A stretch of 46,872 bases of DNA from contig JAUQXK010000082.1 of the NCBI GenBank assembly GCA_030834695.1, positions 1 through 46,872 of the forward strand, in the 5' to 3' direction. Position 1 is the stretch's first letter. Every line of letters starts with the position of its first letter. This DNA comes from Desulfobacterales bacterium (GTDB lineage: Bacteria; Desulfobacterota; Desulfobacteria; Desulfobacterales; SpSt-501). Positions 1-46,872 of this stretch are shown here, one piece after another. Under the pieces are notes generated by a model. The model worked only from the letters and a program-made list of their open reading frames with translations. It was not told where the DNA came from and searched no databases. A program made the position numbers and the translations under genes.

Positions 1-1
1 A

Positions 2-925
2 TTCACATCGGAGCTCGACCCTGACCAAGTCAAGATACGATTACAAAATGTTATTGCCTGTGAAGATGTCAGGGTTGTCCTTCTCCAGCCCGGGATCAAT
101 CCCACTGAATTTGAGGCGCGGATCACTGCCCTGACAGACCAAGTGATCGCGCAGATTTGCGGGTCGACAGATGAAGCACCCGCAGGTGGAATGGCGGCCG
201 TAGCTCTTCCAATAGGGCTCGTCATCCTCATCCTTTTAGGATATGTCCTTGTGTTGACAGGAGTCATTAGCCTCGGCGCTTATGCTGGTTCGAAGATTGC
301 CGAGCAACAAAAGGAAGAATACGCCAAGTCAACTCCTTTTCCCGCCTCGCCCCGTGTAGGACCTGTCCGGAGCGTCGATCCAAACGGACCTTGGACTGGC
401 AAATGGAAGGTCACAAAAGGTCAATTCACTAGTGTCTATGCTTTCAAGCAAGTCCGGAATACTGTCGTTTCGACAAATGATAGCGACCACGAGGTTGATG
501 CTAAAGTTTATGGGGCAATGGTTTGGGGGAAGTTGGGAATGGGAACGAGAGCGCGCGACTTCAAAGCAACTATTGCCGACGACTATCTTTCGTTTAGGGG
601 GAATGCAGAGGGGGGATATTCTTTTGAGGCTCTAAAGATACAATCTGCTCCATTGAAACCCGAGTCAACAACTCTAACAGTAAACCCGTCCGAACCTTGG
701 ACTGGCAAATGGAAAGTTTCCCACGGCAGAATGCCTGGCATCTGGTCGTTAACGCAGAGGGGCGACACTGTTTTTTCGACTGCCGACAGCGATTTCAAGC
801 TAGAGGCAAAGGCTAATGGTGTCATGATCCGGGGCAAATGGTTTACCAAGGGAGGGGCTGATAGGGATTTTCAGGCGACCATAATGATGACACAAACAGC
901 CATCCTGCGTAGCTCCTCCAATTAG
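2..925 (+). CDS. Edge-truncated membrane protein with two tandem PWTGKWKV modules
   Basis: The reading frame is open to the left window edge, so the true start lies outside; the first internal start-like codon is a GTG at 143. The visible 307 residues hold an N-terminal soluble part, one long hydrophobic segment (about residues 66-95), then two tandem modules of roughly 100 residues. Each module opens with PWTGKWKV (about residues 130 and 232) and carries similar internal motifs (VVSTNDSD versus VFSTADSD, and DFKATI versus DFQATI). The second copy loses similarity after FQATI and ends in an unrelated short tail. The modules resemble small beta-rich extracytoplasmic repeats, but I do not recognise the family. 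The next gene follows directly. The function is unknown. Confidence 0.6.
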   Translation, partial: FTSELDPDQVKIRLQNVIACEDVRVVLLQPGINPTEFEARITALTDQVIAQICGSTDEAPAGGMAAVALPIGLVILILLGYVLVLTGVISLGAYAGSKIAEQQKEEYAKSTPFPASPRVGPVRSVDPNGPWTGKWKVTKGQFTSVYAFKQVRNTVVSTNDSDHEVDAKVYGAMVWGKLGMGTRARDFKATIADDYLSFRGNAEGGYSFEALKIQSAPLKPESTTLTVNPSEPWTGKWKVSHGRMPGIWSLTQRGDTVFSTADSDFKLEAKANGVMIRGKWFTKGGADRDFQATIMMTQTAILRSSSN

Positions 926-932
926 TAGATCA

Positions 933-1340
933 GTGCGGCTCTATGATATGGACAAGGGCGTCACGATAGAAGCAGTTATCAAGGATGCTCGCCAAGTGCA
1001 CGGGGAAATAACAGCCAAGAATCAAATCACAGGTGAATTTTTTGTAGGTCAATATAATTCGATAAGAGATGATGTTGTGCGTAAATCAAGCGCATTAGGA
1101 GGTTCCTTCGGATCTGGACATGGATCAGTTGGCCCCTACTCAGTATCGCAATCTGGTTATAGTTGGGCTACAGCATTCGGGTTTTCTTTCGAGGAACGCA
1201 ACAGGATCTATGGCGCAGCCACCATGGTCGGGGATAAGAATATTATTATTGAGGCGGTTTATTCAGTGGACCGACAATCCTTACGTGGATACGGTGTCGC
1301 GCGGGATAACCACGGAGGATTTTATAAACTCCATTTTTAG
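933..1340 (+). CDS. Small glycine-containing protein, possible 5'-truncated lipoprotein
   Basis: This 135-residue frame starts at GTG 933 (an ATG follows at 948) with no convincing ribosome binding site. The frame is open upstream to 891 and encodes a Cys-Val-Ala-Pro-Pro stretch just before the start. The body (RLYDMDKG near the N-terminus, ITGEFFVGQYN, a Gly/Ser-rich centre, then YGVARDNHGGFYKLHF at the C-terminus) resembles small exported lipoproteins that normally begin with a signal peptide and lipobox. That leader is not visible here; stop codons at 882-890 block the frame. It may therefore be a remnant that lost its export signal next to the preceding repeat protein. The family assignment is from memory and weak. 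Confidence 0.45.
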   Translation: MRLYDMDKGVTIEAVIKDARQVHGEITAKNQITGEFFVGQYNSIRDDVVRKSSALGGSFGSGHGSVGPYSVSQSGYSWATAFGFSFEERNRIYGAATMVGDKNIIIEAVYSVDRQSLRGYGVARDNHGGFYKLHF

Positions 1341-1344
1341 AGAT

Positions 1345-1384
1345 ATCCGGCAAATCACAACGTGGTAGTTCCTTGTGATATAGC
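1345..1384. repeat. Palindromic repeat, copy A
   Basis: First of four related copies in the left 4 kb. The pattern is ATCCGGCAAATCACAA, a short variable centre, then TTGTGATATAG. The arms ATCACAA/TTGTGAT are inverted repeats. It lies 86 bases upstream of the stress-protein start codon, so a regulatory role is possible. Confidence 0.6.
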
Positions 1385-1469
1385 CTCCACCACCGGCCCA
1401 ATGTCATTTGATTTTTTTATTTGGCTTTGGAGTATTACTGAACTAGTTGAAGATCATAAGGAGGTCAAA

Positions 1470-1907
1470 ATGTTTAAGCACATCCTGCTACCTACGGACG
1501 GATCGGAATTATCAGTAGCTGCGGTACAACAGGGGGTTTTCTTCGCCAAGAGTATCGGTTCGAAAGTTACAGGCCTCTGTGTGATGCCCATTTATCACAC
1601 GCTTTTTTACCATGAGAAGATCAGCCAGAAAGCACTGGATGAGGTCGCCCAACAATTCAAGGAACAGGCCGAAAAGTACCTGGCGGAAATTGAAAAAAGG
1701 GCCAAGGAAGCGGGTGTTGTGTGCGACGTAATTTATGAGAGGAATGATTCGCCTTACGAGGCAATAATCCGTGTAGCAGAGCAGAAGGGCTGTGACCTTA
1801 TCATGATGGCGTCCCATGGCCGGAGAGGTGTTGAGGCCTTGCTGATCGGCAGCGAGACTCAAAAAGTGCTGACCCACTCCAAGATTCCGGTACTAGTGTA
1901 TCGGTGA
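1470..1907 (+). CDS. Universal stress protein (UspA family)
   Basis: This is a 145-residue single-domain Usp protein. It starts at ATG 1470, chosen because AAGGAGGT lies just upstream; the longer in-frame extension to 1362 has no such site. The N-terminus MFKHILLPTDGS has the Asp of the nucleotide site. The C-terminal ASHGRRG followed nine residues later by GS matches the ATP-binding pattern G-x2-G-x9-G-[S/T]. Family members bind ATP/AMP and act in stress survival, often as dimers. It closely resembles the three 145-residue Usp genes at 43197-44559, especially that at 43662-44099, so these are paralogues from one expansion, although this copy stands alone. A palindromic repeat lies upstream. 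Confidence 0.93.
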   Translation: MFKHILLPTDGSELSVAAVQQGVFFAKSIGSKVTGLCVMPIYHTLFYHEKISQKALDEVAQQFKEQAEKYLAEIEKRAKEAGVVCDVIYERNDSPYEAIIRVAEQKGCDLIMMASHGRRGVEALLIGSETQKVLTHSKIPVLVYR

Positions 1908-2046
1908 ATGTTGGAGAAGCACGTCCTTTGCGGTTAGTATCTTACTGAGCTGACAGCCGTGGGTATAAAATGGAGGTTGGCAAGAAATTACAGATATCCA
2001 TTGGCCAAAGGACCTATTTGTGGATGTACTCTATTCGGTTGATATC

Positions 2047-2085
2047 ATCCGACAAATCACAAGGTGATGGTTCCTTGTGATATCG
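2047..2085. repeat. Palindromic repeat, copy B (best-preserved arms)
   Basis: ATCCGACAAATCACAAGG, an 8-base centre, then CCTTGTGATATCG. The arms ATCACAAGG/CCTTGTGAT are perfect 9-base inverted repeats. It is located in the 380-base spacer between the stress protein and the ankyrin gene. Nothing else was recognised in that spacer. Confidence 0.65.
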
Positions 2086-2287
2086 TATTAACGCCCATTA
2101 AAAATCATTTGATTTACCCCAATTAGCGGAGATATACTTGAGCTGAGTCTATTCGTCCACTCCTTCTTTGCCGTGCCGAAAATGCAGCTCCGTCTTGGAT
2201 AGCGGTACGGAAATCTCCTCTATAGTCAGTCTTTTATTTCGGCGTCTCCTTTTTTCTTGTGCAAATTCAAAAGCAAGGAGGTGCGTT

Positions 2288-2848
2288 ATGCTCACATGCG
2301 GACAGAATTTGAAAATAACCGTAGTGGTCATCTTTCTGTTATTTGTTTTAGGCTCAGTTGCAAACGCTGAACCCTTGAATGAGGCCGCTAAACAAGGAAA
2401 CTTAAAAGAAGTAAAGCGATTAATTAGTAAAGGTGCAAATATAGAGGTCAAAGACGCATCTTCAGCAACCCCGTTATATAATGCCGTGGATAAGGGAAAT
2501 AAAGATATAGTGGAATTTCTAATTATTAACGGTGCCAATATAAATGTAAATTGCACTGACGGTTACACTCCCTTGCACCGGGCTACAGTTCTTTTCGGAG
2601 GTGACAAGGAAATGGTGAAGTTTCTGTTATCACATGGAGCTAACGTGAATGCTCTTAGCATGAATGGTAGAACCCCTCTACATTCAGCTGCTTTCAATGG
2701 CTTAATAGAAATTGCAGAAATTCTAATAGCTAACGGTGCTGATTTGAATGCTGTTGACAAAGGTGGCCGTACGCCACTGACACGTGCAGAAGATGGGAAC
2801 CATAAAGATATGGTAAAACTTCTTATCAGTCATGGAGCACACAAATAG
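2288..2848 (+). CDS. Exported ankyrin-repeat protein
   Basis: The start is ATG 2288, preceded by a strong AAGGAGGTG site, giving 186 residues; an in-frame extension further upstream is not supported. The N-terminus is a signal peptide (hydrophobic VVVIFLLFVLG, likely cleavage after ANA near residue 27). The mature part is about five ankyrin repeats of roughly 33 residues, with recurrent motifs such as GANI, TPLHRA, GRTPLH and LLISHGA. Ankyrin repeats bind proteins; in the periplasm they often accompany catalases or act as inhibitors or scaffolds, but no partner gene is adjacent. The gene lies in an AT-rich accessory region between small repeats and decayed mobile-element pieces. Confidence 0.85.
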   Translation: MLTCGQNLKITVVVIFLLFVLGSVANAEPLNEAAKQGNLKEVKRLISKGANIEVKDASSATPLYNAVDKGNKDIVEFLIINGANINVNCTDGYTPLHRATVLFGGDKEMVKFLLSHGANVNALSMNGRTPLHSAAFNGLIEIAEILIANGADLNAVDKGGRTPLTRAEDGNHKDMVKLLISHGAHK

Positions 2849-2877
2849 GATAAAATAGATTATCATAACTTGCCAGT

Positions 2878-3000
2878 TAGGCAGCAATACCGTACATTCG
2901 ATGCTTTTCCAGCGCCATTCTTGAAAACTAATTTTTAGCTTCAATCATCGGGTGACCGATGGTAATCCATCCAAATCTTGGCGGCATAGGCTACTTTCAT
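2878..3000 (-). pseudogene. Remnant of a tyrosine recombinase/integrase N-terminus
   Basis: On the minus strand a start codon at 3000-2998, with a plausible AAGG ribosome site upstream, opens a 19-residue peptide containing AAKIWMDYHRS. This resembles the SAM-like N-terminal domain of phage-type integrases. It runs into stops, and a second piece further along (FQEWRWKSI) looks like the next part of the same domain in another frame. No catalytic domain remains. The call rests on remembered family patterns over a short stretch, so it is tentative. Confidence 0.35.
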
Positions 3001-3109
3001 GGCGGACCTTCTTCAGTTTGGGTTTGACACGGGTGGAGCGACAAAGGTAAGAATAGGATACACGGTACTAATCTGAAATAAATTTAGAATGTTGGATAAT
3101 TTAGATTCC

Positions 3110-3146
3110 ATCCGACAAATCACCGAAAGACCATTTCTGAGATAGC
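3110..3146. repeat. Palindromic repeat, copy C (degenerate)
   Basis: CATCCGACAAATCACC, then a variable centre, then CTGAGATAGC. The 20 bases upstream (GGATAATTTAGATTC) also match copy D (GGATACTCTAAATTT), so the element is longer than the core. The arms are weaker here. Confidence 0.45.
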
Positions 3147-3203
3147 TTCAGCCAATCTAAGGAGACTATATCGTCCGGAATCTCCGTTACTAACGCCTGC
3201 TGA

Positions 3204-3431
3204 GCTGCACGCTTTGTTTCGATCACCCGACGCATCAGGGCCGAATGGCCCGAGGTGCGGGTGATCGGACTTTCGATGTACGACGATGAAAATACTTCAC
3301 AGAAGATGCGCGATGCCGGGACTGAGATCTTCATGAGTAAAACGGCCTCTCCGGCTGAACTGCTGAAGGCCATCTACGGAACCGCCCCGATAAGAACGAG
3401 TTTGCCCCTCTCAAAATGGTCAAGAAAATGA
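3204..3431 (+). pseudogene. Fragment of a response-regulator receiver domain
   Basis: The frame has no start codon or ribosome site, but it encodes a recognisable second half of a receiver domain: EVRVIGLSMYDDE (beta-4 region), then DAGTEIFMSKTASPAELLKAI with the conserved Lys before the last helix. The first half, with the phosphoacceptor Asp, is missing, and the frame ends shortly after in unrelated residues at a stop at 3429. It is most like NarL/LuxR-type or hybrid sensor receiver domains. It appears to be debris rather than a working gene. Confidence 0.6.
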
Positions 3432-4373
3432 AAAAAGCTGGTGAATGAATGTTTCAGATTTCTGCTGTGTGCCTGGACATGACCTACTCTTAAGGCTACA
3501 GATTGACCTTGTATACTTGTAATCTTCTTGATGCATCCGGTCTACAAGTATTGACAGCGAAGGCCATCATATCAGCTTTCTGAAAACGTGAGGTTGACGG
3601 CTTCTAACCCAAGACAGATTACCCGTCTTTCCCTCGGTCATTGGATATAAAGGGCGAATCTGGTATGATCTCAGTTGGTAGGATACTCTAAATTTCATCC
3701 GACATATCAGCAACATGCGCTATCTTTGATATAGACCTGCTGAAATAATCCTTCTCATATCGATTTCACTCGCACCCCCCCACGCCAGCCAACAGTACGA
3801 TTATCCATCGTAATCCACATCCTGCCCACGATCGCAGCAGCCAATTCCTAACCATCACAGTTCAAATTCAAATTAAATAACCGCCCCAGCCCTTACATTA
3901 CAATGTCGTAACGCTTAAAACAGTTCAAAAATCGCTGTATTCAATGATCGGTTCAGAGGGAATTAATTTCATGGTTGTTTGGTATGAAGTTATTAAGTCA
4001 TAAAGAAAACAAGTAAACATACCATTTATGGGTGGCTTACTTAATAATATTATCCGTAAAATGCCACACTTTAATCGACCACCAGAAACATACTGAAATT
4101 ATTGTAAATTATAAAATTGTTTTTACGGCATGTCTTTTGCTGATCACTCTATCGATTTTTTGATTCTTCTTCCCGCATGGGAGCCTTTTTACGGCTAATT
4201 AACACAATACAGCCATTCAAAGCAGGCTGAATGTTAGCTCGACAAACCCACATCTCTTCAAATTATCTGATTCGAGATATTCCGATTTATCCTTCACGCG
4301 CTTTTTTATAAGGAGGCTGAACAGCTTAATTCAAAGCGGTCAAGTGGTTACAATCGAAATCAAGGAGGGGGTA
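3432..4373. other. Gene-free AT-rich stretch
   Basis: No convincing reading frame was seen. Contents noted: an inverted repeat ATACTTGTA/TACAAGTAT at about 3517-3551 separated by about 20 bases, palindromic repeat D, and the upstream region of the arylsulfotransferase-like gene with its ribosome site AAGGAGGGGG at about 4362-4371. No promoter could be assigned with confidence. Confidence 0.5.
3697..3735. repeat. Palindromic repeat, copy D
   Basis: CATCCGACATATCAG, a variable centre, then TTTGATATAGAC. The arms ATATCA/TGATAT still pair although their bases differ from copy B, so pairing is kept while sequence changed. It lies in the gene-free stretch upstream of the arylsulfotransferase gene. 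Confidence 0.5.
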
Positions 4374-6149
4374 ATGGATAGAAAAATTAATGTTTTCAGA
4401 AACGTTATTTGTTTGCTCATTTTGGGGGCAATGTTGGCAGTACCGAACAGTGTTTTTTCTCAATCTCAGAGAACGGTTGGGTTGATCAAGAGAGACATAA
4501 GAGCATATGAAGGATATACTCTTTACAAACCTCTTGCAGCGGTTCCCGGCGGACCGGTCTATTTGATAAATAACGCCGGCAACCCTGTTCACCAATGGAC
4601 CATCCCGTTGCCTACTCGACCCGGCGGTGAGGTGTTTTTACGAAGAAATGGCGAATTGGTTCTAACCACCGACCAAGGTTTTTATGCAATTAATCCTGAT
4701 AGCACTGTGGCATGGGTGGTCGACAGCACTCAACCTACTATTCCAGGTCAAGAGCGATGGTTTGGACACCATGAAGTTGTCGAACTTCCCAACGGCAATA
4801 TGCTGGTGCCAGGGTTCATTGAAAAGACAAGAGCTGAAGCAGAATCGGCAGGCTTTGATGTAGTGGCTGCAGATCAATGTTCGAGTGCGCCGGATCTCAC
4901 GGTCTTGCGCGTAGACAATATTTGGGAAGTAGCACCCATCGATCCGCAGGTCGGCTTCAAAAGCGGTTGGAAAGTTGTTTGGAGATGGAATATTTGGGAT
5001 CACTTCACAAATGACCACAATGATCGCAAAAAAGCATTTATCGGTTATGATGATCCAGCATCTGGCATATGCGGACAATATATACAAGGGGCTTGGACAT
5101 TCGGCCGATTTAATGCTTTGGGCTATCATCCTCGTCGCAATGAGATAGTCATGAGCGCCTCGCTGTTCAACGAAATCTGGATTATCGACCATAAGATCAC
5201 AACCGAGGAAGCAAAGGGTCCTGCGGGCGACTTGCTCTATCGATGGGGCAATCCATATGCCTATGGTGCGGGCGAACCTTTTGTAAGTCCTTCTGACCGG
5301 GGAGATCAAAAGCTTTCATTTCAACATCGCGTCCAATGGATTCCTAAGGGATATCCAGGCCAAAACCACATTCTGATTTTCAATAATGGCACCGATTGGG
5401 GAGATTCTTCCGTCATTGAAATAAAACCTCCTCTTGACAGCAACGGCAATTACATGCAGCCATCTCCCGGTCAAGCCTTCGGGCCCCAAGCCCCCCTTTG
5501 GCAATATGACGAATACGACACGCCCGGCTCGTTTTCAGCGGCATTAATATCTTCGGCTCAGCGCCTTCCCAATGGAAATACACTCATCAATAATGGGCCG
5601 GCTGGATATTTCTTTGAAGTTACTTGCAATGGGGAAAAGGTGTGGGAATATATCAACCCGGCTTCCGATGCTGCGCAAGGCGACAATGCACCTTTTGGTG
5701 TATATCGTGCCTGGAGGTATGCGCCTGATTACCCCGGGCTGGTTGGCGCGAACATTCCCCCGAGAGAGCCGTTAGAGCTGTATCCAACCATGTACACGGT
5801 TGATGTTAAGCCTGGGGCATGCAAAAATACGATAAATAGAGAAAGCGGCACCGGAATGCTGGCTGTGGCAATACTTGGCTCAGAAGATCTTGACGTTACG
5901 ACCATCGACCCAGGTTCAATTCTTCTTGAAGGGTTTCCGGCTGTTAAATGGGTGATCAAGGATATGAGCAGTTTAGATCAATGTGATTGCGGTGACGGAT
6001 ATCCTGATTTGGTTCTGAAATGGGATAGGCCTACTATCAATGTTGCATTGGACAATGCTAGTCCGGGCAGTGATTTTCTGATGCAATTGACTGGCTATTC
6101 ATCCGATGGATGGTTTATAGGAAGCGAAGAGGTTTTTGTACTAAAATAA
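4374..6149 (+). CDS. Exported arylsulfotransferase-like protein with extra C-terminal domain
   Basis: ATG 4374 follows a strong AAGGAGGGGG site, giving 591 residues; the GTG at 4344 is less likely. Residues 1-29 form a signal peptide (cleavage near VFS-QSQ). The body resembles the arylsulfotransferase (ASST) family, a beta-propeller that moves sulfate between phenolic compounds in the periplasm: HHEVVELPNGNML, GYHPRRNEIVMSAS, QHRVQWIPKG and RLPNGNTLINNG are typical blade motifs with candidate active-site His/Arg. From about residue 480 a separate domain begins (VDVKPGACKNTIN, VAILGSEDLDVTTIDP, GYPDLVLKWD), a module seen on various secreted proteins of environmental bacteria. No DsbA/DsbB partners, often next to enteric astA, are nearby. 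The substrate is unknown, and sulfotransferase activity is inferred. Confidence 0.75.
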   Translation: MDRKINVFRNVICLLILGAMLAVPNSVFSQSQRTVGLIKRDIRAYEGYTLYKPLAAVPGGPVYLINNAGNPVHQWTIPLPTRPGGEVFLRRNGELVLTTDQGFYAINPDSTVAWVVDSTQPTIPGQERWFGHHEVVELPNGNMLVPGFIEKTRAEAESAGFDVVAADQCSSAPDLTVLRVDNIWEVAPIDPQVGFKSGWKVVWRWNIWDHFTNDHNDRKKAFIGYDDPASGICGQYIQGAWTFGRFNALGYHPRRNEIVMSASLFNEIWIIDHKITTEEAKGPAGDLLYRWGNPYAYGAGEPFVSPSDRGDQKLSFQHRVQWIPKGYPGQNHILIFNNGTDWGDSSVIEIKPPLDSNGNYMQPSPGQAFGPQAPLWQYDEYDTPGSFSAALISSAQRLPNGNTLINNGPAGYFFEVTCNGEKVWEYINPASDAAQGDNAPFGVYRAWRYAPDYPGLVGANIPPREPLELYPTMYTVDVKPGACKNTINRESGTGMLAVAILGSEDLDVTTIDPGSILLEGFPAVKWVIKDMSSLDQCDCGDGYPDLVLKWDRPTINVALDNASPGSDFLMQLTGYSSDGWFIGSEEVFVLK

Positions 6150-6196
6150 TGCTATTATAAGAGATGTTCATTTTAGCGAGCGACCATTGAGATAGT

Positions 6197-6211
6197 CCGA
6201 CTTAAAGTCGG
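6197..6211 (+). other. Small hairpin before terminator
   Basis: CCGAC-TTAAA-GTCGG can form a 5-bp stem just upstream of the terminator hairpin. Together they make a two-hairpin 3' end that might be a processed small RNA or simply the transcript tail. Confidence 0.35.
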
Positions 6212-6224
6212 GAGGCCGTATATA

Positions 6225-6259
6225 GGGTAGGGTCAGAAATGGCTCTACCCTTTTTTTTT
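6225..6259 (+). terminator. Rho-independent terminator after the arylsulfotransferase-like gene
   Basis: The stem GGGTAGGGTC/GGCTCTACCC (with G-T pairs) around a 6-base loop is followed by nine T residues. It lies about 75 bases after the stop codon at 6149. Confidence 0.9.
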
Positions 6260-6529
6260 CAAATTTCATTCTGGGTCGGCCCGGAAAAAAATAAGGATTT
6301 TCCTTCGATGGGTAATTTGCTGAAATAACTGTTACATTTTTTTCATGTGAAATTAAGTATATAATTTTAAGATAAATTTATAACAAACTGTTTTTGTTTC
6401 TAAATATATATCAGCACAATGGCACTTTTCTTGCTTTACTGGGGGGCACTCAGAATGCCATAAGCTCAAGGGACGGACTTGCTTTTCAGTTCCTCTTAAA
6501 TTCCAACACAAACTTCGAGCGGCCAAAAG

Positions 6530-7201
6530 ATGGGGCAGGTAAGAGAGAGAATTATTGCGCTTGCAAACAATATTCCTTGGGTGAAACCCCCTTTGCGCTT
6601 CATTGAAAGGGCAGCTTATTATCGGCGGTGTTATTGCATCGGCAAATGGGAAACCTCATTGCCAGAGCAGGCTGAGGCAGATTTGAAAAACAGCGGTTTT
6701 ATTGCCCGAATAGGTTCTGAGGCCGATTTAGACACGCTGGCTCACACCGAGACCTGGCGGAGCTGTGCGCTATACCAGCAATGGCTAAGTGCTGGAAAGC
6801 AGATACTGTTGCTGGAAAAAGATGCTAAAATAATGTCCTATGTTTGGTTGGACTTCAACCCGGAGTTTGTGATCGAACAGGTCCCGGAAATCCGGTTACG
6901 ACTCTCGCCGGATACGTACTATTCGGACGAAGCTTATACACCAGTCGCCTATCGCGGCCTCGGCCTGAGGCGCTTATCATTCATTGCGGAACTGCTTTTT
7001 GCCCAAAAGCAGGGCTATCGATTCATGGTTTCTTATTTTTTAGACGATTCAGCCTTGGTGAACGGCATAAGAAACTTCACGCGAACCGGCAACTCCAAGG
7101 GAAAGATAATTAAAGAAGTTCATCTGCTAAAAATAGCCGGAATACGTTTCAGCTGGTTAAAAGATCTCACAAAAGACGAAAGTATCGTCAGAATCCAATA
7201 A
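6530..7201 (+). CDS. GNAT-like acyltransferase
   Basis: A 223-residue protein of the GNAT fold by appearance: after about 60 N-terminal residues it has a strand-rich middle, then YTPVAYRGLGLRRLSFIAE, which matches the acetyl-CoA pyrophosphate-binding loop [RQ]-x-x-G-x-[GA] followed by a helix. The next strand (GYRFMVSYFLDDS) and NGIRNFTRTG fit the end of the fold. GNAT proteins transfer acyl groups from acyl-CoA to amines; this subgroup is often found in cell-envelope or polysaccharide loci. The start ATG 6530 has only a weak ribosome site. It is followed by a FemAB-like gene and a methyltransferase-like gene on the same strand, suggesting a shared envelope-modification role. The substrate is not predictable. 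Confidence 0.65.
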   Translation: MGQVRERIIALANNIPWVKPPLRFIERAAYYRRCYCIGKWETSLPEQAEADLKNSGFIARIGSEADLDTLAHTETWRSCALYQQWLSAGKQILLLEKDAKIMSYVWLDFNPEFVIEQVPEIRLRLSPDTYYSDEAYTPVAYRGLGLRRLSFIAELLFAQKQGYRFMVSYFLDDSALVNGIRNFTRTGNSKGKIIKEVHLLKIAGIRFSWLKDLTKDESIVRIQ

Positions 7202-7258
7202 GGTGAAGAAGTTGACTCGATCAGACAATACCATGTATAGAGCCGGTTGCCATAAAAG

Positions 7259-8323
7259 ATGAAAAATATTAGATTGGAGGTTATAGAAGTATCAGATTTG
7301 CTGAAATGGGAGAAAGACCTCAAATCCTTTTCTGCGACTCCATTTTTTGCCCCTGCCTGGCTGGAATCCTTCAGAAGCAAAATCCGCAAACCGATTTACC
7401 TGCGGTTCGTTTCAGATCAAAAAACAATAGGCCTGGTCGCAGGCCTCCGTAACGAACCATCCAATGCATTGCTGAAAAAGCTGTTCAGGATCCTGTTTTT
7501 TTACAGTGGCCCTGCGGTGGTTGGTGCGGATGAAGAACTGACCAAGCTTTGCATGGCAGAACTGATAAGCTATGCCCGGGAAAAACAATTTTCCTACGTG
7601 AAACTGGAATCCTGGGATTTCCCCTGTGCGGTTAACACCCGTGGCTTATCGTTTAAGCCCACTATCCGAAAAGAGTATATTGTCGACTTACGAGAGAATT
7701 GGTCAGATTTGATTAAGAAAATAAAAAAGAATAGGAGAACGGATGCTCGAACGGCGGAACGCAACGGATTGACGTTCCATGAAAGCCGCTCTCCAGAGAT
7801 ACTGGACCACCTATTGCGTCTGCTTGCGGAAACAAAATCGATTCGCCTGTCCAAAAAATACAAAGATTACGCTAGTCTATACATATCCCATATTAACAGA
7901 GATATACTTCACAAGCTCTTTAAAAGCGGTATAGTAAGAGCCTTCTATATAAAGAAGAATGATGACATCCTCTCCGTTAGTTTGGAGGCAGTCTATCAAA
8001 AAAAGGCTTATGGCTTATTCGCTGGAACCAATCTATTAGGCTATAAACTTAAGTCGAATGCCTTATTAAACTTTAAAATAATTGAAAAATTAAAGAACGA
8101 AGGAGTTGAATTCTATAATTTCGGTGGAGTACCCAGCGACGATAGCGCACAGGGCTTATGTTTTTTCAAGGCGTCTTATGGGGCCAAAGAACATATATGC
8201 TGCGGCGGCCGCAGCCACCACCTGCAGAGCCCGTTTATCAATTATTTGACAACTGTATTCTACAGAGTTCCGGAAATGAGGCTAAAAAGAATCATCAGAA
8301 AAAAGTTTTTCGGCAGAAATTAA
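7259..8323 (+). CDS. FemAB/BioF2-like GNAT family protein
   Basis: 354 residues with the layout of the FemAB-like group of double-GNAT proteins. N-terminal part: FSATPFFAPAWLESF. Middle basic helix: LIKKIKKNRRTDARTAERNG. C-terminal core: FYNFGGVPSDDSAQGLCFFKASYGA, which matches the conserved end where a GG is followed by FK and an aromatic. FemAB proteins add amino acids from aminoacyl-tRNA to peptidoglycan precursors, while relatives in Gram-negatives sit in exopolysaccharide loci and may acylate sugars. It is cytoplasmic with no signal peptide. It follows the GNAT gene by 57 bases and precedes the methyltransferase-like gene by 65 bases, probably in one operon. Exact chemistry is unknown. 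Confidence 0.75.
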   Translation: MKNIRLEVIEVSDLLKWEKDLKSFSATPFFAPAWLESFRSKIRKPIYLRFVSDQKTIGLVAGLRNEPSNALLKKLFRILFFYSGPAVVGADEELTKLCMAELISYAREKQFSYVKLESWDFPCAVNTRGLSFKPTIRKEYIVDLRENWSDLIKKIKKNRRTDARTAERNGLTFHESRSPEILDHLLRLLAETKSIRLSKKYKDYASLYISHINRDILHKLFKSGIVRAFYIKKNDDILSVSLEAVYQKKAYGLFAGTNLLGYKLKSNALLNFKIIEKLKNEGVEFYNFGGVPSDDSAQGLCFFKASYGAKEHICCGGRSHHLQSPFINYLTTVFYRVPEMRLKRIIRKKFFGRN

Positions 8324-8388
8324 GTTTGGTCCAGTTGATTTTTTAAAAGGCTACTCTAATCAAATCTAAAATATCGGAGGAGACGATC

Positions 8389-9012
8389 TTGGCTGAAATT
8401 AAGCTATTTGACCCGTTTAGATTTTTCTTGAGTAGCCTGAGCGGTTTTTTTTCACAACCCAATTACTTCAGGTTCAGTTTGAAAAAGCAGTTCCTCCTGC
8501 CAAACTGGAGCATCGCTCAGTATTTTTTTACGGAGGATTGCGCCAGCGACCTTGTTCAGAAATTAGACCGATTTGCCAATCCTTGTTGTTTATGTTCACC
8601 GATGATAGGAAAGAAATGGCAAGAGATGGGTCGGATTGTTCATATACTTGATATTGACGAAAGGCTAGACTTTTTGCCGGGTTTTAGAAAGTTCGACATC
8701 ACGAGGCCGGAACCTCTAAGTGACATTTTCGATGTCATCATTGTAGATCCCCCCCTGGATCTATCGCTTGAGGTGGTTTTGGATGCGGTCAATATGGTCA
8801 CCAGAAAAAAATATGATACAAAGTTGGCGATTCTTCATGAAGCGAAGACAGCTGATTGCTTGTTAAAGCACTTTGAGGCTTACGGGTTATCACCCACCTA
8901 TTACAATCCGGTATATTGCCATGTGAGGAAATCGGCCCGACATCAATTCATGTTTTACGCCAATTTCGAATTCAGTTCCGGAAACAATGGCGGAAGTGAG
9001 TTTGGGGATTGA
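8389..9012 (+). CDS. N6-adenine/EEF1A-lysine methyltransferase-like protein
   Basis: 207 residues starting at TTG 8389, supported by GGAGGAG seven bases upstream. The sequence follows the pattern of the small Rossmann methyltransferases once called N6-adenine methyltransferase-like and shown in eukaryotes to methylate elongation factor lysines: NWSIAQYFFTEDCA near the start, CCLCSPMIGKKW, LDIDERLDF, then IIVDPPLDL in place of the usual DPPF. The DPPL motif is an NPPF-type catalytic signature for N-methylation. The AdoMet site is less canonical, as in that family. Bacterial members are little studied. The substrate could be protein or nucleic acid. Its position after the GNAT and FemAB-like genes suggests co-expression. 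Confidence 0.55.
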   Translation: MAEIKLFDPFRFFLSSLSGFFSQPNYFRFSLKKQFLLPNWSIAQYFFTEDCASDLVQKLDRFANPCCLCSPMIGKKWQEMGRIVHILDIDERLDFLPGFRKFDITRPEPLSDIFDVIIVDPPLDLSLEVVLDAVNMVTRKKYDTKLAILHEAKTADCLLKHFEAYGLSPTYYNPVYCHVRKSARHQFMFYANFEFSSGNNGGSEFGD

Positions 9013-9303
9013 CCTAAACGGGCCGGAACTATATCAAACGAAAATCGCTTTACTCAAAACAAATGATACTGACAGCTGTACGTAATTTCTCGTCTAATCC
9101 ATCAGCTACAGATAATTGAACAATATTTCACGAAACTGTTCGTTTGAATTGTGCCAGCGCAGGTCATGGTTATTCCCAAGCCTTAATCCGGCTGAGCACC
9201 TGCAGTTGGCGCAGGTTCCACCCCCGAAGCGATCCCGGTTGTTCCAATATTTTTTGCGGAAGAACGTTCGGTTCAGGCCAGGTGTTTGATTGGACTGCCC
9301 TGC

Positions 9304-9317
9304 TTGACTTAGGTCAA
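9304..9317. promoter_or_regulatory. FNR/HcpR-like palindromic site upstream of hdrC
   Basis: TTGAC-TTAG-GTCAA is a perfect palindrome of the CRP/FNR-family type, close to the TTGAC-N4-GTCAA form described for HcpR in sulfate reducers. It lies 37 bases before the hdrC start codon. The rest of the 340-base spacer (9013-9353) shows no gene. Confidence 0.5.
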
Positions 9318-9353
9318 AGCCTCCTTTGATGCCGTCTGCTAAATTGCCGCCTC

Positions 9354-9944
9354 ATGGAATCGACCGATACCATCCGCATTGAGGCTTCCTCGGGGCCGGC
9401 TCATCGCGATGTCATCTCCAAAGTTGTCGAGCGCTCCGGCACCGATATCCGCCGTTGTTTCCACTGTCAGAGCTGCGGCGGCGGCTGCCCGGTGTCTCAG
9501 GCGATGACCTACCGGCCCAACGGCGTTATCCGGCTGCTCCAGCTGGGGCGCGTGCAGGAAGCCCTCCAATCGTCGGACATCTGGTTTTGCATCGGCTGCA
9601 ACACTTGCTCAATGGCCTGTCCCCAGGCGATCGACATCGCCGCGTTCATGGACGTCATGCGCCAGATAGCTTTGGAAGAAGGCGTGCCGCCCGCCGAGCC
9701 CGACATCCTGGCTTTTCACCGGGAGGTCGTGGGCTCCATCCACAAATACGGGCGCACGCACAAGCTGGAAATCATGATGCGGTACAAGCTCCGCCAGCTC
9801 GACATGTTCTCCGATCTCGACCTGGGGCTGAAAATGCTGGCCAAGCGCAAGCTGGACCTCCTGCCGTCGAAAATCGCCGACCAGCGGGTCATGAAACGAA
9901 TCTTTGAAGTCTGCGGAGGGGCCAATCATGGCGGCGGTCGTTGA
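9354..9944 (+). CDS. hdrC: Heterodisulfide reductase subunit C-like iron-sulfur protein
   Basis: 196 residues with two tetracysteine motifs, CFHCQSCGGGCP (about residue 35) and CIGCNTCSMACP (about residue 83), each expected to bind a [4Fe-4S] cluster. The helical remainder is typical of HdrC. HdrC passes electrons to the CCG-domain subunit HdrB, encoded next with a 17-base overlap. No HdrA, hydrogenase or FlxABCD genes are adjacent, so the electron donor is not visible. In sulfate-reducing and syntrophic bacteria, HdrBC modules link cytoplasmic thiol/disulfide or ferredoxin/NADH pools. An FNR/HcpR-like palindrome upstream suggests redox-responsive control. The ribosome site is weak. Confidence 0.88.
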   Translation: MESTDTIRIEASSGPAHRDVISKVVERSGTDIRRCFHCQSCGGGCPVSQAMTYRPNGVIRLLQLGRVQEALQSSDIWFCIGCNTCSMACPQAIDIAAFMDVMRQIALEEGVPPAEPDILAFHREVVGSIHKYGRTHKLEIMMRYKLRQLDMFSDLDLGLKMLAKRKLDLLPSKIADQRVMKRIFEVCGGANHGGGR

Positions 9945-10803
9945 AGGGATGGAATTTTCTTATTTTCCGGGATGTTCGCTCGCCACCTCGGCCAAGGAAA
10001 ACAACCGGTCCCTGTTCAAGGTGTGCCAAAAGCTGGGCGTCAACCTGGTCGAACTGGAAGACTGGAACTGCTGCGGGTCTTCCTCCACCCACAGCATCAA
10101 CTCGGAGCTGGCCTTTCATTTCGCCTGCCGCAATCTCTCGCTAGCTCCGGCTGGCCGGCCGCTGTTGGTCGCCTGCCCCAGCTGCATGCTGCGGCTCCGG
10201 CAGGCTCAGCTTCACCTGCAGGAAGACGCCGAGGCCCGGAGAGTTTATGAGCGAATGTGGGGCCGGCCGGTTGACTCCAACCTGACCATCATCCATTTTT
10301 TCGAGCTCCTCGACAACGGCTTCGGGGCAGGCTCGAATCCCGATTTTCAGGCCTCCCTGAAAGGCCTGCGGTTCGCCCCCTATTATGGCTGCATGCTCAC
10401 CCGGCCGCCGGCGATGCGGCATGAAAAGCAATATCACGGGTTGATGGAAAAAATTCTCGGCTCTTTCGGGGCGGAGCCCCTCGTGTGGGGGCATCCGTCC
10501 CGCTGCTGCGGGACGTTTTTATCGGTGGCCAAGCCGGCGGTGGTCACCCCCATGGTCAATCAAATCATCCAGGGGGCTGTCGACGTCAAGGCCGACTGCA
10601 TCATCACGGCCTGCGCCATGTGTCACTTGAACCTGGAGATCCGCTGTTCCTTGAAAACGCAGCTGCCCATCTTTCACTTCTCAGAGATCCTGTCCGTCGC
10701 CTTGGGTATGGGGATTAGGAAGTCCTGGCTGAAGCGGCACCTGGTGGATCCTCTGCCGCTGCTGAAAGCCAAAGGATTTTTGGAAAAGACGGCGGCCGGC
10801 TGA
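9928..10803 (+). CDS. hdrB: Heterodisulfide reductase subunit B-like CCG-domain protein
   Basis: 291 residues from ATG 9928, chosen because GGAGGGG precedes it; a TTG at 9904 would extend it. Two CCG domains are visible: FPGCSL...WNCCGSSS...ACPSC in the N-terminal half and YYGCML...SRCCGTF...ACAMC in the C-terminal half. In characterised HdrB these cysteines hold two noncubane [4Fe-4S] clusters that reduce disulfides. The overlap with hdrC implies translational coupling and a stable HdrBC pair in the cytoplasm. The physiological disulfide or partner is unknown here. Confidence 0.88.
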   Translation: MAAVVEGMEFSYFPGCSLATSAKENNRSLFKVCQKLGVNLVELEDWNCCGSSSTHSINSELAFHFACRNLSLAPAGRPLLVACPSCMLRLRQAQLHLQEDAEARRVYERMWGRPVDSNLTIIHFFELLDNGFGAGSNPDFQASLKGLRFAPYYGCMLTRPPAMRHEKQYHGLMEKILGSFGAEPLVWGHPSRCCGTFLSVAKPAVVTPMVNQIIQGAVDVKADCIITACAMCHLNLEIRCSLKTQLPIFHFSEILSVALGMGIRKSWLKRHLVDPLPLLKAKGFLEKTAAG

Positions 10804-10948
10804 AGCCGCTCGCCGTCTTTTGTCGGCTCCGCCGGGGTCTTGCCACTGCCTCCATTGAGTCCACTTTGAAGTTGATATGGCATGGGAATTTTGCCATATT
10901 ATTTAACTTGGGCGTTTTTCCTGTCGGCCATCCCAGGAAGTCGATCTA

Positions 10949-10995
10949 AAAATCCCCCCAACCCCTTTTGTCAAAGGGGGCGAAGGGGAATTTCG
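10949..10995. repeat. C/G-tract inverted repeat before argS
   Basis: A run of CCCCCC-AACCCC-TTTTGTCAAAGGGGGCGAAGGGG forms CCCCTTTTG/CAAAGGGG arms. Such CCCTTT/AAAGGG spacers are common dispersed repeats in environmental proteobacteria. It lies about 50 bases upstream of argS. No other feature was seen in the 10804-11046 spacer. Confidence 0.5.
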
Positions 10996-11046
10996 TTCCA
11001 CGTGGGATGGCGCAAAACAGCATAACCTGCTTTTTAGGAAGCTTCC

Positions 11047-12813
11047 ATGTCCATAGAGATTCTGAAAACCCATGTCCTGGACCGCCTTGCGGAGGCCGGC
11101 CGGAGGACCTTCGGCCAGGCCGCGGAGGGGGTCGAGATCGTTTTTCCGCCAGACCTGCAGCTGGGGCACTTTGCCGTGGGCTGCTTTCCACTGTCCAAGC
11201 AGCTGCGCAAGAGCCCCGCAGAAATCGCCAAGACGCTCGCTGCCGCCATATCCGCCGACGAGGTGATCGAATCGGCCGCCGCGGCCGGGCCCTATATCAA
11301 TTTCAGACTCGCCAATCGGGTTTTCTTTGGCGGCGTCATTGATGCCATCCTCGCGGCCGGCGACCGATACGGCGATTCGCCCGTGGGGCGGAATCGGCGC
11401 GTGATGGTCGAGTACCTCTCGCCCAACACCAACAAACCCCTGCATCTGGGGCACCTGCGCAATGCCGCTCTGGGTATCTCCGTGTCGCGGATGCTCGAAG
11501 CCACCGGCCACCGGCTGGTCAAATCCATCCTGATCAACGACCGCGGGGTCCACATCTGCAAGAGCATGCTCGCCTGGGAGCGCTTTGGCAACGGTGCCAC
11601 CCCGGCGTCGGAAGGCGTGAAGGGCGATCATTTCGTCGGCAAATGGTACGTGCGCTACGCCATCGAATCCGAAAAAGACCCGTCCCTCGAGAAGAGCATC
11701 CAGGACATGCTCAAGCGTTGGGAAGAAGGCGATCCGAAAACAATTGAACTCTGGAAGCGCATGAACCAATGGGTCTATGACGGCTTTGCCGAGACCTACC
11801 GGCGGTTCGGGATGGATTTCGACGTCTTTTATTACGAGTCGGACACCTACAAGCTCGGCAAGGATGTCATCGGCGAAGGAATGGGAAAAGGCGTCTTCGC
11901 CCGGGACGAGCGCGGCAACACCGTTTACCATCTGCCGGAGAAGCAGTTCGGCCTCGAAAAGAACGGGGCGTCCAAGAAGGTCACCGTTCTGCGGCCCGAC
12001 GGGACGAGCCTTTACATCACCCAGGACATCGGCACGGCGATCCTCAAAGTCACCCAGCACAACTTGGATTCATCGATCTACGTGGTCGGAAGCGAGCAGG
12101 AGCACCACTTCAAATGTCTCTTTTCGATGCTGGGAGCGCTGGGGTACGCCTGGGCTTCGAACTGCTATCATCTTTCCTACGGCATGGTCTACCTGCCGGA
12201 AGGAAAAATGAAATCAAGAGAAGGCAAGGTGGTGGACGCCGACGACCTGATAGCCGGGATGGTGGAGCTGGCGGAGGAGGAAATCCGGCGGCGCGATCCC
12301 GAACACAAACTCTCCGATGGCGAGATCCGGCAGCGCGCGGCGGTCATCGGCACCGGCGCGGTCAAGTACTACCTGCTGAGGGTGCGCCCCACCCAGAGCA
12401 TCAATTTCGACCCGGCCGAGTCCATCTCCTTCGACGGGTTCACCGGGCCTTACTGCCAGTATGCTTACGCCCGGATCTTCGGCATCCTTGAGAAGGCCGG
12501 CCAGCGCGGAATGGAGGGCGGGTCGGCTGATTTGGCTCTGCTTGGCAACATCGAGGAGCTGCTGCTGCTCAAGATGCTGATCCAGTTCCCCGAGGAGGTG
12601 GCCAGCGGCGTCGCCGAGTACAATCCCTCGCGGGTAGCCGTGCACGTCTTCAACACGGCCAAGGCCTTCAACCAGTTCTACAACAAGCACGCCGTCCTTC
12701 AGGCCGGCAGCAGCGAACTCACCGCCGCCCGCCTGGCTCTGATCAGGGCGACAGCGGCGGTTTTGAAGCGGGGGCTGAACCTGTTGGGGATCGACGTGCT
12801 GGAGAATATGTGA
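11047..12813 (+). CDS. argS: Arginyl-tRNA synthetase
   Basis: 588 residues, a normal class I ArgRS length. It charges tRNA-Arg with arginine. Visible features: the N-terminal Add-1 domain, the HIGH-type signature in SPNTNKPLHLGHLRN, a substrate motif LINDRGVHICKS, the KMSKS-equivalent GKMKSREGKVV, and a C-terminal DALR anticodon-binding domain (FNTAKAFNQFYNKH). ATG 11047 gives the expected N-terminus. It is followed by an argB-like kinase after a spacer with inverted word repeats, so arginine synthesis and use genes lie close together here and again at 35.5-42.1 kb. Confidence 0.97.
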   Translation: MSIEILKTHVLDRLAEAGRRTFGQAAEGVEIVFPPDLQLGHFAVGCFPLSKQLRKSPAEIAKTLAAAISADEVIESAAAAGPYINFRLANRVFFGGVIDAILAAGDRYGDSPVGRNRRVMVEYLSPNTNKPLHLGHLRNAALGISVSRMLEATGHRLVKSILINDRGVHICKSMLAWERFGNGATPASEGVKGDHFVGKWYVRYAIESEKDPSLEKSIQDMLKRWEEGDPKTIELWKRMNQWVYDGFAETYRRFGMDFDVFYYESDTYKLGKDVIGEGMGKGVFARDERGNTVYHLPEKQFGLEKNGASKKVTVLRPDGTSLYITQDIGTAILKVTQHNLDSSIYVVGSEQEHHFKCLFSMLGALGYAWASNCYHLSYGMVYLPEGKMKSREGKVVDADDLIAGMVELAEEEIRRRDPEHKLSDGEIRQRAAVIGTGAVKYYLLRVRPTQSINFDPAESISFDGFTGPYCQYAYARIFGILEKAGQRGMEGGSADLALLGNIEELLLLKMLIQFPEEVASGVAEYNPSRVAVHVFNTAKAFNQFYNKHAVLQAGSSELTAARLALIRATAAVLKRGLNLLGIDVLENM

Positions 12814-12831
12814 AAACGTTTTAAGTGCTAT

Positions 12832-12889
12832 GTGTTAAGTTTTAAGCAAAAAAACCAGTTGCTATTTTTTTCTTCTTTTTGCTTAACAC
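12832..12889. repeat. Inverted word-repeat spacer between argS and argB
   Basis: Iterated words GTGTTAAG and GTTTTAAGCAAAAA are followed, about 25 bases later, by the inverted copy TTTTTGCTTAACAC. The spacer can form a long hairpin in the 5' region of argB, which lacks a visible ribosome site. Confidence 0.55.
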
Positions 12890-12920
12890 TCTAAACTTCA
12901 AACCCCAATCCATTCGTACT

Positions 12921-13703
12921 ATGAAATCGCGGATATTAATCAAAATCGGTGGGCGGGCTTTTGAGGGTGAAGACGGATTCAGGGAACTGTCCGAAGCGAT
13001 CACACAGAACCCCGAAGCGGAAGTCATCATCGTTCACGGCGGCGGGGCCGAGATTTCTCAGGCCCTAAAGGCCGCCGGCCGCGAGACGGTTTTCGTGGAC
13101 GGCATGCGGGTGACCCAAGCCGAGGACATCGCGATCGTCGAGGCGGTGCTTTCCAGCACCGTCAACGAGCGCATTGCCGCCTGGCTTTCGCAAAACGGAG
13201 TCGTTTGCTGCCGGATGTCCGGCAAGACCCGGGGACTCTTGATCGCCGAGCCGCTGTTGACCCGCGGCGGCAGAAGCATGGGGTTCGTCGGCAAGGTGGT
13301 GGAAGTCAACCCCGCCGCTGTGCTGGATGCCCTGGCGGAGAAGGAAGTTCCGGTGGTTTCCCCCATCTCCGGCGACGCCGACGGGCAAAGCTACAACGTG
13401 AACGCGGACAGCGCGGCCGCCGCTTTGGCCGCGGCCGCCGGCTGCACCGACCTGGTTTTCATCACCGATGTGCCCGGTGTCATGGTCGGCCAGAAAATCT
13501 TGGCCAGGCTCACGGTGGACGAGGCTAGAGACCTGATCGCCGACGGCACCATCACCGGCGGCATGGTGGCCAAGATGGAGTCGGTGTTCGAGGCCCTTGC
13601 CGGCCGGGTGCCGCACGTTCACGTGATCCAGTGGCAGGGCCCCGGGACGTTGCCGCGCATCATCCGGCGAGAGCAAATCCCCGGCACCAGCTTCCACGCC
13701 TGA
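12921..13703 (+). CDS. argB: Acetylglutamate kinase-like protein
   Basis: 260 residues of the amino acid kinase family. Motifs: KIGG near the N-terminus (phosphate-binding Lys), VIIVHGGGAEIS, SYNVNADSAAAALA, FITDVPGVM and ITGGMVAKM, all characteristic of N-acetyl-L-glutamate kinase. ATG 12921 is taken as the start because KSRILIKIGG is the normal beginning; upstream bases show no ribosome site. ArgB makes N-acetylglutamyl phosphate, the second step of arginine synthesis. It is slightly short compared with common ArgB and lacks the N-terminal helix tied to arginine inhibition in the hexameric form, so it may be less feedback sensitive. A LysZ-type kinase is an alternative. Confidence 0.85.
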   Translation: MKSRILIKIGGRAFEGEDGFRELSEAITQNPEAEVIIVHGGGAEISQALKAAGRETVFVDGMRVTQAEDIAIVEAVLSSTVNERIAAWLSQNGVVCCRMSGKTRGLLIAEPLLTRGGRSMGFVGKVVEVNPAAVLDALAEKEVPVVSPISGDADGQSYNVNADSAAAALAAAAGCTDLVFITDVPGVMVGQKILARLTVDEARDLIADGTITGGMVAKMESVFEALAGRVPHVHVIQWQGPGTLPRIIRREQIPGTSFHA

Positions 13704-13801
13704 CTCCATCCATTACGGCGTCCGGGAACTTCTTGCCTTCAAGACTTTCAAGCCGTTGACTTATTCGGAGCTCTAGAATAAAAGAGCCCCAACTTATCAG
13801 G

Positions 13802-13812
13802 TTGTCTGACAA
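13802..13812. promoter_or_regulatory. FadR/GntR-type operator upstream of the TRAP operon
   Basis: TTGTCTGACAA is a perfect palindrome that matches the FadR-subfamily operator form TNGTNNNACNA. It lies 86 bases upstream of dctP. The likely binder is the FadR-type regulator encoded at 17837-18601. This is an inference from motif and context. Confidence 0.5.
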
Positions 13813-13897
13813 ATTTAAGTGCGATGGGCAAATCTGGGCAATTAGAGACGTTGGTGCATTCAATCTTTTCAAGTTACCATCAAAAGAGGAGGATGCC

Positions 13898-14926
13898 ATG
13901 TCGACGCTTAGCAGGACCTTGCATTGCAGATGGGCGATCATTTTTCCAATTGTTTTTTTATGTTGTTTCAATATCAACCCTCCTTCGGCCATGGCCCAAA
14001 CCATCGAACTAAAATTGGGCTTTGTGACCGCCGCGAGCGAGACAGATCCTTATTATATCTCTTCCAAGAAGTTTGCCGAGCTGGTCGATAGCTACACCAA
14101 GGGCAAATACAAGGTTAATCTTTTCCCAAGCGGCCAGCTGGGAAACGAAAGCGAGATGATCAAGAACCTGACCATGGGCACCATGGATTTCGGTCTCATC
14201 ACCAATGCGCCGGTCGGGTCGTTTGTGAATGCGTTCATGGTGTTCGACCTGCCGTTCATTTTTCCGAGCGCGGAGGTGGCCCACAAGGTCCTGGACGGCG
14301 AGACCGGCCAAATGCTCCTATCAAAACTCGACAAGCTCCAGATCGTAGGCCTGGGATATTCGGAAGGCGGGTTCCGCCACATGATCAACAACGTCAAACC
14401 CATCACCACCCCGGAGGACACCAAGGGCATCAAGTTCCGGGTGATGACGACACCGATTTACATCGGCCTGTTCCAGTCCCTGGGTTCGAACGCGGTTCCG
14501 ATGCCCTGGGGAGAGGTATTCACCGCCGTCCAGCAGAAGGTCATCGACGGCCTGGAAATCCCCATTCCCGTGATCTACGCCAATAAATATCATGAGGTGG
14601 CCAAGTACCTCTCGCTGACCGGCCACACCTATTCTCCGCTGATTTTCATGTGCTCGGAGCAGCGCTGGAAGAAATTCACGGCAGAAGAAAAAGACCTTGT
14701 CAAAAAAGCGGCGGCCGAGGCCTCGGCGTTCAACCGCAACGCCCTGAAGGGCATCAATGCGGACATTCTGAAAAAACTCGCTGCCGCGGGGATGGTCGTG
14801 AACGAAATCTCCAACAAGACGCCGTTCCAGGACGCCGTCAAACCCATGTATACCAAATTTGAAGGCGAGATCGGCAAGGATGTTCTCAACGCCGTCGTCA
14901 AGGCGCGCGACGCCGCATCGAAGTAG
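13898..14926 (+). CDS. TRAP transporter solute-binding protein (DctP family)
   Basis: 342 residues from ATG 13898, preceded by GAGGAGG. The signal peptide ends near AMA-QTI. The mature protein has the DctP/TAXI-type layout: KFAELVDSYTKGKYKVNLFPSGQLGNESEMIKNLTMGTMDFG, and later GIKFRVMTTPIY with the conserved Arg that anchors a ligand carboxylate, followed by FTAVQQKVIDGLEIP. It binds an organic acid in the periplasm and delivers it to the small and large membrane subunits encoded directly downstream. Linked genes for a 2-hydroxyacid-type dehydrogenase suggest a hydroxy- or dicarboxylic acid, but the ligand cannot be read from sequence. Confidence 0.93.
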   Translation: MSTLSRTLHCRWAIIFPIVFLCCFNINPPSAMAQTIELKLGFVTAASETDPYYISSKKFAELVDSYTKGKYKVNLFPSGQLGNESEMIKNLTMGTMDFGLITNAPVGSFVNAFMVFDLPFIFPSAEVAHKVLDGETGQMLLSKLDKLQIVGLGYSEGGFRHMINNVKPITTPEDTKGIKFRVMTTPIYIGLFQSLGSNAVPMPWGEVFTAVQQKVIDGLEIPIPVIYANKYHEVAKYLSLTGHTYSPLIFMCSEQRWKKFTAEEKDLVKKAAAEASAFNRNALKGINADILKKLAAAGMVVNEISNKTPFQDAVKPMYTKFEGEIGKDVLNAVVKARDAASK

Positions 14927-14952
14927 GCGGTGAGAAGGCAGGAAGAGCCGAG

Positions 14953-15441
14953 ATGATGGGCGCGTTCGATAAGTTCTTGAACAAGGTTCTCGTTTTTTTC
15001 GTTTTCGTTCAAGGAATGGGGCTGGTCATCCTGATCGGGATCGAGGTTCTGTTCCGGTATGCGCTGGCGAATGCCCTCTCCTGGCCCGAGGAGGTCGCCG
15101 GCATCCTGTTCACCTGGTTCACGCTGATCGGGACGGTGCTCGTAACCCGCAGCGGCGAGCACATCGAATTCAGCTCCCTTCTGGTAAGGCTGCCGCCCGG
15201 CGTGAATAAAGCGGTGGGCGTGTTCAATCAGCTAATCATCGGCGCCTTTGCGGTGTTCATGGTGATCTACGGCTACAACTATGCGATGATGTTCACCTTC
15301 GAGAAAACACCCGCAGCCGGGATCAACCTGCTCTGGCTGAACTTCGCCCTGCCCGTCAACGGCCTGCTTATCCTGCTTTACGCATTGTGGAACATCCTGA
15401 AAATCATCACACGCGGCCCTGCGGAGGCGGGCAACTCATGA
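14953..15441 (+). CDS. TRAP transporter small membrane subunit (DctQ family)
   Basis: 162 residues with four predicted membrane helices. It carries the DctQ hallmarks: FRYALANALSWPEEVAGILFTWFTLIGT with the conserved Arg-Tyr and Trp-x-Glu-Glu, followed by an E-H-I-E-F/S motif in the second loop. Two ATGs (14953, 14956) overlap at the start. The stop overlaps the start of the large subunit by an ATGA, implying coupled translation. With DctM it forms the sodium-driven transporter in the cytoplasmic membrane. Confidence 0.92.
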   Translation: MMGAFDKFLNKVLVFFVFVQGMGLVILIGIEVLFRYALANALSWPEEVAGILFTWFTLIGTVLVTRSGEHIEFSSLLVRLPPGVNKAVGVFNQLIIGAFAVFMVIYGYNYAMMFTFEKTPAAGINLLWLNFALPVNGLLILLYALWNILKIITRGPAEAGNS

Positions 15442-16730
15442 CCCCCGGGGTTCTCGCCATCCTGCTTCTGATCCTGTTCGCCGTGCTGATCGCAACGGGA
15501 CTGCCGGTGGCGTTTTCATTAGGAGCCGCCGGGATTGTCGGCCTGATCATCGAGGGCCAGAACCTCATGATCTTCGCCCAGACGCTCATCAGCGGCATCA
15601 ACAACTTTCCCTACCTCGCCATTCCCTTTTTCATTCTCCTGGGGATGGTCATGGAAAAATCAGCGATCTCGAGGCCATTGGTCGAACTCGGCGATGAACT
15701 GGTAGGTTTCCTGCCCGGCGGATTGGCGATGGCTACGGTCTTCGCCTGCGCAATCTTCGCGGCCATTTCGGGTTCGGGGCCGGCGACGGTGGCAGCTATC
15801 GGATCGATCACCGTTCCGGAGATGATCCGCAAAGGATACTCCAAGCGGTTTGCTGTCGGCATCGCCGCTTCAGCCGGCGCGCTGGGTCCCATCATCCCTC
15901 CCAGCATCCCCTTCATCATCTACGGCGTTTCCGTAGAGGAATCCATCGCCAAGCTCTTCCTGGGCGGCCTGGGGGCCGGACTGCTGATCGCGTTTTTCTT
16001 CATGGGGCTGAGCTTTGTAAAGGCCAAATTCGAAAAGGTCCCTCTGTCCCAAAAAAGACCTTCGGCGGCCCGGATTCTGAGAGCCTTCTGGGCGGCCCGG
16101 CTCTCTCTCATCGCGCCGTTCGTCGTTCTGGGCGGGATCTATGCCGGCATTTTCACGCCGACCGAGGCCGGCGGCATCGGCAGCATTTATGTTATCCTGG
16201 CGGGCCTTTTCATCACGCGCTCGCTCACGATCCGCGGCCTCTACGAGTGTTTTGAGAAAACCGCCAAGACGTCGGCCATGATCATGTTTGTCATCGGCGT
16301 GGCCTATCTCTTCGCCTGGATCATGGCGTCCTGGAGCATCCCCCAGATCGCTGCCAGCACGATTGTCCGTTTTGCCGAGAGCCCCATTGTTTTTCTGCTT
16401 TTCGTCAACATTCTGTTTCTGTTGATCGGGTCCGGTCTCGACACACCTGCGGCGATCGTGATCCTGGCGCCGATCCTGCACCCCGTGGCATTAAAGCTGG
16501 GAATCGATCCGATCCATTTCGGGACGGTGGTCGTCGTCAACTTCGTCATCGGCTACATCACGCCGCCAATCGCCTACAACATCTTCGTTGCCAAGAACCT
16601 GGCGGACATCAGCATGGACGAGGCCTCTATCGCCTGCATCCCTTTTTTCATCACCGCGCTGCTGGCGCTGGTCCTCATCACCTATGTGCCGGCCATATCC
16701 CTTTTCTTCCCGCGCCTGTTCATGGGATAG
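15438..16730 (+). CDS. TRAP transporter large membrane subunit (DctM family)
   Basis: 430 residues from ATG 15438, overlapping the dctQ stop. A longer in-frame start exists at 15387 but lies inside dctQ and lacks the hydrophobic start. It has about twelve membrane segments and the family motifs NFPYLAIPFFILLG, SGSGPATVAAIGSITVPEM, GALGPIIPPSIPFIIYG and FTPTEAGGIGSIY. DctM forms the sodium-coupled elevator of TRAP importers. It sits in the operon dctP-dctQ-dctM followed by a hydrolase gene 16 bases away. Confidence 0.95.
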   Translation: MTPGVLAILLLILFAVLIATGLPVAFSLGAAGIVGLIIEGQNLMIFAQTLISGINNFPYLAIPFFILLGMVMEKSAISRPLVELGDELVGFLPGGLAMATVFACAIFAAISGSGPATVAAIGSITVPEMIRKGYSKRFAVGIAASAGALGPIIPPSIPFIIYGVSVEESIAKLFLGGLGAGLLIAFFFMGLSFVKAKFEKVPLSQKRPSAARILRAFWAARLSLIAPFVVLGGIYAGIFTPTEAGGIGSIYVILAGLFITRSLTIRGLYECFEKTAKTSAMIMFVIGVAYLFAWIMASWSIPQIAASTIVRFAESPIVFLLFVNILFLLIGSGLDTPAAIVILAPILHPVALKLGIDPIHFGTVVVVNFVIGYITPPIAYNIFVAKNLADISMDEASIACIPFFITALLALVLITYVPAISLFFPRLFMG

Positions 16731-16746
16731 CCGGAGCGGAGTCTAT

Positions 16747-17658
16747 ATGAAATCCGAAAACCTTCTCGCAGGAGCTTACGACCTGCACATTCACGCCCAG
16801 CCGGACGTCGTTCGGCGGTCACAGGATCTTCCTTCCCTCGCTCAGGCGGCCGCCCAGGCCGGAATGGCGGGGCTGCTGATCAAGGACCACACGACTTCCA
16901 CCGTCGGCCGATGCTACACCATGAACAAGGTTCGCGAAAAGGGTCCGCGTTTTTTCAGCGGGCTGGCGCTGAACCCTCCGGTCGGGGGCCTCAACCCCTG
17001 CGCCGCCGAATCAGCCTTGCGGGCGGGAGCGGATGTCATTTTTTTCCCCACGTACGGAGCCGCCCATCATATCTCGCGCTGGGGGGCCGGATTGCCACCG
17101 ACCGCCTTTCCTCTGCCGGACCGGGCTTATGCCGGTATTTCGATCCTTGACGAGAATTCCCGTATCCGAGGCGAGTGCGAGAGCATTCTGGGCATGATTG
17201 CGGCACACGATGCCGTGCTGGGGACCGGCCATCTGTCCGTTCCGGAAATCCTGTCGCTCTTGCGATTGGGAAATGCGTGCGGTGTCAAACGAATGCTTGT
17301 GAACCATGTCTCGGAATCGGTGATTGCGATGGATCTCGAGGCACAGAGCGAAGCGGCGCGCCTGGGCGCCTTCATCGAGCACAGCTTCTTTGCCCTGACT
17401 CCCAGTTGTCCGCAAAGCGTTTCTTTGGAGGTGATGTGCGACCATATCCGGCAGTTGGGGGTTGATCACGTAATTTTGACTTCGGATTTCGGCCAGGTAG
17501 GCAACCCGCCGCCGGTCGAAGGCTTTGCCTTTTACCTCGATAAGATGCGGGCGCAGGGCTTTTCGACCGAGGACCTGCGCATCATGGTCCGCGACAACCC
17601 GGAAAAGCTTATTAATCGTCTCGAAATAGTACCGTCATGCCGGACCCCGGATCAATGA
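16747..17658 (+). CDS. DUF6282-like amidohydrolase-fold protein
   Basis: 303 residues from ATG 16747; the frame is open further upstream but overlaps dctM. It shows metal ligands expected for an amidohydrolase TIM barrel: DLHIHAQPD (His-x-His), KDHTTS (Lys), GTGHLS (His), VNHVSE (His) and LTSDFGQ (Asp). I associate this pattern with the DUF6282 group, which often accompanies transporters and catabolic genes; I know of no established reaction. The last dozen residues (after about LINRLEI) and the stop codon come from a dispersed repeat inserted at 17611, so the native C-terminus may be altered. Co-operonic with the TRAP transporter, it may hydrolyse an imported amide or lactone. Confidence 0.75.
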   Translation: MKSENLLAGAYDLHIHAQPDVVRRSQDLPSLAQAAAQAGMAGLLIKDHTTSTVGRCYTMNKVREKGPRFFSGLALNPPVGGLNPCAAESALRAGADVIFFPTYGAAHHISRWGAGLPPTAFPLPDRAYAGISILDENSRIRGECESILGMIAAHDAVLGTGHLSVPEILSLLRLGNACGVKRMLVNHVSESVIAMDLEAQSEAARLGAFIEHSFFALTPSCPQSVSLEVMCDHIRQLGVDHVILTSDFGQVGNPPPVEGFAFYLDKMRAQGFSTEDLRIMVRDNPEKLINRLEIVPSCRTPDQ

Positions 17659-17788
17659 TCTCCGGGGCAGGCTTGATAAGCCTGCCCCGTACCACGATAC
17701 GGGGGCATCCAGAACAGGTTGAATTCGCTGGATTCCGGCTAACAGCATGCCGGAATGACGACGTAAAGACAATTATGAGACCCATAAT
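17611..17788. repeat. Miniature inverted-repeat element, copy 1
   Basis: A 178-base element with terminal inverted repeats of the form ATTAAnnGTCTCnnAAT at the left and its degenerate complement at the right (AATTATGAGACCCATAAT). Subterminal GTCATGCCGG/CCGGAATGAC arms follow. A second copy in the same orientation lies at 45393-45570. Inner parts contain further GC-rich hairpins. It enters the 3' end of the upstream gene and provides its stop codon. Confidence 0.8.
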
Positions 17789-17836
17789 ATATGCGGCCGT
17801 GTCGCCGCCAGCCCAGTTAAATATTGGCATTGATGT

Positions 17837-18601
17837 ATGATGGCCATACCGTGCAAAATAAATGAAAATAAGTGCAAGATGAGTATTGCGTCGCCGGAAG
17901 TATCACTGCGGTCGTCTCCCCGGCTACCGGACCAGATCGCCTCCATTCTCTCGGAGCAGATCGGGGGGGGAGCCTATCCTCCGGGAGGCCGGCTTCCGCC
18001 CGAATCGCGCCTGGCGGTGATGTTCGGCGTCAGCCGGTCCGTGGTGCGGGAAGCGCTTTCGCAGCTCAAGTACGAGGGTTTGCTGGAATCGCGCCAAGGC
18101 AAAGGGGCTATCGTGGTCGGGCCATCCGGCCGCAGATCCTTCCGGCTGGAAGCGGCAGGGGTGCTCAACCGCGAGGACCTGGCGCAGTTCTATGAAATGC
18201 GGGCGATCATAGAGGCAGAGGCCGCCGCGTTGGCTGCACGCCGTCGAAGCATCCGGCACATTCAGCATCTCCGGAATTGCCTGGAGCGAATGGCCCAGGC
18301 CGTGGAGCGGCGTACCGACGGAACGGAGCCGGACCTGACGTTTCACCGCATCATCGCCGAGATGAGCGGAAACAAATATTTAAAGGACCTCATGGACTAT
18401 TTGAACGGGAAGGCCGGCATGGTGATCCGCACCGCCCGCGACCACTCCAGCCGGGATGCGAAGCTTCCTGCGGCCGTCCAGCAGGAGCACGAGGAGATTT
18501 TCCAGGCACTGGAGGCCGGCGATGAGGCCCGGGCCCGGGCCGGCACCCTGCGGCACTTGAAAAACGCCGCCCGGCGCCTCGGCATCAAGCAGTTGGGTTA
18601 A
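17837..18601 (+). CDS. GntR-family transcriptional regulator, FadR subfamily
   Basis: 254 residues (ATG 17837; an internal ATG at 17879 is a plausible alternative start because the first 14 residues are not conserved-looking). The N-terminal winged helix-turn-helix has the GntR signature (GGRLPPESRLAVMFGVSRSVVREALSQL is typical; the core is LAVMFGVSRSVVREAL). The C-terminal FCD domain is all-helical with likely metal-binding residues (EMRAIIE, DLTFHRIIAE, EHEEIFQALE). FCD regulators sense small organic acids and usually repress nearby catabolic operons. A matching operator-like palindrome lies upstream of dctP. The downstream dehydrogenase and Etf genes complete the presumed regulon. Confidence 0.93.
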   Translation: MMAIPCKINENKCKMSIASPEVSLRSSPRLPDQIASILSEQIGGGAYPPGGRLPPESRLAVMFGVSRSVVREALSQLKYEGLLESRQGKGAIVVGPSGRRSFRLEAAGVLNREDLAQFYEMRAIIEAEAAALAARRRSIRHIQHLRNCLERMAQAVERRTDGTEPDLTFHRIIAEMSGNKYLKDLMDYLNGKAGMVIRTARDHSSRDAKLPAAVQQEHEEIFQALEAGDEARARAGTLRHLKNAARRLGIKQLG

Positions 18602-18636
18602 CAGACGCTTTCAGCATCCGAGAAGAGTGAATCGCC

Positions 18637-20271
18637 ATGTATGAGATCAAGAGCCAGATCACAGAAACCGCCGAATTTGAAAAGATCCGCCGGGTGGACG
18701 GCTTCCGGAACATCACGGCCGAATTTCCGGCTTACCTCACCGATGAGTCCAAGTTTTCCTGCCAGCCGTTTGACTTCCTCTTTTTCCCGAAAAGCGAGGC
18801 CGAGCTGTCCGCGGTGATGAGCGAGATGGCCCGCCGCGGCGTCAAGGCCACCATCGCCGGCGCGCGGACCGGGCTGGTGGGCGGGTGTGTGCCGAACCAG
18901 GGGGCGCTGGTTTCCCTGGAAAATCTCGACCGGGTTCTGGCCCTTTACTATGACGGCCCGTCGGCCGAGTGGCGGCTCAAGGCCCAGTGCGCCGTGAGCT
19001 TGAGGGCCATTGCGGCCCAGCTTGCCGCGAAAAGCATCCCGGACATCGAGCGCTGCGCCGACGGCCTGACGCTGCTCGAAATGGACCGCTTCCGGCAGGA
19101 CCCCGATTCTTATTTCTACCCGCCCGACCCGACCGAGATGAGCGCCTCACTCGGCGGTACGGTGGCCACCAACGCCTCGGGCGCGCGCACCTTCCGCTAC
19201 GGACCGACCCGCGACTGGGTGCGCGGTATCCGCGTCATGCTGGCCAACGGCGAATTACTGGACCTGCCCCGGGGCAAATACTTCGCCTCGCCGAGCGGGG
19301 AATTCACCGTCACCGACAGCGCCGGCAGGGATTACAAGGTGAAAATTCCCACCTACCGGTCTCCGCGCACCAAGAACACCGCCGGCTTCTTCGCCGCTGC
19401 GCACATGGACCTCGTGGATCTCTTCATCGGATCCGAGGGCGCGTTCGGCGTCATCACCGAGATTACGGTCGGCCTTCTGAAACGCACGCCGAAAATCTCC
19501 GTGGTTCAGTTCCTGGCTTCCGACGATCAGGCCATTGACCTTGTCCGGGCCCTGCGCACGGATTCCCGCATCCGGCTCGACTTCCTGGAGATGTACTCGG
19601 GCACCGCCATCGACCTTCTGCGTGAACGGCAGCGCCGGGACGCCAAATCGGTCGGCACTCCGACGATCCCCGAGACGGCGCGCTCGGCGCTCTTTTTCGA
19701 ACTGGATTTCGATCCGGCCGCCAAGGAGGTCGCGATGGAGGCCTTGGATGCCGCCGTCCGCGCCGGCGGGGCATCTTTGGCCGAGTCCTGGGCTGCTTAC
19801 GAAAACCGGGAACTGGACCGTTTGAAGAATTTCCGCCACATCCTGCCGGAAACCATCAACGCCATCATCGCCGAGCGCAAGAAGCGGCATCCCGGGCTGC
19901 ACAAGCTGGGGACGGACTTGGCGGTGCCGAACGAGCGCCTGGCCGACATGTGGGCGGTTTACCGGGACGCGTTGGCGGGAGCCGGGCTGGAGTGGGCGGC
20001 TTTCGGGCACATCGGCAACAACCACGTGCACATCAACATCATGCCGCGCGACATGGCCGATCTGCAGAAGGCGCTGGGGCTTTACCAGATGTTTGCGGAG
20101 AAGGCGGTCGCCTTCGGCGGGTCGGTCTCGGCCGAGCACGGCGTCGGCAAGCTGAAGGCCAAGTTTCTCAAGACCATGTTCAGCCCGGCGGAGATCGAGG
20201 AGATGCGCGCGGTGAAGCGTGCGCTGGATCCAGCAATGCTGCTGAATCCGGGGAATATCTTCGAAGAATAG
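18637..20271 (+). CDS. FAD-linked oxidase, GlcD/D-lactate dehydrogenase-like
   Basis: 544 residues of the vanillyl-alcohol-oxidase/PCMH flavoprotein fold. The N-terminal FAD domain has GARTGLVGGCVPNQGALVSLE (substrate/FAD loop), PPDPTEMSASLGGTVATNASG and GSEGAFGVITEITVGL. The C-terminal half includes FGHIGNNHVHINIMPRD and SAEHGVGKLKAKF, which match the D-lactate/glycolate dehydrogenase metal and active-site region. It oxidises a 2-hydroxyacid to a 2-oxoacid. Upstream are a TRAP importer and FadR-type regulator, and downstream are EtfB and ferredoxin-fused EtfA, an arrangement like the electron-confurcating lactate dehydrogenase LctBCD of Acetobacterium. Substrate identity is inferred, not shown. 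Confidence 0.88.
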   Translation: MYEIKSQITETAEFEKIRRVDGFRNITAEFPAYLTDESKFSCQPFDFLFFPKSEAELSAVMSEMARRGVKATIAGARTGLVGGCVPNQGALVSLENLDRVLALYYDGPSAEWRLKAQCAVSLRAIAAQLAAKSIPDIERCADGLTLLEMDRFRQDPDSYFYPPDPTEMSASLGGTVATNASGARTFRYGPTRDWVRGIRVMLANGELLDLPRGKYFASPSGEFTVTDSAGRDYKVKIPTYRSPRTKNTAGFFAAAHMDLVDLFIGSEGAFGVITEITVGLLKRTPKISVVQFLASDDQAIDLVRALRTDSRIRLDFLEMYSGTAIDLLRERQRRDAKSVGTPTIPETARSALFFELDFDPAAKEVAMEALDAAVRAGGASLAESWAAYENRELDRLKNFRHILPETINAIIAERKKRHPGLHKLGTDLAVPNERLADMWAVYRDALAGAGLEWAAFGHIGNNHVHINIMPRDMADLQKALGLYQMFAEKAVAFGGSVSAEHGVGKLKAKFLKTMFSPAEIEEMRAVKRALDPAMLLNPGNIFEE

Positions 20272-20295
20272 GGTTCAAGGGGTCGAGGGTTCAAG
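20271..20295. repeat. Left inverted repeat of the four-helix-bundle cassette
   Basis: GGGTTCAAGG-GGTCGA-GGGTTCAAG immediately follows (shares one base with) the stop codon of the dehydrogenase gene. Its inverted copy lies at 20657-20690, just before etfB. Confidence 0.7.
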
Positions 20296-20299
20296 CGAA

Positions 20300-20670
20300 A
20301 TGCTTACGAACTACAACGAGTTGAAAGGATGGCAAAGAGCCTACCGCCTTTGTCTGGGAATTTACAAGCTTACGAAGCCCTTTCCCAAGGATGAACAATA
20401 CAACCTCACATCGCAAATACGAAGGGCGGCTGTATCCATACCTTCAATATCGCAGAGGGGTATGGCCGGGGAACCAAGCCAGACTATATCCGGTCCCTGT
20501 ATATCTCCTATGGTTCAACCTGCGAATTGGAAACACAGATAATGATATCCGGAGACTTTGGAAATATCAGTGAGGAGAGCATTACAAAGCTCCAGGAGGA
20601 TCTTCGCGAGGTCGAAAGAATGCTCAAAGCACTTATCACGTCTTTGGAAAATAAACCCTTGAACCCTTGA
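20300..20670 (+). pseudogene. Four-helix-bundle protein (23S rRNA intervening-sequence type), frameshifted
   Basis: The frame from ATG 20300 encodes NELKGWQRAYRLCLGIYKLT and then SQIRRAAVSIPS, the standard start of the four-helix-bundle (TIGR02436-type) family. At about 20446 the frame breaks: one base appears missing, because the next frame continues exactly as expected with NIAEGYGRGTKPDYIRSLYI, then a Glu-rich helix, to a stop at 20668-20670. Restored, the protein would be about 123 residues, the normal family length. Family members are encoded in rRNA intervening sequences and in small scattered cassettes; their function is unclear. Here it is bounded by inverted GGGTTCAAG repeats and inserted between the dehydrogenase and etfB. 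It is either a true pseudogene or a sequencing error. Confidence 0.85.
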
Positions 20671-20690
20671 ACCCTGGACTCCTCGAACCC
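20657..20690. repeat. Right inverted repeat of the four-helix-bundle cassette
   Basis: CTTGAACCCTTGAACCCTGG followed by ACTCCTCGAACCC is the near-complement of the left repeat. It overlaps the end of the frameshifted gene and ends four bases before the etfB start, so it forms the etfB leader. Confidence 0.7.
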
Positions 20691-20693
20691 ATT

Positions 20694-21500
20694 ATGCCCA
20701 TGAAACTCGTCGTCTGTGTCAAACAGGTCCCTGAAATCACCAACGTGCGGGTCAACCCCGATACCGGGACATTGATCCGCGAGGGCGTCGCCTCGATTCT
20801 AAACCCCTTCTGCGAGTATGCTCTGGACCATGCCGTGAAGCTCAAAGCGGCCGACCCGGAGATCGAGATCATCGCCGTCAGCATGGGACCGCCTCAAGCT
20901 GTATCGGCGCTGCTGCGCTGCCTGGAGCTTGGCGCCGACCGGGCGGTCCTGGTCAGCGACCGCAAGTTCGCCGGCGCCGACACGTGGGCAACGGCGCTGA
21001 CCCTGGCGGCCGTCATCCGCAGGGCGGTGCCGGATGCCGACCTGATCCTGGTCGGCAAGCAGGCCATCGACGGCGACACCGCCCAGGTGGGTCCGGAAAT
21101 CGCCGAAATTCTGGGAATGGCCCAGATCATGTACGGGGTCGAGATGTCGCTCACTTCGAGCCGTAAGCGCATCCGCGTGAAGCGCGAGGTCGAGTTCGGC
21201 TACGAAGTTCTGGAAGCGCGCCTGCCGGCCCTCGTTTCGGCCAGCAAAGGCGAGACCCTGCGGCGGATGCCGTCGCTGGCGGACGTGCTGTCGGCGCGGC
21301 GCAAGGAGCTGCGGGCCGTCACGGCGGCAGACCTCGATCTCTCCGAAAGCGAGCTCGGGCTGGCCGGCTCCTACACCCAGGTGGTCAAGGTGTTTCCGCC
21401 TTCTCCGAAGGAAGGCGGGCGCAAGATCGAGGGTCTCGAACCGGCCGCGGCCGCGAACGAAATCGCGGCGTTCCTGAAATCGGAAGGGTATGTGGGTTGA
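20694..21500 (+). CDS. etfB: Electron transfer flavoprotein beta subunit, bifurcating type
   Basis: 268 residues from ATG 20694 (a second ATG at 20700 gives the more usual MKLVVCVKQV start). It binds FAD/AMP with EtfA. The motif GKQAIDGDTAQVGPEIAE is the form I associate with bifurcating EtfBs that bind a second FAD, rather than the AMP-binding DDDCNQTG form of respiratory ETF. It is followed after 3 bases by etfA. With the upstream FAD-linked oxidase it probably forms a complex that couples 2-hydroxyacid oxidation to NAD reduction using reduced ferredoxin. No ribosome site is evident, since an inverted repeat occupies the leader. Confidence 0.92.
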   Translation: MPMKLVVCVKQVPEITNVRVNPDTGTLIREGVASILNPFCEYALDHAVKLKAADPEIEIIAVSMGPPQAVSALLRCLELGADRAVLVSDRKFAGADTWATALTLAAVIRRAVPDADLILVGKQAIDGDTAQVGPEIAEILGMAQIMYGVEMSLTSSRKRIRVKREVEFGYEVLEARLPALVSASKGETLRRMPSLADVLSARRKELRAVTAADLDLSESELGLAGSYTQVVKVFPPSPKEGGRKIEGLEPAAAANEIAAFLKSEGYVG

Positions 21501-21503
21501 AAT

Positions 21504-22691
21504 ATGCTAAAGATAGACCATCACGTCTGCAACCTCTGCGGCCTGTGCCAGAAATCGTGCCCTTTCGGCGCGATTTCCGCCGGCGAGGAAAAAGTCACGG
21601 TGGACGAGCGCTGCACGCTCTGCGGCGCCTGCGTCAATGTCTGTCCGCAATCGGCCTTGTCCATCGAGCGCCGGCAGGCCTCGCCCGAGGAGCTGGCTCA
21701 GTACCGCGGGGTCTTTGTCTGGACCGAATGCGAGGAACGCGGGAAAAAACAGGTCCCGCGCAAGGTCGTCTACGAGCTGTTGACCCACGGCCGCCGCCTG
21801 GCGGACCGCCTGGGGCAGCCCCTGGCCGCCATCGCCCTGGGAGATTCCCGGATGGAGGACCTCGATCGATTGTGCCACCAGGGTGCGGACCGCGTCATCT
21901 GCTGCCGCCACGATCTGCTCGGAAGCTACTCCACGGACGGGTTCACCACGGCTCTGGCGGCGGTGGTGGCCAAAGAGAAGCCCTCCGTTCTGCTGTTCGG
22001 GGCCACCCCCAACGGACGCGACCTAGCCCCGCGAGTGGCGGCGCGCCTACGGTTCGGCCTGACCGCGGACTGCACCGGCCTTGACATCGACGACCAGAAC
22101 CAGCTCGTGCAGACGCGGCCGGCGTTCGGCGGCAACATCATGGCGAGCATCATCTCGCCTTACACCCGGCCGCAGGCCGCCACGGTGCGGCCGAATGTTT
22201 TCGTCGCTTCGGCACCCGACCCGTCCCGGCCGGCTGTGATCGAGGAGTTTCCCGTAACGCTGTCGAAGGCTTCCATCCGTACCAAGGTGGTCGAGACGAT
22301 TGCGACGGGGGGGGAAGCAGAAAAAATAGAGGAGGCCCGCGTCATCGTATCCGCCGGCCGGGGATGCGGGGAGCCTTCCCACCTGGAATTGGTGCGCAGC
22401 CTGGCGCACCGGCTCGGAGGCGCCATGGCGGGCTCGCGGGCCATCGTCGAGCTCGGCTGGATTCCGCACACCATCCAAGTCGGCCAGTCCGGCACGACCG
22501 TGGGTCCCGACCTCTACATCGCCGTCGGCATCAGCGGCGCCGTACAGCACATCGTGGGCATGAGTTCATCGAAAAAAATCATCGCCATCAACAAGGACCC
22601 CGACGCGCCCATTTTCAAGATCGCCGACCTCGGAGTGGTCGGCGATGCCCTGCACATTCTGCCGAAGCTGCTTGACGCCCTCAAAGCGTGA
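21504..22691 (+). CDS. etfA: Electron transfer flavoprotein alpha subunit fused to a 2[4Fe-4S] ferredoxin domain
   Basis: 395 residues. Residues 1-55 form a two-cluster ferredoxin domain (CNLCGLCQKSCP and CTLCGACVNVCP). After a linker comes a full EtfA with the C-terminal FAD-binding motif SGAVQHIVGMSSSKKIIAINKD and HTIQVGQSGTTVGPDLY. Such fusions occur in the caffeyl-CoA reductase EtfA (CarE) and in related bifurcating systems; the extra clusters pass electrons from ferredoxin. It starts 3 bases after etfB. This supports a soluble cytoplasmic electron-confurcating complex. Confidence 0.95.
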   Translation: MLKIDHHVCNLCGLCQKSCPFGAISAGEEKVTVDERCTLCGACVNVCPQSALSIERRQASPEELAQYRGVFVWTECEERGKKQVPRKVVYELLTHGRRLADRLGQPLAAIALGDSRMEDLDRLCHQGADRVICCRHDLLGSYSTDGFTTALAAVVAKEKPSVLLFGATPNGRDLAPRVAARLRFGLTADCTGLDIDDQNQLVQTRPAFGGNIMASIISPYTRPQAATVRPNVFVASAPDPSRPAVIEEFPVTLSKASIRTKVVETIATGGEAEKIEEARVIVSAGRGCGEPSHLELVRSLAHRLGGAMAGSRAIVELGWIPHTIQVGQSGTTVGPDLYIAVGISGAVQHIVGMSSSKKIIAINKDPDAPIFKIADLGVVGDALHILPKLLDALKA

Positions 22692-22816
22692 TGCCGCTGT
22701 TGATTGGCACTCAAAAAATAATGGAGTAGGTTCCATTAAATGCTTTGGAACGACGCCGTAATTCTTGAAGAAATAGCCCTCATCGCCGGCGATCCCGCCA
22801 TCAAAACCTAAAGCCG

Positions 22817-22844
22817 TGTAACTTTTCCCGCGTTTATGCGTTAA
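22817..22844 (+). promoter_or_regulatory. Putative ECF-sigma promoter of the sigma operon
   Basis: TGTAAC, a 16-base spacer, then CGTTAA. The identical pattern and spacing occur at 25518-25545. The expected transcription start is within a few bases of the GTG start codon at 22854, so the message would be leaderless or nearly so. Suggests autoregulation. Confidence 0.7.
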
Positions 22845-22853
22845 ACTGGGTGG

Positions 22854-23330
22854 GTGAACACGTTTAAGGACTTCTATAACCGGCAGCGGCAGAAATTTTT
22901 TGCCTATCTCATCCGCCGTGCGGGAGACTATCATCTGGCTTGCGACATCATGCAGGAGAGCTTCACCCGTCTTTATGAGAAATACCCGGCGGAGCACTTC
23001 ACACCGCAGCTGTTGTACACGATCGGTAGGAACCTCGTTCTGGATGCGCTGCGCAAACGAAAATACAATCCGTCTGAGATTGAGGACGTCGAGCCGGCGG
23101 CCGACGGCCAGGAACACTATCTCATGGTGCGCGACGAGTACCGGCAGGTGCTCGCCGCCATGCGGCATCTGGAGGACGACGAAAGAGACCTGCTGTCGCT
23201 CGTTGTGAGCAGCGAGTTGTCGTACCGCGAACTTGCCGAAATAACGGGCCTCAGCGAAGCCAACGTCAAGGTGAAGATCCATCGCGCCCGCAAGAAGCTG
23301 CGAACCTACCTTGGAGCGGAAAGGCAATGA
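22854..23330 (+). CDS. ECF-family RNA polymerase sigma factor
   Basis: 158 residues from GTG 22854. Sigma region 2 spans about residues 4-45 (FKDFYNRQRQKFFAYLI, then HLACDIMQESFTRLYE), and region 4 spans about 100-153 (LSYRELAEITGLSEANVKVKIHRARKKLR), with the typical linker between. It would direct RNA polymerase to a small regulon. The stop overlaps the start of the next gene, a membrane protein with the position and layout of an anti-sigma factor. The repeated TGTAAC-N16-CGTTAA pattern upstream of this gene and of the glycine-rich gene at 25670 is the probable target. ECF subgroup is not assigned. Confidence 0.95.
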   Translation: MNTFKDFYNRQRQKFFAYLIRRAGDYHLACDIMQESFTRLYEKYPAEHFTPQLLYTIGRNLVLDALRKRKYNPSEIEDVEPAADGQEHYLMVRDEYRQVLAAMRHLEDDERDLLSLVVSSELSYRELAEITGLSEANVKVKIHRARKKLRTYLGAERQ

Positions 23331-23881
23331 ACGACCTGCTGATCAGCATGTACATCGACGATGAGCTTGACCTGGACGATAAAATCGTTTTCGTCGAGAC
23401 CGTGCATGAAGATAAGAATTTCAAAGACGACGCCGTAAACCTGCTCCGGCAGGAAAAACTCATCCGCACGGACGTCGTGGAGCGGCTGCCGGCGCTGAGC
23501 ATCAGGGAACGGAGCAGCCCCTGGCGGTTGAAGCTGTTCCGGCCGCTCGCTGCGGCCGCCGCCGGACTGGCGGCTGCCGCGATCGTCTGGTTGACCTTCT
23601 GGCCGTCACCGGAGCAGCCGCTGCGGCCCTGGCGGTTTGTGATCTATCAGCCGGACGCGCAGGGAGTCGAGCTGGCCGGGAGCTTCAGCAGCTGGAAGCG
23701 AATTCCGTTGAAGCATGCCGGAAACAGCGGCTACTGGGAGATCACCCTTGAGCTCCCCGAAGGCGACCATCGCTTCAGCTATATCATCGAAGGCAGCCGA
23801 CGCGTGGCCGATCCGACCATTGCGGTCCGCGAAGCCGACGACTTCGGCGGCGAGAATTCAATTTTAACGGTCAAACTTTAA
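23327..23881 (+). CDS. Anti-sigma-like membrane protein with C-terminal glycogen-binding-type domain
   Basis: 184 residues; the start overlaps the sigma stop (ATGA). Residues 1-65 are cytoplasmic, acidic and helical, with no zinc-finger cysteines. One membrane helix lies at about 72-92. Residues 103-182 form an E-set/AMPK-type glycogen-binding domain (CBM48-like): VELAGSFSSWKRIPL, YWEITLELPEGDHRFSYII and DPTIAVREADDFGGENSIL. Position and topology imply that it holds the sigma factor at the membrane and releases it on an extracytoplasmic cue sensed by the CBM-like domain, perhaps a glycan. Anti-sigma function is inferred from gene order; the domain call is from recognisable motifs. Confidence 0.8.
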   Translation: MNDLLISMYIDDELDLDDKIVFVETVHEDKNFKDDAVNLLRQEKLIRTDVVERLPALSIRERSSPWRLKLFRPLAAAAAGLAAAAIVWLTFWPSPEQPLRPWRFVIYQPDAQGVELAGSFSSWKRIPLKHAGNSGYWEITLELPEGDHRFSYIIEGSRRVADPTIAVREADDFGGENSILTVKL

Positions 23882-23884
23882 ACC

Positions 23885-24205
23885 GTGAAGCACCGAATGA
23901 TTCCAATTCTGGCGGCGGTTTTGGCAGCGGGAGGCTGCACCTTGCACTACCATGTCGTCAACAACGGTCAGGTTGAGATGTATCTGACGGCACCGCAGGC
24001 ACAGTCAGTGGTGCTGGTGGTCGCCGGCGATCCGTTCCAGAAGGTTCAGGCGCTACGGGACGCCTCCGGCACCTGGAAAGCAACACTGAACCAGCCGGGT
24101 GAATTCAAATATTTCTATATAATGGACAACCAGGCGTACCTGCCGGATTGCCGCCTGAAGGAACATGACGATTTCGGATCGGACAATTGTGTTTTTGCGC
24201 CGTGA
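23885..24205 (+). CDS. Small lipoprotein with an E-set/CBM48-like fold
   Basis: 106 residues from GTG 23885, 3 bases after the anti-sigma-like gene. The signal peptide ends in the lipobox AAGGC (lipidated Cys18). The mature part repeats features of the preceding protein's C-terminal domain: EMYLTAPQAQSVVLV, SGTWKATLNQPGEFKYFYI and HDDFGSDNCVF, the last paralleling DDFGGENSIL. Two cysteines (89, 102) could form a disulfide. It probably arose by duplication of the sensor domain and may be a periplasmic co-sensor or ligand carrier. No known family name can be given with certainty. Confidence 0.75.
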   Translation: MKHRMIPILAAVLAAGGCTLHYHVVNNGQVEMYLTAPQAQSVVLVVAGDPFQKVQALRDASGTWKATLNQPGEFKYFYIMDNQAYLPDCRLKEHDDFGSDNCVFAP

Positions 24206-24209
24206 GCAT

Positions 24210-25184
24210 ATGAACGAGGTTGCACGCGCCATGAGTCATAAAAATTTTTTCTGGAAAACGTTCGTGTTTCTTTTGGGAGGGGTCTTTCTACTGTCCAGTC
24301 CGGTCGGTGCGGACACGGTGGATCAAGGCCTGGCTCAACTGTCTGTAGCGATAAAGGACCGTACCCGCGTAATGATTCAAAAAGGGATGGCCGGCGAGGA
24401 TGCTTTGCAATTCATACAAGCCTTGAATGCCAATCGCTTCCAGGAGGAACAGATCCTGAAAGCTCAAGCCATCGTGCTGGAGGCGCAGGGCAGAGGGCTT
24501 CCGACCAAGCCGATCATCAACAAGGCGCTTGAAGGCATGGCCAAGCAGGTTCCACCTGAGCGAACCCTGCAGGCCATGGGAGCCGTGAGTTCCCGTTATG
24601 CCTTCGCTTTCGAGCAGGCCCGGCCCATCACCCAAAACACCGAGCAAATCGGGCGGCTGGGAAACATGCTCGCCGAGAGCCTTGCGGCAGGACTTAAGGA
24701 GCAGGATGCATCCCGGATCATAAACCAACTGCAAGAGCAGTCTCCGAAAATGAGCCAAAACCAGATGGATGAACTGGCCGCAGCGTGCCTGGCCATGGCA
24801 CGGGATATGTCGCGGCTTGGCGTCACTTCCGCGCTTTCCTCCCAGGTTATTTCGAGTGCGCTATCCAACGGGTTGAACGCCGCCAGCATTGCCGGCATGC
24901 ATCAGTCCATGCTCGCCCAATCACAGACGCATTCTGCGCAGAGCGTGGCACAGGGGCTTGCGCACGGAATGCAGCAGGGCCAGTCTACGCCTGGACTTGG
25001 AGGTATGACCGGAGGGCAAGGCGGTCAGGGCGGCTCCGGCGGGTCAGGAGGGGGGGGCGGCAGTGGAGGGTCTGGGGGTGGATCTGGCGGCGGCGGAGTC
25101 GGTGGTGGTGGCGGCGGTGCAGGAGGATCTGGCGGTGGCGGTGGCGCTGGCGGCGGCGGAGCCGGTGGAGGAGGTAATCGATAA
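24210..25184 (+). CDS. Exported helical protein with a glycine-rich C-terminal tail
   Basis: 324 residues from ATG 24210 (ATG 24231 is an alternative that begins exactly at the signal peptide). Signal cleavage is likely after VGA. The mature region to about residue 255 is helical and Gln/Ala-rich with no recognised domain. The last 65 or so residues are almost only Gly with scattered Ser, Ala and Val. Tails of this kind occur in structural or surface proteins. The gene starts 4 bases after the lipoprotein gene and so belongs to the sigma operon. The GC-rich tail also creates long proline-rich antisense frames, which are artefacts. Confidence 0.75.
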   Translation: MNEVARAMSHKNFFWKTFVFLLGGVFLLSSPVGADTVDQGLAQLSVAIKDRTRVMIQKGMAGEDALQFIQALNANRFQEEQILKAQAIVLEAQGRGLPTKPIINKALEGMAKQVPPERTLQAMGAVSSRYAFAFEQARPITQNTEQIGRLGNMLAESLAAGLKEQDASRIINQLQEQSPKMSQNQMDELAAACLAMARDMSRLGVTSALSSQVISSALSNGLNAASIAGMHQSMLAQSQTHSAQSVAQGLAHGMQQGQSTPGLGGMTGGQGGQGGSGGSGGGGGSGGSGGGSGGGGVGGGGGGAGGSGGGGGAGGGGAGGGGNR

Positions 25185-25231
25185 TTACCATATTCTATCG
25201 ACACAAACTCCATTCTCAGCAACTGAAGGTT

Positions 25232-25364
25232 GATGAACTCGTAAAAAGTCTGAACATGCTGTTTTTTGTCATTCCGGCGAAAGCCGGAATCAAGCCTTTA
25301 CAAGCAGTTAGAAATCCCCTGGACTCCGGCTTCCGCCGGAGTGGCGACTTTTTCCAAGGCCATC
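25232..25364. repeat. Nested inverted-repeat element (GTCATTCCGG type)
   Basis: Outer imperfect terminal repeats GATGAACTCGTAAAAAGTC and its degenerate complement GACTTTTTCCAAGGCCATC enclose the common dispersed motif GTCATTCCGGCGAAAGCCGG...CTCCGGCTTCCGCCGGAGTG. It is a MITE/REP-like unit in the 485-base spacer between the two glycine-rich genes. The two glycine-rich genes are thereby probably separate transcription units. Confidence 0.65.
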
Positions 25365-25517
25365 ACGTTTAAACGCGGATAAATAAGATTAATAAGTCCG
25401 TTTGGTACCTGGCTATTTCCATTATATCCAACCGGCTAATTCTGCAGTCGCTCTTCCTCTTTTTTCAAGTCGGTCATGCCGCAGCGTATCCCCCGTTCAT
25501 CGGTTTTTTCGATTTTC

Positions 25518-25545
25518 TGTAACTTTGTTCCAACTCGTGCGTTAA
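25518..25545 (+). promoter_or_regulatory. Putative ECF-sigma promoter of the second glycine-rich gene
   Basis: TGTAAC-N16-CGTTAA with the same spacing as the sigma gene's promoter; TGTAACTTT and TGCGTTAA are shared in full. Predicted leader of roughly 120 bases before ATG 25670. Confidence 0.7.
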
Positions 25546-25669
25546 CAAGGCATGAGAAATGAGCGATCCGCGGAATCTGTCAGCTCATGGAAATAGGAAG
25601 AAACGAAAAAATTCGTCGGCTGTATTTAGCAAAGTAAATGTTCACCTCAAAAGGAAAGGGAACGGAATC

Positions 25670-26191
25670 ATGAAAAAACTGATGCTCGTCGCGTGTTTAT
25701 TATTGGCTTTTATTATGGTGACTACGCCTCTATCGGCTGCTGGCGGTGGAGGCGGAGCTGGGGGGGGCGGTGGTGCCGGCGGAGGAGCAGGGGGCGGCGG
25801 CGGAGGAGCAGGGGGCGGCGGTGGTGGAGCCGGGGCCGGTGCGGGCGGAGCAGGCGGCGGTGCAGCTGGAGGAGGTGCAGGAGCCGGAGCAGGCAGCGGC
25901 GGCGGGGTTGGCGCCGGCTCTGGTGCGGCCTCAGGGTTAGGCATCGGCCCGGGTCCGGCAGCTTCGATCGGCCCTGGACCTAATGCGTCCTTCGGTCCCG
26001 GCCCGGGCGCTTCAATTGGTCCGGGTGCGCCTGGCGGGGCCGGGGTTGGTGCCGGTACCGGTGCATCCGTCGGTTCGGGTCCTGGCGGTACGGTCGGGCA
26101 AGGAACCGGTCATGGCCCAGCTGACGGGACCGGGAACCAAGGGATCGGGCCTCAAGACGGCACCGGCTTCGGTGCTCCTGCGCAGCGTTAG
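25670..26191 (+). CDS. Secreted glycine-rich low-complexity protein
   Basis: 173 residues from ATG 25670, which follows a purine-rich AAAGGGAACGG stretch and begins a clear signal peptide (cleavage near LSA, residue 23); an in-frame ATG at 25559 is less likely. The mature protein starts with about 60 residues of Gly/Ala, then has an octad-like repeat around SIGPGPxA (four variants near residues 95-125), then a Gly/Thr-rich end. There are no Cys and almost no charged residues until the C-terminus. The composition resembles silk-like, collagen-like or ice-interacting structural proteins, but no family is recognised. An ECF-type promoter precedes it. Confidence 0.8.
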   Translation: MKKLMLVACLLLAFIMVTTPLSAAGGGGGAGGGGGAGGGAGGGGGGAGGGGGGAGAGAGGAGGGAAGGGAGAGAGSGGGVGAGSGAASGLGIGPGPAASIGPGPNASFGPGPGASIGPGAPGGAGVGAGTGASVGSGPGGTVGQGTGHGPADGTGNQGIGPQDGTGFGAPAQR

Positions 26192-26205
26192 GCAAGAACA
26201 AATCA

Positions 26206-26241
26206 GGGAGCAGAGCATCGACTGCGTTCGGCGCTGCTCCC
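26206..26241 (+). promoter_or_regulatory. Strong hairpin between the glycine-rich and DUF2202 genes
   Basis: GGGAGCAGAGC and GCGCTGCTCCC form an 11-position stem with one mismatch around a 14-base loop. No T-run follows, so it looks like an mRNA-processing or stability element, or a weak terminator, rather than an intrinsic terminator. Confidence 0.55.
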
Positions 26242-26284
26242 TAATGATGCCAAACACATTACCAGACAGAAGAAGGGAGCAATC

Positions 26285-26827
26285 ATGAACCCCATGTTCA
26301 AGGCACTCGTTGTTGGCAGCCTGCTGCTATTATCGAGCTTCATGTCGGCTGGCTCCGTGCTGGCCGCTGATTTGACCGACGATGAGGTATATTGGCTCAC
26401 GTACATGCGTGAGGAAGAAAAGCTGGCGCGGGATGTTTACCTGTTTCTGTACGATACATGGGGCTCCCCGATTTTCAGCAAGATATCCGCAAGCGAGCAG
26501 ACCCACATGGCTGCCATAAAGACGCTGCTCGACCGGTTTGGCCTTCCGGACCCGGCAGCAGGCAAAGAGGCCGGCGAATTTTCCGCGCCGGAGCTGCAGG
26601 CGCTGTACGACGATCTGATTGCACAGGGGGGCGTTTCTCTGGTTGAAGCACTCAAGGTGGGGGTTTTTATTGAGGAGACGGATATCGAGGATCTGAACGA
26701 TGCGAAAGCTTCGACCAACCGAAAAGCCATAAAAACCGTCTACAGCAATCTTCTGCAGGGGTCATTAAATCACCTCAAGGCATTCGTTTCTAAACTGGCA
26801 AAACAGGGAATTGTGTACGAACCATAG
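26285..26827 (+). CDS. Exported DUF2202 ferritin-like protein
   Basis: 180 residues. The signal peptide ends near VLA-ADL (residue 27). The mature part matches the DUF2202 ferritin-like family: YMREEEKLARDVYLFLYDTWG, SEQTHMAAIKTLLDRFG, LQALYDDLIAQG and VGVFIEETDIEDLNDA. The Glu/His residues (EEEK, EQTH, EETD) are placed as for a diiron or related metal site in a four-helix bundle. Biochemical function is not established. A GAAGGGAG ribosome site precedes ATG 26285. It may be co-transcribed with the glycine-rich gene (94 bases upstream, with a hairpin between), and a terminator follows. Confidence 0.88.
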   Translation: MNPMFKALVVGSLLLLSSFMSAGSVLAADLTDDEVYWLTYMREEEKLARDVYLFLYDTWGSPIFSKISASEQTHMAAIKTLLDRFGLPDPAAGKEAGEFSAPELQALYDDLIAQGGVSLVEALKVGVFIEETDIEDLNDAKASTNRKAIKTVYSNLLQGSLNHLKAFVSKLAKQGIVYEP

Positions 26828-26831
26828 AATT

Positions 26832-26861
26832 AAAAGCCCTCGCTGCGCAGCGAGGGCTTTT
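26832..26861. terminator. Bidirectional terminator between convergent genes
   Basis: AAAAGCCCTCGCTGC and its perfect complement GCAGCGAGGGCTTTT, with T-rich ends on both strands. It serves the DUF2202 gene on the plus strand and the dehydrogenase gene on the minus strand. Confidence 0.92.
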
Positions 26862-26915
26862 CTTCATTCGATGTTCTCCGATCTGCTTTGCCGTTATCGA
26901 GTACCCAGCTCCGGT

Positions 26916-27977
26916 TTATGACGGCAACCGTTTCACAACCGCATCCGTGAAGTCCCGGGTGCCGGCTTTGCCGCCGAGATCCCGCGTCAGCACCTTGCCC
27001 TCGCCGGTCACCGCTTCGATGGCGTTCATAAGCGCCTTGGCAGCGGCGGCTTCTCCCAGGAAATCCAACAGCATAGATGCCGACCAGAGCGTCGCGATGG
27101 GGTTGGCGGAGCCCTTTCCGGCGATGTCGGGCGCCGAGCCGTGGACCGGCTCGAACATGGAAGGATGCTTTCTTTCCGGGTTGAGGTTGGCCGAAGGCGC
27201 GATGCCGATGCCGCCGGCGCAGGCCGGGCCGAGGTCCGACAGAATGTCGCCGAAGAGGTTGCTCGCCACCACCACGTCGAACCAGTCCGGGTGCTGGACG
27301 AAGTGCGCCGTCAAGATGTCGATGTGATACTGGCTGGTCCTGATGTCCGGGAACTCGGCCGCTACGGTTCGAAAGCGTTCATCCCAGAACGGCATGGTGT
27401 GGAGGATGCCGTTGGACTTGGTGGCCGAGGCCACTTGTTTCCGGGCGCGCTGTCGGGCGAGCTCGAAGGCAAAACGGACGATTCGATCCACTCCGATGCG
27501 GGTGAACACGGATTCCTGAATGACAACCTCCCGTTCCGTACCCTGGTAAAGACGGCCGCCGGCCTGGGAATACTCGCCCTCCGTGTTTTCCCGGATGATG
27601 ACGAAGTCGATGTCCTTGGCCGTGCGTCCGGCCAGGGGGGAGGTGACTCCCGGCAGCAGCCGTACCGGCCGCATGTTGACGTACTGGTCGAAGCTGCGCC
27701 GGATGGGGATGAGAAGCCCCCAGAGCGACACGTGATCCGGCACTTTGGGCAAGCCGACGGCCCCAAGGAGAATGGCGTCGAACGGTCGCAGCCGCTCGAT
27801 GCCGTCCTCCGGCATCATGACGCCGTGCTCGGAAAAATACTGGCAGGAGTAGGGAAACTCGGTGAATTCCATCTGGAACGAGAAGCGGTTTGAAAGCTCT
27901 TTGAGGACCCGCACGCCTTCGGGCACGACTTCCAGCCCGATGCCGTCCCCCGGGATCAAAGCGATACGGTAAGTCAT
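26916..27977 (-). CDS. Tartrate dehydrogenase/isopropylmalate dehydrogenase-family enzyme
   Basis: 353 residues; ATG at 27977 is chosen because AAGGGAGAG lies upstream and MTYRIALIPGDGIG is the normal start, while a longer frame is not supported. Motifs: GDGIGLEVVPEG, IIRENTEGEYSQAGGR, FTRIGVDRIVRFAFELAR, ATKSNGILHTMPFWDE, SNLFGDILSDLGPA and MFEPVHGSAPDIAGKG. The overall pattern is closer to tartrate/D-malate dehydrogenases than to LeuB, giving NAD- and metal-dependent oxidative decarboxylation of a 2-hydroxy-dicarboxylate. It is divergent from the M20 peptidase gene. The substrate could be tartrate, D-malate or a 3-alkylmalate. Confidence 0.88.
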   Translation of the reverse strand: MTYRIALIPGDGIGLEVVPEGVRVLKELSNRFSFQMEFTEFPYSCQYFSEHGVMMPEDGIERLRPFDAILLGAVGLPKVPDHVSLWGLLIPIRRSFDQYVNMRPVRLLPGVTSPLAGRTAKDIDFVIIRENTEGEYSQAGGRLYQGTEREVVIQESVFTRIGVDRIVRFAFELARQRARKQVASATKSNGILHTMPFWDERFRTVAAEFPDIRTSQYHIDILTAHFVQHPDWFDVVVASNLFGDILSDLGPACAGGIGIAPSANLNPERKHPSMFEPVHGSAPDIAGKGSANPIATLWSASMLLDFLGEAAAAKALMNAIEAVTGEGKVLTRDLGGKAGTRDFTDAVVKRLPS

Positions 27978-28094
27978 GGCGCTGCTCTCCCTTGGCAATA
28001 AAAAATGGTTGTTCAATCGAGATTTAACCGATACAAGGCGCCTTACGCCTGCCGTTTTCCTATACCAACATAAAGCGAAAGTTAAAATCCAAAT

Positions 28095-28122
28095 TTGACA
28101 TTGCCGCACCAGAGTTTAAAAT
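28095..28122 (+). promoter_or_regulatory. Sigma-70-type promoter for the M20 peptidase gene
   Basis: TTGACA, 16-base spacer, TAAAAT. It lies in the 174-base divergent spacer, about 30 bases upstream of ATG 28152. Confidence 0.65.
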
Positions 28123-28151
28123 CGTTGAAGCAAACACCGAACCGGAGCGCC

Positions 28152-29282
28152 ATGCAGGATCGCATCGTCACCCTTCTCAAAGAGCTGGTCGCCATCAATT
28201 CCATCAACAGCACGCTTTCGGGCGGCCCGGGCGAGAAGGAAATCGCCGACTTTATCCATAACCATTTGAGGCGGCTTGGATTCGAGGTGCAGGTTCAGGC
28301 CGTATCGGGCGCGCGCGCCAACGTCGTTGCGCTCGTCCGTGGAAAATCGCCCAGCCCGGCCGTGCTTTTGAACGGGCACATCGACACCGTCGGCGTCGAG
28401 GGCATGCCGTTGTCGTTCAGCCTGCGGCAGGAGGGCGATCGCTTATACGGCCGGGGGGCCTATGACATGAAGGGCAGTGTGGCGGTCATGCTCGCCCTGG
28501 CCGAACGCTGGGTTCGGCGGCCTCCGGAAGCAAATGTATGGCTCACGTTCTCCTGCGATGAAGAGGACCGCAGCCTGGGAACGGAATTCCTGGTCAAGGA
28601 GTGGCTGCCGGCTTTGCCGGCCCGGCCCGGAGCCGCTATTTTCCTCGAGCCGACCGAGGAGAACATCGGGGTGGCTCACAAGGGCTTTGCCTGGTTCGAG
28701 ATCGAAGTTGTTGGGAAAGCGGCCCACGGCAGCCGGCCGGAACAGGGAGTCGACGCCATTCTGCCGCTGCGGGCGGCCCTGGCCGAGCTCGATCGCATCG
28801 CCAACGAGCTGCGCTCCCGGCCGGCCGATGTCCTTCTGGGGCACGCCTCGCTGCATGGGGGCAAAATAGAGGGCGGCACCGAGCTCAGCATGGTGCCGGC
28901 ATACGCCCGGCTGCAGTGGGAGCGGCGCACGCTGCCGGAAGAAGGCCCGGATACGGTGGACGGGGAGTCGGAGCGTGTTGCCCATGCGGTCGCGAACCTC
29001 GCCGGCGGCCATGAGGTAAAAGCGAGAAAGATCTTCATGCGGCCGCCTTACCGCACCCCGCCCGGGGCGGATGTGGTGGGTCGGATCCAGGCCGCCTCTC
29101 CGGGGTCACAGCGGGTGGGTCTTTCCTTCTGGGCCGACTCGGCTCTCATGGGGTTGGCCGGAATCCCGTCCGTGCTGTTCGGCCCGATCGGACACGGTGC
29201 GCATGCCGTCGACGAATGGGTGAGCCTCAAGAGCCTGGCAAGGGTCGGCGCCGTTCTTTCGAAGGTTGCCGCAGTGAATTAG
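28152..29282 (+). CDS. M20-family metallopeptidase/deacylase (ArgE/DapE-like)
   Basis: 376 residues from ATG 28152. Metal-site motifs of the M20 family are present: NGHIDTV (His, Asp), YGRGAYDMKG (bridging Asp), CDEEDRSLGT (catalytic Glu and metal Glu) and FGPIGHGAHAVDEWV (last His). The dimerisation domain contains GKAAHGSRPEQGVDAI. It releases an acyl or aminoacyl group from a small substrate in the cytoplasm. Because arginine genes abound in the window, an acetylornithine deacetylase role (ArgE) is possible, but neighbours here are a dehydrogenase and transport genes, so a catabolic deacylase is equally likely. Confidence 0.88.
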   Translation: MQDRIVTLLKELVAINSINSTLSGGPGEKEIADFIHNHLRRLGFEVQVQAVSGARANVVALVRGKSPSPAVLLNGHIDTVGVEGMPLSFSLRQEGDRLYGRGAYDMKGSVAVMLALAERWVRRPPEANVWLTFSCDEEDRSLGTEFLVKEWLPALPARPGAAIFLEPTEENIGVAHKGFAWFEIEVVGKAAHGSRPEQGVDAILPLRAALAELDRIANELRSRPADVLLGHASLHGGKIEGGTELSMVPAYARLQWERRTLPEEGPDTVDGESERVAHAVANLAGGHEVKARKIFMRPPYRTPPGADVVGRIQAASPGSQRVGLSFWADSALMGLAGIPSVLFGPIGHGAHAVDEWVSLKSLARVGAVLSKVAAVN

Positions 29283-29316
29283 CTTAAAGGCCCCGAGCGC
29301 TCCAGAAAGGTGGATC

Positions 29317-30372
29317 ATGCCTGTCCCGACTTCGCACGCGATTTTTCGCAAGCTTCTAATGGTCTTCTGGTCCGCAGTGGCGGCAATGGGAGTTCTGCCG
29401 GCGGCAGTATCGGCCGGCGACACCTTGGCGCGGGTGCGCTCGGCCGGAGTGGTCCGCTGCGGCGTCAACCAGGGGCTAGTCGGCTTCGCCGTCAAGGACG
29501 GGGCGGGCCGTTGGTCCGGCATGGACGTGGACTTCTGCCGGGCGGTGGCGGCCGCCGTACTGGGGGATGCCGAAAAGGCCGTTTTCACCCCATTGATTGC
29601 CTCCGCCCGGTTTCCGGTGTTGAAATCCAAACAGATCGATCTGCTCGTCCGGCGAACGACCTGGACTTTTGGGCGTGAAGCCGGCCTGCAGGTCGTTTTT
29701 GCCGGCACGCTTTACTACGACGGGCAGGGTTTCATGGTCCCCCGGGGCGGTGCCGCGCAGACGCTGCCGGACCTCGACGGCGCGGCCATATGCCTGGTGA
29801 AAGGCACCACCCATGAACAAAACCTGGACGATTATTTTAAAGCGCATGGCCTGACCTATCGACCACTTGCGGGCGAGTCCACCTCGGCCGTCATGCAGGC
29901 CTACCTGAAAGGGGATTGCACCGCTCTCACGGGCGATGCTTCGGCGCTCGCGGCCCTGCGAATGGAAGCGCCCGACGGCGCGGCCGCGCATGTCATTCTG
30001 CCGGCAATGATATCCAAAGAGCCTCTGGGGCCGGTCGTAACCCGCGGTGACGAGGAATGGTTTACGATCGTCAAATGGGTGCTTTTCGCGCTGATCGAGG
30101 CCGAGGAGCGGGGGGTCACCCGCGCCAACGTGCGCCAGGTCCAAGAAGCGGCGGACGACCCGGCCCTGGCCGCCTTTCTGGGCAAGACCTCCGGCCCTGG
30201 AAAGGCCCTGGGGTTGAGCGCCGACTGGGTGGCGCGGATCGTGGAAAGCGTGGGCAATTATGCGGAAATCTATGACCGCAATCTCGGCTGCCAGAGCCCG
30301 CTCCGGCTCGATCGCGGGCTCAACCGCCTGTGGAACGACGGGGGGCTGATGTATTCGCCGCCGTTTCGTTGA
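29317..30372 (+). CDS. Amino-acid ABC transporter substrate-binding protein (AapJ-like), orphan
   Basis: 351 residues. Residues 1-33 are a signal peptide (near VSA-GDT). The mature part matches AapJ-type general L-amino-acid binding proteins: VVRCGVNQGLVGFAVKD, WSGMDVDFCRAVAAAVLGD, VDLLVRRTTWT-like, GTTHEQNLDDYF, FTIVKWVLFALIEAEE and GLSADWVARIVESVGNY. Such proteins deliver amino acids to AapQMP-type permeases, but no ABC permease or ATPase gene is present on either side; the next gene is a secondary transporter. It may serve a transporter encoded elsewhere or act as a sensor. Confidence 0.9.
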   Translation: MPVPTSHAIFRKLLMVFWSAVAAMGVLPAAVSAGDTLARVRSAGVVRCGVNQGLVGFAVKDGAGRWSGMDVDFCRAVAAAVLGDAEKAVFTPLIASARFPVLKSKQIDLLVRRTTWTFGREAGLQVVFAGTLYYDGQGFMVPRGGAAQTLPDLDGAAICLVKGTTHEQNLDDYFKAHGLTYRPLAGESTSAVMQAYLKGDCTALTGDASALAALRMEAPDGAAAHVILPAMISKEPLGPVVTRGDEEWFTIVKWVLFALIEAEERGVTRANVRQVQEAADDPALAAFLGKTSGPGKALGLSADWVARIVESVGNYAEIYDRNLGCQSPLRLDRGLNRLWNDGGLMYSPPFR

Positions 30373-30431
30373 AGTATTGAAATCGACGCTCCTGGAACCA
30401 ACTGACCGACGGGGTTGATGAAGGATCGACC

Positions 30432-31775
30432 ATGACCGATCTTCAAATGCTTGCCACATTCATCGTGTTCGCGGCCGTCCTCCTGGCGGTTACCGCCAAT
30501 CTGATGGACATGGCGGTTGCCGCCATGCTGGGAGTCAGCGTTCTGATCGTTTTCGGAATCTACAGCCACCAGGACATCCTGAGCGCGGCCCGGGCCGCCG
30601 ACGGTTCCATCGCGTTGCTCTTCGGCGGGATGGTAGTGGCACGCACGCTGGAGCCTACGGGGATTTTCGATCATATCGGCACTCGGTTTTTGCTCCTGAC
30701 CGGCGGCAACGGCAAACGGTTCTTGCTGGGGCTGATCATACTGGTTGCCGCCCTGTGCGCCTTCCTGCCCAACGCCACCACCGTGATCCTGCTGGCGCCC
30801 GTGATCATCCGGATCTGCCGTCAGCTGGAGGTTGATTTCGTCGGACCGGTCGTGATCACCGCGGTTGCCAGCAACTCGGCCGGCATGCTGACCCTCGTCG
30901 GAGACCCGGCGACCTTCATGGTCGGCAGCAGCATCGGCCTGAGCTTCAACCAGTACCTTGCGAAAATCAGCCTCGGCGGTCTGCTGGCCTTGCTGGTGAT
31001 GATACCGCTGCTGCCGGTCATCCTCAAGGATGTGTGGCAGGTGCGGCATGCGCTTCCGAAGCACCTGGCGCCCGAGCCCATCAAACGGCCGGTCATGTGC
31101 CTGTTTTCCCTGTGTGTGCTGGCCGGCATGATCGTCATGTTCGTGCTCGGCGAAGCGCTCCCGGTCCAGATCGTTCCTCCGGCCGTGTCGATCATCGGTG
31201 CGTCGCTGGCGTTGCTGATCATCCACAGCGCCCGGATCGAGCCCATCGACCGGGTGCTGAAGGATCTCGACTGGAAGACGCTGATCTTTCTTTTCTGCAT
31301 GTTCTGCCTGGTGGAAGCCTTGACGAAGACCGGCGTGGTTCAGGGGTTTGCCCTGAACATGTACCACTATTTCGGGACCGACCTCATCCTGGTGGCGCTG
31401 GCCATGCTCGCAGCCGTCAGCCTGGGGTCGAGCGTCATCGCCAACATCCCTCTGATCGCCGCCATGCTCATTCTGATCAAGGGCTATTTCGTCATCGCCG
31501 AACTGGTTCCTGAGGAAGCGCTGGGCGGGGATTTCACCGCCTGGCCGGCAGCGCATCTCCCGGTTTTCGTGGCCATGATGTTCGCCGGCACCCTGGGCGG
31601 CAACGCCACGCTCATCGGCGCCTCGGCCAACATCGTCAGCGCAGGCATCTGCGGGACGCATGGCAAGCCGGTGTCGTTTATGCGCTTTATGCGTTACGGG
31701 GTGCCCGTGACGCTGGTCCAGATCGGGGTGGCAGCCCTTTACGTGATGACCCTGTTCTATATAGTCGATCGTTAA
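30432..31775 (+). CDS. SLC13/ArsB-NhaD superfamily permease
   Basis: 447 residues with about eleven hydrophobic segments. Motifs [19 protein letters not shown] and [18 protein letters not shown] in the first half and [16 protein letters not shown] and [18 protein letters not shown] in the second are the paired signatures of the ion-transporter superfamily that includes ArsB, CitM and NhaD. It is a secondary transporter in the cytoplasmic membrane, probably for an anion such as a carboxylate or arsenite, or a cation/proton antiporter. No arsR/arsC genes are nearby, which argues against arsenic. It is likely co-transcribed with the upstream binding-protein gene (59-base gap). Confidence 0.88.
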
Positions 31776-31803
31776 CGAATCCTTCAGCCAAAGCAGGTAT
31801 AAT

Positions 31804-33588
31804 ATGCAGCAGCGTCAGGACCTACGTAATTTAGCCATTATCGCCCACGTCGACCACGGCAAGACGACGCTGGTGGATGCCATGCTCTGGCAAAGCGGGG
31901 TTTTCCGCGTCAACGAACAGGTCGCCGAGCGCGTCATGGACAGCCTCGATCTCGAGCGCGAAAAGGGCATCACCATCATGGCCAAGAACACGGCCATCGT
32001 CTACAAGGGCACGAAGATCAATATCGTCGACACGCCCGGCCACGCGGATTTCGGCGGCGAGGTGGAGCGCACCCTCAACATGGTGGACGGAGTGATGCTG
32101 CTGGTGGACGCCACGGAAGGCCCCCTGCCGCAGACGCGCTTTGTGCTCGGCAAGGCGCTATCGCACGGGCTGCCGCCGATCGTGGTGATCAACAAGATCG
32201 ACCGGCCCGACCGCCGCATCCAGGAGGTGCTGGACGAGGTCTACGATCTTTTCATCGATCTGGACGCCACTGAAGAGCAGCTGGACTTTCCGGTGCTTTA
32301 CACGAACGCCAAGGCGGGCATCGCCCTCACCGAGCCCGAGGGCACGGGGCGCGATCTGGTACCGCTCTTCGAGGCGATCCTCGCCGCGATCCCCGCGCCC
32401 GCATACGATCCGAACGCGCCGCTGCAGTTTCTGGTCACCAATCTGCAGCACAGCGACTACGTCGGCCGGATCGCGGTGGGAAAGGTCGTCAACGGCACGT
32501 TGAAGAAAGGGCCGGGCGTGGCCCTGCTCAAGCCGGACGGCACCTGCCGCGAAACCGCTTTAAGTATTGTTTACACGTATGAAGGCCTGAACCGGGTCGA
32601 GCAGGCGGCCATCCCCGCCGGCGACATCGCGGCCGTGGCCGGGGTGGAGGACATCTTCATCGGCGACACGCTGGGCGACCCGGCCGATCCGCGGCCGCTG
32701 CCGGCCATCACCGTGGAGGAGCCGACCATCTCCATGGTGTTCTCCGTCAACACCTCTCCGCTGGCGGGCAAGGAGGGCCGGTTTCTCACCTCACGGCATA
32801 TTAAGGAGCGCCTGGACAAGGAATTGCTTTACAACGTGAGCATGCGGGTCGAGCAGGCCGAAAACCGCGACTCGTTCCGGGTGAGCGCCCGCGGCGAGCT
32901 GCAGCTCGCCGTGCTGGTGGAGACGATGCGGCGTGAAGGTTTCGAGCTGTCGCTCTCCAAACCCAGGGTCATCACCCGCAGTGTGGACGGAAAGACCGTG
33001 GAACCCAAGGAACTGGCCGTGGTGGACATCCCGGAGAAGTTCATCGGGATCGTCACCGAGATGATGAGCTCGCGCCACGGCCGGATGACCAAGATGGTCA
33101 ATAACGGCTTCGGCCGGGTGCGGCTGGAGTTCGAAGTCCCCTCGCGGGGCCTGATCGGTTTCCGCAGCCAGTTCCTCACCGACACCCACGGCACCGGGAT
33201 CCTGAACACGCTGGTCGTCGGCCACACGCCTTACGCCGGCGAGATCAGCGGCCGGCCCAACGGGGTGCTGGTCTCCGACCGCGACGGCAAGGCCGTGACC
33301 TACGCCATCTTCCACCTGCAGCCGCGCGGCGTCATTTTCGTGAACCCCAACGATCCGGTCTACCCGGGCATGATCGTGGGCGAAAACTCCCGGCCCCAGG
33401 ACCTGTGGGTCAACATGTGCAAAGAGAAGAAGCTCACCAACATCCGCGCCTCCGGCACGGACGAGGCCCTGCGCCTGATCCCGCCGCGGCAGTTTACCCT
33501 CGAGCAGGCCATGGAGTACATCAGCGACGACGAGTTGGTCGAGGTGACCCCGAAGTCCATCCGGCTGCGGAAGATGAAGACCAAGTGA
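31804..33588 (+). CDS. typA: Translational GTPase BipA/TypA
   Basis: 594 residues, usual length. G motifs: [12 protein letters not shown] (G1), [13 protein letters not shown] (G2), [14 protein letters not shown] (G3) and [11 protein letters not shown] (G4). Domains II, III and V and the BipA-specific C-terminal domain follow (for example [19 protein letters not shown]). BipA binds the ribosome and helps assembly and stress adaptation. ATG 31804 starts 28 bases after the permease gene. It ends convergently with the next gene; no clear terminator is visible between them. Confidence 0.97.
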
Positions 33589-33671
33589 AAAGGCGCGGCC
33601 GAATACATGGTAACCGGTAAATATAGGTCAACTTATCATAACTTTTTTGACTTATGGTCCCGTTCCGCTTG

Positions 33672-34256
33672 CTATTTTTGCTCCAAGCGGAACCACGCCT
33701 GGGCGTCGAAGGGTATTCTGCCCTTCCGCCGGGGCTCCTCAACCTGCGGCACATTTTCGAAACCGCCGACCAGCACTTTCTCCACCGACACGCCGGTGAT
33801 TCGGTAGCCTTGTTCGCGCAAGGGCGCCTCGATTTCGCGGACGACCTCGGGAGACGATAAGACATCCGCCACGTAACGGTTGACGTGGACGCGGCGCGGT
33901 TTTCCGGCGGTGGCGTCCCAGTGGGGGTCCTGCGCCGCCCGCAGCGCCAGGAACCGGACGAGCCATGGGTAGTCGATGAGGCGGCCGAGGGCGAGCGAGG
34001 TGAATTCACGGGAGGCAAGGACGGGATGGGGCCCCGCGAACGCCTGCGCCAGGGCTTCTACCATGGCGGCCTTGTCAACGAAGCAGGGTCGATAATCCGG
34101 GTGGCTGGCGCGCAGCCGCAGCGTCGGCCAGTTTTCGGCCGCCTCCAGGCTCAAGGTGCATTCGCCCGCGGGAATCGATGCAATGACCGCCTCGCCGCCG
34201 GCGGGAATGCTCGCCCCAAAAAGAAGGACCGACGCCAGGAGAATTCGAAAAGCCAT
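33672..34256 (-). CDS. Exported protein of unknown function
   Basis: 194 residues with a signal peptide (MAFRILLASVLLFGASIPAG, cleavage near GEA). The mature sequence is compact with two cysteines, several Pro and Trp residues and motifs such as SREFTSLALGRLIDYPW and ITGVSVEKVLVGGFENVP. I do not recognise a family. Codon use matches the GC-rich core. It is 39 bases downstream of the aminotransferase gene on the same strand, so may share its transcript. A periplasmic location is inferred. Confidence 0.7.
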   Translation of the reverse strand: MAFRILLASVLLFGASIPAGGEAVIASIPAGECTLSLEAAENWPTLRLRASHPDYRPCFVDKAAMVEALAQAFAGPHPVLASREFTSLALGRLIDYPWLVRFLALRAAQDPHWDATAGKPRRVHVNRYVADVLSSPEVVREIEAPLREQGYRITGVSVEKVLVGGFENVPQVEEPRRKGRIPFDAQAWFRLEQK

Positions 34257-34295
34257 CGTCCTCCAAATGGGATAAGTCGCATCGGGTGAGGCGGC

Positions 34296-35504
34296 TTATC
34301 CTTCGGCGATCACCGCGGCCAGCCTTTCAACCCCTTCCAGCAGGTCCGGCGTATCGTAGTAAGCGAAGCTGAGGCGCAAGAAGTTCTTCAACCCCTGGCG
34401 GCTGGAGAACTTGAAGCCCGGCATGAATTCCACGTTCCGTTCGATGGCCTTGGATAGGAGCCCGCCGGCGTCCATGCCCTCGGCAAGCGCCAGCCAGATG
34501 AAGAACCCGCCGGCCGGATCGGCGAATTGCACCGATTCCGGCAGCCGGCGGCGCAGCGCGGCACACATGGCCTGCATCCGGCGGGAATAGGTGTCCTTCA
34601 GCAAGGCGAGATTTTGGTTCAGCAAACCCAGCTCCATCGCGCTGCGCACCACGCCCGATGTGAAAGGGTTCACGCCTCCGCCGCTGTCGAGAAGCCCGCA
34701 TTGAACCATATGCCCAATCGTCGCGGGCGCGGCCTGCAGCCAGCCCAGGCGGAGCCCCGGGGCCAGGATTTTGGAAAAGGAACCGAGCGAGATGATCTTC
34801 GCCGAAGCGCAGTACCGCGCCAGGGGAGGCGGCGGAACCGAGGTGTAGGCGAGCGGGTGGTAGACCTCATCGGCCACCACCGTTAAGTCGTAGCGCCGGC
34901 TCAACTCCGCCATCTGTTCGCGGCGGCCGGCGGAAAGGCAGACGCTGGTCGGATTGTGGTAAGTCGGGATGGTGTAAACGAATGCCGGCCGCGAACGGCC
35001 GAGTTCCTCTTCCATGGCGTCGATGATCAGCCCGTCCGCATCCATCGGCAAAGCAATCGGCTTCAGCCGATGGTCGGCGAAGATCTTGCGGGCTAGAAAA
35101 TAGGTCGGCTCTTCAACAAAGATCGTGTCGCCCGCCTGACTGAACAGCGTGCATATCAGGTCGATGGCCTGGGAGGCGCCGTTGGTGACCAGCAGGCCGG
35201 CCGGTTCGACCGGCATGGCGTAGATTTCCTCAAGGAATCCGGACAGAGCCGCCCGAAAAGATCGATCGCCCTGCTCGGTTCCATAGGATAGAAGCATGCG
35301 TCCCGGATGGCTGCTGCAGTGGGCCGCCGCCCTGGCGATGGTTTCGGTCGGCAGCAGCCAGGGGGAAGGCTGACCGATGCCGAGATCGATCATGCCCGCC
35401 GGGATGTCCTTCTGGGAAGAGGAAGCAGCCGTCATGCGCCAAACCATATTCCACCCGGGAGGATTTGTGAACTGAAAATTTTCGGAGAAGTTTTCGCTTG
35501 ACAT
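34296..35504 (-). CDS. Class I PLP-dependent aminotransferase (MocR/AAA-aminotransferase-like)
   Basis: 402 residues of fold-type I. The Schiff-base lysine is in ISLGSFSKILAPGLRLGW; other PLP contacts are LLVTNGASQAIDL, TIPTYHNPTS and VVADEVYHPL. It resembles the aminotransferase half of MocR regulators and 2-aminoadipate or aromatic aminotransferases, but there is no N-terminal DNA-binding domain. It transfers amino groups from an unknown donor to a 2-oxoacid. The start ATG at 35504 overlaps the -35 element of the divergent argG leader promoter, so expression of the two units may interfere. Confidence 0.9.
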   Translation of the reverse strand: MSSENFSENFQFTNPPGWNMVWRMTAASSSQKDIPAGMIDLGIGQPSPWLLPTETIARAAAHCSSHPGRMLLSYGTEQGDRSFRAALSGFLEEIYAMPVEPAGLLVTNGASQAIDLICTLFSQAGDTIFVEEPTYFLARKIFADHRLKPIALPMDADGLIIDAMEEELGRSRPAFVYTIPTYHNPTSVCLSAGRREQMAELSRRYDLTVVADEVYHPLAYTSVPPPPLARYCASAKIISLGSFSKILAPGLRLGWLQAAPATIGHMVQCGLLDSGGGVNPFTSGVVRSAMELGLLNQNLALLKDTYSRRMQAMCAALRRRLPESVQFADPAGGFFIWLALAEGMDAGGLLSKAIERNVEFMPGFKFSSRQGLKNFLRLSFAYYDTPDLLEGVERLAAVIAEG

Positions 35505-35526
35505 GATTTCAGCCTTTTGTCATATT
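35498..35526 (+). promoter_or_regulatory. Sigma-70-type promoter of the argG leader
   Basis: TTGACA, exactly 17 bases, CATATT. The expected start site is near 35533, about 26 bases before the leader ORF. It overlaps the start codon of the divergent aminotransferase gene. Confidence 0.65.
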
Positions 35527-35558
35527 CGCGCCAATCTGTTATCCGGGTTGAATGCCAA

Positions 35559-35657
35559 ATGAATACCATCGCCTGCAAGAACATCCGCCGCCGTAACCGT
35601 AACCGTCGCCGTAGCCGCCGGCTGGGGCCGGGTGTTTTCTGCGTTGGAGATGCGTGA
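35559..35657 (+). CDS. Arginine-rich leader peptide of the argG attenuator (putative)
   Basis: A 32-codon ORF, ATG 35559 to TGA 35655-35657, with nine arginine codons among residues 10-21 (RRRNRNRRRSRR). It lies downstream of a sigma-70-like promoter and about 27 bases upstream of a strong terminator that precedes argG. This is the layout of ribosome-mediated attenuation: arginine shortage would stall the ribosome on CGN codons. In the RNA, 618-622 (CCGGC) can pair with 627-631 (GCCGG), while 627-632 (GCCGGG) can alternatively pair with CCCGGC (35686-35691), the 5' arm of the terminator. The ribosome site is weak (a GGG about 11 bases upstream). No homologue could be checked. Confidence 0.6.
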   Translation: MNTIACKNIRRRNRNRRRSRRLGPGVFCVGDA

Positions 35658-35678
35658 CACGACCACTTCCAGAAACGC

Positions 35679-35711
35679 AAAAAACCCCGGCTGAGGCCGG
35701 GGTTTTTTTTT
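35679..35711 (+). terminator. Intrinsic terminator/attenuator upstream of argG
   Basis: A-run, then stem CCCCGGC-TGAG-GCCGGGG and nine T residues. It stands between the leader ORF and argG (ATG 35771) with no other gene upstream on this strand, so it would stop transcription before argG unless prevented. Confidence 0.9.
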
Positions 35712-35770
35712 GCAGAAAAAGTTAGTCGGTTGGTTTAACAATCTACATAGCAGCAAGGGAGAATCGAACG

Positions 35771-37036
<1,266 letters not shown>

Positions 37037-37129
37037 TGCAGCTGTGACGGGACGGAGGGAAGGCCCCGACTGTATTGGCTGCCATAAGGCTGCAAGGCTT
37101 GATAAACGACAAAGCGAGGTAATGAGCTC

Positions 37130-38228
37130 ATGCAAGCACGCCTGATCCTATCCGACGGAACCCACTACGAGGGCCTGTCTTTCGGCAAGTCCGGGACGGC
37201 CGTCGGGGAGGTGGTCTTTCACACCGCCATGTGCGGCTACCAGGAGATCCTGACGGATCCCTCCTACCACTTTCAGCTGGTGACGATGACGTATCCGCAG
37301 ATCGGCAACTACGGGGTGAATCCCAAGGATTTCGAGTCCCGGCGCATTTATGCAGCAGGTTTCATCATCCGCGAGTACAGCCCGATCGTGAGCCATTGGC
37401 AGGCCAACCGCTCGCTCGACGACTACCTCAAGTTCCACGGCGTGGTCGGCATCAGCGACATCGACACCCGCGCCCTCACCCGGCACCTGCGGGACCACGG
37501 GGCGCAGATGGGCTTGGTCACCACCTCGAATGAGCCGTTGCCGGCCCTGGTGGAGAAGCTGCGCAGCGGGGAAAAGCTCGTCGGCCGCGACATCGTGAAA
37601 GAGGTGACCACCGGCCAGACTTACGCCTGGCCGATCGGGGAAGAAACCGCGCCGGCGCCGGCTAAAAAATATCGGGTGGCGGTTTATGACTTCGGAGTGA
37701 AATTTTCCATCCTGCGGTCGCTCTACCAATCGGGCTGCGAGCTCGAGGTCTTCCCGGCGCGGACCCCGCCTGAAAAGATTCTGGACTGGAAGCCGGACGG
37801 GATCTTCCTGTCGAACGGCCCGGGCGACCCCGAGCCGGTGGACTATGCGGTCGCGTCCGTCCGCCATCTTCTCGGCAAGAAGCCGATTTTCGGCATCTGT
37901 TTAGGCCACCAGATCCTGGGCCTGGCACTGGGCGGCCGGACGACCAAGCTCAAGTTCGGCCACCACGGCGCCAACCACCCGGTCAAGCACCTGCTCACCG
38001 GCGCGATCGAGATCACCTCGCAGAACCACGGCTTCATCGTCGACATCGAGAGCCTCCCCAAGGACCTGGTCGAGATCACCCACATCAATCTGAACGACCA
38101 CACTCTGGAGGGCTTCCGGCACAAGCGGCTTTCCGCTTTTTCGGTTCAGTATCACCCCGAATCGGCCCCCGGACCGCACGACAGCCAGTATCTCTTCGAC
38201 CACTTCATCAAGGAAATGAAAGAGTTCA

Positions 38229-38236
<8 letters not shown>
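37130..38236 (+). CDS. carA: Carbamoyl-phosphate synthase small (glutaminase) subunit
   Basis: 368 residues. The N-terminal domain opens with [13 protein letters not shown]. The C-terminal class I glutamine amidotransferase has the nucleophile elbow [15 protein letters not shown] and the His-Glu pair in [13 protein letters not shown]. It supplies ammonia to CarB. The stop overlaps the carB start by 8 bases, indicating translational coupling. Carbamoyl phosphate feeds both citrulline and pyrimidine synthesis. Confidence 0.97.
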
Positions 38237-41458
<3,222 letters not shown>

Positions 41459-41465
<7 letters not shown>

Positions 41466-41540
41466 GGCACAGAGCATAGAATAAAGAAAAATGCCTTTGC
41501 CGTTTATGATTAACCCTATGCGCCACGTCCTGTGCCTCTT
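41459..41540. repeat. Inverted word-repeat spacer after carB
   Basis: Words of the type GCATAGGGCACAGAGCATAG are followed about 35 bases later by inverted forms CCTATGCGCC and CCTGTGCCTC. An A/T-rich centre separates them. It resembles in design the spacers at 12832-12889 and around 20271-20690. Confidence 0.5.
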
Positions 41541-41554
41541 AGGGAGGTTTCGCC

Positions 41555-42118
41555 ATGGCAAACGACTTTATCGACCCGCCGCCGGAGGAAGTTGCGGAAG
41601 ACAAACGACCGAAGGTCGCCTACCCGGATGTGCTCAACGGGCTGGAAGAGGCTTACCTGCCGATCCGCAAGGCGCGCATATCCGATGTGGAGGCCCTGCT
41701 CGAGCTGGTTAACGGCTTTGCCTCGCAGAACCTGATGCTGCCGCGCGGCCCCCAATACCTTTTTGAAAACATCCGCGACTATGCGGTCATCGTCGACGAG
41801 GCGGCCGGCGGCCAAATCGTCGCCTGCGGCAGCCTGCACGTGCTGTGGGACGATATGGCCGAGATCCGCTCCATGGCCATTCACCCGGATTATCAGAAAC
41901 GGGGACTCGGCAGGCGCCTGGTGGAATTCCTCAAGCAGGAGGCCGGCCAGCTCGGGATCAAGCGGCTCTTCACGTTCACACTGTCCGAGGATTTTTTCGC
42001 CCGGCTCGGCTTCACACGCAAGCTGCGCGACGAGCTGCCGCCCAAGGTTTGGGGCGAGTGCAGCCGCTGCCCGAAGTATTTCAAGTGCGACGAAGTCGGA
42101 ATGGTGCTGGAGATTTGA
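41555..42118 (+). CDS. argA: Short-form N-acetylglutamate synthase-like acetyltransferase
   Basis: 187 residues from ATG 41555 with AGGGAGG upstream. The GNAT core is clear: PIRKARISDVEALLELVN, AEIRSMAIHPDYQKRGLGRRLVEFL (acetyl-CoA loop QKRGLG) and FFARLGFTRKLRDELPPKVWGEC. The C-terminal Cys-containing tail (CSRCPKYFKCDE) is typical of the short ArgA-like proteins found in deltaproteobacteria and others, which lack the kinase-like regulatory domain of classical ArgA. It would make N-acetylglutamate, the first step of arginine synthesis. Its place after argG-carAB supports this. The absence of the feedback domain suggests control at expression level. Confidence 0.85.
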   Translation: MANDFIDPPPEEVAEDKRPKVAYPDVLNGLEEAYLPIRKARISDVEALLELVNGFASQNLMLPRGPQYLFENIRDYAVIVDEAAGGQIVACGSLHVLWDDMAEIRSMAIHPDYQKRGLGRRLVEFLKQEAGQLGIKRLFTFTLSEDFFARLGFTRKLRDELPPKVWGECSRCPKYFKCDEVGMVLEI

Positions 42119-42182
42119 AGGGGCGGCTCCAGCAGCCGCGGCGATGAAAAAAACCGTCAAATCGGGTCAGCAGGAGGGTGGC

Positions 42183-42746
42183 ATGGAAAAGATCAAGATC
42201 GAGCCCAATGATGCGTTCCTGTATCCCATGCCGATGACGATCGTCGGCGCGGTGGTGGACGGCAAAGCGAACTTCATGGCGGCGGCTTGGGTGTCCCGCG
42301 TCAACTTCAAGCCGGCGATGATGATGGTCGCCCTGGGGCCCCACCACACCAACCTGGGCATCGACGCCAACGGCGCCTTCAGCATTAATGTGCCGGATGT
42401 TTCGCTTCTGGGAAAAACCGACTACTGCGGGATCGTTTCCGGACGGAAGGTCGATAAATCCAAGTTGTTCGATGTCTTTTACGGAAGCCTGCCCGGGGCC
42501 CCGCTGATCCGGGAGTGCCCTGTATGTATGGCCTGCCGCTTGAGCCAGGCGGTCAAGCTGCCGGGCGACACGCTCTACATCGGCGACGTCGTCGAGGTTT
42601 ACACGGAAGAACGCTTTCTGACGGACGGCAAGCCGGACATCCGGAAAATCGACCCCTTCGCCCTGACCATGCCGGACAACCGCTACTGGCGCGTGGGCGA
42701 GATGGTGGGCAAGGCCTGGAGCGACGGGAAGAAGCTGAAAGCATAA
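42183..42746 (+). CDS. Flavin reductase-like FMN-binding protein
   Basis: 187 residues from ATG 42183, which follows GGAGGG; an open frame extends upstream inside the previous gene but is a shadow. The sequence matches the flavin reductase-like split-barrel family: YPMPMTIVGAVVDGKANFMAAAWVSRVNFKPAMMMVAL, HTNLGIDANGAFSINVP and TDYCGIVSGRKVDKS, with a CPVCMAC cysteine cluster in the middle. These proteins bind FMN and reduce flavins or act on small molecules. It is probably last in the argG operon and ends 17 bases from the convergent stress-protein gene. The specific role is unknown. Confidence 0.88.
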   Translation: MEKIKIEPNDAFLYPMPMTIVGAVVDGKANFMAAAWVSRVNFKPAMMMVALGPHHTNLGIDANGAFSINVPDVSLLGKTDYCGIVSGRKVDKSKLFDVFYGSLPGAPLIRECPVCMACRLSQAVKLPGDTLYIGDVVEVYTEERFLTDGKPDIRKIDPFALTMPDNRYWRVGEMVGKAWSDGKKLKA

Positions 42747-42763
42747 TTCGGTCGATTCGGCGG

Positions 42764-43183
42764 CTAGCGAACCACCATCACCGGGCAGGCGGCGTAATGG
42801 GAAACCTTGGTGCTGACGCTGCCGAATACCATTCCCTTTACCGATCCCATACCTCGGGAGCCCATAACGATCAAATCGCATTTGCGTGTGGCCGCCACTG
42901 AAAGAATAGCCTCTGAAGCCGGGCCTTCGAGCAGATCCTCATCCACTTTAATTGAAGTTCGCCCGAGCTGTTTCCGCGCCGTCTCGATTATCTCTTCCCC
43001 CCGTTTAATCCGCAACGCAACGAGATTATTGTATTCGATAGAGTCTCTCAGGTCGGACGTGTGGGGGAAGGCGTGTACCAGAATAAGCTTGGATCCAAAG
43101 CATTGCGCGATCGCACGGGCATGGTTTAGGGCAAACATGCTTTGATCAGATCCATCCAAGGCCACGAGGATCGATGCATACAT
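42764..43183 (-). CDS. Universal stress protein (divergent copy)
   Basis: 139 residues: MYASILVALDGSDQS at the start and GSRGMGSVKGMVFGSVSTKVSHYAACPVMVV at the end (shown motif core GSRGMGSVKGMVFGS), giving the ATP-binding G-x2-G-x9-G-S. It differs from its three neighbours in sequence and length and is the last of the four-gene minus-strand series. It is separated by 13 bases from the gene before it, with a GGAGG-type site. Confidence 0.93.
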   Translation of the reverse strand: MYASILVALDGSDQSMFALNHARAIAQCFGSKLILVHAFPHTSDLRDSIEYNNLVALRIKRGEEIIETARKQLGRTSIKVDEDLLEGPASEAILSVAATRKCDLIVMGSRGMGSVKGMVFGSVSTKVSHYAACPVMVVR

Positions 43184-43196
43184 TGGATGCCTCCTT

Positions 43197-43634
43197 TCAC
43201 CGCACCACCAGCACCGGGATCTTGGAATGGGTCAGCACTTTTTGCGTTTCGCTGCCGAGCAGCAGACCCTTTATGCCTCTCTGCCCGTGGGAGGCCATCA
43301 TGATCAGATCGCAGGCTCTTTTTTCAGCAACTCGAATAATCGCTTCGTAGGGATAATCGCAGCTATCGCAGAAAGTCTCGCAAGGGACACCCGCCTCTTT
43401 TGCGGCTTTTTCGATGAAGGCAAGATTTCGGTTGACCTGCATTCTGTGTTGCTTGACGGTCTCTTCTTTTACCTGCACGATGATATCGGTCTGGTACAAA
43501 TAATATTTCTGCTCCGGCATCACGCTGATTCCGGTGATTTTGGCTTTCATGCTCTTGGCAAGATGGACCCCTTTTCGAATTGCGCCCTCCGAAAGAACAG
43601 AACCATCCGTCGGCAGTAAAATGTGCTTGAACAT
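43197..43634 (-). CDS. Universal stress protein
   Basis: 145 residues, MFKHILLPTDGSVLSEGAIR at the start; the C-terminal ATP loop is ASHGQRGIKGLLLGSE. Third in the minus-strand series and preceded by an AGGAGG-type ribosome site. It shares the SETQKVLTHSKIPVLVVR ending with the 1470-1907 gene. Function: nucleotide-binding stress protein, individual role unknown. Confidence 0.95.
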   Translation of the reverse strand: MFKHILLPTDGSVLSEGAIRKGVHLAKSMKAKITGISVMPEQKYYLYQTDIIVQVKEETVKQHRMQVNRNLAFIEKAAKEAGVPCETFCDSCDYPYEAIIRVAEKRACDLIMMASHGQRGIKGLLLGSETQKVLTHSKIPVLVVR

Positions 43635-43661
43635 GGCAACCTCCTGTTGGCCCGAATCCGT

Positions 43662-44099
43662 TCACCGAAAAACCAGCACGGGGATCTTGGAATGGGTCAG
43701 CACCTTTTGGGTTTCGCTGCCGATAATGAACGCTTTGACACCTCTCCTGCCGTGGGAGGCCATCATGATGAGGTCGCAGCCCATCCGATCAGCAACCCGG
43801 ATGATGGCCTCGTAGACATAATCGGTCACTTCATAAACGACTTCGCACGCCAACCCCGCCTCTCTGGCCTTTTTTTCAATAACGGATAGGTAAGCTTTTC
43901 CCGCTTCCTTGGTTTGCTTGGCGATCTGCTCCAGCGCTTCCGCGGGTATCTCCGTTTCATAGAAAAAAGGATGTTTTTCAGGCATAATGCAAAGGCCCGT
44001 CACCTTCGCGCCGAGGCTTTGGGCTAAACGAATGCCTTCTTGAATCGCTTTTTCGGATAATTCCGACCCATCCGTGGGCAGCAGGATGTGTTTGAACAT
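43662..44099 (-). CDS. Universal stress protein, closest to the 1470-1907 copy
   Basis: 145 residues: MFKHILLPTDGSELSEKAIQ and ATP loop ASHGRRGVKAFIIGSE. By eye this is the nearest relative of the isolated copy at 1470-1907 (same start, same ASHGRRGV loop, same C-terminus up to the last residues). Second in the series, with a GGAGGGG ribosome site. Confidence 0.95.
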   Translation of the reverse strand: MFKHILLPTDGSELSEKAIQEGIRLAQSLGAKVTGLCIMPEKHPFFYETEIPAEALEQIAKQTKEAGKAYLSVIEKKAREAGLACEVVYEVTDYVYEAIIRVADRMGCDLIMMASHGRRGVKAFIIGSETQKVLTHSKIPVLVFR

Positions 44100-44121
44100 G
44101 TCCCCTCCTTTGGCCTCCCAT

Positions 44122-44559
44122 TCAGCGATACACCAATACCGGAATCGTGGAATGGGCCAGCACCTTTTGGGTTTCGCTGCCGAGCAGCAGGCCTCCGATA
44201 CCTTTCCGACCGTGAGAGGCCATGACGATGAGATCGCATTCCCTTTTTTTCGCCGCCTCGATTATGGCTTCATAGGGCTGATCGCTTTTTTCCTGAACGG
44301 TCTCACATAGTACGCCGGCTTCTTCAGCCGCCTTTTCGACCGCGAGCAGGGTTTTGTTCACCTCCCTTTGCATTGCTGCCGCAGCCTCCTTTTTGAACTC
44401 AGCCCCTATGTCCGAATCAAAACCGAAATGGCACAACTCGGGCAGCACGCAAACGCCCGTTACTCTGGCGTTGATGGTTTTGGCAAACTGAATGCCCTTC
44501 CGGATCGCGGCCTCGGATAATGGCGAACCATCCGTAGGCAGCAGAATGTGCCTGAACAT
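44122..44559 (-). CDS. Universal stress protein, first of the tandem series
   Basis: 145 residues from ATG at 44559, preceded by AGGAGG; a GTG two codons upstream would extend it, but the other copies also start at MF. N-terminus MFRHILLPTDGSPLSEAAIR, ATP loop ASHGRKGIGGLLLGSE. It leads four same-strand Usp genes separated by 13-27 bases, so probably one transcript. No promoter could be pinned down in the 44560-44721 region. Confidence 0.95.
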   Translation of the reverse strand: MFRHILLPTDGSPLSEAAIRKGIQFAKTINARVTGVCVLPELCHFGFDSDIGAEFKKEAAAAMQREVNKTLLAVEKAAEEAGVLCETVQEKSDQPYEAIIEAAKKRECDLIVMASHGRKGIGGLLLGSETQKVLAHSTIPVLVYR

Positions 44560-44721
44560 GTTCACCTCCTCATGGGTTCAAGGTGATCGACGGATAGATG
44601 CCTCCTCCTTTCTTCTGGGGCAAAACGACCCAAATAGAGCCTGAAGATCAAGATTCGTGATGTTTTCCCCTTCCGGTTATCGGATTGATTCTTGCCGAGC
44701 ATGCCTGGCAGAGGCTTTGAA

Positions 44722-45033
44722 CTAAATCATCACGTACTTGAGCCCGGTTGCGTAGCAGGTCTCTCCCGCAACGGTGATCGGCCTCGACCACTTGACTTCC
44801 GCTATGGCCAATGAATGAAATCCTTCCTCCCGGGAATACCCCCATGACGCGCCAGTTGCCCGGACCACCAGGACTCCCCCTGTTTTAAAACAGGCCGCCA
44901 GTTCAGCATAAAGGCCATTGGCGCAGCAGTTTTTCATTATGCCGCCGACAGTCTCACCAAACTGCGCGGAATTTAAATAGCGGCAGACAACCGAAGTGTT
45001 TATCAGATACCGCGTGGTGGCACGCTTTTCCAA
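44722..45033 (-). CDS. PilZ-like domain protein
   Basis: 103 residues. It begins with KRATTRYLI, which fits the PilZ RxxxR motif, and later has NCCANGLYAEL at the place of (D/N)-x-S-x-x-G, with Cys replacing Ser. The ending SLAIAEVKWSRP and ATGLKYV fits the PilZ barrel. PilZ proteins bind cyclic di-GMP and regulate surface behaviours. The Cys-for-Ser change leaves binding uncertain. It lies upstream of the stress-protein series on the same strand, about 160 bases away. Confidence 0.6.
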   Translation of the reverse strand: MEKRATTRYLINTSVVCRYLNSAQFGETVGGIMKNCCANGLYAELAACFKTGGVLVVRATGASWGYSREEGFHSLAIAEVKWSRPITVAGETCYATGLKYVMI

Positions 45034-45254
45034 GAGCGGACCCCTTTTTTCGGCTGCTGTTCAAGAATGATTTCGGAATTCCTTTCACCGCATATCCAAG
45101 CGGGTTGGAGTGCAGCACTTCCCTCCACGTGAACCGTTTTCACTTCGCCGCAGTATTTCCAGGCTCCTGAACAGATCGGAAAAACGACCGGCACCCGGCT
45201 TTCTCCCGCCTCTGGTTTTGGATATTTGTCATATAATTTTAGGTGGTTGTCCAT
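45003..45254 (-). CDS. Possible small protein overlapping the PilZ-like gene
   Basis: An 83-codon frame that overlaps the start of the PilZ-like gene by 31 bases in another frame. It contains three cysteines in the middle but no recognisable domain and no strong ribosome site. Overlap and orientation fit a coupled upstream gene, but it could be a chance frame. The function is unknown. Confidence 0.25.
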   Translation of the reverse strand: MDNHLKLYDKYPKPEAGESRVPVVFPICSGAWKYCGEVKTVHVEGSAALQPAWICGERNSEIILEQQPKKGVRSWKSVPPRGI

Positions 45255-45392
45255 GGGGGAGGTGCCTTATTTCAATAGGGGAAGTACTCGATGCCGGGAC
45301 TTTTTCCGGCAAGGGCGGGAAGAAAAAGACCTTGGGAGGGTAATCGGGCTATTCTTTTCAAGAGTCGGAATCGATCTCGCCGGCCGGGACAT

Positions 45393-45570
45393 ATTAATCG
45401 TCTCGAAATAGTACCGTCATGCCGGACGTGATAAGCCTGACCCGTACCACGATGCGGGGGCATCCAGAACGGGTTGAATTCAGTGGATTCCGGCTAAAAG
45501 CCTGTCCCGGAAATTGGTAATCCGGGGCATGCCGGAATGACAACGTAAAGACAATTATGAGACCCTTAAT
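45393..45570. repeat. Miniature inverted-repeat element, copy 2
   Basis: Same orientation and the same 178-base length as copy 1 (17611-17788). Ends ATTAATCGTCTCGAAATAG and AATTATGAGACCCTTAAT match copy 1, and a central GGGGGCATCCAGAACGGGTT stretch is shared. Internal segments differ: copy 1 has an extra GC-rich hairpin near the left, copy 2 one near the right. Confidence 0.8.
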
Positions 45571-45660
45571 GAATACCGGGATCGGTCTCAAAGCTCAGGC
45601 TGGGGTTGTTGCTTAGCAAGCCATGGCGCGGCGCCACTTTATCGGCAAGAACGTTTTTGG

Positions 45661-45710
45661 GTGGGAGAGGCCTTCAGCCTCGATCGTCGCGGCTGGAAAG
45701 CCGCTCCCAC
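45661..45710. repeat. REP-like palindromic element
   Basis: GTGGGAG...CTCCCAC outer arms with inner GGCTTTCCAGCC-type pairing (GGCCTTCAGCC and GGCTGGAAAGCC). It resembles the GTGGGAGCGGC-type repetitive extragenic palindromes of proteobacteria. It is in the spacer 45571-45768, otherwise without recognised content. Confidence 0.6.
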
Positions 45711-45768
45711 AGAATATGGCCCAATTTACTTGAAAGATGTCAGGGTGGCAGGCCATCCTCTATCCGAG

Positions 45769-46590
45769 TTATTCGTGATGGTGTGCTAACTCACCTGCCG
45801 GCGGCGGTGGAATGGATTGTATATGAACTGAGTCGACGCTCATCGAATAAATCCGGCTGGAACTTGCCGATGTCGCGGGTTTTAAATTGGGGTCATATGC
45901 TGCAGGCCATCCCGGATCAGGCACCCAGATGTTGAGGTGAAAATTCATAGGTCCAGTCGGTACGTGACTGGTGTCTGTCCGAACTAAATTGCCATCTATA
46001 AACCAGGATACTTGGGTTGGTTGCCACTTGATTTCGTATGTGTGATAGTCAGTAATCGATCCGGAAGTATAGGGTACAAATTGTACATTTCCGGTGCCTA
46101 GTTTTTCGTTGCTATAAATGTTGGTTTGTGCCCCATTGGGCAGATTGGTGAGAAGTTCAAAATCGATTTCATCATGATAGGTGGTGCTTCCTGGTTTGAG
46201 AGCATATAAGAAGATACCTCCGACGATGCCTGGCGTGATCGTATTCATTTTAGCGCGTACCGTGATGTGGATCCCTGTGCCCAAAGCGAACGATTGATTG
46301 CTTCTTAAATCCGTACCGTAGAAAGAAAACGCAGTTGGATTATAAGATTCAACCACGATAATCGCGTTGCCGTCATCGGCTGCCGGAAGCGAAGAATTTT
46401 GGGTAAACCTGAACTGAGTAAGTCCAACGACTGTCCCATCGGTTGGCGACACCCAGGTTGGAATATGCCACTTACTGGAACTCACAATATTCCCGCTAAA
46501 GTCATCGCAGAGGAGAGTCTCGGCGAGTATTACGGTAGAAGGCGAAATTACTAGAAAACCAATTAATATGCAAAAAAGTACTTTTCTCAT
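45769..46590 (-). CDS. Secreted glycoside hydrolase family 16-like protein
   Basis: 273 residues from ATG at 46590; an in-frame TTG at 46626 is less likely. Signal peptide [18 protein letters not shown] with cleavage near ILA. The GH16 active-site pattern is HDEIDFELL (E-x-D-x-x-E: nucleophile, helper Asp, acid/base). Other family-like parts: [47 protein letters not shown] and [10 protein letters not shown]. It would cut beta-1,3/1,4-glucans or galactans outside the cell, or act as a transglycosylase. AT-rich codon use differs from the core, hinting at acquisition. The last residues PPPPAG...HHHE form a short tail. Confidence 0.85.
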
Positions 46591-46703
46591 GATTCTGATT
46601 CCCGGTCTGCCTGGGGAGTTCGCCAATGATTGGATGGTTTCTTAAAAAACCGCTTGATTGCATTTCTGCACTATAACGCCCGATACTAGCGCCACCTTAA
46701 GTT

Positions 46704-46820
46704 TTAATTTGCTATTTTAAGTTTGCTGCTACAGCATCCCACAGTTTTGGTGCTCGAGAGCACCGCCTCCTTGCGCGCGTACATGAATACAAACGGGTCC
46801 GGATTCGGGAGGGTTAACTC
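46704..46820 (-). pseudogene. Remnant of a Fic-family protein N-terminal region
   Basis: On the minus strand the frame reads LTLPNPDPFVFMYARKEAVLSS, close to the conserved LPNPxLFxYMYxRKEAVLSS stretch that precedes IEGT in Fic/DOC proteins (quoted core NPDPFVFMYARKEAVLSS). The IEGT motif is not found in this frame and a stop ends the frame at 46704; a stop also precedes it. No HPFxxGNGR active site is present in the window. The identification is from remembered family pattern. Confidence 0.4.
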
Positions 46821-46872
46821 CTATCGGCACATGTAGCTATTCGATAACCGAATCGGTGTATTCGACCTCGCC

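Follow-up and report, generated by a model that had tools for sequence, protein, structure and literature searches.

The window, a stretch of 46,872 nucleotides, comes from a relative of the sulfate reducers with a 5.65-Mb genome. All six genes that an initial annotation had described are present there on the plus strand. The first encodes an ECF sigma factor of 158 aa with a GTG start (22854–23330), and its stop is overlapped by the start of the gene for a predicted membrane anti-sigma factor of 184 aa (23327–23881). These are followed by a lipoprotein of 106 aa (23885–24205) and by a protein that we call GLYQ (24210–25184; the ORF may open at 24165), which consists of a signal peptide, an all-alpha domain and a glycine-rich tail. 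Further downstream lie a secreted Gly/Ala/Pro-rich protein of 173 aa (25670–26191), whose ORF opens at 25559 and which has a signal-peptide-like start at 25670, and, about 94 nt behind it, an exported DUF2202 protein (26285–26827). Two copies of an ECF-type promoter, GTAAC-N16-CGTT (−35 GTAAC, −10 CGTTA), are found on the same strand, one before the sigma gene (22818–22842) and one before the Gly/Ala/Pro gene (25519–25543). We assigned signal peptides and the membrane-spanning segment by eye. Neither Rfam at its gathering thresholds nor a tRNA search gave any match across the whole window. The promoters, two extra conserved cysteines of the lipoprotein, the helical domain of GLYQ and a cassette family linked to multiheme cytochromes go beyond the initial annotation.

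To place the locus among its relatives, we compared 37 loci (L041, L043–L046, L047–L064 and L176–L189; L042 and L178 were removed as copies of L047 and L046), which are distinct at the DNA level (at most 91% identical). Far from being conserved nowhere, the order sigma, anti-sigma, lipoprotein, GLYQ is kept in 32/37 loci. A sigma match followed by a match to the anti-sigma N-terminus occurs in 36/37, the exception being L063, where the sigma match is a mere fragment (46 bits). We also looked at co-occurrence in a sample of 395 genomes of the phylum: GLYQ scores at least 180 bits in 18, all of them among the 19 genomes with the anti-sigma factor, and in the 19th a contig end interrupts the locus.

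The sigma factor matches Sigma70_r4_2 (1e-13) and Sigma70_r2 (2.7e-6) of Pfam and TIGR02937 (sigma70-ECF) of NCBIfam, all above cut-off, and its 158 residues hold little besides regions 2 and 4, as is characteristic of ECF factors. The promoter ends 11 nt from the GTG start, and thus a leaderless sigma mRNA would be expected. The same site precedes the sigma gene in 35/37 loci; it starts farther away in L048 and L064, at 109 and 189 nt before the sigma match, and is absent directly before sigma in L045 and L187. In the discovery set of 346,361 bases in 26 stretches, which includes the distant forms L065 and L066 from outside the 37 loci, there are 48 sites with the 16-nt spacer and 0–2 for each spacer of 10–15 or 17–23. 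The 13 loci not used for motif discovery (149,541 bases) contain 24 sites with spacer 16 against 1.14 expected, and at most one for each other spacer between 8 and 25. Altogether the 37 loci carry 71 sites, 35 before sigma, 20 before GLYQ and 16 elsewhere, of which 13 precede the gene of a secreted or Gly-rich protein; nothing was recognised behind three locus sites (L056, L182 and L187).

GTAAC-N16-CGTTA occurs exactly twice in the bacterium's own genome, before the sigma and the Gly/Ala/Pro genes, with one match for the reversed control. Both this exclusive sharing and the conserved order bear out the earlier claim that the unit is conserved and has a sigma factor to itself. A stricter form of the site was found in 10/19 genomes with full-length anti-sigma versus 6/376 without (Fisher 2.9e-11); the reversed control matches 15 genomes by visual count, and all of these lie outside the 19. 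In one of the six (L206), the site is followed by a truncated sigma relative that lies where the contig ends. Across a second set of 14 genomes the strict site gave 11 matches versus one reversed, and all 11 lie inside cassette stretches.

Chance alone can produce consensus sites as well as low-complexity ORFs, and over 20 whole genomes the strict site hardly exceeds chance, with 31 matches versus 23 for the reversed pattern as counted from the table. Unlinked targets therefore depend on the gene behind the site. Six of eight unlinked sites inspected (L072, L073, L078, L090, L092 and L096) fall within unrelated genes or next to them and were taken as chance, as were those of L208, L211, L212, L213 and L214. 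The L067 site has no readable gene behind it, and L207, the outlying site of L187, precedes an ORF reading like a PAS protein. One could extend this view to the locus itself and see ordinary neighbours, accidental glycine-rich ORFs and a fortuitous promoter match. However, such a reading is contradicted by the conserved order, the protein alignments and the spacer statistics of the test loci, and we regard it as extremely improbable. Computational evidence instead supports a sigma factor that would drive its operon through a promoter specific to itself.

The second gene overlaps the sigma gene by 4 nt, the adjacency and coupling typical of class I anti-sigma factors. Its product has a short cytoplasmic part (residues ~1–65), one hydrophobic segment and, at about residues 100–184, a domain of the AMPK-CBM/CBM48 type that lies on the periplasmic side as judged by eye. 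In agreement with the initial annotation, residues 100–183 match AMPK1_CBM (2.5e-10; 40.9 bits, cut-off 26.8) and CBM_48 (8e-9) in Pfam, both above cut-off. A Pfam search at E up to 1 gave these two families alone, with no self-cleaving periplasmic domain of the RsgI type. Residues 1–57 match no profile in Pfam or NCBIfam, and a weak NCBIfam antisigma match (E 0.021) is located over the membrane segment. An ISMFIDDELxLDEK block is conserved in 22 anti-sigma sequences. Two distant relatives were scanned, of which L158 has a zf-HC2 match (1.5e-7) and L160 has none. The membrane protein would bind and hold the sigma factor.

The domain raises the possibility of a true polysaccharide sensor, in which it would bind alpha-glucan or another sugar of the envelope or matrix and report it, as the RsgI proteins of clostridia do through other binding modules. 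Its best PDB match is the AMPK beta CBM (3.9e-8). We take the sugar contacts of AMPK beta1 to be Trp100, Lys126, Trp133 and Asn150. The equivalent of Trp100 is present in 22/22 anti-sigmas and that of Asn150 in 21/22, but none of the 22 has Lys at the Lys126 place or Trp, Tyr or Phe at the Trp133 place. Because of these losses the protein, despite its domain match, does not carry the four-residue signature of a glycogen binder; we set the glycogen-sensor reading back, and "glycogen-binding-type" does not hold as a statement about the ligand. Nor is there a saccharide enzyme among the promoter-linked genes that were read. Sugar sensing in the broader sense thus seems unlikely for this system.

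The lipoprotein was said to carry a similar domain, and hhalign agrees: its family aligns with the domain of the anti-sigma family at 98.8% probability (E 4.3e-17). The window lipoprotein alone has no Pfam match, and 6/20 family members match CBM_48 weakly. Cys18, which follows a hydrophobic segment and forms a lipobox as judged by eye, is invariant in 20/20 aligned rows, as are Cys89 and Cys102. The Trp100 place is mostly aromatic here too (Phe 12, Tyr 7, Val 1 of 20), a point in favour of sugar binding.

GLYQ had been described as having a pure glycine tail. The tail exists and its last 72 residues are 67% Gly, so it is not pure; tails in the family often end in a basic residue. The all-alpha domain carries a GLP...KAxEGMAK motif. 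The window GLYQ has no Pfam match at 0.01, the family gives scattered single-member matches, and all PDB matches fall within tail columns and were put down to chance similarity of low-complexity sequence. Folding from one sequence gave a poor model (pLDDT 48.9), which was dropped, whereas the domain folded from six sequences scored well (92.8). This model has no Foldseek match with E ≤ 0.001. In the VIA comparison, where absence of a family does not exclude that family for GLYQ, designed helical repeats rank on top, with a best Z of 10.9 that lies within the range of unrelated helical proteins.

The Gly/Ala/Pro protein is present as annotated; it has no family in Pfam or NCBIfam, and its C-terminus bears a GIGPQDGTGFG motif common to its relatives. 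In other loci the promoter precedes small secreted proteins with DGTG or RDGSC repeats (8/8 scanned have no match in Pfam or NCBIfam) and one DUF2202 gene. Desulfobacter vibrioformis DSM 8776 (L045), a strain available from a culture collection, has the sigma, anti-sigma, lipoprotein and GLYQ genes and a promoter-linked DGTG protein. The identity of the DUF2202 protein, presumably ferritin-like, is clear (PF09968, 5.9e-51, 172.9 bits, cut-off 22). Its inclusion in the unit stands less well, since it is present in just 3/35 genomes searched that have the system and is an occasional member. The DUF2202 gene of L215 is preceded by a sigma promoter of its own, L216, one DUF2202 gene of G084, has no site, and the window gene is perhaps read from the promoter of the Gly/Ala/Pro gene. 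In L061 a site without the usual T-run precedes a CCP_MauG gene. The initial annotation called the unit matrix-building; the secreted proteins might be components of a matrix, coat or envelope.

We then looked at 24 genomes with weaker GLYQ matches, first at 18 (20 stretches, two each from G331 and G351; L171 and L174 among them were selected for their CBM48 match) and then at the remaining six. Sigma factor, CBM48 anti-sigma and GLYQ helical domain persist as a core in these distant relatives, the helical domain also without a glycine tail. The sigma gene is found in 17/19 distant stretches and CBM48 in 18/19, and both are found in 6/6 additional ones. The hhalign match of alignment A6 is not independent, because A6 was built from GLYQ-profile matches. 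GTAAC-N16-CGTT was ruled out as the promoter of the distant cassettes, with one site in 254,923 bases. An ORF with at least three CxxCH motifs lies behind 15/17 untailed versus 0/35 tailed cassettes, with cut-offs (3 CxxCH, 38% Gly) chosen after viewing the loci and stretches with fewer than 1,500 downstream bases omitted. With the short stretches included, 41 tailed cassettes lack and none has a multiheme ORF, while 16 untailed ones have it and three lack it. Since the cassettes are related by descent, p-values overstate their independence.

The distant forms bear on the role of GLYQ, which may be part of the signal path, meeting the anti-sigma factor in the periplasm as a partner or as a feedback ligand, and not a structural product. 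Even when untailed, its domain is encoded next to sigma and the CBM48 anti-sigma, and some untailed forms sit between the two genes. On the other hand, its long glycine tail and its own promoter, present in 20/37 loci of the window family, are output-like. We consider the signalling role possible, though less likely than not. The cytochromes in turn could speak for a redox or oxygen-stress response as the output, consistent with the promoter copies before the DUF2202 gene of L215 and the MauG-type di-haem peroxidase gene of L061. Against this, the L061 site is atypical, DUF2202 is rare, no tailed cassette is followed by a multiheme ORF, and low-complexity secreted proteins are the commonest outputs. 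A redox output in place of a matrix is doubtful.

It is tempting to speculate that sigma, CBM48 anti-sigma and GLYQ form the fixed core of a phylum-wide, hitherto unnamed cassette family, of which the window would hold one branch, with two interchangeable extracellular outputs, a tail plus Gly-rich secreted proteins or no tail plus a multiheme cytochrome. Such a cassette might sense contact with the cell's own surface, or the condition of that surface, and choose between a protein coat and a surface for electron transfer; the CBM48 fold would then have turned from sugar to protein recognition. We offer this only tentatively. If the link between core and multiheme cytochromes is true, a single signalling module would tie the secretion of surface proteins to extracellular electron transfer throughout the phylum.

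Together, gene order, homology and promoter sharing point by computation to secreted proteins as the regulon of an autoregulated ECF sigma factor. We propose a mechanistic model in which the locus is probably a self-regulating switch made of an ECF sigma factor and its anti-sigma factor, with secreted proteins, most of them rich in glycine, as its output. In the resting state, the membrane protein would retain the sigma factor. A signal at the periplasmic CBM48-like domain would free it by conformational release or regulated proteolysis, with the lipoprotein and its sister domain as a probable relay or co-sensor. The freed sigma factor would transcribe its own operon from GTAAC-N16-CGTT, yielding more sigma, inhibitor and lipoprotein, and thus feedback of both signs. 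Further products would be the glycine-tailed helical protein, Gly-rich proteins with DGTG or RDGSC repeats and, in some cases, DUF2202, all of them acting outside the inner membrane. The result is a promoter-defined, testable regulon for secreted proteins without Pfam or NCBIfam match; the surface biology of this bacterial group is, to our knowledge, poorly known.

Among the matches listed in open-access PMC, there was no description of a sigma/CBM48 anti-sigma/GLYQ system, nothing joining an ECF sigma factor with AMPK1_CBM, nothing on DUF2202 and nothing joining a multiheme cytochrome, an ECF sigma factor and an anti-sigma factor; judged by title and abstract start, none of the papers on anti-sigma and CBM48 concerns the present system. 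The DUF2202 protein is a clear member of PF09968, a family found in few genomes with the system. The periplasmic domain belongs to the same family as the glycogen-binding domain of the AMPK beta subunit (CBM48) but has lost two of the four sugar-contact positions throughout the anti-sigmas. As in autoregulated pairs of ECF and class I anti-sigma factors (PMC3817407), the genes are adjacent and overlapping, and the self-directed promoter has −35 and −10 blocks with a preferred spacer; term searches of PMC7406223 and PMC8103513, on the same pairs, gave no match. Unlike such pairs in general, the system adds a CBM48 domain, a lipoprotein and GLYQ. A close parallel in layout is RsgI of Clostridium thermocellum (PMC12203970), a membrane anti-sigma factor that combines an intracellular portion, a single membrane helix and an external domain, in some cases a carbohydrate-binding module. 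Like RsgI/SigI, our system combines an anti-sigma factor bearing a CBM-type outer domain with a sigma partner that would control cell-surface machinery. It differs from the pair as presented there in using an ECF sigma factor instead of SigI, in lacking a self-cleaving periplasmic domain by Pfam, and in having a CBM48-like domain with partly missing sugar contacts where RsgI has CBM3 or CBM42. It further has an additional paralogous lipoprotein, which together with the envelope is probably of the Gram-negative type, and a low-complexity Gly-rich output in place of cellulosome genes.

The six genes listed in the initial annotation exist and lie where it placed them. An ECF sigma factor of 158 residues with regions 2 and 4 is encoded at 22854-23330, and its stop codon overlaps the start of the next gene (23327-23881). 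The latter encodes the predicted anti-sigma, a membrane protein of 184 residues whose short cytoplasmic part is joined by a single hydrophobic segment to an AMPK-CBM/CBM48-like domain. Downstream lie a lipoprotein (23885-24205), the secreted protein GLYQ (24210-25184), a Gly/Ala/Pro protein (25670-26191) and a DUF2202 protein (26285-26827); the membrane segment and signal peptides were assigned by eye. The lipoprotein family is homologous to the CBM48-like domain of the anti-sigma (hhalign 98.8%, E 4.3e-17), and two cysteines after its lipobox are invariant (20/20). GLYQ combines a helical domain with a 72-residue tail that is 67% glycine. The domain is predicted to fold into eleven helices (pLDDT 92.8, pTM 0.85), for which Foldseek returned no match at E ≤ 0.001. 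The genes upstream of the locus (18637-22691) resemble, by eye, an FAD-linked oxidase and electron-transfer flavoprotein subunits.

The annotation also proposed a unit with its own sigma factor, and the co-occurrence of the genes supports this claim. Full-length relatives of the membrane protein occur in 19 of 96 near genomes, counting the window's own, plus one partial copy (G020); any match at all is found in 42 of the 96, many of them to the CBM48 domain only. Phylum-wide, 19 of 395 genomes (own genome counted) carry the anti-sigma at 201.8 bits or more, and the next match scores 72.8 bits. The GLYQ domain reaches at least 180 bits in 18 genomes of this sample, all within those 19; in the nineteenth (G338), which has no such match, a contig end cuts the locus. 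Gene order was compared across 37 distinct loci that share no more than 91% DNA identity; 32 of them run sigma, anti-sigma, lipoprotein, GLYQ. The exceptions are L045 (Desulfobacter vibrioformis), with GLYQ in front; L050, with an assembly gap after the lipoprotein; L063, with a sigma fragment only and the anti-sigma start absent; L064, where the lipoprotein was not detected; and L189, at a contig end. In one draft genome the anti-sigma and lipoprotein genes are continuous in one changed frame (L041:5509-6342), which reflects either a true frameshift or faulty assembly.

The stretches upstream of sigma share GTAAC and CGTT separated by exactly 16 bases. This site occurs 48 times in the first 26 stretches (346,361 bases), where spacers of 10-15 and 17-23 yield 0-2 each, and 24 times in 13 later-fetched loci (149,541 bases), where 1.14 are expected and each other spacer of 8-25 gives at most one. 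The 37 loci hold 71 sites: 35 before sigma and 20 before GLYQ, in as many loci, and 16 elsewhere. In 33 of the 35 sigma loci, no more than 57 nt separate the site's first base from the point where the sigma match begins. Since the first in-frame start codon of sigma lies exactly 11 nt after CGTT in 22 of 34 loci scored, its mRNA should be leaderless. The 5.65-Mb own genome contains two copies of GTAAC-N16-CGTTA, one upstream of sigma (22818) and the other upstream of the Gly/Ala/Pro gene (25519), against a single match to the reversed pattern. A stricter site is present in 10 of 19 genomes with the anti-sigma versus 6 of 376 without (Fisher 2.9e-11), and its reversed control in 15 genomes by manual count, all of them outside the 19. 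One of the six sites in genomes without the anti-sigma (L206) is followed, where the contig ends, by a truncated relative of the window's sigma gene. In 20 system genomes the strict site matches 31 times versus 23 for its reversed form, and therefore single unlinked sites are little proof; 14 further genomes gave 11 versus 1, all 11 inside cassette stretches.

Gly-rich proteins of the DGTG type follow seven of the 16 other sites (window, L041, L045, L047, L049, L051, L054), and another Gly-rich ORF follows one (L044). Secreted proteins of the RDGSC type follow three (L061, L184, L185); a further site stands before a truncated secreted protein (L053), and another, which lacks the usual T-run, before a MauG-type peroxidase (L061). 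Nothing was recognised downstream of the remaining three (L056, L182, L187). Two of eight unlinked sites looked at stand before DGTG/DGSG proteins (L070, L088), and another unlinked site lies upstream of a DUF2202 gene (L215). Scans of eight repeat proteins against Pfam and NCBIfam gave no match at 0.01. Secreted proteins with RDGSC/KDGSC repeats (L061:2544-2870 (-), L184:8245-8532 (-), L185:4489-4743 (+), L167:5567-5890 (-) and L065) adjoin the system in its near as well as its distant forms, and the two scanned, from L061 and L185, matched neither database. Among 35 genomes searched, 3 carry DUF2202; in G084, the copy adjoining the operon loses its upstream region at a contig end, and the other copy has no site. 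Two intergenic elements were also observed in the window. An element with inverted arms, of the CATTCCGGCGAAAGCCGGAATC type, lies between GLYQ and the second promoter (25225-25372), has 42 matching stretches in the own genome, counting itself, and resembles a MITE or REP element. Between the Gly/Ala/Pro and DUF2202 genes (26202-26245) stands a 15-nt inverted repeat (87%) that lacks a T-run and is perhaps a partial stop or an mRNA stabiliser.

To judge by its layout, the system most likely works as an autoregulated ECF switch. The membrane protein would hold sigma at rest, a periplasmic event would release it, and the freed sigma would switch on its own operon and the secreted products. Of two distant membrane-protein relatives scanned, that of L158 carries zf-HC2, a classical anti-sigma domain, and that of L160 does not. 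Because the lipoprotein domain is a sister of the anti-sigma domain, its presence suggests a co-sensor or competitor. We compared four positions that correspond to AMPK sugar contacts: the anti-sigmas retain two (W 22/22, N 21/22) and have lost two in 22/22, and the lipoproteins have Phe or Tyr at the first in 19/20. The original reading, a glycogen-binding-type sensor joined to secreted glycine-rich proteins, is supported in part: the own-sigma unit and its regulon have strong computational backing, sugar sensing by the anti-sigma is doubtful given the two lost contacts, and matrix-building would be one possible role of the secreted proteins.

Weaker GLYQ matches extend to 24 more genomes. 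These matches stand clear of noise, since the profile gave zero matches to reversed and shuffled ORFs at E up to 10 and the stretches have an ECF sigma (17/19) and a CBM48 protein (18/19) alongside; six further stretches contain both (6/6). A profile of eight distant GLYQ proteins, themselves picked by the window family profile, aligns with the latter (hhalign 98.6%, E 5.7e-16). GTAAC-N16-CGTT is nearly absent there (1 site in 254,923 bases). A same-strand downstream ORF with at least three CxxCH follows untailed GLYQ in 15/17 cases versus 0/35 for tailed GLYQ (within up to 4.5 kb), an exclusion with Fisher 3e-11, or 8e-4 for distant cassettes alone, calculated ignoring kinship by descent and with cut-offs chosen after the loci were inspected. 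The sigma, anti-sigma and GLYQ core may therefore form a module for surface control whose output is of two kinds. CxxCH ORFs with up to 24 CxxCH stand immediately after distant cassettes that combine an ECF sigma, a CBM48 anti-sigma and the GLYQ domain, in L222, L225, L227, L162, L172, L175 and others. A second arrangement (L156, L160, L161, L167) runs CBM48 protein, sigma, CBM48 anti-sigma and tailed GLYQ; a GTGAC...TGTA-like pattern was seen by eye upstream of its sigma.

A literature search for the system found no description among the matches listed, and the sigma's group may already be defined in the ECF reclassification. Of the designs described, RsgI/SigI from Clostridium thermocellum comes closest: there, an anti-sigma bearing an outside domain, which can be a carbohydrate-binding module, governs the cellulosome genes (PMC12203970). 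The two are alike in layout. Their sigma classes and outputs differ, as do the periplasmic cleavage domain and the lipoprotein, and thus we do not class the window system with RsgI/SigI.
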